DNA from: Strigops habroptila
Lineage: Eukaryota > Chordata > Aves > Psittaciformes > Psittacidae
Assembly: GCF_004027225.2 (NCBI RefSeq)
Contig: NC_044289.2
Coordinates: forward strand, 3,089,761 to 3,153,760
Direction: 5' to 3'
Length of the DNA: 64,000 nucleotides
Shown here piece by piece: positions 1 through 64,000 of this stretch. Numbering within the stretch: the first letter of the stretch is position 1; every line of letters begins with the position of its first letter. The position numbers and the translations under genes were made by a program. The notes under the pieces were generated by a model. That model worked only from the letters and a program-made list of their open reading frames with translations. It did no database searches and was not told the origin of the DNA.

Positions 1-30
1 TCAAACACCCCCCCACACCACTTCTTATTC

Positions 31-319
31 AAGGGCCTGTAGGGACAGGACAAGGGGAATGGCTTTAACCTGCCAGAGGGGAGATTGAGATGAGCTCTTA
101 GGCAGAAGCTCTTCCCTGTGAGGGTGCTGAGGCGCTGGCACAGGGTGCCCAGAGAAGCTGTGGCTGCCCCATCCCTGGCAGTGTTCAAGGCCAGGTTGGA
201 CACAGGGGCTTGGAGCAACCTGCTCCAGTGGAAGGTGTCCCTGCCCGTGGCAGGGGGTTGGAACTGGATGAGCTTTAAGGCCCCTTCCAACCCAAACCAG
301 TCTGGGATTCTGTGATTCT
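31..319 (+). mobile_element. CR1 LINE 3' fragment
   Basis: CR1 3'-end sequence containing CATCCCTGGCAGTGTTCAAG and CTTCCAACCCAAACCAG, ending GGGATTCTGTGATTC. It abuts the splice donor of TRPC4AP exon 16 within about 5 bp. Confidence 0.92.
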
Positions 320-323
320 TTAC

Positions 324-432
324 CTTTAGCATCAGACTGATTCTCAAATCGGTCCAGGGACAGGGTAATGCAGCGAACAAGCATGTTTGAGTCAACCAAT
401 GAACTGTTGATCTGATTTAAAAATATCTGGAA
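324..432 (-). CDS. TRPC4AP: TRPC4AP exon 16, residues 589-624 (last exon in window)
   Basis: 109 bp between TTTTAG-like CTTTAG and donor GTAAAG. It encodes [20 protein letters not shown] and [10 protein letters not shown], leaving one base for the next Val codon. The donor has A instead of G at +5, and CR1 sequence begins only a few bases into the intron. Downstream coding exons are not in the window. Confidence 0.92.
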
Positions 433-3400
433 CTAAAGAGAAATATTTTTTAGTGTTGCATTAAAAATCACAACAAAACCACCATCCTACATGCACACCC
501 ATAGATGAGGTCTGAGAGAACAGCATTTCATATCCTTTTCAGAAAGGGTACGGCCAAGGGGAGTGCTAAAGCAGTTATTCTGTGGCAGAAGGGGAACAGG
601 TCAGTTAGGAAGACCTACAAACAGGGTTTAGCAAGTAGGGTAACAGCAAGTGCCCTCCAGGTGTTTAACACTGAAAGAGAACAGTTCTTGAAGGATATTG
701 GAGAAACCACTTTAAGTTCTGAGCACAAGCACCTAAAATGTGCACTTCAATGTAAGGCTTCAGACATGGACAATTTCCCCTTCCCTTCAGAAGGAAGAGT
801 TCAGTTCTGAATGCCAAAATGCTCAGGGTCATTTCCTTTTTGTTATCCCCAACAAGAACAAAAGGAGATCCACACTCCAGGGCCTGCCTAAACCAGCCCA
901 AGCCAACACTAGCAGTGAGAGCTGGCCAAAGGATCCCTACAGCAAGAACCTTAAAAACGCTATGTCAAAGGAAAATGCCAAAGTCCTGGCACCACTCAAA
1001 TCTCTTCTGAAGCTGGGTCACTTCAATGAGGCCAAGATTTCATACCCTGTTGGTTTTGAAAGAGGGAAATGAGGCAGCATAGCTGCTGGGCTCTCTACTT
1101 CCTCCAGCTCCATGTTTTCCTACACTTACTTTGTACAAGCAGACAGTGCTAGGGAGGAATAAAGTGGACAAATACAGAATGACAATTAAAGAAATTATAG
1201 ATTAATAAATAGGAAGCACACGCAAAGTATAAGGACAGATTCTCTAGAAGGATTGAATTCATTTATCAGAAAACCACCTGAAATTAAATAAATCTTTCTT
1301 TTAAATCCATCTCTACTTCTATCCTCCTTGGTCCTCCAGACTTAACAGTAACCAGAGAAACATTTCAGTAACAGAAGCAAGAGTATGAGGTGACTCAAAG
1401 CCTACTCAACAGCCAATGTTATATACATAAAGCATATGAAACCACTCTGCATAGAGAGCTGCCCATTCTTGATCTACATATGCAACTAAGTTTTTATAGG
1501 TAATTACATCAGCCTTGCATGTAATTGTCTGTAAATTCACATAACATCAAGATATGTCTTTCTGCAGTACCAAATATCGAGTATTTAAAGTCATTTCCAT
1601 GAAGAACCCTTAAAGCTCTAGTAAAAGATTTTTTGGAGCCTGTCTCAATGTCCACAACTATCAACTTAACCCAAACCCCAGTGACTTTACAGGAAATGTT
1701 CTACCATCAACCCTGACCTTAGCCCTGCCTGCCCATGCAACAGGGCAGTGTTTCCTGAGCAGCTCAGCGCTTGCTGACTCACAAGAGCTGGGAGCATTTC
1801 TGAGAACATGAGTGTATGCAGCAACATACATGCTTGTGAAGAGTCTTTGGCAGCTCACTCAGCGTTTATGGTGCATCAAGCTCAACAATCACACCAAAAT
1901 CAAATGCATTTGAGCTTTAGTGCTACGTTTGGCTGTGTTGTAATGTGTGTAATGTGACCCACTGGGCACAGCTTCTACAAGTATTTACCTTCTCATCTGT
2001 GTTGATGTACTTGTTGAACCTCTTGAATGCATCAATATTGAATTTCATCAGTTCTCCCAGAAGGTCAAAGTAACTCTGAAGCACATCTCGTGATTTGCAC
2101 TCACTATCAACAATGCAGTAGAGAATATGCTGGCATGGGAGAAAAACATGTTATTGCCACAGTTTAGGCAGAGCCAGCAGTACAGCACAGAATCTGATTT
2201 AACCACTAAGACATCTATCTGCAGGTTTAGTTCTGAGATGGCAGAACTAAAGACTACAATGCACATGAGAGTTCTGTTAAATTAACATCCTGGTGATTGC
2301 CTTAAACAGGGAAAGTTCAGGTTAGACATAAGGAAGAAGTTCTTCCCTGTGAGGGTGCTGAGGCGCTGGCACAGGGTGCCCAAAGAAGTGGTGAATGCTC
2401 CATCCCTGGCAGTGTTCAAGGCCAGGTTGGACAGAGCCTTGGGTGACATGGTCTAGTGTGAGGTGTCCCTGCCCATGGCAGGGGGTTGGAACTGGATGGG
2501 CTTAAAGGTCCTTTCCAACCCAAACCATTCTATGATTCTATATACTTCATTACCTCCAGGAGTCCTCTCTTCAGCAGGAACATCTGGTCTGCATAGGAGG
2601 TGGTGCCCCGCAGAAAACTTTCAACTGCCCTCGCTTGCCAGAACCTGAGAGAAAGAAGAAAAGAGTTTTTAATTTGGAGCAAGGGGAGTATTTATCACAA
2701 CTATCATTTAAATCAAATTTCCTGATCTGTTTCATTCCAATCTGCAGCTGGACCTGTTGATCTTGTAGAAAGTCAATGACTATGCTGGGTATGAGGTCCA
2801 ACGCAAGCTCTGGCATTCTCCCTCACCTGCACTACCATAGTGGCCAAGTGCAACAAAGCCAGATCTTTTCATAGGTTATCACTTTCAATGGCTATAAGCT
2901 GTATGAAAACACACTGACTTCCCAGTCAACTCAAATGAGTTCCAGTGCAAAGTGAACCCACCTGAAGGAAGATTCAGCTGGTTCCTTCTTCATGACCTGA
3001 AGCAGTCTGGTCAACAAACCCCTTTTCCCATCGCAGACAAGACTCCTAGAGCATGTGAGGAAATCACAGCGTGAGTGGAAGGGCTGGCAAGTTCTGTACC
3101 TTGTAGAACACTGAATCCAGTCTCTTCTCCAGAGCTTCTAATAATCAAAATCCCAGTATTAAATATACAGTACAAATACTCATTGCTAGTTCTACCAGTG
3201 GAAGTTCTCCTCACTGCCTTTGATGAACATCTGCAATAAATAGCTGCAACGTGGCTTCCAAACAAACCCTGAAGAAAAATGATTCATTTCCTCTCAAAAT
3301 CTTAGTGATTTGAGAAATAGCAATTCACAGCTTGTAGGAGTTAAGAGGTTAGAAGAAAAACCCCACGTATACCACATTTGTGCTTAGGAATGAAAGAAAC

Positions 3401-6400
3401 AGAGGCCTTTTTTGCTCAATAAACGTAAAGGAAGCTCCAAGTTCTGTTAAGGAGACGAAGCAGAGTATGGAAACCTAAATGCTACATGAAGTAGCCTTCT
3501 GCATGTAGCACTAAAAGTACAGAGGCTGTAGAACTGCAATACTATTTGTATTAAATAGCATCCTCGCTAGAGCATCTACCTACAGCAACCTTGTGCAGAA
3601 GCAATGCCTTGATCCATCCCTGGCAGCATTCAAGGCCAAGTTGGATGGGGCTTGGATCACCCTGCTCTAGTGGAAGGTGTCCCTGCCCGTGGCAGGGTGT
3701 TGGAACTGGATGAGCTTTAAGGTCCCTTCAACCCAAACCAGTCTGTGATCTCATGTATCAGGAAAACCAACATGGAAACAAAATGCTAAGGGTGAAAAAG
3801 AAACCAAGTTTAGGCCAGAAACCGAGCAATGCTGCCTGTCAGGCGACACAAGCCACCCTGCAGGGCAGAACGAGGTGCTTCAAGCTGCACTCTCCCATTC
3901 AAAACACCCCAGCAAGCAGGTTCAGCAGATGCACCCAGGTTAACTGCCATGTACTGTACCAGCATCCTTGCTGGGCAGTCAACAGCCATCTGACAAAGCC
4001 CTTGTGGGAAGTGGTTTTCTTGCAGTGCGATAGTCTGTTCTCACTAACACTTGAGAGATGAGAAACTCTGCAGGCTGGAAGAAGCTATTTACACCCTTGA
4101 TCCACCCCCTTTAGTGTGCTCCTAACTGGGTGAATTCTTCCTCCTAAATACTCGCTCCTTTTTGAACAAAGCCAGAAGGGTACCCATGCTTCAAAAAGAA
4201 GGATCTGAGCAATACAGACACCATTTCTTCCCAATTAGGCAGAGTATTATAATAATTCTCATCTAGAAATCCTCTTAGAGAATTCCCTTTAGAAGTGAGG
4301 TAAACCTGCTCTGGGAGCCCAGGGCCCTGCTGATACTCTGGGAGTATTCTGACAACTAAAGTCTGCAAATATTTCACTTTGGGAGGTTTGTACATCAGAA
4401 TCGTGTATTAAAGAGCTTATTAAATCAAAATACTCAATCTAACAGGCATTCAAATCTAACACTAGAGATCCAGTAAGTGGTTTAACATGTTAATCTAATT
4501 TAGCTTATTCTAGTTATTAGCTGCTCTTAAAATAAAGGCTCTGAGCAGATCTGTTTGTGCAGACTGGAAATGGATGTTGTGTGTGCACAGACTGCTCCTG
4601 AATCTCTAACCAAGATTTATTAGTAGCAGCAATTCATGCACTGGGGGGGATCTCAGTTTACTCTCCAGGTCTGACTGTAGTGCCCGTAGTGAGAAGGGCC
4701 AGACAAACAGGCCTTTGGAAAGCACATCATGATGAAGTCTGGGCCACAAACTCAAACTCCCTCTTTTAGGTTGCTTCTGTTTTATAAAGAGCCTTACTCT
4801 GAGCACAAGCACATTTTAGCTTCACTAATGACCATGAATATTATACAAACCCAGCCACTTCCTGCCGAAATACTGCAACTAAAGCAAGTGTCTTGGACAG
4901 AAGGACCTCAGATAAACCAGGTGACATCAAACCTCCAATGTAAGTGCTTGCAAAACTCTAGAAGCTGCTGCCCTAAACCCTTTCTCCCTACTCACCTGTC
5001 TGTGTTGACAACTGCATCAACTTCAGGGATGTTGGCTTTATGGGAGATTGCACTCAGCTCGTTGAGTTCCTGACTGTTTAAAAGCAGATACTTGTTCCTA
5101 CAGCAAGACATTTGGGGAGTAGGGGAGAAAAATATGATGAATTCAAGAGGCAAATGTGCAATCCCATGAAGAGTAAAGCCACACAGCCATGAGGGCTGCA
5201 GGAACAGGCAAGCACCTTCCACTTCTCTGACTCTGCTCCCCTTGCCACAGCACACTCCCAATGCAGGCCAGCTACCTGCTGTGTTGTGAGCCTCCTCCCA
5301 AACCACCAAATGCCAGTTTCAACACTGACCACCTTGGAGATGGTGGTTCTTTGCTGTTCAGGATCTTATGGTTTGGTTTTTAAAAATCTCAGCAACATTT
5401 TGCTGAATTGCAGAAGACTTAAATCAACTTTTTCCACAGCTTCCTACAGTTTTTCTCTGACTTACAGTGAGCATGCTCTTTATCAGTAGTAAATCTCAGT
5501 TAGAAAGCAGAAACTGCAAAAAAGTCCTCAATCATCGTGGTATTTTACTACTCTGAGCAAAGTGTTTACTCTGGAAAGATTAAAAAACTTCATGATAGGT
5601 AGAAAATAGAACAGGAATGGATACAAACCTCAGGAATTTGCACGGAATTCGTTATCAAATACAAAACTTTTCCTAATGAAAATCAATTAGTTTATTTGTA
5701 AAGTAAATTAAATGCAGACCAAGACTGACAAAGTAGAAATGTAATCCACAGGCTCCCTTTGAGGGACTCCCTGCCCAATGCCAGTGTGCTCCCTTAGAGC
5801 CCTCCAACTTCAAAGTGCTCAGAATCAACCACAAAGCTGTATCTTCAGGAACCCTATGGGAGCACAGGATGCAGTGATGAGTGTGAGGGTGTGCAAAGAG
5901 AACCTATTCATCATACATAGCAACTACACAGAAGATAAATTGTTAGACCAGAAAGGTGATGGGGATGACTTCTTGCTTCAAACACTGGCTTCCAGACAAG
6001 TGCCCACTGAGGCTGTCACATGGAGCTTGGATCTGGATCAACAGGTTTCTGTAATGAAAATACAGCCTCTCTCCCAGGCAACAGTCCCCCAAGTTTGGGT
6101 TTATACACAGTCTTACTGCATATTAGTACAGAAGTACTTGCTCTCACCTTGTCCTCAGCTAACTCAGCAGACCTGTGAGTTCATGTAACTCTTTATTTAA
6201 AACCCCTAACCAGATTCCACACATTCCACTTGCTCAAATGTTACAGCTGAAAGCTCTGTTTAAACAAGCCTGAGATCTTTGCAGTGGTCACTGTCGTGGT
6301 TTGAGCCCAGCTGGTAACTCAGAACCACACAGCCGCTCGCTCACTCCCCCCCCGCCCCCCCTTTTCTTCCTCCCCCCGCTCCCGGAGGGATGGGGAGGAG

Positions 6401-9400
6401 AATGGGAAGAATGTAACTCCCACGGGTTGAGATAAGAGCAGTCCCGCAACTAAGGTATAACACAAAACCACTACTGCTACCACCAATGATAATAACGATT
6501 AGTGAAATAACAAGGGGAGAGGATACAATTGCTCACCACCTGCCGACCGATACCCAGCCCGACCCGAGCAGTGATCTGGGCCTTCCGGGTAACTCCCCCC
6601 GGTTTATATACTGGGCATGACGTGCTGTGGTATGGAATACCCCTTTGGCTAGTTTGGGTCAGGTGTCCTGTCTCTGCTTCCTCCCGGCTTCCCCTCCTCC
6701 CTGGCAAAGCATGAGACTGAGAAAGTCCTTGGTTGGAATAAACATTACTTAGCAACAACTAAAAACATCGGTGTTATCAGCGTTGTTCCCAGGCTGAAAG
6801 TTAAAAAACACAGCACTGCACCAGCTACTAAGCAGGAGAAAAATGACTGCTATAGCTGAACCCAGGACAGTATCCACCCCTTATTCCATACCATTCACGT
6901 CATGCTCAGATCCCACATCTCTCAGCACACCATCACCCCTGTCCCATATATACACATATATATACACCCACACCCACACACAGAGAAAGATATCGTTCCC
7001 TAGTCCATGGACCAATCCCTGTAAAATTGCTGAACTCATCCAGTCCATGATGTCAGGCTCCATCTCTTGTAATAGTCTTTCAGGGCAGGAGGGACGGTAC
7101 ATAGTGTTGGGTTGTTGCCTGCTGATGATACCGCCAAACTCATCTGGTCACTGCTGAGCTCGTCTGGTTTCCTCAAAATTCATTCTTTGTTGAGGTGATG
7201 ATCGGAGGGAAGTCAGGGTCAATGGCTGGTGACCTGAAGATATCTAGCTGGTGGGCTATAAAAGTGTTATAGAGCAGGCAACAGCGTACAATTGAGTTCA
7301 TTGGCTGTTTTCCCCCAAAATCAAATCCCCTTGAGGTACACATCGGACTTCCCCATCTTCCCGCATTACCCACCAAGTATATCCAGGTCCCTGAGCAAAA
7401 GCAACCCCACGAGTGGGTTTGCCTTTACCTGAAGCAGGAATAACCCAGACTGTCTTCCCCAACAAATTCTTTATGTGCACCACAGGAACTTTATCCCCCT
7501 CTACAGTACGTAAAAGTTCTGATTGGGCTGGGCCAGCCCTGTTGGCAGATCCCCTACTGTTGACCAACCAGGTGGCTTTTGGTAAATGTGTATCCCAGTG
7601 TTTGAAAGTCCCACCACCCATTGCTCTCAGTGTAGTTTTTAACAGCCCATTGTACCGTTCGATTTTCCCAGAGGCTGGTGCATGGTAGGGGATGTGATAT
7701 ACCCACTCAATGCCATGCTCTTTGGCCCAAGTGTCTATGAGGTTGTTCCGGAAATGAGTCCCATTGTCTGACTCAATTCTCTCTGGGGTGCCGTGTCGCC
7801 ACAAGACTTGTTTCTCAAGGCCCAGGATAGTGTTCCGGGCAGTGGCGTGGGACACAGCATATGTTTCCAGCCAGCCGGTGGTTGCTTCCACCATGGTAAG
7901 CACATAGCGCTTGCCTTGGCGGGTTGGTGGGAGTGTGATGTAGTCAATCTGCCAGGCCTCCCCATACTTGTACTTCAGCCATCGTCCTCCATACCAGAGA
8001 GGCTTTAACCGCTTGGCTTGCTTAATTGCAGCACATGTTTCACATTCGTGAATAACCTGGGCAATAGTGTCCATCGTTAAGTCCACCCCTCGATCACGAG
8101 CCCATCTATATGTTGCATCTCTGCCTTGATGGCCTGAGGTGTCATGGGCCCACCGGGCTAAAAATAATTCACCCTTATGTTGCCAATCCAAGTCCATCTG
8201 AGCCACTTTAATCTTAGCAGCTTTATCCACTTGCTGGTTATTCTGGTGTTCCTCAGTGGCCCGACTCTTGGGTACATGAGCATCTACGTGGCGTACCTTC
8301 ACCACCAGGTTCTGCACCCGAGCAGCGATATCTTGCCACAATGCAGCAGCCCAGATGGGTTTACTTCTGCGTTGCCAGTTGCTCTGCTTCCATTGCTGCA
8401 ACCACCCCACAGGGCATTTGCCACCATCCATGAGTCAGTATAGAGATAAAGTACTGGCCATTTTTCTCGTTCAGCAATGTCCAAGGCCAGCTGGATGGCT
8501 TTCACCTCTGCAAATTGACTCGATTCACCCTCTCCCTCAGCAGTTTCTGCAACTTGTCGCAGGGGACTCCACACAGCTGCTTTCCATCTCCGATGCTTTC
8601 CCACAATACGGCAGGACCCATCAGTAAACAAGGCATATTGCTTTTCACTCTCTGACAGTTCATTATATGGTGGGGCCTCTTCAGCACGCGTCACCTCCTC
8701 TTCTGGTGACATCCCAAAATCTTTGCCCTCTGGCCAGTCCATGATGACTTCTAGAATTCCTGGACGACTGGGATTTCCTATTCGAGCTCGTTGTGTAATT
8801 AGTGCGGCCCACTTACTCCATGTAGCATCAGTTGCATGATGTGTAGAGGAGACCCTGCCTTTGAACATCCAGCCCAGCACAGGCAACCGGGGTGCCAGGA
8901 GGAGCTGCGCTTCAGTTCCAATCACTTCTGAGGCAGCTCGAACCCCTTCATAGGCTGCCAGTATCTCTTTTTCAGTGGGAGTGTAGCTGGCCTCGGATCC
9001 TTTATATCCCCGACTCCAAAAGCCAAGGGGTCGACCTCGAGTCTCCCCTGGAGCTTTCTGCCAGAGGCTCCAGGTAGGACCATTCTCCCCAGCTGCGGTA
9101 TAGAGCACATTTTTCACATCTGGCCCGGCCCGGACTGGTCCAAGGGCTACTGCATGAACTATTTCTCGTTTAATTTGTTCAAAGGCTTGTTGTTGCTCAG
9201 GGCCCCATTTGAAATCATTCTTCTTCCGGGTCACGTGGTAGAGAGGGCTTACAATCAGACTGTAATTTGGGATGTGCATTCTCCAGAACCCCACAACACC
9301 TAAGAAAGCTTGTGTTTCTTTCTTGTTAGTTGGTGGAGACATTGCTGTTATCTTGTTGATCACGTCTGTGGGGATCTGGCGGCGTCCATCTTGCCATTTT

Positions 9401-12400
9401 ATTCCCAAAAATTGAATCTCCTGTGCAGGTCCCTTGACCTTATTCCGTTTTATGGCAAAACCGGCCTTCAGCAGGATTTGGATTATTTTCCTCCCTTTCT
9501 CAAAAACTTCTTCCGCTGTATCACCCCACACGATGATGTCATCAATGTATTGCAGGTGTTCTGGAGCTTGCCCCTGTTCCAGTGCAGTCTGGATCAATCC
9601 ATGGCAGATGGTAGGGCTGTGTTTCCACCCCTGGGGCAGTCGGTTCCAAGTGTACTGGACGCCCCTCCAAGTGAAAGCAAACTGTGGCCTGCATTCTGCT
9701 GCCAAAGGGATTGAGAAAAATGCATTGGCAATGTCAATTGTGGCATACCACTTGGCTGCCTTTGACTCCAGGTCATACTGAAGTTCTAACATGTCCGGTA
9801 CGGCAGCACTCAATGGTGGTGTGACTTCGTTCAGGCCACGATAGTCTACTGTTAATCTCCACTCTCCATTAGACTTTTGCACTGGCCATATGGGGCTATT
9901 AAAGGGTGAGTGGGTCCTGCTGATCACTCCTTGGCTCTCCAGTCTGCGGATCAGCTTATGGATGGGAATCAAGGAGTCTCGGTTGGTGCGGTATTGCCGC
10001 CGGTGCACTGTTGTGGTCGCAATTGGCACTTGTTGTTCTTCGACCTTCAGCAACCCCACAACAGAAGGATCCTCTGAGAGACCGGGTAAGGTGGACAGCT
10101 GCTTAATTTCCTCTGTCTCCAAGGCAGCGATACCAAAAGCCCATCTATACCCTTTTGGGTCTTTGAAATACCCTCTCCTGAGATAGTCTATGCCAAGGAT
10201 GCATGGAGCCCCTGGACCAGTTACAATGGGGTGCTTTTGCCACTTCCTCCCAGTCAGGCTGATTTCAGCTTCCAGCATAGTTAACGCTTGGGATCCTCCT
10301 GTCACTCCAGAAATAGAAATGGGTTTCACCCCTTGATACCTTGATGGCATCAGAGTACACTGTGCACCGGTATCTACTAGAGCCTTATACTTCTGTGGGA
10401 CTGATGTGCCAGGCCATCTGATCCACACAGTCCAGTAAACCCGATTATCCCTCTCCTCCACCTGGCTGGAGGCAGGGCCCCTCTAATAGTGATCACAAAA
10501 TTCTCCACTTCTGTCTTGTAGAAAGGGATTAGTATTCCTTATCACAGGAGCTGGAGTAAAATCAGCTCTTTCGCTCCATCTGGGAAACTGCTCGCCAGAG
10601 ACTGGAGCAGCAGCTTTCCTGGGAGGATCATCCTTGACCATTGTTCTCCTCTTCAGTTCACGCACCCGTTGCTCCAGAGCTGAAGTAGGTTTTCCATCCC
10701 ACTTTCTCATGTCTTCTCCATGATCCCGCAGGTAAAACCATAGGGTGGCCCGTGGCGTGTACCTCGTATATTTTCTTTCTCGAGCAGTAGGGCGCCTTCT
10801 GTTGATAGCTGAGACATGGGTTGGTACGCGTGGAGAGCTGGATAGATCGGATAAATCGTCTCTCAATTGTTTGAACTCCTGGGACAGTTTTTCCACAGCT
10901 GAAATGATGGAAGGGGTGAGATTGTCTTCGAACTCTCGGAGTTGACGAATCAGGAAATCCACTGTTGGTGATACTCCGTCATTCCAGGTCATTGATGCCA
11001 ATGTGTGGGCATATGATGATGGCGCACTCCGTGTAAGTTTCCGCCACATGGGTCGTGTACATTCGACTTCATCTGGGTCTACGGATGTGTTCCTGGAATC
11101 CGGCCTACGATAGATCATCTCTATAATGGCTGATTCCCTCAGGGACTGGATGCCTTTCTCTATCGTGGTCCAGTTGGCTGAGCGATTCGTAATATCGTCT
11201 TTGTAGGGAAACCTTTCCTTCACAGCTGCCAGGAGCCGCCTCCAAAGACTGAGGGCTCGCTTCTCTCTTGCAATCGCTTTGTCAATTCCTCCTTCCTTAG
11301 CAAGTGATCCCAGCTGCTTGGCTTCCCTACCTTCTAGTTCATGACCGTCGGCCCCATTGTCCCAGCACCGGAGCAACCAGGTGACAATGTGCTCCCCTGG
11401 AAGACGGGTGAAATCTTTTCGCATATTCCGTAGTTCGGTTGAGGTCCGGGGTCGAGAAGTGACCTCTTCTTCTTCTTCCTCTTCCTCTGACCCACGTAGT
11501 AGTAACTCTTGTTCAGGTGCTGTTGCATATAGTAATGGCACTGGGTCTTCATCTTTCTTCGCTTCACGGGTTGCTCTTTGTGCCTTTCGTTTGCTTTTGC
11601 TTACAGGGGCAACAGACATTGTCACAAACTGGACATTTGGTTTAGCTGCAGTGTTTGTCACTGTGGTTGGAGTGGCTGCAGTGTCTGCCACTAGGATTGG
11701 AGTGGTTGCAATGTCTATTGCTGGGGTTGGTGCAGCTGTTGTGCTTGGGAGTTGAGTAACACCAACAGCTGCATTATCTGTTGCTGTCGGGGTTTGAGTA
11801 GCTACTGTGCTTGTCACTGGGGTTGGTGTAGCTGCAGTGCTTGGAGTAGCCATATTGTCTGTTGCTGTCGGGGTTTGAATAGCTACTGTGCATGTCACTG
11901 GGGTTGGTGTAGCTGTGGTGCTTGGAGTAGCTATATTGTCTGTTGCTGTCGGGGTTTGAGTAGCTACTGTGCTTGTCACTGGGGTTGGTGTGGCTGCGGT
12001 GCTTGGAGTAGCCACATTGTCTGTTGCTGTCGGGGTTTGAGTAGCTGTTGTGCTTGTCACTGGGGTTGGTGTAACTGCTGTATTTGAAGTTGGAGTAGTT
12101 GCGTTGTCTGTTGTGGTCAGGGTTTGAGTAGCTGTTGTGCTTGTCACTGGGGTTGATGTAGCTGCTGTACTTGGAGTAGCTGTGTTGACTGTTGTGGTCA
12201 GGGTCTGAGTAGCTGTGTGGTTCTGAGCCCGGCTAGCTCAGTCGGTAGAGCATGGGACTCTTAATCCCAGGGTCGTGGGTTCGTGCCCCACGTTGGGCGC
12301 CAAAAAAGAACTGTCGTGGTTTGAGCCCAGCCGGTAACTCAGAACCACACAGCCGCTCGCTCACTCCCCCCCCGCCCCCCCTTTTCTTCCTCCCCCCGCT

Positions 12401-15400
12401 CCCGGAGGGATGGGGAGGAGAATGGGAAGAATGTAACTCCCACGGGTTGAGATAAGAGCAGTCCCGCAACTAAGGTATAACACAAAACCACTACTGCTAC
12501 CACCAATGATAATAACGATTAGTGAAATAACAAGGGGAGAGGATACAATTGCTCACCACCTGCCGACCGATACCCAGCCCGACCCGAGCAGTGATCTGGG
12601 CCTTCCGGGTAACTCCCCCCGGTTTATATACTGGGCATGACGTGCTGTGGTATGGAATACCCCTTTGGCTAGTTTGGGTCAGGTGTCCTGTCTCTGCTTC
12701 CTCCCGGCTTCCCCTCCTCCCTGGCAAAGCATGAGACTGAGAAAGTCCTTGGTTGGAATAAACATTACTTAGCAACAACTAAAAACATCGGTGTTATCAG
12801 CGTTGTTCCCAGGCTGAAAGTTAAAAAACACAGCACTGCACCAGCTACTAAGCAGAAGGAAAATGACTGCTATAGCTGAACCCAGGACAGTCACTTAAGT
12901 GGGAATATCATCTACAGAGATTTTATTGGAAAACCTGGAGTGATTCCTGGGCAAACAACGTCCTGCATGGAGGATTTACAATAAGTCAGCTTTACCCTTC
13001 TGCTTACAGTATTTCCAGCAGTTCCCCAGTCTCAAAGCTAATACTGCACAATCAAAAAGGCTGGTATTTCCATCCAGTACTAGATAAAACCTACACGAAG
13101 TATCACTGTAGATCTGAGCAGCTAGGCAAGCAGTGCTGTATGCCTCAAAGGCAGATGTTTGTAAGCAATAGACCACCACCTTGCAGGACTCAATTAGAGC
13201 AACAGGACACTGTACTGCAAGATATGATTCTACATGTCAGAACAGAGCAAAGAGTACCTCTGTAGCAGCAGTACAGCATTTAGAGATCACTATTCCAGCA
13301 GACCCAACCTTTGCAAGTATGCCTTTTGAAGGCAAACAGAAGCTTTCTTCCTATTTCCAACCTAGCTTCCCAATGGCTAGCTGACAGATAATTGTTCCTT
13401 TAACATTTTCCCATCCAGTTTCATCAGGTTTTTTCTATTGCTGGCATTCAGACAGCAATCATGTCTTCCCAGCCTTTTGAAAAGGCAAAGGAGTCCTGAT
13501 TAACCTCTTCAGAGGTTGCCTTTCACCTTGATCTTCCAACCTGAACATGTCCTCACAGGGTACGTGTGCTCTTGCGAGCACACTGGCTCACTACCAACTC
13601 TCAGGGAGAAGACAGATAAAGAGCAGCATGAAAGCTGCCTCCCTATTCCCTCAGCCAGAAAGTGCTCACTCATCGTATAAACGTTTCAATTCATTGCAAC
13701 ACAAAGCAAAATGGGCTATTTTAAATCATCAACAGACATATTAAGACATGCCCACTGCAAGCACGTTCTTAACCTCTTCACAGCAGGAGCTGAAAGGCAC
13801 ATGAACATGGAATCAAGTTTAAGGACAGTACAATGTTCCATGCTTGCGACACCCACTGTAACTGCAACCAAACACACCGAGCCTCAATCTCCCACAGCTT
13901 TTCATACTCACTCATGGTGATCACTAAAGCTCTGAAGAAGCCTCAAGAACTGGATCTTTAAAGTAATGTCCTAAAAAAAGAGACAAGAAAGGACAACAGA
14001 TTTTGCTTTAGTATTTGTGGATATCATTAGTTACCAAAGCCGACGTGAAACAGCTGAACTGAAAATCTATCCAAACCAAACCCGCTTGGGCAGCGGAGCA
14101 AGCGACCTGCATAAATGGAGAAGGCTGCACTTTGCAGGCTTCCCAAAATAGAACAGAAGTGGAAACTGCCTCCAAGCCTGTGCATGTAATGGTTAATAAT
14201 TTCCCACCCCCCAAAAAGACCGGACTGTGATTCATTTTGTGTTCTGTGCCTCTCCTTGCTAGACCCACTAGCTATCATGCCCTTAATTCTGGTCACCTTC
14301 CACCTTTGGCCTCCAGGGACCACAGAACTTACCCTTTCCCAGTTCCCAAACTAATGGAGAGTGAAGAGGCTAACTTGCCAACATGAACCGAAGATAAAGA
14401 GTTAAGCAAAACCAAGTAATTCATCAAAAATACATGAACGCACATCTCCATTTATTATCCAAGCACCCAGTTACTCAATACAGCTGCCCAGAAGTAAATG
14501 ATAGGATAAAAGTCCAATATAACATTTAAGAAGTTACTCACTGGGCTACAATCACAATTCTGGTTGTGTCCATGCAGAACCAGGGCTGATGCTGAATGCT
14601 TTCTCCAGATCAGTTTGTCAAACAAGTTATTGAGGCCAGGAATCAGTTTGAACTCTGCTATCATTTTATGAACCTGGAAAGCAAGAGAAGCACATACCCC
14701 ATATGGACAGAACAGTCTGGTAAACAGATGGGCACAATTATGTCATCCTCTGACAACAGAAAGAGTGAATTCCTTTAGCAAACAGCATGTGTTTGTGGTT
14801 ACATGCACACTGACCATGGCGTATCACTAGAGCAGTTTCCATTTGGTGGAGATGGATAGACACCAGACATTTTGGGAGAAAGCTGTTACCCAATGCTTCA
14901 GTTAACCACCCTGCCCCTCTGGAAGCACAAGTTTTCATTCCTATTTTTGTTCACAGTGTAGTTGATTGTTCTTTTGATGGTTATAGCCCCATCTATATGG
15001 AAATCACATTCCTGCTGCTGGACATCTCCAAGTATCACAGCTGAGGAAGCATGCAGCTCCTTCTCACCTCAGCCACACTACCCTGACTGACTGCAAAGCT
15101 TGGAGCCCCTTGGTGCTCCCTCACTTTAAAATGCTCTCAAACACTTTGGTCTAGTCACAAGCCTCCAACAGCAGCAGCTCTGAGGAATCTCTCTGAACAA
15201 AGCACTCCCTACAGTCCCTCAGTGGCCAGCGTGGCACAAGCACAACAGACGAAACCAAGTGTACAAGCTGCATCTATAAAGCTGCATTCTTGCGGTGAAA
15301 TCAGGCAGGGATCATTATCTGACTCCATACAATGGGAAAAAACCTCCTCCCAACAGATCCATGCTCTGGTAGTTTTATGCCCAACAGAAACAGTACTTCT

Positions 15401-18400
15401 AAAAGCAATGACAACAGGATTATGAGTTTCTTATGGCACTGACTGTGGTTCCTGCAAGAATTGCTAGTTTCCTCTGGTTACTGTTGAGTATCCACTGTAG
15501 GTTCAGAGTGAGCAGGTTAGTTATGTTTGGGACTGTACTACAAAAGCACTTCTGTTTTAAATTCAGATTAAGAGATTTAAGAGACTGCCTGTGGTATTTG
15601 TGACTCCTAAACGGCATGAGGTTATTAGTAAAGAATAAAATACTCAAAGACAAATGCGCTCAAGCAGCAGCCCAACACAGCTATTCTTGCCTAATACAAG
15701 AGCTCTTCAACAGCTCAGAATGATCTGATCCTCCCAGTCTCTAGGGCATCCAAACACCCTACTATTCCAAGCTGCTCTGCTAGCTGAGCAGGCTGCCAGA
15801 GCTGGAAATCTGTCAAAACTGCACCAACAGATTGCTTTTCTTTTCCCTTCACAATATGCTTTTGACCAGTTTCTATCAAACTACAGCCAAGCTACAGTGA
15901 CTGGTTCTCCATAAGCCTGTGGAAGGCAGGGAACAAGTTATTTTCCATTCGGAAAGCAAGAAATGCAAAAGGAACAGATGAGTGGGATTTCTGGGCAGCA
16001 CCTAGTGCAGACAGCCCTGAAGAGTGTCCTCCCAGCTGAGAGTTTAACACCATGCTCACACTCAGCTGAGACATGGGAACCTATTGCAAAAACCACTCCG
16101 TCACCCCAGAGGACTTCCAGAAGTGAAAGCAGCCAGGGAAGGGGAGGGATGGATGGGTTCTGAGCAGGTCACCAGTGCACCAGGAAGGGGAAGAACACCT
16201 AACTGCAGCTCCTGAAGCATCCAGGTGCACCCACACCCTTCCTTACGCACACAGACAGGATGCTTCATCCAGGAGCATCCTCCTGCATCAGAGCAGCAGC
16301 TCTGCAGAGACTGACACCCCCCCACACACACTGGTCACACAACCTATGTCAAGCCCTGCCCAGTGGCTCGTGCTGGCTCTCAGCAATGACATTTGTTTGT
16401 GCATCCTTGTGCTGATGGGATTTACCCAGCTTTACACCCTGAGCTTTGCCTCTCATGTTTTTGTGCCCATGACCTAACTCATGAGTATTTAGGTTTCAAG
16501 AGACATCACCTTCTGCAGGAGTGACCCTTTTCAAGTGCTCACCTGATTCCTCTGTCTCCCCATGAGCAGCACGCAGAGAACATACAACACCTCCAGCTTA
16601 TACATGATCTCATGCATGATCTTCATGGGCTGCGGAAGCTGTGCTCGTGTCGAGGTGTTGGCCAAGCCACTCTCATCTGAAGACTCTGAACAAGATAGCA
16701 AAGATGTAAGCCTGAGGCAGCTTCAACAGGAAAGGATTTGTAGCAGTTATTACTTGTACACTGAAACACTGCAGGTGTAAAACCAGCACATCTGCTTGAA
16801 TCTTAACTAAAAATAGTGCCATGCAGCAAAGAACCAACTTAAATTAAATGCCACAGAATAGAAAATTAGAGCTGCAATAAAACAAAATTAGATTTCTTAA
16901 AATTAATTATTTTTTTCCATGGATGAAGGGCATCATCTACCTAAAATAAGCAGGATCACCTCTATGATCCTGCACCAGAAAGGACATGGCAGAAGAGGTA
17001 TTAAAAGTAGGGGTGAGATTATCAGAAGCATTTACTATTTGTCCGTTCTCATTTCATACCTCAACACCAGTATACTTAGGCCACAGTTAAATAATTTTCA
17101 AGAGCCCTGTCTAGAATTATACTGCTAAGAGCAAAAACAGGATATAACAAGCCATGGCAGGGGGTTGGAACTAGATGACCTTAAGGTCCTTTCCAACCCA
17201 AACCATTCTATGTTTGCAAGACAAAAATCATGAGTGACACAGAGACAGTAACTATGGACATAGTGAAACTTGCAGGCTGCAGTTCAGAAAGGAGTTAGCT
17301 CTTTACACAAAACATATCTGAGGGCTGAACTGTCCTGCCACAGGACAGCATGAATGCTTGTTGAACCCGTGTGAAGAAACAGTAACTATGCAGACACACA
17401 AAGGAAGGAAACCACCAAAGCACAACAGCGCAGACGCCACCTCTGACTCAGAGTCCCCAAGCCACAAGTCACTGGGGACTGAGGCAGCGCACTGGGAATG
17501 TGCATCTGGGTTTGCTTGCTAACTGGTGGTTCCACCTCAGCCTTGTGAATTCTGCTCCAGAACACCAAGCACTCTCTGGTTTCACAGAATCCCAGACTGG
17601 TTTGTGTTGGAAGGGACCTTAAAGCTCATCCAGCTCCAACCCCTGCCACGGGCAGAGACACCTTCCACTAGAGCAGCTTGCTCCAAGCCCCTGTGTCCAA
17701 CCTGGCCTTGAACACTGCCAGGGATGGGGCAGCCACAGCTTCTCTGGGCACCCTGTGCCAGCGCCTCAGCACCCTCACAGGGAAGAGCTTCTGCCTAAGA
17801 GCTCATCTCAATCTCCCCTCTGGCAGGTTAAAGCCATTCCCCCCATTGTCCTTTCCACCAAGTTGACGTGTATAAAGCTATATGCAAGATGCTGCTATTC
17901 ACATATTTCATGGGAGGTTTTGTGTATTTTCAGAAGTTCTAATAATTAATTGCTACAAAACTAATGAAGCTGGGTAAGAAGAAAGTTTTCTAAAGCAGCA
18001 CAGTAGCAAAGATTTAGGCATCAACATTTGGGGATCATTCTCATGACGATATCAAGTACTTGGAGTTCTCCAAGACATACACTGGAGTTTTGTAATATTG
18101 AAGGGTGAAGAAACAAACCCCATGTTTACTTCAAAGCATTTTCTAAGGCTGTATTAACACTTCCACACACTCAACCTGGAAGAATTATTTTATTTCCCAA
18201 CTAACTTAATTAGTTTTCCTGGCACTACCTTTCCTTTTAAAAGAAGGGATCATTTGCCTGGGATGAAGTATTTGGACCTGAAGCCATCAGATTAAGTTTT
18301 AGAGCAAAATGCTGGTGAGGTCCCTCCCCTCAGGTATGTGTTCTTTTTGTCAGTCCAGGGGAGATCAGTGCTGAGGATGTACAGTGTCACAGTGTTATTT

Positions 18401-21400
18401 AGGCATGCAAAGGGCACATTTCCTTCTTCTAACTTGAGTTCACGAAAAAAATAACCAGTGCTACATGAGGACAAAACAGGAGTCAGATCTAAATGCTGAG
18501 CTGGTGGTTTTCCAAGAAAGAAAAGGGGAATCAAAGGAAAAGCAACACACGGCAAACATTGTAGAAGGTTAAGGTATGCAGCAGCTAATAGTGGCTAGAG
18601 GAATGCAAGCCAGATACCTGTACTGCTCTGCTCTGCCTCTTCATTTGCCACTCTCATCAGTGTATCAAGCACTAGTGCATTGTCCAGCCCCAGCCAGGTG
18701 TACCATTCTTCCAACTCCTGGAGGAAGCTAGAAGTACCTGTTGTTTCAGACACCTTCCTTGTTGCCAGTTTGCACAATCGCTCAATGAAGCCTGGAATAT
18801 TCAGAAGTGTAGCTGAAAAAAAGAAATCAAAGTATTTATTATGACTGAAAATAACCAACACAACACTCAGCACATCCTCTATACCACAAGTTACCAAAAT
18901 ATCCCCATTAGTAATACAGAAGAGTACAGAGAAACTAATTCCATCTGGTTAAAAAGATCCAAAGATGGAAGAAGTGAGTGCACTCTGCTATTAAGGACTG
19001 AGTGTACATACCCTAGGAGTAATTCAATCAGTGTTATACTGGTTTGTGTAACTAGTTCTACCCTACTTTAACTGCTTGTTTCCAGCTGGCACTGCTGGTT
19101 TCCAGTCCATAGTGAGTCAATACCAAGGAACTTACCTGCCTGAAAATCAAGCTGGCAGAAATAAAGCAGCAGCCCTTGGAAGGGGCAGCTCCACCTCCCC
19201 TTCCCTCTGTTGTGTGATGCTACCTCCTTCCTTTACCTCCTGTGGTGTGTTTCACTGCACACTGAACCAGCTCACTTCAGTAGCTTCAGTGGTGTTACCC
19301 TTTTAAGTATGGTTTCCTGAATTAGTTCTTCATGGAGCAAACCAGATGGGAAACACGTGACAGCAGCCCCAGGTTAGAGGGTGTTAACCGTGGAACTGCA
19401 CCCTCAGGAACAGCAGTTCAAGGACACAAGTCACTGGTCTGCAAAATGCTTGGGGAGGTGCATCTCGTCCTAAAGTTTTCACTGAACAACTGAATTACAG
19501 CCCTGTTTGCTACAGATACGTGGCTAAGTCTTCACTTCGCACTGCAGATGCAACTAGAAAAGGACTATGTGAAAGAGGTGAGATTCTGCCTGCTGGTACC
19601 ACCTCTGAAAGAAGCAGCTCCCGGATAATTTTAACATGGAATGTGTTTTACAGTCATAGATACAGTGTCTAATTGGCAAACAAAAACTGATTAGTTAAAC
19701 ACTTGCTTGGCTAAGTTCAGCTCTGCAGGATCCAAGCTTATTCAGTTCAACTAAACTTCGTACGCACATCTATGTGTACTTGTCCATTGCTCTTTACAAG
19801 CAAGCTCTGGTGATCACAGGGCAGAAGACAATACAAACCCCTTTAAAGCTTCTCTCAGCTTCTGCCTGCTGTACTATGTATCTGTCTTTCCCTGGATGCT
19901 GTAGAGGTGGCAGCTGTTAAATGGTGCTTTGCTGTTCATGCCTAACACAAAACACTGGAAGACAGAAGAACCAGCTCCAAAAACCCTTTTTCCACTTCCC
20001 AAAATTGCTTGGCATGGCCTATGCAAACATCTGCTTCAGAAGCACAAAAGTAGGGTTGAAAAAACCAGATTCTACATTTGAGGGTACTTTAATTTAAATC
20101 TCTTAAATTCATACTCATCCTTCTAGGCAAGACTTCCACATCTGAAGGACTCAGCAAAATAAGGAAACCAGCCCTGGGCCCAAAGTTAAGCAGATATTAG
20201 ACCCACAGATTACAAAGTTTCGTGTGCTAAAGGGGGGCAACATGATTAATATTCAACATACTTTCCCTGTTGATAAAGACAGACATCCTGCTTAGGATAA
20301 GGTCAGATAAAAGCAGAGAAGGAATTACTCCAACAGCAACCACTCCGCATGCAGTTTTAGTCCAGGAATTCCTATTTTAAGGAGGACATGGAACTACTGA
20401 GAGTTGCTAAAGGGAAGGCCATGAGGGATAGAAAACAAACCCAATTATTTTAAGCCACTCAGTTCATCAGAGAGGGCTGAAATGACAGAAATTAACTCAC
20501 CTATATACCAATATTCTATGAAACCAAAAGCTACAAAGGAAGTTTCATTACCAGAAAAGATTGTTTCCAGGATACTGCTTGAGGGAAGTGAATAACGACA
20601 AATGCTTTGCAAGACAGACTACTTACAGTATCCTCCGGAAACACACGCTACAGACGGGACATTGAGCAGAGGGAAACTTTACACACTGTTGAGACCCTTT
20701 TGTGTTTGTTCCCAATGTAACAATTACCTTGATTAATTTCAGCTCGAGAAGGACCCAAGTTTTTTTTCTGCTGGGCGTTTTTGGCAAGCAGCGTGTGCTT
20801 GTCATCACTCCCTGGGTCAAGTTCTGAAATGGTGACAGCAAGGATCCTGCAGAAGTTCGCAAGCTGCTGCTGATCAAAACTGGACACCAGGCTCGCGAGA
20901 TTGGGAATATCATCCAGTTGGATCATTTCCTGGAGGAGGCAACATCAGCAGAGTAAGTCACACGTGATAAGAAGGACATGAAGCTGCTGGAGCAAGTCTA
21001 GAGGAGGCCATGAGGATGCTCAGGGGCTATAGCACCTCCTGTATGGAGACAGGTTGAGAAAGCTGGGGCTGTTCAGCCTGGGGAAGAGAAGCTGCGTGGA
21101 GACCTCAGAGCAGCTTCCAGCATCCGACCCTCTCCACAAAACGTACATAGACATTTCATTCCAGGTTTTCCCAGGGTTACACTCACCCCCCACTATCCTC
21201 TGCAAGCTCTGCAACAGCATTACAAGTATGATACCGCATGCATCACTTGGCTGCTGTACGAAATGTGACTGAAGTTGATGATCACTGTTAACAGACAGGT
21301 TTCAAATAAGCTACAAGAGGTGAGGATGCCTGCTCAGAGGATTATCTTCAGCAACTCAAAGAGACAGCTGCCCTTCCTGGCCTGAAAAGCCACATGAAGA

Positions 21401-24400
21401 AAGAAACCAGCAACTAACCTTTTTAACTCCCAGGATATCTTCAATGAGCGTTGCAGTTTGTAGGAATGTCTTTTTGTTTGTCATCAGTGTAAACAGGAAC
21501 AACACAAAGTCGTTTCTTTCCGCCAATCGCCTTGTGACTCCTTCCGTCTAGAGAGGAGCAAATGCACACACAGACCCAGGGTCAGAGCCCACCGTGAGAA
21601 GTCATCTGTTACAGGCACATGCAGGACAGTTTTACAGATGATGTGTTATTGAATCTGCTACCCCTGAAGCCAGGGTCACCATAAACGTTGTGTTTATGGT
21701 GACCAAAACTAACCCCTGTCCTTGTCTGAAGTTAACATGCAAAAACAACAGGCTCCAGGATGAGAGGCTTCATCTCAAGGCAGTTGTTTACTTGCCCGAA
21801 TCAAAAGGAAACACTACATGCCTAGAAATACCTCAGAGAGGCCTCTGGGTCCCCATGCAAACTGTAACCAGCTCCATTCCATGGTATGTAAGCACACCTC
21901 AGATTGCTGTCAGCACTGCTCCCAGCTTGGCAGAGCCTGAGCAACCAGAATCAGGCACTGACCTTACTGAACTCAGTGATGAACCCGAGTTCATGCTTTT
22001 CCATGACTTTTGGGTTCATCACCGAGTTCACTACGGTCAGCTTTCATGCTCTGACCTCTGCTGAAAGCACAGCCAGTCTTTCCTGGTATTAAACATAACT
22101 TAAAACTACATCCTTACCACTTGCAAAGCTGTCTATTAGATATAACTGACACATCATCAGTGCTCACAGAACTAGATACTTGCTGAATATTTACACATAA
22201 GCCTAAGAACACTTAATATTGCACTGACATTTCTGTGATCCTGAATGCTTCTCATTCAAGAGAACGGTTATACTGAATTAAAACAGCTACTCTAGACATT
22301 GCAAACTTGTTTCTTAGCATATTATGCCATTCACAGTTTGCAAAAGTCGCACTATACGCAGTTAAACAATCATCATGTCAGTCAGGAAAAGAGTGTTCCC
22401 TCTCTTCCCGCTCCCATGTGCACACATAGTGAGAACATGATCTATTAAGACTCCAACTCTTGAGATCAGGTTGATATCTTTGGAAGAGCTCCAAGCCAGT
22501 AATTGCCTTTTCTTAAGTTTCTGTTCCACAGTGCTCCCTGGGTTATGCCATAATGAAATGTGGGATTCACTTAATCCTGAGGATGTTCCGTGCATGCATC
22601 ATCCGAGGCATGCGCTTTTAGCTTCAGCATTTTAAAGGCAAGGAATTGTAATAGGCCTTTAACCCAGCGTCTTCCTTAGCACTGATCTGCAATCAACCAA
22701 ACTGAACATTCAGCACATGAAGGAGTTGCAGGAGCAAACTTAAAACACTTTGCCAGCACCATCACTGAACGAGACTACAGCTGTAGCTGCAGCACCATCA
22801 CTGAACAAGACTAATTAGCAGGCATCCATTCCCAGCTGCAAATTTTAGGTTTGAATACAACATGGTTTTCCTATGGAAACATGGACATGAAGAGGCAAAC
22901 AAGAGGATTTAAACTAAAATGTGGCTAAGAACACAGAAATAGAATAACACATCAAAGTAGAAGGTGGTCCTATATTTAGCTGAAGGAATTTTTAGTTTCA
23001 GAGTTTCAAAGGCTCTGTATGTTGTCTTATCGAGTGGCACATGTAAAACATGAGCAGCAGAAAACACAGCAGTGGTACTTACACATATACACGTGTTGTA
23101 CAGTATGCTTAAACAGTCCTTGATGAGGTCATCGCTTACTGCAAAGGAGAACACAGACACTCAATACCTACGTGCTGCTGAGAACACCAATGTTCACAGA
23201 GCGACATCAACAGCTATACAACAGTGAGCACTTCAGGCTAACTCCTAGCTCAGATTGTAAGTGCAAATGCTTTGGAGGACGGAAAATAGAGAAAGAAACA
23301 CTCTATACCTGACCTGTTCATACGGTTTCTTCCCAAGCTCCTCTTTGCACTGCCTATGACCACAAAGATGTACTGTGGTGTAGAGCACTTCTTAGTGACA
23401 CACAAAAGAAAATGATATGGTTGTAAACAGTATTTTAGGAAAAATATCATAGATCAATTCAAAATCTGTCAATATGAGAAACTCCTGAGATATGTATTAG
23501 TTCTAACTATTAAGCATGGAGGGAGTTTTCTCCACACAGCATCAGGAATTCACAGCAAAGCTTTCAATCTCGTTTACTCCAGCATTTTAATATTCAAAGT
23601 ATGTTTTCAGTACAGACATACAACAGCTGCCTCCAGCTCAAATTCAAGTTACTTCACCTTTGAAGCTCCCTGGCTGCTGGGCATGGAGTGTACCATGACA
23701 TTTTCTTTGCTCAGAAGGGCTCAGGGAACCAGAATGACAGACAGGAGAAAGGAAAACACTAAACCAAAGCTGCTCCAGCAGGAAAGTTGTGATGAAATTA
23801 CGGCACCCCACTGGCAAGTTCTCCTTCCAGCCATCTGGAAACTGGTTACTATGACTAGGTCAGGAAAACAGCATCATTTTCATTATCTCACAATCTCTGT
23901 AACTCCTATGACATCAATGAGGTTCTGTGGATTATTAATAACTGTTAACAGCAGCTATACCCACAATAACAATGAAAGTTTCCACTGACTGCAGATTAAC
24001 TGCACTGAGGGATGTTATGCTGAGGGCATGAAGGCACTGAGCTGTGCTTTGCAACAGGTGACTATCCTAAATCCCATCATGAATCAGTACTACAGAGAAC
24101 AAAGAAACCAATAATTCATTTAGGAACAGGAAATCACGGGTATGGGAACAGAGAAACAGAAGAATTTCTGTCTGAATAAGGACAGAAGGCAAGAATGGAA
24201 AAAAAAAATAGATAAATTACTACTTACTACTTAAAATAGATAAATTACTACTTACTTTTTTTCATTTACTTACTTTTCTGTTTCTTTTTCTGTGTGATAA
24301 GAGTTGGTCTCATAAGAATTTCTACTAAAAGCTGTAGAAACAAAAGAAAGAATTAAGGGAATAATCATTGATACACAAATAACCAATTCATCTGCCAGTG

Positions 24401-27400
24401 ACAAATCCAAACTTAGTCCTGTCTCTGCTGAAGTTGCAGAGGTGAATACTGGCAGCTCTACAATCAAACCCCACCGGTGTCAAAGTTACCTTGACAAAAA
24501 ATAGTTGCATTTACCCTGAAGAAATAACAACACTTGTATAAGACAATCTTCCACTAGCAAGTTTTAAAGTATTTGAGCCTGTAAAGAGTGTAATTTTACA
24601 TGCATCCAGGTAACAACAAAGATGGCTATCACACATCTCCCACAATAATGAGTCTCTAGCAATCATCTGCAAGAGATGCAAATTTAGCATCCCTAAGTGT
24701 TGCTGGGCTTCAGAATACATTTTTGGTCCAGACATAACCAAACATAGTTGCTCCAGGTTTTAAACTCACCACTAAAGAGCAAGCCACTGCTTCTGTGCAT
24801 GCACCTTGTGTGTGTTGAACATCCACACTTACACAGAGGTGAAGTGTTGTTTTCATTTCTATGTCAGGAATGTAGCGGTCAGCTTTCCAAGACTAGGGCT
24901 GTGGGTCTGATAGCAGAGGTTCAGCTAGTCCAGGTGCAGACTGATCTTTAGCTGTTCTAGCAGTTTATTTTAAAATGAGAGTTAACCCCTGGAAGGAACT
25001 GATGATTTCTGCAAGAAGCATTGCAAAAAGCCCCTAGTTTTAAAATTCAGTTTAAAATCAAGAGCAATGTAGGCATCACCTGCTTGAGTCATGCCAACTG
25101 GGAATATACTTGTTACAACCTACTCTCTCTACTTGTCCCAATTTAACTTGTTCTTTTAATGAACCAGCTACCCAGACACAGAGGAAAACACCTGATAGCA
25201 CTGGACGCACTGCCCATTTTAAGCACTGACAAATAAATAAAAGGCAACTTTAAAGATGTTCTGGGTTCAGCTGTAACAGTTGTTTATCTTCCCAGTAGCT
25301 GGCGCAGTGCTGTGTGTTGGCTTTAGTCCGAGAACAATGCTGGTAACACACTGATGGTTTAGTTGTTGCTCAGTAGCACACACTCTGATCAAGCACTTTT
25401 CAGTCTCATGCTCTGCCATGAGGAGGGACACAAGAAGCCGGGAGGGAGCAGAGCCAGGACATCTGACCCCAACTAGCCAAAGGGGTATTCCATACCACAG
25501 CACATCATGCTCAGTATAGAAACTGGGGGGAGTCACCTGGAAGGCCCAGATCGCTGCTTGGGTCAGGCTGGGTATTGGTCAGTGGGTGCTAGGCAATTGT
25601 ATTGTGAGGCACTCGAGTTTTCTGAGTATTCATTTCTTCTCTTGTTGTTTCCTATTATCATTATTGTTGGTATTCTTTCTATTATCACGGTATGTTCATA
25701 TCTCAATATTCATTTGATTCTCCTCCCCACTCACCCCCAGGAAAAGGGAGAGGTGAGTGAGTGACTGTGAGGTGCCACATTACTGGCTGGGTTTAAACCA
25801 CAACGAAAGAGGAATATACCTTTTATAGAATCCCAGACTGGTTTGGGTTGGAAGGCAGCTTAAGATTATCCAGATCCAATCTCCTGCCATGGACACCTTC
25901 CACTAGACCATGTCACCCAAGCCCCTGTCCAACCTGGCCTTGAACACTGCCAGGGATGGGGCAGCCACAGCTTCTCTGGGCAACCAGGGCAGAAGGAGCA
26001 GAAAGGGAGCTACAAGATCTTATTTCTTGGAATGGGGTTGCATTCAGATCCAAGGTCCATGAGGCTCCTATATCGGTTCATGTGTTTGTACTCTCAGGTA
26101 ATATTTTATATACATTCATATGAAGGCAGGAGACACAAATGTGCTTTCTTGATGTAAAGGCTGCCAGAATCCAAAAATATTTTAAGGAGTCTCCTGTCAC
26201 ACATTATAGCATACAGAGCACACTGCAGATTGAGTGTCCTTCAAAGCTACTCATGTTTCACAGCTCAAAGTGCAACTGCAACGTGGAATCAGCACATGGC
26301 ATACGTAGAACCAGCAGATTACACTCCTTCCCTTTCAAAAACACATAGAGCTGGCTTCTACAACTGCCTTTAACCACATTAAACCCACTTGTATCAGCCA
26401 AATCTCTGGCCATAGTGCCAGGTAATTAAAGGGTAGCTGATACCATCTCCAGCCCAAGTTAAAAAACCCAAACCAAAACCAGTTGACAGGATACCAGTGA
26501 TTAAACCAGTACTGATTTCAAAACAACATAATCTAAATACAAGTTTTACTTAAGTAAAGGCATGCTAGGAGAGAAGTAGCAAAGACAATGTTTAGTTAGA
26601 CTGAAAAAAATAAAAGGGGGAGTGTCAATTTGTTCACTGGAAAACACAAAACATACATGTCTAATGAAAGCTGAAATCCCAGAGTCTGCCACCATTCAAT
26701 TGAGCAAATGGGTATTTGTGTAATGCTGAATAAAGATAAATGTCTCCAGAAACCTTGGAGGTCTGTTTAAAATCTCTTCCATAGAGGAAGCAGTCCTTAT
26801 AGCATGCCAGCTGTAGACAACCTGGCTAAAGGATTGCACTAGTGTGCTTAAAGAACCACCACACATCCTTCAGTGGTAAGGGAAACGGTCAGTGCTCTCA
26901 TAGCAACTGTAGTAATCTCACAACTAGAAAGCATTTGAAACTGTCTGCATTGAGAACATAGAGGTCTCACCTTTTTTACCTTAAAACCAGACTGCTTGAA
27001 GGAACAGCCAGGTCTTCTATATCATATAAGAAAAAGCACCTCACTTTTGATGATGGAATACCTCAGAAAACAGGCCCTTTTCACATTTTGATTAACAGAA
27101 ACAGGCACAATTCTAATGTTTAACATTAAATCAGTAAAGTCACTTTATAGCTTTTATTTAGAAGCTTCAAAGGTCTCAAAGACCTCACAGATTTCTCACT
27201 GCTATGACTATCATCCAGAAATCTTTTGATATTGTTGAAAAACACTCACATCGACTCCTCCAAATAAGTCAAACGTGTATGTATTTGGGAAAGTGGACTC
27301 TTGAGCAGCTTTTTTATCTTCTGTAACAGATGCCACTGCTTCCATTGAAAGAAGTGGGGAAATTTCCTGTATGCAAAAGAAGGTTCAAAAAGAAAACTGC

Positions 27401-30400
27401 TGATCAGTATAAACACAAATGTCTCCAGCTACCTGTGTGATCTACTGACTGATCAATGACACATTCCCAGCTCTTATCTACCAGCCAACTGACAGATATT
27501 ATCATACAAACAGTAAATACTCTAGAATATGATCACAGTAGACTTTAAAGCAAGCAACAACAAAATAACCCCCAGCTTTCAGGAAGAACAGTGCAGACAG
27601 TACCTTTAAGATGCTTTGGCACTGGGAGAAATCGCTGTTTGGGTGGCTATGTTCATACAGCTTCTGCAGCAGCAAGGGAATCCCACTCCATTTTGCTTGT
27701 TTATCTCTTTCCTTTAACAAGGCCTCTGTGATCTGCAACAAAGAAGAACAGAATTTCCATGTGTCAAATGCTCCATAACCAGGAAAACAACATTATCACC
27801 TCCCCAAAATGTCAGTATCAGAATATCACACAAAGAAGTTTATTGTACAGAGAACCATCACAAACCCAGTACCTTTTTCCATGCAGCATTTATCCGGGAC
27901 TGACAGCAGCAGAATTTTAGAGATGGTCAAAGTATTTTGAGCAGGAAGGGGCTGAAAGCAGACGTTATCATTGAGAGTACTTCATCTCATGCCATATTTT
28001 TATACTGATCATAGAGTTTAAAATGGGAACACATTAGTGTCTGAATAATTCCATTGGTAGAACTCCACTCGACAGGTCAGTGGAAGAGGAAACGAGTGCC
28101 CTTGACACTATCAAGAATTGCACTACTCTAAGGTGGACAGAACACTGAAGATGGAAAGACTTCATTACTCATCACATTCAGCTTGTAATGAGTATTTCCT
28201 CAGCCAAGTCCCTGAAGCCATTATTGGTCATAGCAATGACTCAGAACACGAAGATTTACAGGCAGGCTCCAGAAGAACATATCAAAGATCCAGTAAAAGT
28301 TTCCTCTGTGGTCTGGTTATAAACAGAGACCAACAACCAATTCAGTAGAACAACACTGGCATTATCCTCTGGGAAGGAGCCTGCAACCTCCCCTTAGTGT
28401 TTGCTACTACATTTGCACAAACTTTCTCCAATTTTCCTTCTTCTTCCTAAAACATATAAAAAAATTCTAAATATTCACCACTATGTTTTAAACTTAGGAA
28501 GAAAACAAAAAAAGTAGCAGCAAAAACTAACAAATATTCTGCTTAAAATCCACAAAAGCTGTTTGGAAGCTTGACCACTGCCAGGTTACTGCCAGCAGAT
28601 GCTGTGAAGGAGGAGCTCTTCATTCACCATGCAGTCAGTGCTGACCTAAATTTAACTCCCCTCCTTAACAGTACCTCAGAGGTACCCAGGCCAACCCCAG
28701 AAGAGGGCCTTGCCCTTGCACAGAAAGCTAAGGCAGGCAACACGAGTTACAGCAGGATTTCTGGCTGGTTTTACATAATTTTTATATGCCCTCCAAATAA
28801 AGAACAAACCCAAAGTAAACTCCAATCCTCGGGTCAGCCACCCTGCATCTCAATGCAACAGCTGTGGAGCTTCTCTTACTCCAGACCTAAACCTCTCACC
28901 TTCTCATTCCAGATAAGTCACTCCCCAACCTTTCTGTGGTTAACTTCAAAGAATCATAGAATGGTTTGGGTTGGAAGGGACCTTAAAGCTCATCCAGTTC
29001 CAACCCCCTGCCACGGGCAGGGACACCTTCCACTAGAGCAGGTTGCTCCAAGCCCCTGTGTCCAACCTGGCCTTGAACACTGCCAGGGATGGGGCAGCCA
29101 CAGCTTCTCTGGGCACCCTGTGCCAGCGCCTCAGCGCCCTCACAGGGAAGAACTTCTGCCTTACATCTAACCTGAACATCCCGTTTAAGCGTAAACCTAC
29201 CACCCCTTGTCCTATTGCTCCAGTCCCTGATGAAGAGTCCCTCTCCAGCATCCTTGTAGCCCCCTTCAGACACTGGAAGCTGCTCTGAGGTCTCCACGCA
29301 GGTTCTCTTCTCCAGGCTGAACAGCCCCAACTTTCTCAGCCTGACCCCATACATGAGGTGATCCAGCCCCTGATCATCCTCGTGGCCTTCTCTGGACTTG
29401 CTCCAACAGCTCCATATCCTCCTTATGTTGAGGACCCCAGAACTGCACACAGTGCTGCACATGGGGTCGCATGAGAGCAGAGGGGCAGGATCACCTCCTT
29501 CAACCTGCTGTCATGCTTCTTACTTTCATTGCTTCCCTTCAGCCTCCTTGGGTGTTCACTGTTAATAGTTAACAGCCAGGAAAGCTTGCTGCTTATTGTG
29601 TCAGCCAAGACATCCTCCCCAGATACACCTCAGTGTACAATTCCAAAAGGTCACTGCATTCCAGATTAGACAATTACATGCAAATATACACCAATTTCTC
29701 ACTGAGAATTTAACTCTTTTCTCTGCTTGTTAGATACCACACAGGAAGACCAGAAAACTGGTGCAAGCACATGAAACCTGAGACTGGCAATGTTAGCTGC
29801 TACGGGTCCTCACCCTTCCTCTAAGCTTCCCAGATACCTAGGGTTCTTTTCCTGATGAGAACTTCAAGACTCTTGAAGTATCAGGTTCTCTTGCTACAGG
29901 GGGCAATTGAAGCAGCACGAGCAAACCTGGGACATAAAACTCTCCAGTTTTTAACTCTTCCCTGCTTTGACTTCTGAATGAGAGTAATCAACCAGCACTG
30001 CTGGAGAATGACACAGAGTTCCTTCTAAGGAGGCCATTCACAGGCAGGACAAACCCAAAAAGTCAAATGGCTTCTTACTGTTTGACCTGTGGGCAATGGG
30101 TCAGCTCCTTTGAGGTCATAGATTTCCATTTCTCCTTGTAACACCCAGCCCAGAGATGAAGAGGAGCTCCAGCACTGCCCACCTCAGGTGTGGCAGAAGC
30201 ACACAGCCCCATGAACCGGATTCATTGCTGGGTAAAGTGCAAAGAATGTGCAGCAAAATGCCAGGGAAAGAATCCAACTCTCCAGCACCAACTGATGTGG
30301 AAGATACCACAAGCAAAGATGACGTGCATGGGCTGCCATCTCGGGTTCCAGCAGCACGGTGGAGAATTCGGCATCTAAGTGCTCTCAGAAACAGCCAAAA

Positions 30401-33400
30401 GCCCTTTACCAATGTTAAAACCTCGCCCTGGGCTTAATACTGCATTTGTTAATCACATGTATGCTTCTTGGTTTGGGCAGGATCCATCTCCATTCCCATC
30501 TCTGCACTAGCAGGTCTTCTTCTCCCTGTGCTGGACTCCGAAGCAGCCACTTGTGCTGACCCACAGAAACCTTTCAGAACTAAAATCCTGACAGAATGAA
30601 GCAAAAGTTTCCTTGCTCTCATCTTCCTTTAACTGCCTTCAAAACAAAGTTTTCTTTCTCTTATTTAATACATGCCTTTGGTTTCCTTGCAAGCTCCAGC
30701 ATGTGGTCCCTGTTCTGTATTTATGAGGCTACCCTGGCTCTGAATATTTCCATTGTGGCGGGGTGGTATCTGCCAATGCAAAGATTTTGGATTCTGTGGA
30801 GGGATTAAAATTCAATTAGATTGTATGGAGCTGCCTGTCTTTACAACCATTTTGGCTAAAAACTGTTATCTCCTGTTTTCTGGAATAGCATATAAATGAA
30901 AACTGTTCATTAGATGCTAAGGGGGTTTCCTTCTTGCTCTTTTTGGGCAGACATTATTGAATAGTCATCAAAATTAGCTCTGGGTCTTTGAAGGCCCCTT
31001 TCCCTGGGTCTCATCCAAGCAGGATAAGTGCAATGCAGCACTGATTTCTCACACATTTTCTTCATTCACTGAATAGCTCTGGATAAAATAGCTGAAATCT
31101 TGCATACAAAGCTTAAGAAGTCACATCCTCTCTAGCAAGAAGAGAAGGTTGCAAAAGCCCAGCTGGAAATGGCATCAATTACAAGACAGAGGCCGATCTA
31201 ATCCATGGTTGCTGGGGTTAGGAACCATCACACATTCCTGGCATTAGGAGATGACAGCGTAAGTACCAATTCCTGAGAAAGCAAAAGGATCAGCGTCAAA
31301 ACTTCCCTACACTCCAGTACAGCAACCAAACTGCTACAAACACCAAGCTCCACACAGTCACTTCTCAGAAGCTTGCAGTAACACATCCAAGTTCTGAATC
31401 ACAAACTAAGAAACACGGGGAATGGCATGTTGTGGCTCTCCAGAAGCAGATCTTCCAGGCAGGCCTCTGAAACAAGGCAGCACACACCAGCTGAAGCCCA
31501 GGCACAGAGCTCCCAAACTACGTCACCAGCCAAAGTGCCCTGACTGATGGCAGTTTTACACCAGCAGTTCACTGAATGCTGCTCACCAGTCAGGGGATCA
31601 GGTACCTGACCAGTCCCATCCTGGCTGGCTCCGGCTGTGCTGCTGAAGTCACAGCACTGTGGACTTGCTGCAAGGGCAATCAAAGACTTCCTGGAGGATT
31701 TAAGTAGAGAGTTAAAAATGTGTCATCGAGCCCAGCCATGACAGCAAGGTGGAGCAGACTGAGTGGTTTCTCTGTAATCACAGACTGGTTTGGGCTGGAA
31801 GGGACCTTAAAGCTCATCTAGCTCCAACCCCTGCCACGGGCAGGGACACCTTCCACTAGAGCAGGTTGCTCCAAGCCCCCGTGCCCAATCTGGCCTTGAA
31901 CACTGCCAGGAATGGGGCAGCCACAGCTTCTCTGGGCACCCTGTGCAGCGCCTCAGCACCCTCACAGGGAAGAACTTCTGCCTCAGAGCTCATCTCGATC
32001 TCCCCTCTGGCAGGTTAAAGCCATTCCCCTTGTCCTGGCCCTACGGGCCCTTGTCCAAAGCCCCTCTCCAGGTTTCCTGGAGCCCCTTTAGGCACTGGAG
32101 CTGCTCTAAGGTCTCCCCTTCAGGAGCCTTCTCTTCTCCAGGCTGCCCCAGCCCAGCTCTCTCAGCCTGGCTCCAGAGCAGAGCTGCTCCAGCCCTCGCA
32201 GCAGCTCCGGGGCCTCCTCTGGCCTCACTCCAGCAGCTCCACGTCCCTCTTGTGCTGTTGCCCCAGAGCTGGATCAGGACTGCAGGGGGGGTCTCCCCAG
32301 AGCGCAGCAGAGGGGCAGAATCCCCTCCCTGACCTGCTGCTCACGCTCCGGGGGTGCAGCCCAGCACATGGTCTGGGCTCAAGCGCACACTGGTGGCTTA
32401 TGTTGAGCTTAAAGTCTCCCAAAGGACTGGAGTCCAGGATTTCCCAGGAGATGACTCCAAAGACTGATAACCACTATAGGAATACTTTCCTGCTACAGAG
32501 TTTAAGTAACTTTTGTGCATAATCTTTCTTCAAAGCATAAGAAGGGCTGAACAAAGACACTACATGCAAATCTAAATATTCCTTTTACGTTTCTTTCTAA
32601 CCCTCCTGTGTTACAAATCCTTTTAAAACACCCCAGCATCCATTAGCATAACAGTCAATAACTAATTATAATACTTAAATCTTCATTGAGGTATATCCAG
32701 TTATACGTTAATATTTACCTAAATCCATCCCCGGATCAGCTTAGTTCCCCTTTCCTTCCTCCCCCTCACTTTGCTATGGATTTGTTGTTGATGTTCCTGT
32801 CCATGACCACTATTCTCCAGGCACAGGCTCTCCAACAGAAGCAGCTCATCCTCCGGGCTGCTTTGTGCCCCTGCACGGGGTCAGGACTGCATTACGAGCA
32901 CCACTAAACATTTGTGACTGACCTGAGACCTCCTGTAGTTACAATTGCTTCAAAATTCCTTCCCCTTCCAGTGAGAATTTGCCTTTCCATCTGTGTTCCT
33001 GCATTGTGAGGATTTTCATTGCCCTGCAAAGTAAACTTCTCATTTTCCCAACCTTGTCTCCACCACTTTTCCAAGCTGTGGTCAGTGACACATCCCCAAG
33101 TCTTCCCATAGCTGCTGACGAACTGAAGGCCCATGAGCACATGACAGTAGGAGAAACACCATGAGCTAAACCTCCCCTTTGCTCTCCAGACTAAGCAGTT
33201 TCCTAACAAAACCGTGTCTTTATTTCACATTTACTCTTCAAACATTTCCCTGTCTTGCTGAACACTCACTATAGGAGGCTGTTTTCTGTCATCTTTCAAA
33301 AGCAAAATAATAGTGACTCAGGTGTCCAAGCACCCTTTACAGTATTGAAGGATTCATGCTGTAATAGACTTCACAGCTATGACACATCTGCTGTCATTCT

Positions 33401-36400
33401 GCTTAATTCAATTGGCTTTGTTGCCCTCATGCAGTAAGTTAAGACTGGAAATGCTTTAAAAAACCCCCCAGAATTTCCATGCTCATTTTCCATGACCACT
33501 TCTGAAGTATATATTCAAATGTTCTGAATGTTTAGAAGGAAAAAGAGGCACAAGATTATCAAGAAACAGACGCAAGCACACGGACTCTATATCATTTTCA
33601 TATCCTTTCCTTCCAACCTTTTAGGCTGTACCTTTAAGACCCAGGAAACTAGTATTTGTGCAAGTAAATATTTCATTTTCCTCTGAGCAGCAATAACTGA
33701 GGAAGCCATCTCTGACACACTGCCAGGAGAATGAGTATTCAGTGTTAGGGGAGTACCCTGTCAGCCCAGCTCTTCATTACAGTTTCCTTTTCAGTCGCTA
33801 ACAAACACGCATCAGCCTGGCGAAGCTGCCCCTTTCCTCACCCAACTTCTCACAGAAAACCTTCAATCAAGGTAAATGCCCCCCCTCAGACACAAGTTTC
33901 CAGTTTAATACAACAGCATATCCAGAAGCAACTTGCGGCCCATACGGCAACATGTCAGAGCCCCCAGTTTCATTCATACAAAGAAACTCTGCTGGTGAGA
34001 CACTGACTTCTCCCAGCTTAATAAGAGCATCCCTCTCCAGCCTCTCTCCAGCTCCTAGATTCTTCAAAGTGTGGATCCAGCTTCCCAAAACCAGTGTTTC
34101 TGCATCCTCCACAACCCTGGATGGAGCCCACCACCCTTTCTCCTGCCAACTCAAAAGCCGGGCATGAACCCAGAGACATGGTGTCTTAGGCTAAAACCTG
34201 TTGTGGCTTCCAGCCAGGTCTAACCAGCCCCATGACTCCCAGACTACTGCTCTACTCCCCATCCCTGGAAGAAGAGCTCGTCTACCAAGAGAAAGAACAG
34301 GGCTTGAGAATCCAAAACCCTGCAGTGCTTCTGAGAGTGAAACAACTCCAATGCAGATCTTTAACACCAGCAGCTCTTCAAACCCACTACAGAATCCACC
34401 AGATAGTAGTAACAGCTACTACTGTTTGCTTTGATGATCTTACTCTCAGAAAATAATACTTCAACGAATATGTAAAACTATATTAACTTCACATGGATTA
34501 CTTTTTCTTGGAACTGCCTATGTCTCTTCTTTAATTCATTTTGAACAAAAGCAAAATCCACAGGGATATCTAGGAAAAAGCAGAAGGGCAAGGAATATCA
34601 TAGAACCACAGACTGGTTTGGGTTGGAAGGGACCTTAAAGCTTATCCAGTTCCAACCCCCTGCCATGGGCAGGGAATCACATCTACAGCAGTTTTCTTCC
34701 CACTCATACACACAAAATAATGCCAATGAAGTCCAACCACTTCTGACTGTTTCTCATGGATGACAGCGCTCTGGTCCCTGTTACATAAAAAGCGTGTCCA
34801 GGCTTTCAATACTCCTTAGCTGTCCTCTACTGAAGAGTATAAGCCTGCTAAGACACATACAATTAGAACTACTCAAGTGGATTATATTCACCTGAATGCT
34901 TTTTTGGTGGTGGTGGTGTGAGGGAACAAAACTCATTAGAAATCAACATATTTCCTGAGAGTTAGGAAACTACTCCAGACTGACAACCTGTAGTGGTGGG
35001 AGCTGGAAGTCCACATGTCTGAGGCAGAAGATGTTTTCCTTCCACAGAGATATTTTTCAGAGTAGATAAGGCCCATCCTGCTAAGGGAAGCATCTATTCC
35101 TAGGGATGAAACGCAGCTGGAAAGATGGACTCTGTTTTTCCATTCTGATTGTTTCAGCTAAGCCTTGGCAATCCTGAGACCAGCGCTGACGATGTGCTCT
35201 TGGGCCTGCACCAGCAGCACACTGGTTTGCCAACAGATCACTGGTTAGTCCATTATTACACTGCTCTGTCTACACAGATTCACATAGCTGCACCTAAATA
35301 TCTTCTGGTTTCATGTCATACACATGCTTTTCACAGCTGGCTTGCAGCAGATGAAGTGTGTGCTGTCTTGCTAAGGGATCTGAGCTTGATCGGCAGAGCC
35401 AAAATGTCCCTTTTGAGCCTCAGCTTCAAGGAACCGCAGCATAAACCCCGTCAGGTCTTATTTACAGCGCCTGTGTGCAGACAGCACTGCTGTGCCAGCA
35501 CAGGGACTCACACCAGCCAGGTCCCAGCCAGTGTTTTCCCTTGTTAGAAAATGTGTGTCACTTCTGGAAAGTTGGCCTGCTGCTCGTTTACCAGTATCTG
35601 AAAAGCTCCTTTCACTTGCTCTGGACTCAGTGCAAACCTTGACACAAGGTTTTGCAATCGGGTATCAGTGACTGAGGCTTGTACCCAGGGCAGCAACATG
35701 GCCCAAATGGGTCTATGAACAGGCAATGGCAATATCTGCTGAAATCTGCCTTATCCATCAACCTCCTCATTATTAACAATAGAGCAAAGAGACCAACCAG
35801 CAGGAAAGCTCTGGCTCCTGGTAGGCGAGTATAGCAGGAACACCCAAGGATCCAGATTTTGGAGCCTCAGCTGGCTTCAAAACTGACAGATATTCAGGTG
35901 GCTGTTGCTGTCAAAAATACTATTATGGCCCTGTAAGATCAGACTGATGGGACTTTCAGATGTAGGCCTGCCAACAATGAACCTCACCCATTCAGAGACA
36001 AGCCTCTGCTTTCCTCACACAAAAATGGATCTTGAGTTCACCTAAAAATAGTACACAAAGCCTTGTTTAAGAACAAATGCCACTGCTGCCCACAGAACGG
36101 TACTGACTGTCCCCCAGAGATCAGATGCTGAAATACAGTCACCACATGGGGTTTGGAGCAACCTGCTCTAGTGGAAGGTGTCCCTGCCCGTGGCAGGGAG
36201 CTGGAATTGGATGAGCTTTAAGGTCCTTTCCAACCCAAAACACTCTACGATTATATGAACATTGTGGGAAAACACTACTCAGCTGGCAGGCACCTCAGCA
36301 AGGAACCATGCTTCCTAATCTCTCTGAATTAAGAGCCTGAAAAGGCTTTTTTCTCCTGTTGGAATACGAGCAGTGCAGCCCATGCAGCATATGTCCTAGA

Positions 36401-38668
36401 ACTTCCTTGCAAAGAACAGGAAGACAGAGCTTGGAGAACATTCTCCCAACTTGTTCTAAACCCCAACACAGCAGCTTGGAAACCTGTTCTGTTCTCATGC
36501 TTTTCAGGAGCAAGTGAGTTGAGAAACTGAAGCACAAGCTACAATAGCACTGCTGAGGAGCCAACTGCAGGAAAACTGTGAACATCCTGATCAAAAATAG
36601 AACTTAATAAAGAAAAGCACCCAAAACTGCCTCCTACTTCTTTAAAAGTTACATTAAAATGTTTTATATTTAGATCATCTACAAACAAAAAACTGCTTTG
36701 AGGTAAAAGTAGAGAGACATGTAATTTACTAACTTCAAAATCATTCAGGAAGTTGTTATCATTCCCCCTTAGCTTAAGTGATTTAGAAATGAATTCCTAC
36801 AGCAGTTATGAAGCACTGGGAGCCCTCAGTGTCCAAGCTTGAAGTCTTTGGGGCAGCACAGTGATATTGAGATCTATAAAGTAAAACAAACCAACCCCCT
36901 GCAACAAGAAAACCCCATCCCAAATTTGGGCATTATGAGGAGGAGATAACCAGAAGTTTCCTCATCTACTGTCAAAGCCTGGTCACTGCTCCAGCAGTGA
37001 TTTCCAAGAATTAATAAACCCCCCCAATTAAAACATAGGACCACACTGCATTTCTCAAGCAAACTAAAGAGTGAAGGCACCATCCTAACAGATCAGGTTG
37101 ATGCACAACATTGCTACAGGTTTATCTGACTTAAATTGCTGCCGTTGTGGGGGAGTCAGCAAGAGCATAGAAGTGGACAGGCGAGTTGGTGAGACAACAT
37201 GCTGCTTTGCCTGCATGCCCTGTGGAACGCTCCTAAGACAATCCCACTGAAATAACTTCCTTCAAAGGACACTTCATCAGGTTTAATTCATGCAAATGAT
37301 TTGCTTTTTCTTAAGCCTTAGTCAAACTATCTGAGCAAGCAACAGAGTAAGGACAAAAAGGCTGCTAAAAACTCTTTCCCCTCCTCAGCTACAGGAGGAG
37401 GTGTGGACATTCACGCTGACCAAGTCTTCCCTTAGCAATTGCTCAGACTCCTGGTTAATCAAGGAACATCCTGTTGCCTGCACTAGTGAAAACCACTTAA
37501 GAGAGTGGTAACCTATTTGTTTAATTCCATTTCAACCCTCTGAAGATACTTTAGCTCAATAAATCACCACCCGAATGCAAGTTCTTTATCCCACGCTCCA
37601 GTTTCCAGATCTCTGCAGCATTTCACAATTAATCTGTACAATAAATGCCAATTACTCTTCACAAAACGAAATGAATCCTCCATTATCCATGAGCATCTTC
37701 TTAAAAGAGCCAACACAAGCACATGATAGCACAAGCCTTGCTTAGCAAGTTTTCATTTCTTGGTAATTCCCCAGCATCATCAACTGGGAAAGATGACAAA
37801 TTTGAAATAGACCTGGAACAACAGTTTTATGGAAAACCACCAGCATAAAGCCTACCCCATTTCAGAGTTGAAGTGTCTCCTGAGCTCTAATACCATGAGG
37901 TTACCTCTGTCCATCCAATATGCCTTAACGCTGATGCAGCGTTATCACGGCTCCGAGCAAAGCTGCTTTTCAGGGGGAAGCCACAACCTCTATTACCAAC
38001 CAAAGCAACAGGGGAGGCCGGCTCTCTTACAGCATGGCACACGCTTGCCCTACTCCACAGCCTGACAGGGAGACCGAGGATGGGAAGGGGGAACAAGGGG
38101 CACGAAGGCACAGGGGCACCCTTCTGCTCCCCACCACGTGAGGCTGCAGAGGGAGGACCCGGGCCAGGACCGCGGCCGGGCAGCCCAGGCAAGGCTCAGC
38201 TCCAAAGGGGCTCGGCAGCAGGCCCAGCCGGGCTCCTCTCGGCCTCCTAGCTCCAGGGGAGGCCTGACAGCCCCGGCCCGGCGCTCAGCCCCGCCGAGGG
38301 GCCGCCAAACACCCGCTCCCCACCCGGACGGAGCAGGGCCTTGCGGACCGGAGCAGGCGGCTCCGCAGGCCCTGCCCCAGGCCGGGTGCGTGCTGCGGGC
38401 AGGAGGTGCGCCAGGCCTCGGCCAGCGCCGCGGGAGCGCCCCCGCCACGCCGCCCCCCGGGCCCGGTGAGCCCCTCGCCGTGCTCCGCCCCCCCCATCGC
38501 CCGGCCCGGGTGCCGCCGGGCCGCCCCCCGATACCCCCGTACCTGCGTCCCCCGCGTCAGGCCGCAGCCGCTGAGCTGCCCGTGCCGCAGCTGCTGCAGG
38601 ATGTTGGTGGGCGCCGCGCGGGCGCCGCGCCGGGCTCGGCCGGGCCCGGTGCCCCCCGCCGCCGCCAT
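324..38668 (-). CDS. TRPC4AP: TRPC4AP (TRUSS), coding span of exons 1-16, 3' end outside window
   Basis: TRPC4AP is known as a scaffold that binds TRPC4 and TNFR1, and as a substrate receptor of CUL4-DDB1 ubiquitin ligases (for example for MYC). The identification rests on 16 consecutive minus-strand segments resembling the vertebrate protein as I remember it. They include [11 protein letters not shown] near the N terminus, [64 protein letters not shown] and [20 protein letters not shown]. Every segment is bounded by AG and GT, and phases agree at all 15 junctions, giving 624 codons plus one base. The start is the ATG at 38668 in a CpG island, followed by a Gly/Arg/Ala-rich leader. The human protein is about 800 residues, so roughly the last 170 residues lie left of position 1. 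Intron 11 carries a provirus in sense orientation and intron 3 a solo LTR. No frame break is seen in the exons. Confidence 0.95.
1989..2129 (-). CDS. TRPC4AP: TRPC4AP exon 15, residues 542-588
   Basis: 141 bp, phase 0, between TGCCAG and GTAAAT. It encodes [20 protein letters not shown] and ends [11 protein letters not shown]. Confidence 0.94.
2305..2542 (+). mobile_element. CR1 LINE 3' fragment
   Basis: A 3' end with TTAGACATAAGGAAGAAGTT and the terminal AACCATTCTATGATTCTAT. It lies in TRPC4AP intron 14. Confidence 0.92.
2554..2644 (-). CDS. TRPC4AP: TRPC4AP exon 14, residues 511-541
   Basis: 91 bp between TCTCAG and GTAATG. It encodes [20 protein letters not shown] and ends [13 protein letters not shown]1 fragment ends about 12 bp downstream of the donor. 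Confidence 0.94.
2962..3045 (-). CDS. TRPC4AP: TRPC4AP exon 13, residues 483-510
   Basis: 84 bp between CTCTAG and GTGGGT. It encodes [20 protein letters not shown] and KEPAESSF, leaving two bases of an Arg codon. Confidence 0.93.
3611..3754 (+). mobile_element. CR1 LINE 3' fragment
   Basis: The terminal 145 bp of the CR1 3' end, finishing AACCAGTCTGTGATCT. It lies in TRPC4AP intron 12. Confidence 0.88.
4996..5097 (-). CDS. TRPC4AP: TRPC4AP exon 12, residues 449-482
   Basis: 102 bp between CTGTAG and GTGAGT. It encodes [18 protein letters not shown], then [14 protein letters not shown], leaving two bases of an Arg codon. Confidence 0.94.
6292..6869 (-). repeat. 3' LTR of the provirus
   Basis: 578 bp, colinear with the 5' LTR at an offset of 6020. 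The TATATAAA box is at 6610-6603. It differs from the 5' LTR at 6312, 6836 and 6839 only. It is flanked on the outer side by GTCAC. Confidence 0.95.
6870..6887 (-). other. Polypurine tract next to the 3' LTR
   Basis: On the minus strand the bases before the 3' LTR read GGAATAAGGGGTGGATAC, a purine-rich run in the place where plus-strand priming occurs. The last three bases are not pure purine. Confidence 0.5.
6888..7297 (-). other. Provirus 3' region without recognisable gene
   Basis: About 410 bp between the integrase stop and the purine tract. It holds a TA/CA microsatellite (6945-6983) and only short frames with no recognised protein. No env is present, as is usual for ERV-L-type elements. 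Confidence 0.6.
6945..6983. repeat. TA/CA microsatellite in the provirus
   Basis: Alternating ATATAC/CACACC dinucleotides over about 40 bp. Confidence 0.85.
7298..10482 (-). pseudogene. pol: Provirus pro-pol with one frame break between RNase H and integrase
   Basis: This is the replication polyprotein of the retroelement. It is in the same frame as gag and is reached only past the amber codon at 10485-10483. The aspartic protease has DTGAQC near 10372. The reverse transcriptase has [20 protein letters not shown] and YIDDIIVWG near 9550. RNase H retains the acids in [17 protein letters not shown] and YTDSWM. Near 8405, in a short G run (minus strand), the frame shifts by one base and continues with the RNase H tail and integrase to TGA at 7300-7298. 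Integrase keeps the H-x4-H-x28-C-x2-C zinc site and the three DD35E acids ([20 protein letters not shown]). The break would prevent integrase expression from this copy unless bypassed. Confidence 0.92.
10455..10485 (-). promoter_or_regulatory. Gag-pol amber codon with downstream hairpin (candidate readthrough site)
   Basis: The UAG at 10485-10483 separates two frames in the same register. Ten nt downstream a perfect 6-bp hairpin can form (CCTCCA, loop GCCAGG, TGGAGG; 10472-10455). The layout resembles the gammaretroviral UAG readthrough signal. The function is inferred. Confidence 0.55.
10483..12237 (-). CDS. gag: Provirus gag open frame, no AUG at its 5' end
   Basis: This is the structural precursor of the retroelement, which would assemble the particle. 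The frame is open from just after a TGA at 12240-12238, inside the tRNA copy, to TAG at 10485-10483. The first 130 or so residues are the Thr/Pro/Ala 27-residue repeats. A basic segment ([16 protein letters not shown]), an eight-Glu run (about 11470) and a mostly helical capsid-like part follow, with [30 protein letters not shown] and [20 protein letters not shown]. No CCHC zinc knuckle is visible. The first in-frame AUG is at 11853, inside the repeats, and the next is at 11619, just before the basic segment. The real initiation site is therefore unclear. Confidence 0.8.
   Translation of the reverse strand, partial: ASRAQNHTATQTLTTTVNTATPSTAATSTPVTSTTATQTLTTTDNATTPTSNTAVTPTPVTSTTATQTPTATDNVATPSTAATPTPVTSTVATQTPTATDNIATPSTTATPTPVTCTVAIQTPTATDNMATPSTAATPTPVTSTVATQTPTATDNAAVGVTQLPSTTAAPTPAIDIATTPILVADTAATPTTVTNTAAKPNVQFVTMSVAPVSKSKRKAQRATREAKKDEDPVPLLYATAPEQELLLRGSEEEEEEEEVTSRPRTSTELRNMRKDFTRLPGEHIVTWLLRCWDNGADGHELEGREAKQLGSLAKEGGIDKAIAREKRALSLWRRLLAAVKERFPYKDDITNRSANWTTIEKGIQSLRESAIIEMIYRRPDSRNTSVDPDEVECTRPMWRKLTRSAPSSYAHTLASMTWNDGVSPTVDFLIRQLREFEDNLTPSIISAVEKLSQEFKQLRDDLSDLSSSPRVPTHVSAINRRRPTARERKYTRYTPRATLWFYLRDHGEDMRKWDGKPTSALEQRVRELKRRTMVKDDPPRKAAAPVSGEQFPRWSERADFTPAPVIRNTNPFLQDRSGEFCDHY
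11766..12211 (-). repeat. 81-bp tandem repeat forming the gag N-terminal region
   Basis: The motif TTGCTGTCGG (plus strand) recurs at 11781, 11862, 11943 and 12024, exactly 81 bp apart. Related units start at 12111 (87-bp step) and 12192 (81 bp). Each unit is 27 codons of Thr/Pro/Ala-rich sequence such as [19 protein letters not shown]. The array starts immediately inside the inverted U5 copy. Confidence 0.9.
12227..12302 (+). pseudogene. Complete tRNA-Lys(CUU)-CCA copy embedded in the provirus leader
   Basis: 73 nt fold as a perfect cloverleaf. The acceptor GCCCGGC pairs with GTTGGGC, the D stem GCTC with GAGC, the anticodon stem TGGGA with TCCCA around loop CTCTTAA (anticodon CTT), and the T stem GTGGG with CCCAC. 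The discriminator is G, followed by CCA at 12300-12302. The body matches vertebrate tRNA-Lys(CUU) as I remember it, except A58 is T (12284). Eukaryotic tRNA genes do not encode CCA, so this derives from a mature tRNA. It lies antisense to the provirus, exactly at the primer-binding site. Confidence 0.9.
12285..12302 (-). other. Primer-binding site for tRNA-Lys (Lys1,2 type)
   Basis: On the minus strand it reads TGGCGCCCAACGTGGGGC, the known 18-nt site complementary to the 3' end of tRNA-Lys1,2. It lies 9 bases (12303-12311) from the 5' LTR end, with complementarity continuing through the rest of the tRNA. Confidence 0.93.
12312..12889 (-). repeat. 5' LTR of the provirus
   Basis: It begins TGTCCTGGG and ends ACCACGACA on the minus strand (TG...CA). 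A TATATAAA box lies at 12630-12623 in the middle of the LTR. The U5 side contains a G-rich tract (plus-strand C8 and C6 runs at 12366-12381). It is identical to the 3' LTR except at three positions (12332, 12856 and 12859). Confidence 0.95.
13912..13970 (-). CDS. TRPC4AP: TRPC4AP exon 11, residues 430-448
   Basis: A 59-bp exon between TTTTAG and GTGAGT encoding [19 protein letters not shown] plus two bases of the next Glu codon. It is the last exon before the provirus-bearing intron 11. Confidence 0.92.
14542..14673 (-). CDS. TRPC4AP: TRPC4AP exon 10, residues 386-429
   Basis: 132 bp, phase 0, acceptor TTCCAG and donor GTGAGT. It encodes [20 protein letters not shown] and [11 protein letters not shown] with little apparent change from mammals. 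Confidence 0.95.
16543..16685 (-). CDS. TRPC4AP: TRPC4AP exon 9, residues 338-385
   Basis: 143 bp between GTTCAG and GTGAGC. It starts with the acidic linker [12 protein letters not shown], then the conserved [20 protein letters not shown] and GRQRNQ. It ends in phase 0. Confidence 0.92.
17153..17213 (+). mobile_element. CR1 LINE 3' terminal fragment
   Basis: Only the last 60 bp, ending CCAACCCAAACCATTCTATG. It lies in TRPC4AP intron 8. Confidence 0.85.
17584..17862 (-). mobile_element. CR1 LINE 3' fragment
   Basis: The reverse-oriented 3' end, starting CAGAATCCCAGACTGGTTTG on the plus strand. It lies in TRPC4AP intron 8, 370 bp from the oppositely oriented copy. Confidence 0.9.
18618..18812 (-). 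CDS. TRPC4AP: TRPC4AP exon 8, residues 273-337
   Basis: 195 bp between TTTCAG and GTATCT. It encodes [20 protein letters not shown], then the [13 protein letters not shown] block and [15 protein letters not shown]. It ends in an acidic/Ser-rich linker that is variable between vertebrates. Confidence 0.93.
20728..20929 (-). CDS. TRPC4AP: TRPC4AP exon 7, residues 206-272
   Basis: 202 bp between CTCCAG and GTAATT, leaving one base. It contains [18 protein letters not shown] and [15 protein letters not shown], among the most conserved parts of the protein. Confidence 0.94.
20996..21124 (+). mobile_element. CR1 LINE internal 3'-region fragment
   Basis: It contains CTCAGGGGCTATAGCACCTC and GGCTGTTCAGCCTGGGGAAG, from a part of CR1 further from the 3' tail. 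It lies in the short TRPC4AP intron 6. Confidence 0.85.
21419..21547 (-). CDS. TRPC4AP: TRPC4AP exon 6, residues 163-205
   Basis: 129 bp between CTCTAG and GTTAGT, phase 0. It encodes [20 protein letters not shown] and then a segment ending [11 protein letters not shown]. The donor is non-consensus at +3 but standard GT. Confidence 0.93.
22755..22813. repeat. Direct repeat in TRPC4AP intron 5
   Basis: AGCACCATCACTGAACRAGA occurs twice, 36 bp apart. Confidence 0.8.
23083..23138 (-). CDS. TRPC4AP: TRPC4AP exon 5, residues 144-162
   Basis: 56 bp between TTGCAG and GTAAGT. With the base carried from exon 4 it encodes [19 protein letters not shown], strongly conserved, and ends in phase 0. Confidence 0.92.
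24205..24260. repeat. Short duplication beside TRPC4AP exon 4
   Basis: ATAGATAAATTACTACTTAC occurs twice in tandem, separated by TACTTAAA, placing extra splice-donor-like GTAAGT motifs on the minus strand. Confidence 0.8.
24274..24331 (-). CDS. TRPC4AP: TRPC4AP exon 4, residues 125-143
   Basis: A 58-bp exon, [14 protein letters not shown] followed by a Lys-rich end (KKKQK), leaving one base for the next codon. Acceptor CTACAG. The donor GTAAGT is followed within 60 bp by two more GTAAGT motifs in a duplicated stretch. Confidence 0.9.
25252..25810 (+). mobile_element. Solo LTR related to the provirus LTR, with AAAGA target-site duplication
   Basis: The LTR runs 25257-25805 on the plus strand, beginning TGTTCTGGGTTCAGCTG and ending AAACCACAACG. 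AAAGA is duplicated at 25252-25256 and 25806-25810. It shares long stretches with the provirus LTR read on its sense strand, for example CAAAGGGGTATTCCATACCA and AGTCTCATGCT, but is clearly more diverged. It lacks the TATATAAA box, reading AGTATAGAAAC in its place. It lies in TRPC4AP intron 3, antisense to the gene. Confidence 0.9.
25827..25990 (-). mobile_element. CR1 LINE 3' fragment
   Basis: It starts ATAGAATCCCAGACTGG on the plus strand and ends in CAGCTTCTCTGGGCAACC. It follows the solo LTR by about 20 bp. Confidence 0.88.
27250..27366 (-). CDS. TRPC4AP: TRPC4AP exon 3, residues 86-124
   Basis: 117 bp, phase 0, acceptor ATACAG and donor GTGAGT. It encodes [14 protein letters not shown] and ends [12 protein letters not shown], a close match to the family. 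Confidence 0.92.
27604..27732 (-). CDS. TRPC4AP: TRPC4AP exon 2, residues 43-85
   Basis: 129 bp, phase 0 at both ends, between TTGCAG and GTACTG. It encodes the highly conserved stretch [12 protein letters not shown] followed by [20 protein letters not shown]. Confidence 0.93.
28952..29530 (-). mobile_element. CR1 LINE 3' fragment, long
   Basis: About 580 bp from the 3' tail (AATCATAGAATGGTTTGGG on plus) to CAGAGGGGCAGGATCACCTC. It lies in TRPC4AP intron 1. The 199-codon plus-strand frame across it is CR1 noncoding sequence. Confidence 0.9.
31777..32375 (-). mobile_element. CR1 LINE 3' fragment, long
   Basis: It runs from AATCACAGACTGGTTTGGG to CGGGGGTGCAGCCCAGCACA. It is almost the same subfamily and extent as the copy at 38948. 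Confidence 0.9.
34599..34677 (-). mobile_element. CR1 LINE 3' terminal fragment
   Basis: About 80 bp of the tail, with GACTGGTTTGGGTTGGAAGG and CCAACCCCCTGCCATGGGCA. Confidence 0.88.
36149..36259 (+). mobile_element. CR1 LINE 3' terminal fragment
   Basis: 110 bp ending CCAACCCAAAACACTCTACG. It lies in TRPC4AP intron 1. Confidence 0.88.
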
Positions 38669-38830
38669 GGCCGCCGCGGTGCTCGGGCGCACACAAACAT
38701 GAAGCGTGTCCCCCCCCACCGGGAGGCGCTTTGTGCGGGGCGGGCGCAGGGACCCAGCAGCGCCCCCGCCCCGGCAGAGCCCTGCGAGCCGCGGGGGGTG
38801 CTGGGAAATGTAGTCCAGTGAGGGCGCGGA
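38160..38830 (-). promoter_or_regulatory. CpG-island promoter of TRPC4AP with ZNF143-type element
   Basis: A very GC- and CpG-rich block surrounds the exon 1 ATG. At 38799-38814 the minus strand reads ACTACATTTCCCAGCA, which fits the ACTACA..TCCCA motif bound by ZNF143/THAP11 at housekeeping promoters. It lies about 130 bp upstream of the ATG. No TATA box is evident. Confidence 0.7.
38543..38668 (-). CDS. TRPC4AP: TRPC4AP exon 1, residues 1-42
   Basis: It begins at ATG 38668 in a GC-rich context and ends before a GTACGG donor in phase 0. The first 20 residues are Ala/Gly/Arg-rich low complexity. The conserved part, [14 protein letters not shown], starts at about residue 21. There is no in-frame stop upstream in the CpG island, so a longer N terminus cannot be ruled out from the frame alone. 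Confidence 0.85.
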
Positions 38831-38947
38831 GCATGGCGGGGGGGGGGGGAGCATAGGGGGAGCAGGGCGGTATGAAGGTCTCCGGGGGGTAAATAAACTC
38901 CAACAGGAGACACAGCACCCGGCAAACACACACTGCGGAGCTCGGTC

Positions 38948-39556
38948 ATCGAATCCCAGAGTGGTTTGGGTTGGAAGGGACCTCAGAGCTCATCTAGTCC
39001 CAACCCCCTGCCACAGGCAGGGACACCTTCCACTAGGGCAGGTTGCTCCAAGCCCCTGTATCCAACTTGGCCTTGAACACTGCCAGGGATGGGGCAGCCA
39101 CAGCTTCTCTGGGCACCCTGTGCAGCGCCTCAGCACCCTCACAGGGAAGAACTTCTGCCTAAGAGCTCATCTCAGCCTCCCCTCTGGCAGATTAAAGCCA
39201 TTCCCCTTGTCCTGTCCTTACAGGCCCTTGCCCAAAGCCCCTCTACCAGGTTTCCTGGAGCCCCTTTAGGCACTGGAGCTGCTCTAAGGTCTCCCCTTCA
39301 GGAGCCTTCTCTTCTCCAGGCTGCCCCAGCCCAGCTCTCTCAGCCTGGCTCCAGAGCAGAGCTGCTCCAGCCCTCGCAGCAGCTCCGGGGCCTCCTCTGG
39401 CCTCGCTCCAGCAGCTCCACGTCCCTCTTGTGCTGTTGCCCCAGAGCTGGATCAGGACTGCAGGGGGGGTCTCCCCAGAGCGCAGCAGAGGGGCAGAATC
39501 CGCTCGCTGACCTGCTGCTCACGCTCCGGGGGTGCAGCCCAGCACATGGGGGGGGG
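38948..39556 (-). mobile_element. CR1 LINE 3' fragment, long
   Basis: It starts about 130 bp upstream of the ZNF143-type element of the TRPC4AP promoter and runs to GGGGGTGCAGCCCAGCACAT. It fills much of the proximal TRPC4AP-EDEM2 spacer. Confidence 0.92.
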
Positions 39557-41927
39557 TCTGGGCTGCAAGTTCTTGACTGATGTACAGGCAGCAGCTGCCA
39601 GGGACCCAAGAGGTGATGATGGTCCCAGAGACACGATGGTCACCAGCAGCCACTCTCCTCCCTCACTGCTGCTGGCTGTCTCTAGAGGCTTAGGGCTGCT
39701 CTTGCCAGCCCAGCTCTGCTGCTCAGTGAGACAACAGGGATCATACAACATGGGCACCCAAAATCACTTAAAATGCAGACCTTGATTTATATTCCATTTT
39801 CATTTCCCTTTTTCGTACAAGGGATAGCAGAAGTTGATAATGACACTAGTGATTAACATGATGCTTTAGAGCACCCTCTAACCTGTGCTGCTGCGATGGC
39901 TCCCAGGTGATGATGTATTTGAAAGTTTTACAGCATCACGTCTTCTAGCCCTTCTCCCTACCATGAATAACGCGTGGGCCTGATGATGATCACAGTTTTA
40001 ATTGTAAAAAGCAAGATGTGCTAATGGATACTTGCTGTTTGGATAAATTGCTGTTCACAGAGAGCCACTAAGCACTGCAGTTGAAGAAATGCACACATGG
40101 CAATCTGTTCACTTGCCTGTTCATGCTGCCTCAGACACAAAGGGCTGCTCTCAGTCCCTTCTGCTAGGGCTTCTCCTGTCACGCTTTCCCCTTCTCCCTC
40201 AGCTTTTTGGTATGTTTTTTTGCCATTGCCAGCAATTCATACAAAGGTCTGACTTTTTCTTCTTTTTCCTTTGTTAGCTCCATTAAAATAGTATTTCACA
40301 AGATGTTGGTTTGAACTTTCACCAACCCACAGCCGCTCCAAATCCCAACAATTGCTTTTGAAATCCCTCAGAAAATCTGGCCTGAAGTTTTGGGCTTTGC
40401 AGGCTGAGGGTGGAGAAAACCACCACAGTTATAAGTATGGCATCAACAGTACATGCTAAATTTGGGTTCTGTCTTCTATCTTTCACCACCCAAGCAAAGG
40501 CCATGGTTTCCTTCCAGTCTCTGAAAGATGCCACAAGTATGCACTGGAGGTGGGACCTCGTGAGCGCTGACCTGCCTCATTTGGAAGCCATTCAAAGCTG
40601 CCACCACTCATCTGTGTTTAACACGCACCTCATCTTGGGTTCCTGACAAAACTCCTCTACATTCTGTTAACATGACACAGTCAGGTTTCCTTTTAAAGAA
40701 AAGGCTTACTAAGGATCCTAAGAAATCATCTCACAGTTCTTTTTGTTAAAAGAAAGTCTTAGTAAGATGGTAGTAGGTCCCAAATAGTGGAACAAACCAA
40801 AATTAAGGCTGCATTATTACTTACAGTAGGACAGTAGCTGTGGAGAGATGAGTTCTTTCAACTCCAACCGTGCTAAGGATAGGTCTTACCTCCTAAGGCC
40901 CCTTGGTTCTGCTACTGACTACAGCTTGTTTGTGCCTGCTCCAACTCCTCACTTCCCAGCAGGCTTGAAGAAATTCCATCACTCTTCTGCCCCCCTTTTT
41001 TTTCCGCTCTTTAGAAAGAAAACCTCTTTGTAACAGCAGTGGTTTCTCTCGGATCCTTGCATACATCTGTCAAAAAGACACTGATAACACATTTAAAGGT
41101 TTGGATTTGTCAGGTCAGCTGAAGTCCAAGAGGTTTCATGCATTTCACCTCTTAAGACAAAGGTTTCCATTAAAGGAAGCATCACAGCAGCTCTCTCACT
41201 GCCTGCTGCAGAGCTTATGAACATGTTCAGCTGCCTCCTGCACCAAAGGGAGAGCTGCACTTCAGTCTGAACCTTCCGTCCCACCCTTACGCATGCCACG
41301 CATACAGCGGATCCACCCTGAGGCCAACTTCACCCACTGAGCTGGCTGATGTGGAGTTATGCAAGTGAGGCCCTAAGGAAGTTTAAAAGAGGAAGGAAAT
41401 GGGGAAATGTCGTAGGAAAAGTGTGTTAGATTCTGTAAGAAGGAAGCAAGCTCCACTACAGAGTAAACCAAACCTCTGCTAGTCCACACTCCACCCCAGT
41501 TTGCAGATGACGCTACCTGGACATTTATTAAACCAGTTTCAGGGAGGTAGTACTGACCCACACTGGTTCTAGACATGGAAAAACCAAGAACTTTGCTATG
41601 TTGCAAGTTGCTTTCCTTCCCCCCCTCCCCAGCATCCTTCAGCTTGACAGACAGGCACCACCTCAAACCCAACAAATTTTCTCAATTGGTCATCAATCTC
41701 TCAGGTAAAACACGTACTCCTTAAGAGGTCAAAGATAAAAGGTGGAGCACATCACAGAAGAGACTTAGAGGCTCAGAGGTGAAGATGCAGCTCGTGATCT
41801 CAGCTTTTCCCCTTACGACAGGAAACTGCTCAGGCTCATTTTTATAGAGCAAAGTAAGCTGTGGACTCTGCGTAAGCCTGTAAAACCACAAACCAAACTC
41901 ACAATGGAATAATCGTAGACTATATCT

Positions 41928-42152
41928 AATCCCCTCCCTGACCTGCTGCTCACGCTCTGGCGGTGCAGCCCAGTACACAGGGGGGTTCTGGGCTCAAGCA
42001 CATGCTGAAACCGGGTCACGGGGAGCTCCTCCTCACCCAACACCCCCAAGTCCTTCTCCTCAGGGCTGCTCCATCCAGTCTCCCCAGCCTGTGTTTGTGC
42101 TGGGGATTGCCCCGACCCAGGGGCAGGACCTTGCACTTGGCCTCGTTGAACT
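41928..42152 (-). mobile_element. CR1 LINE internal fragment
   Basis: It contains CCCTGACCTGCTGCTCACGC, then TTGCCCCGACCCAGGGGCAG and CTTGCACTTGGCCTCGTTGA, a CR1 part upstream of the 3' tail. It lies just downstream of EDEM2. Confidence 0.85.
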
Positions 42153-42242
42153 ATAACTTGCTATTCAGGCAACCCATTGGTTTGAGAGAGGCAGTAACAG
42201 CTGCATATCTGAATCACATTTGATGAATGAGCAGTAGCAGAA

Positions 42243-42248
42243 TTTAAT
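42243..42248 (-). terminator. Candidate EDEM2 poly(A) signal ATTAAA
   Basis: This is the first near-canonical poly(A) hexamer downstream of the EDEM2 stop, about 130 bp away. A canonical AATAAA lies further downstream at 41524-41529, about 850 bp from the stop. Either or both may be used; the sequence does not decide. Confidence 0.3.
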
Positions 42249-42376
42249 GGGAAGCTGCTTCACTTCATAATACAATTCACATTGTGAGGAACGACACTTT
42301 CCATTATGAAAGTAAAACAATATATTCCCAGAGTCTGACTCAAGTTCAATAATTTAAATTGATGAGGAAAACAGAA

Positions 42377-42868
42377 TCAGGTGTTATCCAGGAAGACCTG
42401 TCCCAGTACTGCAAGCTTAGAGTTAAAAGACTGACTGGGGCAACTCAGGAGGGAGTGTGAGCTCTTCTTGGAGTTCCTCTTCTCTCCACCTTTCTCTGAT
42501 GAAGCATCTTCAGGGTCTTTTGCACCTTTCCCTTCACCATGGTTGGAAGTTCTTTTTAAAGTAAATTTCTTGGGTTTCTTCAGTGAGTAGAATTCCCGCA
42601 TCAAATCTTCCACCTCCCACTGCTCTTCCTTACGCTTCCTACAGCAGTGCAGGGCAGCAGGGTCGATGGGATGAGCTTCGGTGTTGAAGACGTATCCTCC
42701 AGCATTCAAGATGCATTCCCCGTATGGAGTAATCACCACATCAAAGTCTGAGCCATCATTGTGAATGAAGTTGTCTGGATCAAAGAGCAGGTACAAGTAT
42801 TTTATTGTTTCAGCCAAAAAGAAGGATTCCATGCGATTATCCAGCCTGTGATCCCGCAAGTCTTTGAT
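42377..42868 (-). CDS. EDEM2: EDEM2 exon 11 (terminal), residues 417-579 and stop
   Basis: 492 bp from acceptor CTGTAG to TGA at 42379-42377. It encodes [20 protein letters not shown], the NTEAHPID motif and [16 protein letters not shown]. The Lys/Ser/Glu-rich tail diverges from mammals but keeps LLSCPSQ and ends LGQVFLDNT. Confidence 0.95.
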
Positions 42869-45800
42869 CTACAGGAGAAGAAATACAGTGGGTTACAGTA
42901 ATAGTGAATTCAGAAAGCCATGAACAGAGGGGGAAAAGTAAAACCAGCAATTCATTTCAGTTAAACAGCACAGGATGGCACCAATTCACCCTGTATTTTA
43001 AACAGTTGTATGCAAATACAGCAACAAGGTTCCAGATGTTTGGAATTAGCACAGTCTAGTGATAAGGAACATGAAGCTACCAAGCAGGAGAAATACACTT
43101 CCTATCTGGGCAAGGAGAAGAGTGAGGAAGCTTCTCATCACTTTCCCTGCCAAGAAAACCCCAACATAAGGCTTTTACCCACTTCCCAAATCACAAGGCT
43201 TAATTCCCAATATTTATATGGAGGGTTTTTTGTAAAATAGAACTTGAAATCTTCTATTAAATTATTTTAGAGAAATCACTGCCTGTGTTTGATCAGATTT
43301 TGAAGGCATAGTGGGAAATCAGAACCACACAACTGGCAGGCAGAGAGCCTGCACATGAGCCTTCCTGCTGGCTGGAACACAGAGTAGCTAGAAAGATACA
43401 AGAGGCATGAGAAGCTGCTGATGTTTAGGCTCTGCTGCCCATGCCAGAATTCAGCCTCTGTTCAGGATGTGAGGGAAGTTACCACCAGAAACATGAGCTG
43501 CTGTTCCCAGGTCAGCTTCAGAGAAATACAAGGGGCTTGTTTGAAAACAAAGTCATGTTTCAACTAAAGCAATCACTTGCCTCAATGGCAAAGCATCATT
43601 TCTGAGAACGCTTTCTAGAACCTGCTGTTTAGCAGCCATTCAGCTGACTTAGCAGTTGATTTAACACTTACAGTTGCAAATCCACAGTCCACCTTGCTGA
43701 TTTTCTCTATTGACTCCACTGCATCTCTTCCCAGTTCCAAGAGTGTGGGATCTCTTGTAGCACGGTACAGATACATCGCGCTCTCAATCAGCTCTGCGAA
43801 ACCCCCCCAGACATTTGCAAGCATCAAGATTACCAAGCCATGGACAATGGGAAGAAGAGATATTCCTTCAACTACTTTAAAAACACTACTTCAGGATGAT
43901 GAGGTGGACAGCCCAGCTTGCCTTGTGTTTCCTCTGGCCCAAAGCATTTGCTTTTCCTGAGGATGTGCTACAAAGAAATTCACTCTAACCAGATTGCATC
44001 AGCTCAGGTAAGAGTGAATAATGCTCCCCTCCCACATTCAGGGAGTGGGAGGGTAGTAAAAGAGAATAAGATTAGAACTCAGTTGTCAAAGGAAGAAAAG
44101 AAAGATGCTTCTAGAAAGAATTATGAAGAAATTCAACCCCCAAAATGCAGTTTTTAATCCTGTAAGCCTCTGAAACTGGGCTATCTAAAACACCACTAAG
44201 CAAGCAGTGTGGAAATACTCCATTATAGGCAAAGTATGCATTATGCTGTGTTTATTTACTAAAGAAATTGGGATGCTATAATACGTTTTGGGATGCTATA
44301 ATACATTAGAAGTTACTGCTGATGAGTATTTTTGGTACAAGTGTCCAATTCAAAAACATTTTTGTTTAAAGGAGGTTGAATGCCCCATCCCTGGCAGTGT
44401 TCAAGGCCAGGTTGGACACAGGGGCTTGGAGCAACCTGCTCTAGTGGAAGGTGTCCCTGCCCGTGGCAGGGGGTTGGAACTGGGTGAGCTTTAAGGTCCC
44501 TTCCAACACAAACCAGGCTGTGATTCTGTGAGTGTGGATGTCACCTGAACACTCAGCCCAAAAGGAAATTAATTATTCAGATTATGTCACTGCAGTATCA
44601 CAGACATCATACAATCCTTGTTACATGCTGAGCTGAGCTTTACTGGTGCAACTAGAATTGGTTTATTTCAGGAACTCAGCAGAACTTGTGGTCTGCCCAC
44701 ACTCGCTTTCACTTCCTAACTATAAAGGACACAAGGAGTCACATCAACATTTTGCAGGACTTTAAAATGTCCCATGTCGGACAATCTAACATTTAAACAT
44801 GTCAAACCTTATATTGTGAACCCAACTCATTAACATGCCCCTTTATACAGTAACACTATTGTTTGCTTCCTCTAAAGGTAGCCCTGCCTCTGTGAAGCAA
44901 AACGTGTAGCTTTGACTATGGAGATCACTGGTAAAATGCATGCAGGAACTAAGCCAAAGCAAAACTAGGGAGGAACTTTTAGGCAGCAGGTAACATTTGA
45001 TTGTACCACCAGAGCATGAGAAGCAGTCGATGTTCTTTTTGATTTCGGTTCTGCTTACCAGGCCTGAGTGGATATCCTTCCCTCTTGTCCACCGTGTAGC
45101 CCTGGGGAATGTTGTAGAACTCGGGCAGCCCACCAAACTGCTTCCAGACAGTGTAGTAGTTGAGGAAGGTTCTCATGGCATTATCTACATCCCCGATGAG
45201 GCTCTGAGAGAGAGGGAACAATTAGGAAAGCAACATCTGGGTGAAGAAGAAACAGCACAGGAATCAATGCAACAACACTGCTATAGTCGAAGCAAGAGAG
45301 AGTGACAGAAATGGGTTGTTCAGGAGGTCTGAATGCATTTATGAGGTGGTGGAAAAAGAAGTGATTTTCTTTTTCCTTAGGCTCCCATTTAGATGATGAG
45401 CCCACTGTCAGTGGAGTTTGCTACAACAGAACTGCCCTCCTGTCATGCTTAATGGGAGACTTTTTATAGACCATAAAGTCAACATCTACTCTTCCACAGG
45501 CTCAGACTAGGGCAGATTTCAGCAGAGAGCAAACCTAACTTTTAAACTAGCACAGATGAGGGTTCTATTCAGAACTTCCATATTAAAGACAGATGAACAA
45601 AGTTACCACATAGTATGACAGCTCTTACCTGTAGGCCTGGCCAATAGGCCTCCAGGGACTGAAACACAGGCATGGACACTGTTCCTTTGTACATCTGAAC
45701 CCAGAGGTACCAGTCATCAAACTTGGTGTAATTTTTGATAGCTTTGTTATATTCTATAGAGAAACACAGATGGGTTGGTAATCTAACAACAACAACAAAA

Positions 45801-48800
45801 ATACCTCTTGTTTTAAGAGCAAGAGAAGCCCCTTTTTCACTTGAACCATGAAAAATGACTGACTTCTCAGGATGCTCACTTTGGTAACTCTTTGTTGTCA
45901 CAGACTGTTCAAAACTATTACAACCAAGGCTCCAGGAACAGTCTTGAATCACAGAATCCCAGACTGGTTTGGGCTGGAAAGGACCTTAAGATCATCCAGT
46001 TCCAACCCCCTGCCATGGGCAGGGACACCTCACACCAGACCATGTCACCCAAGGCCCTGTCCAACCTGGCAATGTACCCTCTTAGAGTCTTCATCTTCCA
46101 CAGTCCCACATGCAAAGTTTTTACAAGGAGCCATTCCTGGGACTCTTCACTCAGGACACAAACTGCTCACCCAGAAACATGGACATCAGCTCCTCATCCT
46201 GCAGGAGAATGGCTCCTTTGACAAGGTATTCAAAGTAGGAGTCCACTCCTGCCCCAATGCCAGCATCTTGGGCCACCCACTTGGCAGTGATCACATCAAT
46301 GTGGTTGCCAACCTGGAAGAAGCAAGGGAGGAGAAAAAGGGGAGTTAAAGTGGAAATAAAGCTTATCTGCTAAACAATAATGCCCACACCACCACCACAC
46401 AAGACATCTTTGAGCTTTCTTCACACTGTCCATTTCAGATTCACAATGGCCATTCCAACTAGAATTTGCTCCATGACAAGATGCATTTATCAGTGTCAGA
46501 GAAGTACAAACTGCAGAAAATGTAACTTTAGCATTTTAAACTTCCAATATGAACATGCACTGGCCAAACCAAAACACCATTATGCTACTGTACAAACATA
46601 CAATTTCAACATGATGTGACTGGTCCTAATTCTGATCCTACAAGAGAGTGGAGAAGGATGAAGAGACAGAAGCAAGAGACAGAGACAGAAGCCAAGGATG
46701 TCAAAAGGCATGAAAGCTGCCATGCTGGTATTTAAATAGATCCTTCAAACCTGGGACTCTTCAGCTTAGAAACAGACCCAGCTGAAGGAGTATAAAATAC
46801 ACAATCATGACTTGCTTGGCATGAAAAAACCCAGCTACTGAGTTTCTTTCCTGAACAAGGACTAGGGGTATAAACCAAAACTAAACAGATCCCAAAGCAA
46901 ACAGAAGGGAACACTTCTTCATACAGCATACAACAAATCTGTTCCTCTTACATACACAACACTAGGAGTTCACACAGCTTCAAAAAGCAGCTATAGAATT
47001 AGCTGAAGAAAGACTGAACACAGAGGTAACATTTCTAGCTCTGGCTAATCCTAAAGCACCAAAGCTGTAGAGGCTGGTAACATCTTGGTGCACTTGCCAT
47101 ACTTGTATTCTCTTCTGTAGGCCATTGTCCCACAAGGAATCAGACAGACCCTTCATTTAATCTCTTGGAGCTGCTGTTACAAAACCAGCAATACCCAGTG
47201 GGAGGTGTTGATCTGTTCTGCAGCAGAACAATGGCATAATGTTGGGCTGCACCACTCAAGCAGAGATGTGGATGGTGCAGGTGTTCAGGAACAATGTGAA
47301 ACACACAACTTCAGCCCAGTTCTTAGCACTGGGGTTATTCACTAGCTCCATCTCCTCTCTCTTTATGCTTTTTTATGCTTAGAGCTGCATCCCCAAAGCT
47401 ACACAAAAAGCAAGCCAGCAAACTCAAAGTCCATTCCTCACTCACCAGCCCAATATCTGAGCGATTCTTCCACAGTGCCTTCAAGGCCTTCCTGGCAACA
47501 TCCTCAAACACTGGGTCACCAGTGAGGTGGCTTAAAGTGGCAAATTCCACTATAAATGTCCCAATTCCAGCAGTACAGGTAACTGGGGTCTCACCAGGGT
47601 TTACTCCATGCAGCAAGTTCACTGTTCCATATGGCATCCCAGTTGGGGTCTGAAAAGCTGAAATGTAAGATTTGGGGTTCACTCTTACATCTGACACTCT
47701 CAAGCAAACATGTGCCTCACATTCCACTGCACACAGGCAAGAAGCAGGACTGAAGCAACTGCAGTAACTGCAAAGAATGAAATGAGAAGTAGAGCGTGGT
47801 CCTGGAAGGGGCAGAGAGGGCTCCCCAAGCTACCCACAGTCCTGGGGAAGGTACTGCAGATCCCTTCCAGTCTGCCCAGAGCAGCAGACTGCATCCCTGC
47901 CTTTGTTTCTTACAGCACAGGCAGGGTAGTCAAAATGGAACTAAACACACTGGACAGCAAAGTGCAAACACTGAGCTCATGATTTCTCAGTGGTAACCCA
48001 GGGTGCCCACCACATGAGGAAACAGTGCCATGCTATCAGGGACACATGCCAGCAGCAGCTCACAAAGGGGATGATAAGGCTGCATCATCTTGTCTTTACA
48101 AGCTGCTGTTTCACAGCCTTTATTTATTATTTATTTTAAATACATTTTCCCCCAACAAGCAACAAACAAACTGCTGTTTTAAGCACATGTAACACTTGGC
48201 ATGCATTTATCCAACTGGTATCATGCACTTTACAATGTTCTCTCAGAGAAGTAAACTTGCTTTGAGCTCAGGGAACACAGAACCCTTTTATGAGTTTACA
48301 CATCAAGCAGCACCACCCTCCCCAAACACACGAGTCACCCCGTGAGCCATGGCACAGCGACACAGACCACACGAGCTCTCACCTGGCAGGAGCTTGCGAG
48401 CTGCTTCCTCTGCCATCCTCAGGAGAGGCCCAGAGCATGGCCAGCCCACTTCCACCTCAACACCAGCCTTCTTGGACAGCAAGTGAGCAGACAGGAGGCC
48501 ACCCACCACTGGAAGGGGCACAGTAAGAATCCCATTAAAGAATTTGTATTTATCATGATGCAGGGGCAGTGTTTAGGGGAAGAAAAGCGAGATGGCTCAT
48601 TCTTAACAACCAGGTCACAGCCTAATTCAACATGCCACAGAGGAAGAGTGGTTTGCTTCTTCCTGCCTGTTTACAACAGGTAGCAGATTTATTTCTTCCA
48701 TTAGTTTAGAAGCATCAGATCCTTCTTGCCCTTCTATACCTGCACTGCCCTGCAGACAATCAGAGAGCTAATAGCATAATGAACATGAACCTCTATGAGA

Positions 48801-50953
48801 GGAATTTAATTTCTTCCAGACAGCTTAATACTATGCATAAAGTAATACAGCGTCCTGCATGACTTTACATCTTATGTAATAGAATCTTAAATTCCTTGGA
48901 GGAAAACATAGAGGCCAGAGCCAGCACAGAGAAATTACACTGCTGCAAAAACTGGCTCAGCAATATTTGATAGGAGAAACACAAAAAGCAGAACTAACAG
49001 TTTTGTTCCCTGACAGTGTCTTTTAGTTGGATGGCACTGAAGGAGTTCAGCATTCAACTGGGTACAAGACTTCTGATTTTCAACAAAGACAGGCAAGTTT
49101 CACTTCTGACACTGAAGCAAGAAATTAATAATCCCTATTTCAAAACAATATGTAAAAATATGATACACTTTGTGGTGTTTCAGTGGAAAAGATGTCTATT
49201 TCAGAGCTGCAAACCTGGCACTAGCATATTGAGACTGCCACATTTGCTTCTGTTTGCACTGAGGCAGGAAGCAAAGAGCTGACGTGCAAAGACCGGAAGG
49301 AAGTGACAATTGTCTGGGATTCTTCTGTTGGTGTATGCATCTCTCACACTGCATTTACAACCTCACTCTGCCCCCTACCTCGCATGACCTCTGTGTATAG
49401 TTCGGAGGCTCCTACAGGAACACTGTGGAAAAAGCCCACCTCACCTCGAATGTTAGTTTCAAAGACAGATGCATTGACATCAATATCAAAATCCACCCCT
49501 TCCTGCAGCACACCGACGACTCGCTGGAACTCGGAAACGTTTCCCAAGATCTGCAGGGGACAACAGAGAACAAGGCTTAGCGTTAACAGGAAAACAAAGG
49601 TGCAATTCAGCATTAGGGGGTAATTCTTGTTTTATTATTTCGTGAAATCATTAATTACAAAGAGTACTTAAAAACGTGACAGACAACTTCATCTGGCCTG
49701 TACCAGCACCAGTGTGGCAGCAGGGCCAGGGTAGTGATTGTCCCCCTGTGCTGGGCACTGGTGGGGCTGCACCTTGAATCCTGTGTCAGTTCTGGGCCCC
49801 TCACTGCAAGAGAGACATTGAGATGCTGGAGCGGGGCCAGAGAAGGGCAATGGAGCTGGTGCAGGGCCTGGAGCACAAGTGTGATGAGGAACGGCTGAGG
49901 GACCTGGGGGGTTTAGTCTGGAGAAGTAAAGGCTCAGGGGGGACCTTATCGCTCTCTCCAACTGCCTGACAGGAAGATGAAGCCAGGAGGGGGCTGGTCT
50001 CTGCTCCCAAGGAACAAGGGATGGGACAAGAGAAAACGGCCTCAAGCTGCACCAGGGCAGGTTTAGATGGAGCTGAGGAACAATTCCTTCCCCAAAGGGT
50101 GCTCAGGCATTGGAAAAGGCTGCAGGGCAGGGCTGGAGCCACCGTCCCTGGTTCACAAATGGTCACTACCTCAGTGCCATGGGTTAGTGGTGGCCTTGGC
50201 AGTGTTGGAGGACAGTTGGACTTGATGATCTTAAAGGTCTTTTTCAACCTGGTTGCTGCTTTGATCTCATTCCAAAACACTTTCTTCACACACACTGCAG
50301 GTCCTTACCCCAGAGTCTGAAGCTGTGGGGCAGCTCTGGCCACCTGCCTCCCAGGGCCGGAGCACAGTGAAATGTAAAGGCTACCTGGTCAATCAATAAC
50401 TGACCTGCTGCTACCGTGTACAAGAAGGTGTGAAGGAGGCTGACAGCGGCCTTGAGCAGCGGAAGGCCGGGCTGGAGCCGCGGGCGCACACCGGGCCGGG
50501 CCCCGGGGCTGGGGCCAGCCCGTACTCACTAGCAGCGTGTCCAGGGCGTCGATCAGCGTGAGGGAGAAGCTGTGCGGGGAGAGAGGCGACGTGAGGCCCG
50601 GCGGCAGCGCCCAGCGGCGGGGCCCCGTCCCGGGCCCAGACCCTACCTGCCCCAGGTGTCCTGCCCGTCGCAGGTGAGCGGCCGCAGCTCGTCGTAGGGG
50701 AAGGCGCTCTCCAGATAGTGCTCGTAGGCGTGGTAGAACATGGCGCGCACCCGCTCCCTGCGGCACAAGCACAGCGCGCTCAGCCCCGCCACGGCTCGGT
50801 GCCACCCGGCCCCGCCGCCCGGCCCCGCACTCACCGGTAGGACGCGACATCCAGCCCGCGGGCGGCCGCGCCGGGCCCCGCCGGCGGCACCGGGAGCCCC
50901 AGCGCCCAGAGGCACAGCAGCGACCCGAGCGAGCGCAGCACGGGCGCCGCCAT
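42377..50953 (-). CDS. EDEM2: EDEM2, ER degradation-enhancing alpha-mannosidase-like protein 2 (complete, 11 exons)
   Basis: EDEM2 is a GH47-family ER protein that, with TXNDC11, carries out the first mannose trimming (Man9 to Man8B) that commits misfolded glycoproteins to ERAD. Eleven minus-strand exons join without a phase error into 579 codons plus TGA. The human protein is of nearly the same length. A signal peptide spans about residues 1-29 ([12 protein letters not shown] core). The GH47 domain covers about residues 40-490, with motifs [14 protein letters not shown] (77-90), [37 protein letters not shown] (from Glu376, a catalytic-type acid) and NTEAHPID around Thr479. The C-terminal tail is basic and Ser-rich and retains LLSCPSQ; its Cys559 lines up with the Cys that forms the TXNDC11 disulfide in human EDEM2. 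N-glycosylation sequons lie at Asn94, Asn116 and Asn293. The start is the ATG at 50953 in a CpG island. The 3' UTR is not delimited. Confidence 0.96.
43672..43793 (-). CDS. EDEM2: EDEM2 exon 10, residues 376-416
   Basis: 122 bp between TCGCAG and GTAAGT. It encodes [20 protein letters not shown], then [20 protein letters not shown]. Glu376 and Glu379 belong to the conserved GH47 PE..ES motif. Confidence 0.95.
44373..44530 (+). mobile_element. CR1 LINE 3' fragment
   Basis: 158 bp ending ACAAACCAGGCTGTGATTCT. It lies in EDEM2 intron 9, antisense to the gene. Confidence 0.9.
45059..45203 (-). CDS. EDEM2: EDEM2 exon 9, residues 328-375
   Basis: 145 bp between TCTCAG and GTAAGC. It encodes [36 protein letters not shown] and REGYPLRP. 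Confidence 0.95.
45629..45753 (-). CDS. EDEM2: EDEM2 exon 8, residues 286-327
   Basis: 125 bp between CTATAG and GTAAGA. It encodes [20 protein letters not shown] and ends [10 protein letters not shown]. Confidence 0.95.
45948..46072 (-). mobile_element. CR1 LINE 3' fragment
   Basis: It starts AATCACAGAATCCCAGACTG on the plus strand. It lies in the 417-bp EDEM2 intron 7, about 100 bp from exon 7. Confidence 0.9.
46171..46312 (-). CDS. EDEM2: EDEM2 exon 7, residues 239-285
   Basis: 142 bp between TTCCAG and GTGAGC. It encodes [18 protein letters not shown], then [20 protein letters not shown] and ends MSMFL plus one base. Confidence 0.95.
47446..47657 (-). CDS. EDEM2: EDEM2 exon 6, residues 168-238
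   Basis: 212 bp between TTTCAG and GTGAGT. It encodes [40 protein letters not shown] and NRSDIGL. This is the core of the GH47 barrel, including the PxG(T/S)VNL substrate-site region. Confidence 0.96.
48383..48508 (-). CDS. EDEM2: EDEM2 exon 5, residues 126-167
   Basis: 126 bp between TTCCAG and GTGAGA. It encodes [20 protein letters not shown], then [20 protein letters not shown]. Confidence 0.95.
49445..49550 (-). CDS. EDEM2: EDEM2 exon 4, residues 91-125
   Basis: 106 bp between CTGCAG and GTGAGG. It encodes [16 protein letters not shown] and then [16 protein letters not shown]. It includes two N-glycosylation sequons. Confidence 0.95.
49694..50272 (+). mobile_element. CR1 LINE 3' fragment of a second subfamily
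   Basis: About 580 bp with CTGGAGCGGGGCCAGAGAAG, GACCTTATCGCTCTCTCCAA and TTCAACCTGGTTGCTG near the end. It belongs to a different CR1 subfamily from most copies here. It occupies most of EDEM2 intron 3. Confidence 0.88.
50530..50569 (-). CDS. EDEM2: EDEM2 exon 3, residues 77-90
   Basis: A 40-bp exon, [14 protein letters not shown], between CCACAG-like GCACAG and GTGAGT. It carries the GH47 '[10 protein letters not shown]' signature. Confidence 0.93.
50647..50757 (-). CDS. EDEM2: EDEM2 exon 2, residues 40-76
   Basis: 111 bp between CCGCAG and GTAGGG. It encodes [20 protein letters not shown] and the family hallmark [15 protein letters not shown]. Confidence 0.95.
50835..50953 (-). CDS. EDEM2: EDEM2 exon 1, residues 1-39
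   Basis: ATG at 50953, signal peptide, then a Gly/Ala-rich stretch and LDVASY before donor GTGAGT. It leaves two bases of Arg40. Confidence 0.9.
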
Positions 50954-52876
50954 GACGGCACCGCCGCCCGCCCCGGCCGGCAGCCAATGGGAGCGCTGGG
51001 GGCAGGCACACGCCGCTGGACGTGCCCTCACGGTGCGCGTCGCGGAGGGGCGGTGGTGTTGTCTCTATCGCGACATGTATCGCCGGGACTGGGCTTAACT
51101 GCGGCTTCCTCTGTGGGCAGGCTCCCGCCGTACCGCAGCGGGCGCTATCACTCCCCATCGCAGGGGCGAGGGACGCCCGCGGGCAGGAATGGGACCCCCG
51201 GGCGGGCGCTGTGGCGCTGGCAGCAGCGGAGGTGCGGGTCTGGGACCTGGGAATAGACACAAGCACCCGAGGCTCTTATAGGGGTGATGTGTGTTGTAAT
51301 GACATGGTGCCAGCGGTGGTGCCGGCTGCGGGGGAAGAGGAGATGGTTCCTGGCACCATCCTTGTGCGTTCCGCTCTGGAAGTGGGGCAGGAAAGGGCCC
51401 AGGATAATTCGAGAAGCAGGTGGGAGGTTCCTGGCTGCCTGATAAACCTCCTCATGCTCTGTTTCCCTCCTAAATCCAGCTTTGGCAAGTTTTGTGTGGT
51501 GCATCCAGACCTGCTTCAGAAAACAGTGAGCCTGCCCGTGGAGCCGTGTGGTGCTGTCATGCTCTGCAATGCGAGTGGAATACACATCCTGGTGTGATCC
51601 TCAGTGTCGCACCAGAATGGGGTCGCAGCAGCCCTGTTCCCTGCAAGAGCAGTGGGTCCCCAGGGATACCAGTGCTGTGGCTCACGCCAGGGAAGATTTC
51701 CAAGCCCACACTCCACATGCAATTACACTGATATTAACACCCTGCTGTTGAACCAGCAGGTCCCGTTTTAACATCAGAATGATTGGCACATCCCTCACTA
51801 CACCTGCATCGTTAGACTTCGATTGATCCACAGTGAATCCTTCCCTTTCTTCCCCATGCCTGCCTGTGGGTGAGGAGAAGTGAGGTGAGACTGTATCATG
51901 GAGAGCAGAAACGACGTGATAAGCCAGTCCTCTTGTGTGGCAAAGGTGCAGCATATAGACATCAATACTAAACCAGCTCGTTCACAGGAGAGGAAGGGAT
52001 GCAAATAACCCAACGCTTTGTCATTTCATGCTGGCATTTGGCATCGGGAGGGCTTGCTGTTGATGTACTTTAGCGACATAAACCCACTTTACCCCACGGC
52101 TCCTCTTTCGGGGCTGTCCCACTAGGTGTCAGTGCACACTCGTGTTCCCGTGTGTGCCCACAGCTCTGCTCCGTCGAGCGACAAAAAGCCACCGAGTAAT
52201 TTCAACATATTGTTCGTTTGCTGCAGCTGTAATTTAGATTTCTGGGGCCATTTATCATAAAGCTGTCTGCTTGCTTACTCCTTGGCTCAAGGCTGCTGGA
52301 GTATATCTCACTGTGTTCCTGGGAGAATCAAACTCCTGGAGCTGATTTCACTAAAAGCTGTCACAGTACATTACTGGAGTGCTTTTTATTAAAGTTTATT
52401 TTCCAGACTGAAATTTAACAGTGTTCTAGACCACTGTCATTTACCATAGACTGGAACAACAATTGCTCTAACAAAGTCACTTATTGAATTCTAAAAGTTG
52501 ACTCATGTATTTTTAACCAGATACAGAGTGTGAATTGAAAGAAACCCGGGACAAGACAGGGGCAGAGCTGTACAGTGCCTATTCCCTGGCATCATGGCCT
52601 TGGAGGAGGAGCACTCCATGGGGGCAACATCATGGGCAATAATTGCACTAATTGAAGTGTGGTCATTAGTGCTTGCACCCTCTAAGCATTTGAAAAACAT
52701 CTTCATGGAGAAAAAGGTAGCAAAGTGTAAAAAAGTCGAGCTGTTCATTGTGAAAGAGCTTCCTGTCAGCCTGCAAGGACCAGGGATAGCAAAGACCAAA
52801 CCAAGGGATGAGCAGAGGATGGTGTAAATGGGACTGAATTTATCTTTTTATATTTTTAAAATATTATTTATCTCAT

Positions 52877-53270
52877 ATGGAGCCAGGCTGAGAGAGCTGG
52901 GCTGGGTCAGCCTGGAGAAGGCTCCTGAAGGGGAGACCTTAGAGCAGCTCCAGTGCCTAAGGGGGCTCCAGGAAACCTGGAGAGGGGCTTTGGACAAGGG
53001 CCTGTAGGGACAGGACAAGGGGAATGGCTTTAACCTGCCAGAGGGGAGATTGAGATGAGCTCTGAGGCAGAAGTTCTTCCCTGTGAGGGTGCTGAGGCGC
53101 TGGCACAGGGTGCCCAGGGAAGCTGTGGCTGCCCCATCCCTGGCAGTGTTCAAGGCCAGGTTGGACACAGGGGCTTGGAGCAACCTGCTCTAGTGGAAGG
53201 TGTCCGGCTTGGAGCTGGATGAGCTTTAATGTCCCTTCCAACCCAAACCAGTCTGGGATTCTGTGAATTG
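52877..53270 (+). mobile_element. CR1 LINE 3' fragment
   Basis: About 390 bp from GGAGCCAGGCTGAGAGAGCT to AACCAGTCTGGGATTCTGTG. Confidence 0.92.
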
Positions 53271-54704
53271 CTGCTGCACGAACTGACAGGCAAGAGCAGT
53301 GCCTGGGAGAGCCAACGGGATCAGAACTGAGCTGGTTGCGTCTGGTGCAGTTTCTGGGTGCAGTTTCTGAGAGCACTTCAGGCACCTCCAAGTGAGCACC
53401 CTGGGGTGGCCTGGGGAGGCAGTTGGGGCTGTCTCCTTCCAGGCACTTGCTGCTCTGCCTCCTGCCACAGCCACAGGTTTATCGCAAGCCCCACTGAAAC
53501 AAGTGACTTTGTGTTGCCACCGCAAGCTCCATCACCAAGGGGCTGAGGAACTGTCTGTCCTGTGCCCAGAGGGGAGAGCACCATATCTGTGCTGCTGCTG
53601 CTACAATGTCCTTAAGCATAGGAGATGCAGCAGCTTCCAAGTAGTGGTGTGGCAATCACCTGTATGTTCATTAATAAACACAAAGACAGCTGGTGGCATG
53701 GAAATTATTTGGGAGAAAGGGTGGTTCTCAGTGTGGCTGTGGCATATACTAGAGGAATATTACTGTGGTGTGCATATAATATACAAGTTACATAGGCTTT
53801 GATGCAGTAAATCACAGAAGATGCAGGGAGTGGTGCTCCCAAATGGACAGAGCATGTTATAGGCTGCATCAGAGTCAAGTGCTGCTCAAGCTGCCTCACT
53901 CCAGCTTGTCAAGAAGTCTGTACTGGCAAAATAATAGCAAGTTTCATTTGGCTGTGGGACAGGTTGTAATTACAGGGGCGTTCAACACTTGGTTTATGAC
54001 ATCTTTAGGCTGAGGACTTGTTTACTACTTGCTAATACCATAAGTGGTGCTGTTGCCCCGCTTGCAGTTTTGATGCCCATTAAGATGGAAACTATGTAAA
54101 TGAAGATTGCCCATTAATATTTATAATTCATGGTGGAATGTGAGAGTTTGTGATGAGAGGAACTGTGAGCAGGAGGTTTATGAACACTGAAAACTGTTGC
54201 TAAGGTGGTTCTCTTGAAATCATTTTCCTTTGCAGCCCAACATCCATTCTTAATTTTAGTAGCACACATAGCAGGGTGGAAACGATGATTGATTTTCCTC
54301 CAAGTGCTGTGGGCTGCTTCAGTCGAGATTTCACTCTAAAAGACTAGACTTTTCCAATTGCTTTTTATAACTTCAGAATTGATTTTATTTGTTTCACACC
54401 TGACTAACATAATAAAAGAGAAAAGAAGTACAGCTAAAGAGAAGACACAGCAACCTGATGGGCTGCCTGGTTTGTGGCCTTCCTTTCAGTGCTGTGATTT
54501 TAAGCCATGCTGCAATTGCAGCAGGAAAGAGCTGGACTCCCAGCTGCCTAGGGGTGACTGGTGAGGTGTCCAGCGCTGCACAGCCCTGCTCCCCCTAGCA
54601 GGGAGTATGAGCAGGGGAGGTCCCACCAAGGAGGGACTTAGCAGGCAGAAACAACAGCAAAAGATGAGAAAGGGAGAGCTGATACGGCATCACTCCAGCA
54701 TAGA

Positions 54705-54783
54705 TTCGTAGGATCATAGAAAAGTTAGGATTGGAAAGGACCTTAAGATCATCTAGTTCCAAACCCCCTGGCTTCAACTGAGT
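54705..54783 (-). mobile_element. CR1 LINE 3' terminal fragment
   Basis: GGATCATAGAAAAGTTAGGA and CTAGTTCCAAACCCCCTG, a more diverged tail. Confidence 0.8.
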
Positions 54784-54826
54784 CTCTTTAAACCTCTTCA
54801 TGATTTTTCTTTCACAAAGTATCTAG

Positions 54827-54857
54827 CTAACTAACTAACTAATTAACTAACTAACTT
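54827..54857. repeat. CTAA microsatellite
   Basis: About seven tetranucleotide units of CTAA, one interrupted by AATT. Confidence 0.85.
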
Positions 54858-55286
54858 AGTTGCAGGAACTGTAGGTAGACAGCAACCAGAGAATTAATGC
54901 AGTGAGGTCTCTCATTCCAAAGAGGTCTGTTCCAAACAGGGTCATGCTGAAGCTGTTTGCTCTGTGTTCCCAAAGAATGGTGGCTTTATGTACAGTTTGA
55001 CTACTTTATGCAAGTCTGGCTTGCTGTTGGGATTTTGACAGGTGAGAAAGCGAAAATAAAACCCAGTTTGCATCGGTGTGTCTTGGTTTTTAGTATGGGG
55101 ATTTATGCACCCATGTTACCTGACATTGATTGAGTCCAAAGCTACCACACTTGTGTGAATGAGGCTTCATTTTCTTTATCCAAGCTTGGATTTTCCCATA
55201 GGGATTGTGGCTTTGATATTTTTTTTACCAGGAAGATTTAGAGGTGCTCAGATGATTGGTGTCTGTAGACAGGCCAGCAGGGGACA

Positions 55287-55421
55287 GTCCACGGGCAGGG
55301 ACACCTTCCACTAGAGCAGGTTGCTCCAAGCCCCTGTGTCCAACCTGGCCTTGAACACTGCCAGGGATGGGGCAGCCACAGCTTCTCTGGGCACCCTGTG
55401 CCAGCGCCTCAGCACCCTCAT
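55287..55421 (-). mobile_element. CR1 LINE fragment lacking the 3' tail
   Basis: It begins inside the element (ACGGGCAGGGACACCTTCCA) and ends GCGCCTCAGCACCCTCA. Both ends are truncated. Confidence 0.85.
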
Positions 55422-55839
55422 TTGATTCTGACCTTGAGATTCAAAAGACTTGTATGGCTGGGAGAGTTCCCATCTTTCACACTCACACGGTGAATCTGGT
55501 GAGAAGGGCTGAATTTACAGCTGGAGAGAAGCAATGAGAAATCCCTCCCTCTGGAAACACAGAGGTGACAGAGATATTTTATTCCCTAGTTTATGACTGT
55601 GTAAAACAAATTCAGTGGAACTTGTCACTGCACAAGGATCTCCTGCTGTTAGGTAAAGGTCAGAGCAGAGGTGAGTTTGTTTCTCAAAGCAGGAGACGAG
55701 GAGTGTGGTAACCACTGCCAAAGGGGTGCAGGACCAGGGGCAGGCAGGTTTGGAGCTGCTGCGGGGATTTCCCTTGTATTTGGGAAAAGGGAATTTGGGG
55801 CCATGCAGAGATGCACCAGAGCAGATCTGAGGAGTCACT

Positions 55840-55925
55840 TTTTAGTGGTGGCCTTGGCAGTGCTGGGGTAACGGTTGATGGTCTTAAAGATCTTTTCCAA
55901 CCTGGTTGATTCTGTGATTCTGATT
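55840..55925 (+). mobile_element. CR1 LINE 3' terminal fragment (second subfamily)
   Basis: GTGGTGGCCTTGGCAGTGCT followed by TTTCCAACCTGGTTGATTCT and a GATTCT repeat tail. Confidence 0.82.
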
Positions 55926-56983
55926 CTCTCTAGCATTCATCTCCTTTTTGCCTTTTTCTTTTCGCTTTCAACCTAAAGCTACTTTATTGCCACTACACAA
56001 AGTATTTCATATATATGCCATGCACTAAGGCAGGCAGGTGACAACCCTGATGGCTACCTTCTGTCCCTAGGCTTACTTTTTGACAGGAATAAGTAGTAAG
56101 CTGCTCCCTGGTAGCGTTGTTTCAATCTGCTTGGAGTAATAATGTGGCAAACCCTGAAAGACTGTGATAATTACACTGATATTTGATAATGCCAATTTCT
56201 GACATAGAAATCACCATGAAAACAGCCCAGTCCATTTCTGTGCAACCTTGAAAGCTCAGGATTGCGGTGTGTTTATAAGCAGGCTGAGATTCTTGGAGAC
56301 ACACAGATTCAAGGAAGGGGTCTTTGAGGAGGAAAGAAACCCAGTGCCCAAAACTTACTCAAAGGTCTCAGGTAAGGCTGTGGCTGCTCTTCTGGGCTTG
56401 GTGCTGTGCTGGCTCGAGGGTGCTCTCATACACCTCCTTTAGTCACTAAAGGATAACCCCAGGGGGACAGTGGTGATCGGTGAGGGGGAGCAGGCTGGCA
56501 GGGCGTAGCATCCTGCATCCCAACACCCTGCAGCATCTTGGCTCTGCTTTCACATCCATGGGCTGTCACCTGAAGGACTTCCCTAAGGCCTCAGCTCTGT
56601 AGCTCCCAGCAAGACCATCGAGATGTTTTGACATCCCCTTTGCTGCCTGGCAAAGCCATGGACAAGGACAGCTTTCAATGGGGAGAACCAGCTCAGAGCT
56701 GGCCACTTCTGCAGCAGCCTGAACAGAGATGCCAGCCAGAAAGCGAAGTGCTGGCAAAGATCTTTGCATTGAAACCTCTCTGGCAAACATTTGGTGGTTT
56801 GTAGAGAACTGAAAGAATGAAAACTTTGCTTTAAAAACTAAACTTTCAGTTTTCAGTTGTTAGTTTGGGATTATTGATAAAAATCAAGCATGTTTTCAGT
56901 GGCAGTGAGTTTTCAGAGCAGGGTTTGGTGGCTAACCACCCGCTCCCTCCGTGGTCAACCAGAGCTGTTTCGAAGGCAGTTTT

Positions 56984-57272
56984 AGAATCATAGAATGAAC
57001 CAGTTTGGAAAAGACCTTTAAGATCATCAAATCCAACCATTCCCCAGCACTGCCAAGGCCACCACTAACCCATGGCACTGAGGGCCTCATCTACACGGGG
57101 TGTGAACACTTGCAGGGACGGTGACTCCAGCACTGCCCTGGGCAGCCTGTTCCAATGCCTGAGCACCCTCTGGGGAAGGCATTGTTCCTCATCTCCATCT
57201 AAACCTCCCCGGTGCAGCTTGAGGCTGTTTCCTCTCATCCTGTCACTTGTTACTTGGGAAAAGAGACCAGTT
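56984..57272 (-). mobile_element. CR1 LINE 3' fragment (second subfamily)
   Basis: It runs from AATCATAGAATGAACCAGTT to CTCATCCTGTCACTTGTTAC on the plus strand. It is the same subfamily as 49694-50272, in the opposite orientation. Confidence 0.87.
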
Positions 57273-59304
57273 TTGCACCTCTGAGTCCCTGGTCTGTGTA
57301 TCCAGATTGCTCCTGCCCCTCTGGGCAGTGCTGTGGGACATAGGTAGCTCCTGGGAGCATGGGAGCCCCTGGGAGGGCAACTGCTTTCACTGTGCCCTTG
57401 TGGTGCTCTGGTCTTCTCTTCTCCCAAGGAAAATCCTGTTCTGCTGCTGTAGGCAGGTAAATGACCACAGTGCTGCAGAGGAGTCAGGCAGGTGACAAAG
57501 CTGCCAACATGGGAATGAGAGTTAAAGAAATCTCCATGTCTTTTTTGTAAAGAAAACATTATTCTGAGTGGTCAAATAGTGTCTGTGTCACCAGAGGACT
57601 GTTTTCCTGGCAGTTCTGCTGCTGCTGTCTGAACCTTCAAATATCAGTGTCAGTCAGGCTGCAGGGCTCCTTCCTCCCTTATTCGAAGATGCTACTTATT
57701 TCTCCCCTGTTAATGTTTTAGAGAGCCTGGAAGACAAGTGCTGGCTCTGCTTTCCTGTGGGACAAAATGTATGTATTGAGGCATTCTTCACCGCTCCAGC
57801 TGGGAAGCTCCTTCGAGGCAGTGAGGTGACATGGTGGCAATGGACTCTGAAAGGACAGGCTTCCATATGGGAAGATGATGGGCTGGCAGTGCAAAACTCC
57901 CTACAATGACCTTCCAGCTCCACCAAAACAAAAGCAGGTTCCCATTGATGTCAGCATGGCAGGAGATCTGAGCTCCAGAGGTGGACATCCACTCTGGGAC
58001 TGGCTGAGAGGACAAAACTACCTCCTACCTCCGAGCCTCTTGTCCTTGGTAAACCCAACTGGTTTGTTTAGTGGTGTACAAAGAAGAAACCAGCAGTGGT
58101 ACAACAGGACATGCCAGCCACTCGTCCATCAGGGCATGGTTACCTGCAGCTCAGAGTGGATAGGGGATGCCACAGTCCACAGCGCATGCCACAGGTAGAC
58201 AGGACCTTCTCTTGTATCCTTCCTACAGCATTTTGAGGGTGCAATGCATTTATAATGGGTTGGTTGTTGCCTTGACGAGTCCCCATTTCAGCTTGTGCTG
58301 CATCTGCTTTTCGGTGTCAAATGCATCAGTGCTGTGGCTTGGGCATCTCATGTTTTCAGTTGTGATATCTCAAAAATTGGATGAGTACTAACAAGCAAAT
58401 AACGACAACAAGGTCCCACCCTACCACAGAACCACACTGCAGCTTTGGGACCGGGTTTGATGGGATTCTGCCAACAGATCTGAGTTGACTTTTGCTCATT
58501 GTGAGACCTGGTTGTCGGGGCTCGTTTCCTGTCTTTTCCCCTTTCTTGTTTTCTTTTTGTGGTGTAACAAAACTTTGTGAAGCTTAACATTAGAAATGGG
58601 TTAGGACTTTACTGAACCATGTGCGATATTTTAAAGGCGTTTTGAGAACATCTTCTTGTATCACTCCCTCAAAAAATGTAGAGACCCAAGTAAAATGTAG
58701 GTAAAATTCGGGTGATGATGCTTATCTAGATTTTAATCTAACAAGTCTTTGTGGGTAATACCTTATTCCAACACATGCTTTCTGCATTTGTACACATGTA
58801 CAGGTGAAAGAGCTGTTTTCATAACTGCAAGGGGAAAATATGAAATTCTGAAACTTCCCCCTGCTCTCTGAAAATAGAAAAAAAATCCAATGAGAAACAC
58901 TCTGAGATTTCTTTTGCACATTAGGGAGGGATCTTTTAACCTACAGTCAAGAGAAGCCCAAACTGGCTTCTGCAAGAGTCCTCACTAGTCCTTACCAAGA
59001 GTCCTCACCAGTCCCTACAGCAGATGACAAATGATTCCTGTATTAAGTCTGAGGGCTCAGCAGGACTCTGTAACCAGGGCTGCAAAATTAGGAGGGTTAA
59101 AATGTGTTATCTCCATCTGTTTGCCTCCTTGGTTCAGGGAGTTAATGGGTCAAAGACCTTTTCAAACTTCCTCTTGCTACCGTCGGTGTTCAAAACACAA
59201 CATATTTCTTACTCACAGCTGAGATTTTTAACTGATCTGTGTGGCTTCAAGCTGAGGTTTTAGGAAGCAAAGCAAATCTCTTGGGAGCCATTGGTGCTTG
59301 GCCA

Positions 59305-59363
59305 GGTGGAAATTCAGGATTGGCCAAATGGAATTTCAAAGTGGAAATTCAAAGTGGAAATTG
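59305..59363. repeat. Short tandem repeat around GTGGAAATTCA
   Basis: Four imperfect copies of the 11-14 bp unit GTGGAAATTCA. Confidence 0.7.
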
Positions 59364-60206
59364 AGGGTACATCACAGCCTTCTCCAGGCATTGCCATGGT
59401 GCTTGGCTCTTCTCAAGATTTTGGGCCGGGTTGGTTGTGGTCGAGCATCACTGGCATGAGCACACGTGCTGCCTGCACTGCCTGCACACCAGCTGGGGCT
59501 TGTTGGGGTGGATGTGGGGCAGCATTACAGGCAGGGAGCACCAGCCGGGAGGTGCAGCAGTCCAGCCTGGAGTCTTGCCATGCCCGGTGGGTCTGGCCAC
59601 CCTAAGGGAGCTGGAGGCATGACTTCAGGGTGGCTGCTGGCGTCACTTGAGCACCCAGCTTGCCCTGGAACTGCCCTGTGGTTCTCTAGGGTGCCTGTGG
59701 GAGCTGCTGTGGGTGCCATGGAGGTGAACGGGCCAGCTCATCTCATAACTGCTGTCATCGCAGTGTGGCGTTGGGAAGCGGAGCGGCGCAGCGATAGCGA
59801 TCAGAGGTGCTCGTGCTCCAGGCACACACCACCAGCGGTGGGTGAGGAGCGGTTACTCTGCTCTGCAGTGCTGGTTGTGATCACAAGCACGTTCCCGCTA
59901 TGGGCTGTGGTGGAAATGTGACTTCATGACATTTCTCATGAAAAGTGAGATTTGTCTCTTTCAATCCTGGGCACAGCCGGTAGCCAGGCCGGCTCTTCCC
60001 TTCACATCCGTGCTGTGGTCCTGCCTCCTTCCAGACCCACCTGGGAGCAGATTCTCCTCCTATAGTCCTTCCCCACATCCCTGAGGGACTCACTCCCATC
60101 CAGCCCACATGGTGGTGAGGGTCTCCCAGTCTCTCATTGGTCTCTTTTTGAATGACTAGAGGTGGTAAATGCTCATTTACTGGAGCAGCCAACTCAAGCT
60201 TGGTCA

Positions 60207-60530
60207 TCATAGAATCACAGAATGGTTTGGGTTGGAAAAGACCTAAAGATCATTCAGTTCCAACCCCCTGCCATGGGCAGGAATGCCTCACCCTAGACTA
60301 TGTTACCCAAGGCTCTGTGCAACCTGGCCTTGAACACTGCAGGGATGGAGCATTTACCACTTCTCTGGGCACCCTGTGCCAGCGCCTCAGCATCCTCACA
60401 GGGAAGAACTTCTTCCTTATATCTAACCTGAACTTCCCTTCTTTCAGTTTGAACCCGTCACCCCTTGTCCTGTCCCTACAGTCTCTGATGAAGAGTCCCT
60501 CTCCAGCATCCTTGTAGACCCCATCAGCCT
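60207..60530 (-). mobile_element. CR1 LINE 3' fragment
   Basis: It runs from CATCATAGAATCACAGAATG to CTCCAGCATCCTTGTAGACC on the plus strand. Confidence 0.9.
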
Positions 60531-61179
60531 CCTTACTGAGAGTCCCTGAGCACTGGTGGTTTTGTTTCATCTCTGATTTTAACCAGCTATTCTTCCTAGA
60601 CCAGAGAAACCTTTTTCAATCCGAATTTCAGAAAACCTAGCACATTGCAGGGAAAAATTCCAGTTTTGACAAATCTGCACTTTCTAAAGTACAGGAAAGT
60701 TGCCAAGTTTGACACGTTGGTGCCAAAACAGAGTAATAAGGACTTTTTATTTGGCTCCACCTGACCTGATCTGACTAAAATAGAAAGCCCTGATTCTGCA
60801 TGTTTCCCCCATCAAGAGCATGGCTGCTGCCAGGCTCCAGGCTTCTCCAACCTCAGTTTGCTACTGTGGCACCAACTGTCTCTGGATGATGGTGTTGCAG
60901 GGGCTGATGCCATGACCCACTGCAGAGCTGAGCTTCATTTTTAACTGTACAATCAAACACTCTTGGTTTCCTGCCTCAATGTGACATATGATCAGGCCCT
61001 GTGGGTCTTGCTGTATGTACCAAGGTACATATAATCGATGTTGCTGATTACCTTCAAAAGAGGAGAGGAGTTAGGGAAGGAGAAAGGGATGTCTTGTCTG
61101 CAGTGAAGCACCTCTTCATTCACATGATGTGTCCATAAGCTCTTCATGGCTACAGAAACCTGCCTTTGGGGCTCATTTG

Positions 61180-61338
61180 AAGCTGTGGCTGCCCCATCCC
61201 TGGCAGTGTTCAAGGCCAGGTTGGACACAGGGGCTTGGAGCAACCTGCTCTAGTGGAAGGTGTCCCCGCCTGCAGCAGGGGGTTGAAACTAGATGATCTT
61301 AAGATCCATTCTAACCCAAACCATTCTATGATTCAACG
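61180..61338 (+). mobile_element. CR1 LINE 3' fragment
   Basis: It runs from GAAGCTGTGGCTGCCCCATC to AACCATTCTATGATTCAACG. Confidence 0.9.
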
Positions 61339-64000
61339 ATTTCCAGGCTTTGCTATGGCCTGTGAGAGCTCTGCTCCTGTGAGGACAGGGGTGTTTTGGG
61401 ACCACTGACCCACTGACCTGGGAGGGCCAGCAGGAACCCCTCACTGCTTCCAAAGGCAGTTGGGTTGGTTGGGCTTGCCCAAGCATCTGCCCTGCTCTGT
61501 CCCCATGCAGACACAGGGGCTGGGGCAGGAGGGTCCGCGGCCCGTGGTAGGGCAGAGGGCAGGGCAAGGGTCCCCTTGGCCACGGACACTGGCAGCCCAT
61601 GAACAAGCCTTATACTTGTATTCTCAGTAGACACAGGGTGTGACGGGATGGCAGAGATGTTCATTCTGCCACACTGGCACCAGACAGTGGGATTTCCCAT
61701 GGGTTTCTATGGGTTTTCACTGGAAATGACAACCATGTTGCTCTGCTGTCATCGAGAGAGGTGTGGGATATGTAGAAGAAAGGTTTTGGAGTACTTTCGT
61801 CAGATCCCTGGCTCCTGCATGTGTTTTTTAGCAGCCTCCCCTTCCCCACCTTAGGGGCAGAGGGGAATGTGCAGCCAGTGTAGGACATGAGGACACTGTA
61901 CCTGCATGTGTCCTGGTGAAGGCTGGCTGGGATGCTGGTGCAGGCTCTGTGAAAGGGCCTTTCTCCATAGCCTCCTAAGGACTATGCAGAGCCTCTGCCT
62001 GAGTGATTTGGGAACTGACGACCAACCAAGCGAGTGTCCAGGTGGGAAACCCCCATTGCTCCATAAGGAGAAGTGGCAGAGGGAGGCCTTTTCTCAAAAG
62101 CCCCATGAAGACTTTTTCCTTTCCAGTCTTTGTCTTGAGCCTTGCTGGACATGAGTCCAGCATCCAGCACAGCAAGAGCTTTTACTGCTCTGCAATGGCC
62201 TTACACTGGCGAATGCAGCCATACATCAAAGCCAGCAAATCTGACATGAAAAATGGGGTTTAAAAAAGGCTACTGAGGAAACAAAGCTTCCAGGTCTGGT
62301 ATGAACCCTTTGGTCCAGGCTGGCAGCAACATGGGAGCTTCGCATCCTGTGACTGCTATTTTTAAGGCATAGGAGAGAAAGATGCATTATGAAATCATAA
62401 TGAACTAGTGGCCCTTTCTTTGGGAAGGCTTTGGAGCCTGGAAAGGGATTTTGCCATGGGGATGTTTCTGTCCCAATTTAGCTCTATCACAACCATTGGA
62501 GAAATGTCATTTAACATACACTCAGTAATAGCTTTGCACCTCCCATCTACACTGGCCAAGGCCAGGAGGTGGGTTCCCCTATGTGCTTCATGGCCCTTTC
62601 CCAAGTGCTGAGGAGGAGAGCTGGGCTCCAGCAAGGAAGAGGGCATGCAAAAGGGTCTAAGACAAAGATCCAAAGCTTGTGAGGAGCTGGGGCTGGAGCT
62701 GGGAAACTGCTGGGCGAAGGGAGCTGTGGTTGGGGTGGGAGCAGTGCTGGCGTGGTTTGGTGAGACCCACAACTTCCTTGGCAGAGGTCTGTGAAGTTTC
62801 CAGCCCTGCTAATAAATCACATGGGTGTGATTGTAATGACAAAGGAAATAACTATTTCATTTCATTTTCTTCTTAAGAAACTCATTGCACCCCAGTGCCT
62901 GTGGGCAGAGCAGTGAGGAGTCTGCAAGGCCAGAACATGGGAGTGAATTCCGAACGCCAGGTCATCTGTGCTGGTTGGGAGTGCAAAAGAGCAGGAGAGC
63001 TGCAGTATCCAGGGCTTGAGGCCTCCGGGTTGAACATGGTCATTCAGAAGTCACCGTAGGGCAAAACCCTGTGAGCCAAATCCTGCCTGGTGCTAAAGCA
63101 GCTCTCTGTTATGTGGCTAATCCCAAATCGCTGTCAAACCAAGCTGCCTATGAAGACCTGCTGAGCACCCAAAGGCAGCAGGTTTTGGCCATGAACACCA
63201 TTACTAAGCCTTTAGTGGGACAGAGAGCTGATGGAAGCCTGGCCACTCTATCAGCAATGTCTATCTCAGCCTCCCATTAAAGTTAAAATCATTCCTTACT
63301 GCTGGGGAAAAAACACTGCTTTGAAAAATCTGCATCCTGGTGATGGGCTTTGTTTTGCATTTCTTTGTGACAAAGGTGATTAAACTGCTAAATCACAGCT
63401 GCTTTTCTCATAAAAAAAGACAAAGCATCTTTAGATCCCTATGTCATTTCAAGACTTGCAGAAAGCTCTAGGTAAATGGGAGCGATTTGATCTATCTTGG
63501 TTTTATCACTGTATCTCCTACTCCCACAAGCTTCTGAGCAGGGTGTATTTGCTGTCTCATGGCCTAATAGCTTCCTGTGTTACTCATAACTTAAACACTG
63601 AGAGAGAGATAAGGGATTGGGTTTGGTTTGTTTCCTTTAAGGAGAAATGAACCTTAATAAATATCTCATTACCAGAAGGTGTCATAGTGAAAGTACAGAG
63701 CTTTCTCCTGTTCCACACTTGGCTCTTGCATTTGGTTAAAGAGCAATGTGAAAACCCTGAAAAATGAGCCCAGTCACTGAGTTTTCAGTAAGTGCTGGGT
63801 CAGACAGGGCTGAGCTCCTATCGCAGGAGATGGTCAGATAGGGGCAGCAAACTGCTGCAGCCTTTGCTGGGCACAAATCAGTCCCCGTAATGTCCACTGA
63901 AAGGGTGGAAATTTGCAGTCACAGCACCCATCATCTCCAGTGTTTCAGAAAGCTCCTAAGGGCCCCGAGGTTGGTTGTGAGGAGCCCTGGTCCTGCTATG

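Follow-up and report, generated by a model that had tools for sequence, protein, structure and literature searches.

The analysed window, a stretch of 64,000 nucleotides on contig NC_044289.2 of Strigops habroptila, carries a provirus in reverse orientation, the features of which are collected in Table 1. A pair of LTRs ending in TG..CA, together with a duplicated target site, identifies it as an LTR retroelement or endogenous retrovirus. Over 579 aligned sites, of which 578 are LTR bases and one is a flanking base, the two LTRs differ at 3. The LTR end TGTCGTGG begins directly after the spacer AAAAAGAAC. Reverse transcriptase, RNase H and integrase (Pfam RVT_1, RNase_H and rve) are all encoded in pol, while no env-like frame was found among the open frames of 90 amino acids or more in the general frame list. 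Compared with solved structures only, a 162-amino-acid piece of the reverse transcriptase (RT) had its best PDB matches in 7kse, 7ksf and 7o0h, which are labelled as protease-RT-RNase H or Pr125Pol and which we take to be foamy virus proteins. Judged on this piece, the RT appears to be closest to that of foamy viruses, which would place the element in Class III (spuma/ERVL-like). A tRNA-Leu primer is typical of ERV-L. Since the primer-binding site (PBS) of the window provirus matches tRNA-Lys(CUU), the element was kept out of ERV-L proper. A further LTR piece of the same family, inverted and 80% identical, is located at positions 25257-25602.

Table 1. Features of the window provirus and of the tRNA copy next to its 5' LTR (positions in the window).
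Feature	Position	Strand	Basis
Target-site duplication GTCAC, left	6287-6291	.	sequence
3' LTR	6292-6869	-	blastn against the window, sequence; differs from the 5' LTR at 3 sites
Integrase part of pol (Integrase_H2C2, rve)	7298-8431	-	open-frame list, Pfam
pol open frame, RVT_1 and RNase H	8299-10461	-	open-frame list, Pfam; RT piece against solved structures
gag-like open frame, no Pfam match	10483-12147	-	open-frame list, Pfam
81-nt tandem repeats in gag	11773-12214	-	TRF
16-nt exact match to inverted U5 (12338-12353), located between gag and tRNA copy and ending in tRNA G1	12212-12227	+	sequence
DNA copy of tRNA-Lys(CUU) nt 1-73, isodecoder GGGAC/TCCCA	12227-12299	+	ARAGORN, Rfam RF00005, isodecoder comparison
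tRNA position 58, T instead of A	12284	+	sequence, isodecoder comparison
18-nt primer-binding site	12285-12302	-	sequence; same 18 nt in ordinary members
CCA of the mature tRNA (PBS 5' end in viral sense)	12300-12302	+	sequence; absent from host gene L055
9-nt spacer between LTR and PBS, AAAAAGAAC	12303-12311	-	sequence
5' LTR	12312-12889	-	blastn against the window, sequence
Target-site duplication GTCAC, right	12890-12894	.	sequence

The 18-nt length of the PBS is ascribed to m1A58 of the primer tRNA, at which copying is held to stop. In the window, the match to the primer runs on through the entire tRNA. ARAGORN called a tRNA-Lys(ctt) at 12227-12302 and Rfam matched its tRNA model (RF00005, model positions 1-71) to 12227-12299 with 61.6 bits and an E value of 6.3e-11; each of the two found a single tRNA in the whole 64-kb window. 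The only difference between this copy and the GGGAC/TCCCA isodecoder is 58A>T. A reading of the letters without database searches (hereafter the sequence-only reading) had proposed that a complete primer tRNA-Lys(CUU), CCA included, was captured flush with the PBS of a provirus with intact LTR ends and a target-site duplication, with a single A to T difference at position 58, and the analysis bears it out in each of these respects.

The same reading had suggested comparison with the host's own tRNA-Lys(CUU) genes. The only plain tRNA-Lys(CTT) gene among 30 loci read (L055, C28:301746-301819) has A58, lacks CCA and is followed by a T run on its 3' side; this gene belongs to the GAGAC/TCTCA isodecoder, not to the captured GGGAC form, no gene of which was seen among the matches of the search with tRNA and spacer (best 40 of 43 candidates), so that the genomic base at position 58 could be read directly for the GAGAC form only. 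That a tRNA gene was inserted here, or that an LTR landed beside one, might be entertained because the copy is full-length and receives the score of a tRNA gene. However, where a tRNA gene has no encoded CCA and a genomic 3' flank, the window copy is followed by CCA and by the LTR spacer, the captured copies show the same 8-9 nt spacer and LTR end as ordinary members, and no common genomic sequence lies ahead of them; we therefore give this explanation practically no chance. As in over-extended strong-stop DNA, the window copy extends from the CCA past position 58 toward the tRNA 5' end and is joined to U5.

On its inner side, the window copy reaches the 5' end of the tRNA and then continues with about 15 nt of inverted U5, after which gag follows via a 4-nt match. 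When mapped on the ordinary member L040, about 966 nt are missing between the tRNA copy and the gag repeats, comprising the leader and probably the start of gag. The proposed read-through to the tRNA 5' end is supported by the mature ends, both of which are present; the join itself is no simple stop at this end. Base pairing between U5 and the tRNA 5' end was rejected as a cause of the U5 insert: 36 of 300 shuffles were equally stable, so that the duplex is not clearly above chance, and the best similarity between LTR and tRNA is found elsewhere in the tRNA and does not exceed chance, with 109 of 1000 shuffled LTRs reaching the same score.

To put the window copy in context, the genome (1.15 Gb, 89 contigs) was searched twice. 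With window positions 12200-12420 as the query, the best 40 of 1525 candidates were scored and 30 were made into loci. Longer pieces of tRNA-Lys than in ordinary members were found at L002-L008, L022 and L024, with differing left neighbours except for one common to L004, L006 and L007. The window junction was not met again among the best 40 of 1525, as none of the other 39 matches extends to the left of query position 28. With the window tRNA plus spacer as the query, the best 40 of 43 candidates were scored and 30 again made into loci; nine of the ten scored matches without a locus cover query positions 54-85 only, as expected of ordinary T58 copies, and the tenth covers 33-79. Among the 30 loci read from the best 40 of 43, 26 are proviral and carry tRNA-Lys(CUU) copies that extend past position 58. 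In 24 of the 26, spacer and LTR follow (with an altered CCA at L068), whereas the copy at L054 is followed by spacer and leader and that at L072 by an inverted PBS and leader. The four loci outside this count are the plain gene L055, together with L067, L077 and L079. No match to the element was found within 1.5 kb on either side of L067 and L077. At L079 (oriented positions 1501-1759), the U3 portion of an LTR is joined to tRNA nt 24 or 29 to 71, without CCA, and GCGTG is present at either side; it looks as though the end of the tRNA had been used for integration. Fifteen of the 26 captured loci are located on contig C25 (37.4 of 1148.6 Mb), perhaps a W-like refuge. Some loci have a second identifier for 10-kb stretches (L031 is L053, L032 is L052, L033 is L056, L034 is L059, L035 is L058, L036 is L057, L037 is L076, L038 is L080 and L039 is L075), and L040 is the ordinary member that served as map reference.

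The 26 loci were counted as 23 distinct junctions because L056, L057 and L058 share one junction in three different flanks and L054 and L061 appear to have a gag junction in common. The frequency of the event in the family, which the sequence-only reading had left unstated, is accordingly at least 23 junctions in this genome, the window being one of them. According to the search's own match starts, which may shift by a few bases through a chance base or a stretch common at the join, the match begins at tRNA nt 1 or 2 in 11 of the 23. The remaining starts are at nt 5 (L066, L074), 7 (L053, L056-058, L069), 8 (L059), 10 (L071), 13 (L063), 30 (L076), 35 (L075, L078) and 47 (L080). Captured copies can multiply, as the one junction at three places (L056-058) and the possibly shared one of L054 and L061 indicate, and all copies could conceivably descend from a single ancestral capture the left side of which was rearranged later. 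This is very unlikely given that two isodecoders were captured, that the 23 distinct junctions have match starts ranging from nt 1 to nt 47, that 11 of them are at nt 1-2, and that the LTR parts are about 80 to 99% identical to the reference element.

We examined position 58 in the captured copies by comparing each row with the better-fitting isodecoder. In the 28 of 29 rows that cover this position, T was found in 10 and A in 18, and C or G in none. When only one row per junction in proviral context was kept (leaving out L057, L058, L061, L067, L077 and L079), T58 was present in 9 of 23 junctions, again without any C or G, while among the 215 other A sites of these rows, 2 are T and 5 are C or G. 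The excess of A>T at position 58 (9/23 versus 2/215) gives a Fisher p of 6.9e-9 if shared ancestry is ignored, and for all 28 rows the figures are 10/28 versus 2/275; since the captured copies share ancestry in part, Fisher values overstate their independence. Both A58 and T58 copies occur with each of the two isodecoders, L080 being too short to assign. According to PMC4787781, RT passes m1A with misincorporation, most strongly of dATP (a T signal) before U, and a low C signal is reported for m1A before G. The base after position 58 in tRNA-Lys(CUU) is G. The A>T pattern is an indirect sign that m1A58 may be present in the tRNA of this host.

In ordinary members of the family, about 966 nt separate the PBS from the point of the window join, and the PBS region reads, in tRNA sense, ..GTTATCTCAACCTTTCG[T/A]GCCCCACGTTGGGCGCCA. 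A leader-only query was used to sample them; the best 40 of 554 candidates were all on contig C1, with 39 of the 40 matches tied in score, and were compared as 53-nt pieces. In this sample (best 40 of 554), tRNA positions 54-57 (TTCG) are found just inside the PBS in all 40 copies, and position 58 is T in 29 and A, the match to the tRNA, in 11, but never C or G. It is the sole common polymorphism in the 36 columns, the other 35 having at most three variants each among these 40. An earlier sample of 30, with 22 T58 and 8 A58, was ranked by a T58 query and is hence biased. In 29 flanked copies, six common variable sites nearby were tabulated against position 58; five of them show every one of the four combinations and the sixth shows three, which fits repeated rewriting of position 58 from the tRNA; recombination between two masters may also account for the combinations. 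Two of the 40 ordinary copies (L082, L083) begin their PBS with TGGTCCCC instead of TGGCGCCC.

Because T58 is common in ordinary members, T58 alone is no proof of misinsertion in the window copy. The proposal of misinsertion at m1A58 is strengthened by the A>T excess at this position in 9 of 23 junctions (versus 2/215) and qualified by the T58 of 29 out of 40 ordinary members. The read-through could have been real and T58 could have been taken over from the leader of the element itself, by heteroduplex repair or by template switching back and forth, a view that agrees with the core of our preferred explanation and differs on T58 only. The leader could supply the base, given T58 in 29 of 40 ordinary copies (best 40 of 554) and in 22 of 30 of the T58-biased sample, and the route is open at L080, one of the nine T58 junctions, which retains its own leader. 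However, five of the nine (L051, L054, L060, L071 and L073) join gag or pol, not the leader; tRNA bases flank position 58, so that each of these cases would require a pair of switches only a few bases apart; and the dimorphism of the ordinary copies is itself restricted to A and T. We regard a leader origin of T58 as unlikely, although less so than the other alternatives, and T58 of the window copy as likely due to misinsertion at m1A58.

The partners beyond the tRNA were identified by mapping on L040. Gag is joined at L051, L054/L061, L059 and L073, pol at L052, L056-058, L063 and L071, inverted gag-pol at L060 and L076, an inverted LTR or leader at L069 and L075, and the element's own leader at L080. 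By eye, the left side of L064 looks like an inverted spacer plus PBS and that of L072 like an LTR end. A 62-nt inverted piece of pol ends 18 nt before the tRNA at L062, the rest of this flank matching nothing identified, and mapping on L040 gave no identification for the flanks of L066, L068, L070, L074 and L078. A 5S rRNA partner was considered for L066, where blastn aligns 54 nt at 78% with a part of L054 assigned to 5S by Rfam, and was dropped, as L066 1380-1510 has no Rfam match at E values up to 1. Full-length 5S rRNA copies lie away from the tRNA at L020 974-1092, in a member with an ordinary PBS region, and at L054 1939-2057.

At two loci, the tRNA adjoins a host RNA or a sequence resembling one. 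L053 (1188-1501, corresponding to L031 8502-8815) carries a copy of 7SK RNA (RF00100, 287 bits), the 5' end of which immediately adjoins tRNA C7, and the far end of the Rfam match overlaps pol. At L065, an SRP(7SL)-like RNA (RF00017, 34.4 bits, below the gathering score of 70) overlaps the first 7 tRNA bases with its 5' end and gag with its far end. The accessible part of a review on RNAs enriched in retroviral particles names 7SL, 5S rRNA and some tRNAs (PMC5086612) and does not mention 7SK.

The letters at the joins speak for short-homology joining in some cases and against it in others. At L052/L032, the tRNA 5' end GCCCGG meets the same letters at a pol site of the window's element; L040 does not have these letters there. 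A second pol site shares CAGTCGGT, corresponding to tRNA positions 13-20, with the tRNA and was used by L056-058 and by L063, which contains the other isodecoder and joins exactly at this stretch. L056-058 join to the left of four further bases with the AGCT of the tRNA kept, as expected if an overlong strand had paired there with a bubble. Against short homology, L034 and L037 have a short filler instead of a clean match. A short palindromic insertion at L039 8438-9470 (L075) consists of an inverted LTR piece, a partial tRNA beginning at about nt 35, and an LTR. Both of its outer ends are U3 ends, and the 5-bp duplication, CGAAC, is exact.

Exact 5-bp target duplications are present at the window, L032, L036, L038 and L039, and four of five bases match at L031 and L037. 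No exact duplication was found at L034 and none at L071. The 10-kb stretches of L033 and L035 contain no further LTR of matching orientation, and the 1.2-kb pieces for L065 and L061 (L122, L123) contain no LTR. Chimeras of tRNA and element might in principle be assembly or library artefacts; against this stand the five copies with exact target duplications, the distinct flanks and the decay of many copies, which we read as largely at CpG, making an artefact highly improbable. The mature tRNA ends, the junctions, the target duplications at some loci and the restriction of position 58 to A and T can all be read directly in the DNA.

Overlong strands that were joined elsewhere, often by short homology, before integration are the best explanation for these observations. 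During plus-strand strong-stop synthesis, RT would copy the still-attached primer tRNA-Lys(CUU) past m1A58, in the window copy probably placing an A opposite the modified base that is read as T58, and would run on to the tRNA 5' end. The resulting overlong 3' end would be unable to finish the usual second-strand transfer at the PBS. In the window, we infer that about 15 nt were next copied from a plus-sense U5 template and that the strand was then linked, through the 4-nt match, to the minus strand within the gag repeats, at the cost of the approximately 966 nt of leader and probably gag start, before integrase inserted the joined product. The same kind of event would have occurred many times in the family, ending at different points and involving gag, pol, inverted LTR, 7SK or an SRP-like RNA as the partner. 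With mature tRNA ends, LTRs, a target duplication and 22 further distinct junctions, the earlier proposal of read-through to the tRNA 5' end followed by integration is supported, and we are highly confident that primer read-through and joining elsewhere explain the window copy, a confidence that does not extend to misinsertion at its position 58.

More tentatively, and with somewhat less than an even chance in our estimation, the family may use a PBS-independent salvage of second-strand transfer, in which run-off tRNA copies pair with minus-strand ends at any short match, including ends from packaged 7SK or SRP-like RNA copied to their 5' ends, and position 58 of ordinary copies is rewritten from the tRNA in each cycle. 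If true, the germline copies of the family would document the frequency with which m1A58 was passed and misread. The series of germline proviruses indicates that the m1A58 stop leaks in nature and that its passing often leaves A>T; it also points to the fate of the overlong strand and to the host RNAs that stood near enough for copying. A mistake of reverse transcription seen so far chiefly in vitro has thereby left a readable record in germline DNA, and both the leakiness of m1A58 and the choice of transfer site become countable in the genome of any species that carries young elements.

Related products have been described in other systems. Among the over-extended strong-stop products of HIV-1 (P1 and P3-P5), P1 reaches the tRNA 5' end (with unmodified tRNA) and P5 the anticodon loop; such products are described in vitro and in cells whose TRMT6-TRMT61A methyltransferase is mutant, and a role in transfer is assigned to P2-P4 only (PMC13191261). 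As in the present family, tRNA-Lys is copied past m1A58 in P1 and P5, whereas here the overlong products were joined elsewhere and integrated in the germline. In lentiviruses and spumaviruses, the same source describes a primer over-extension sequence adjoining the PBS (PMC13191261), which the tRNA positions 54-57 just inside the PBS of our ordinary members resemble, except that position 58 is dimorphic (A/T) and mostly T in the latter. The accessible text of PMC11181671 contains nothing on m1A58. In literature on tRNA read-through or capture in endogenous retroviruses, over-extension, circle junctions, TRMT6, 7SL/7SK chimeras and bird elements, searched mostly outside subscription journals, we found no comparable germline series.

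Reverse-transcribed tRNA has also been seen in retroviral DNA. PMC12220202 reports tRNA-Gly beside an HIV-1 provirus, cites tRNA-Gly between the LTRs of an MMLV circle and, with work cited there, lists tRNA-Asp/Glu inserts in nef. The HIV-1 case is likewise linked with deletions, but this and the nef inserts are a few cell-culture cases with non-cognate tRNAs outside the PBS (PMC12220202). The cloned retroviral circle resembles our copies in having a reverse-transcribed, primer-like tRNA at a retroviral DNA end and differs in being one circle with a non-cognate tRNA minus four 5' bases, not an integrated provirus with a tRNA inside the PBS.

LINE-1 elements have neither a primer tRNA nor LTRs. 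Their chimeras with small RNAs, described in PMC13174262, are similar to the present copies in that a retroelement is joined to small host RNAs. Taken together, over-extended strong-stop DNA and tRNA inserts were already known; the copies described here differ in that the cognate primer was read through, at the PBS, in integrated germline copies, and many times.
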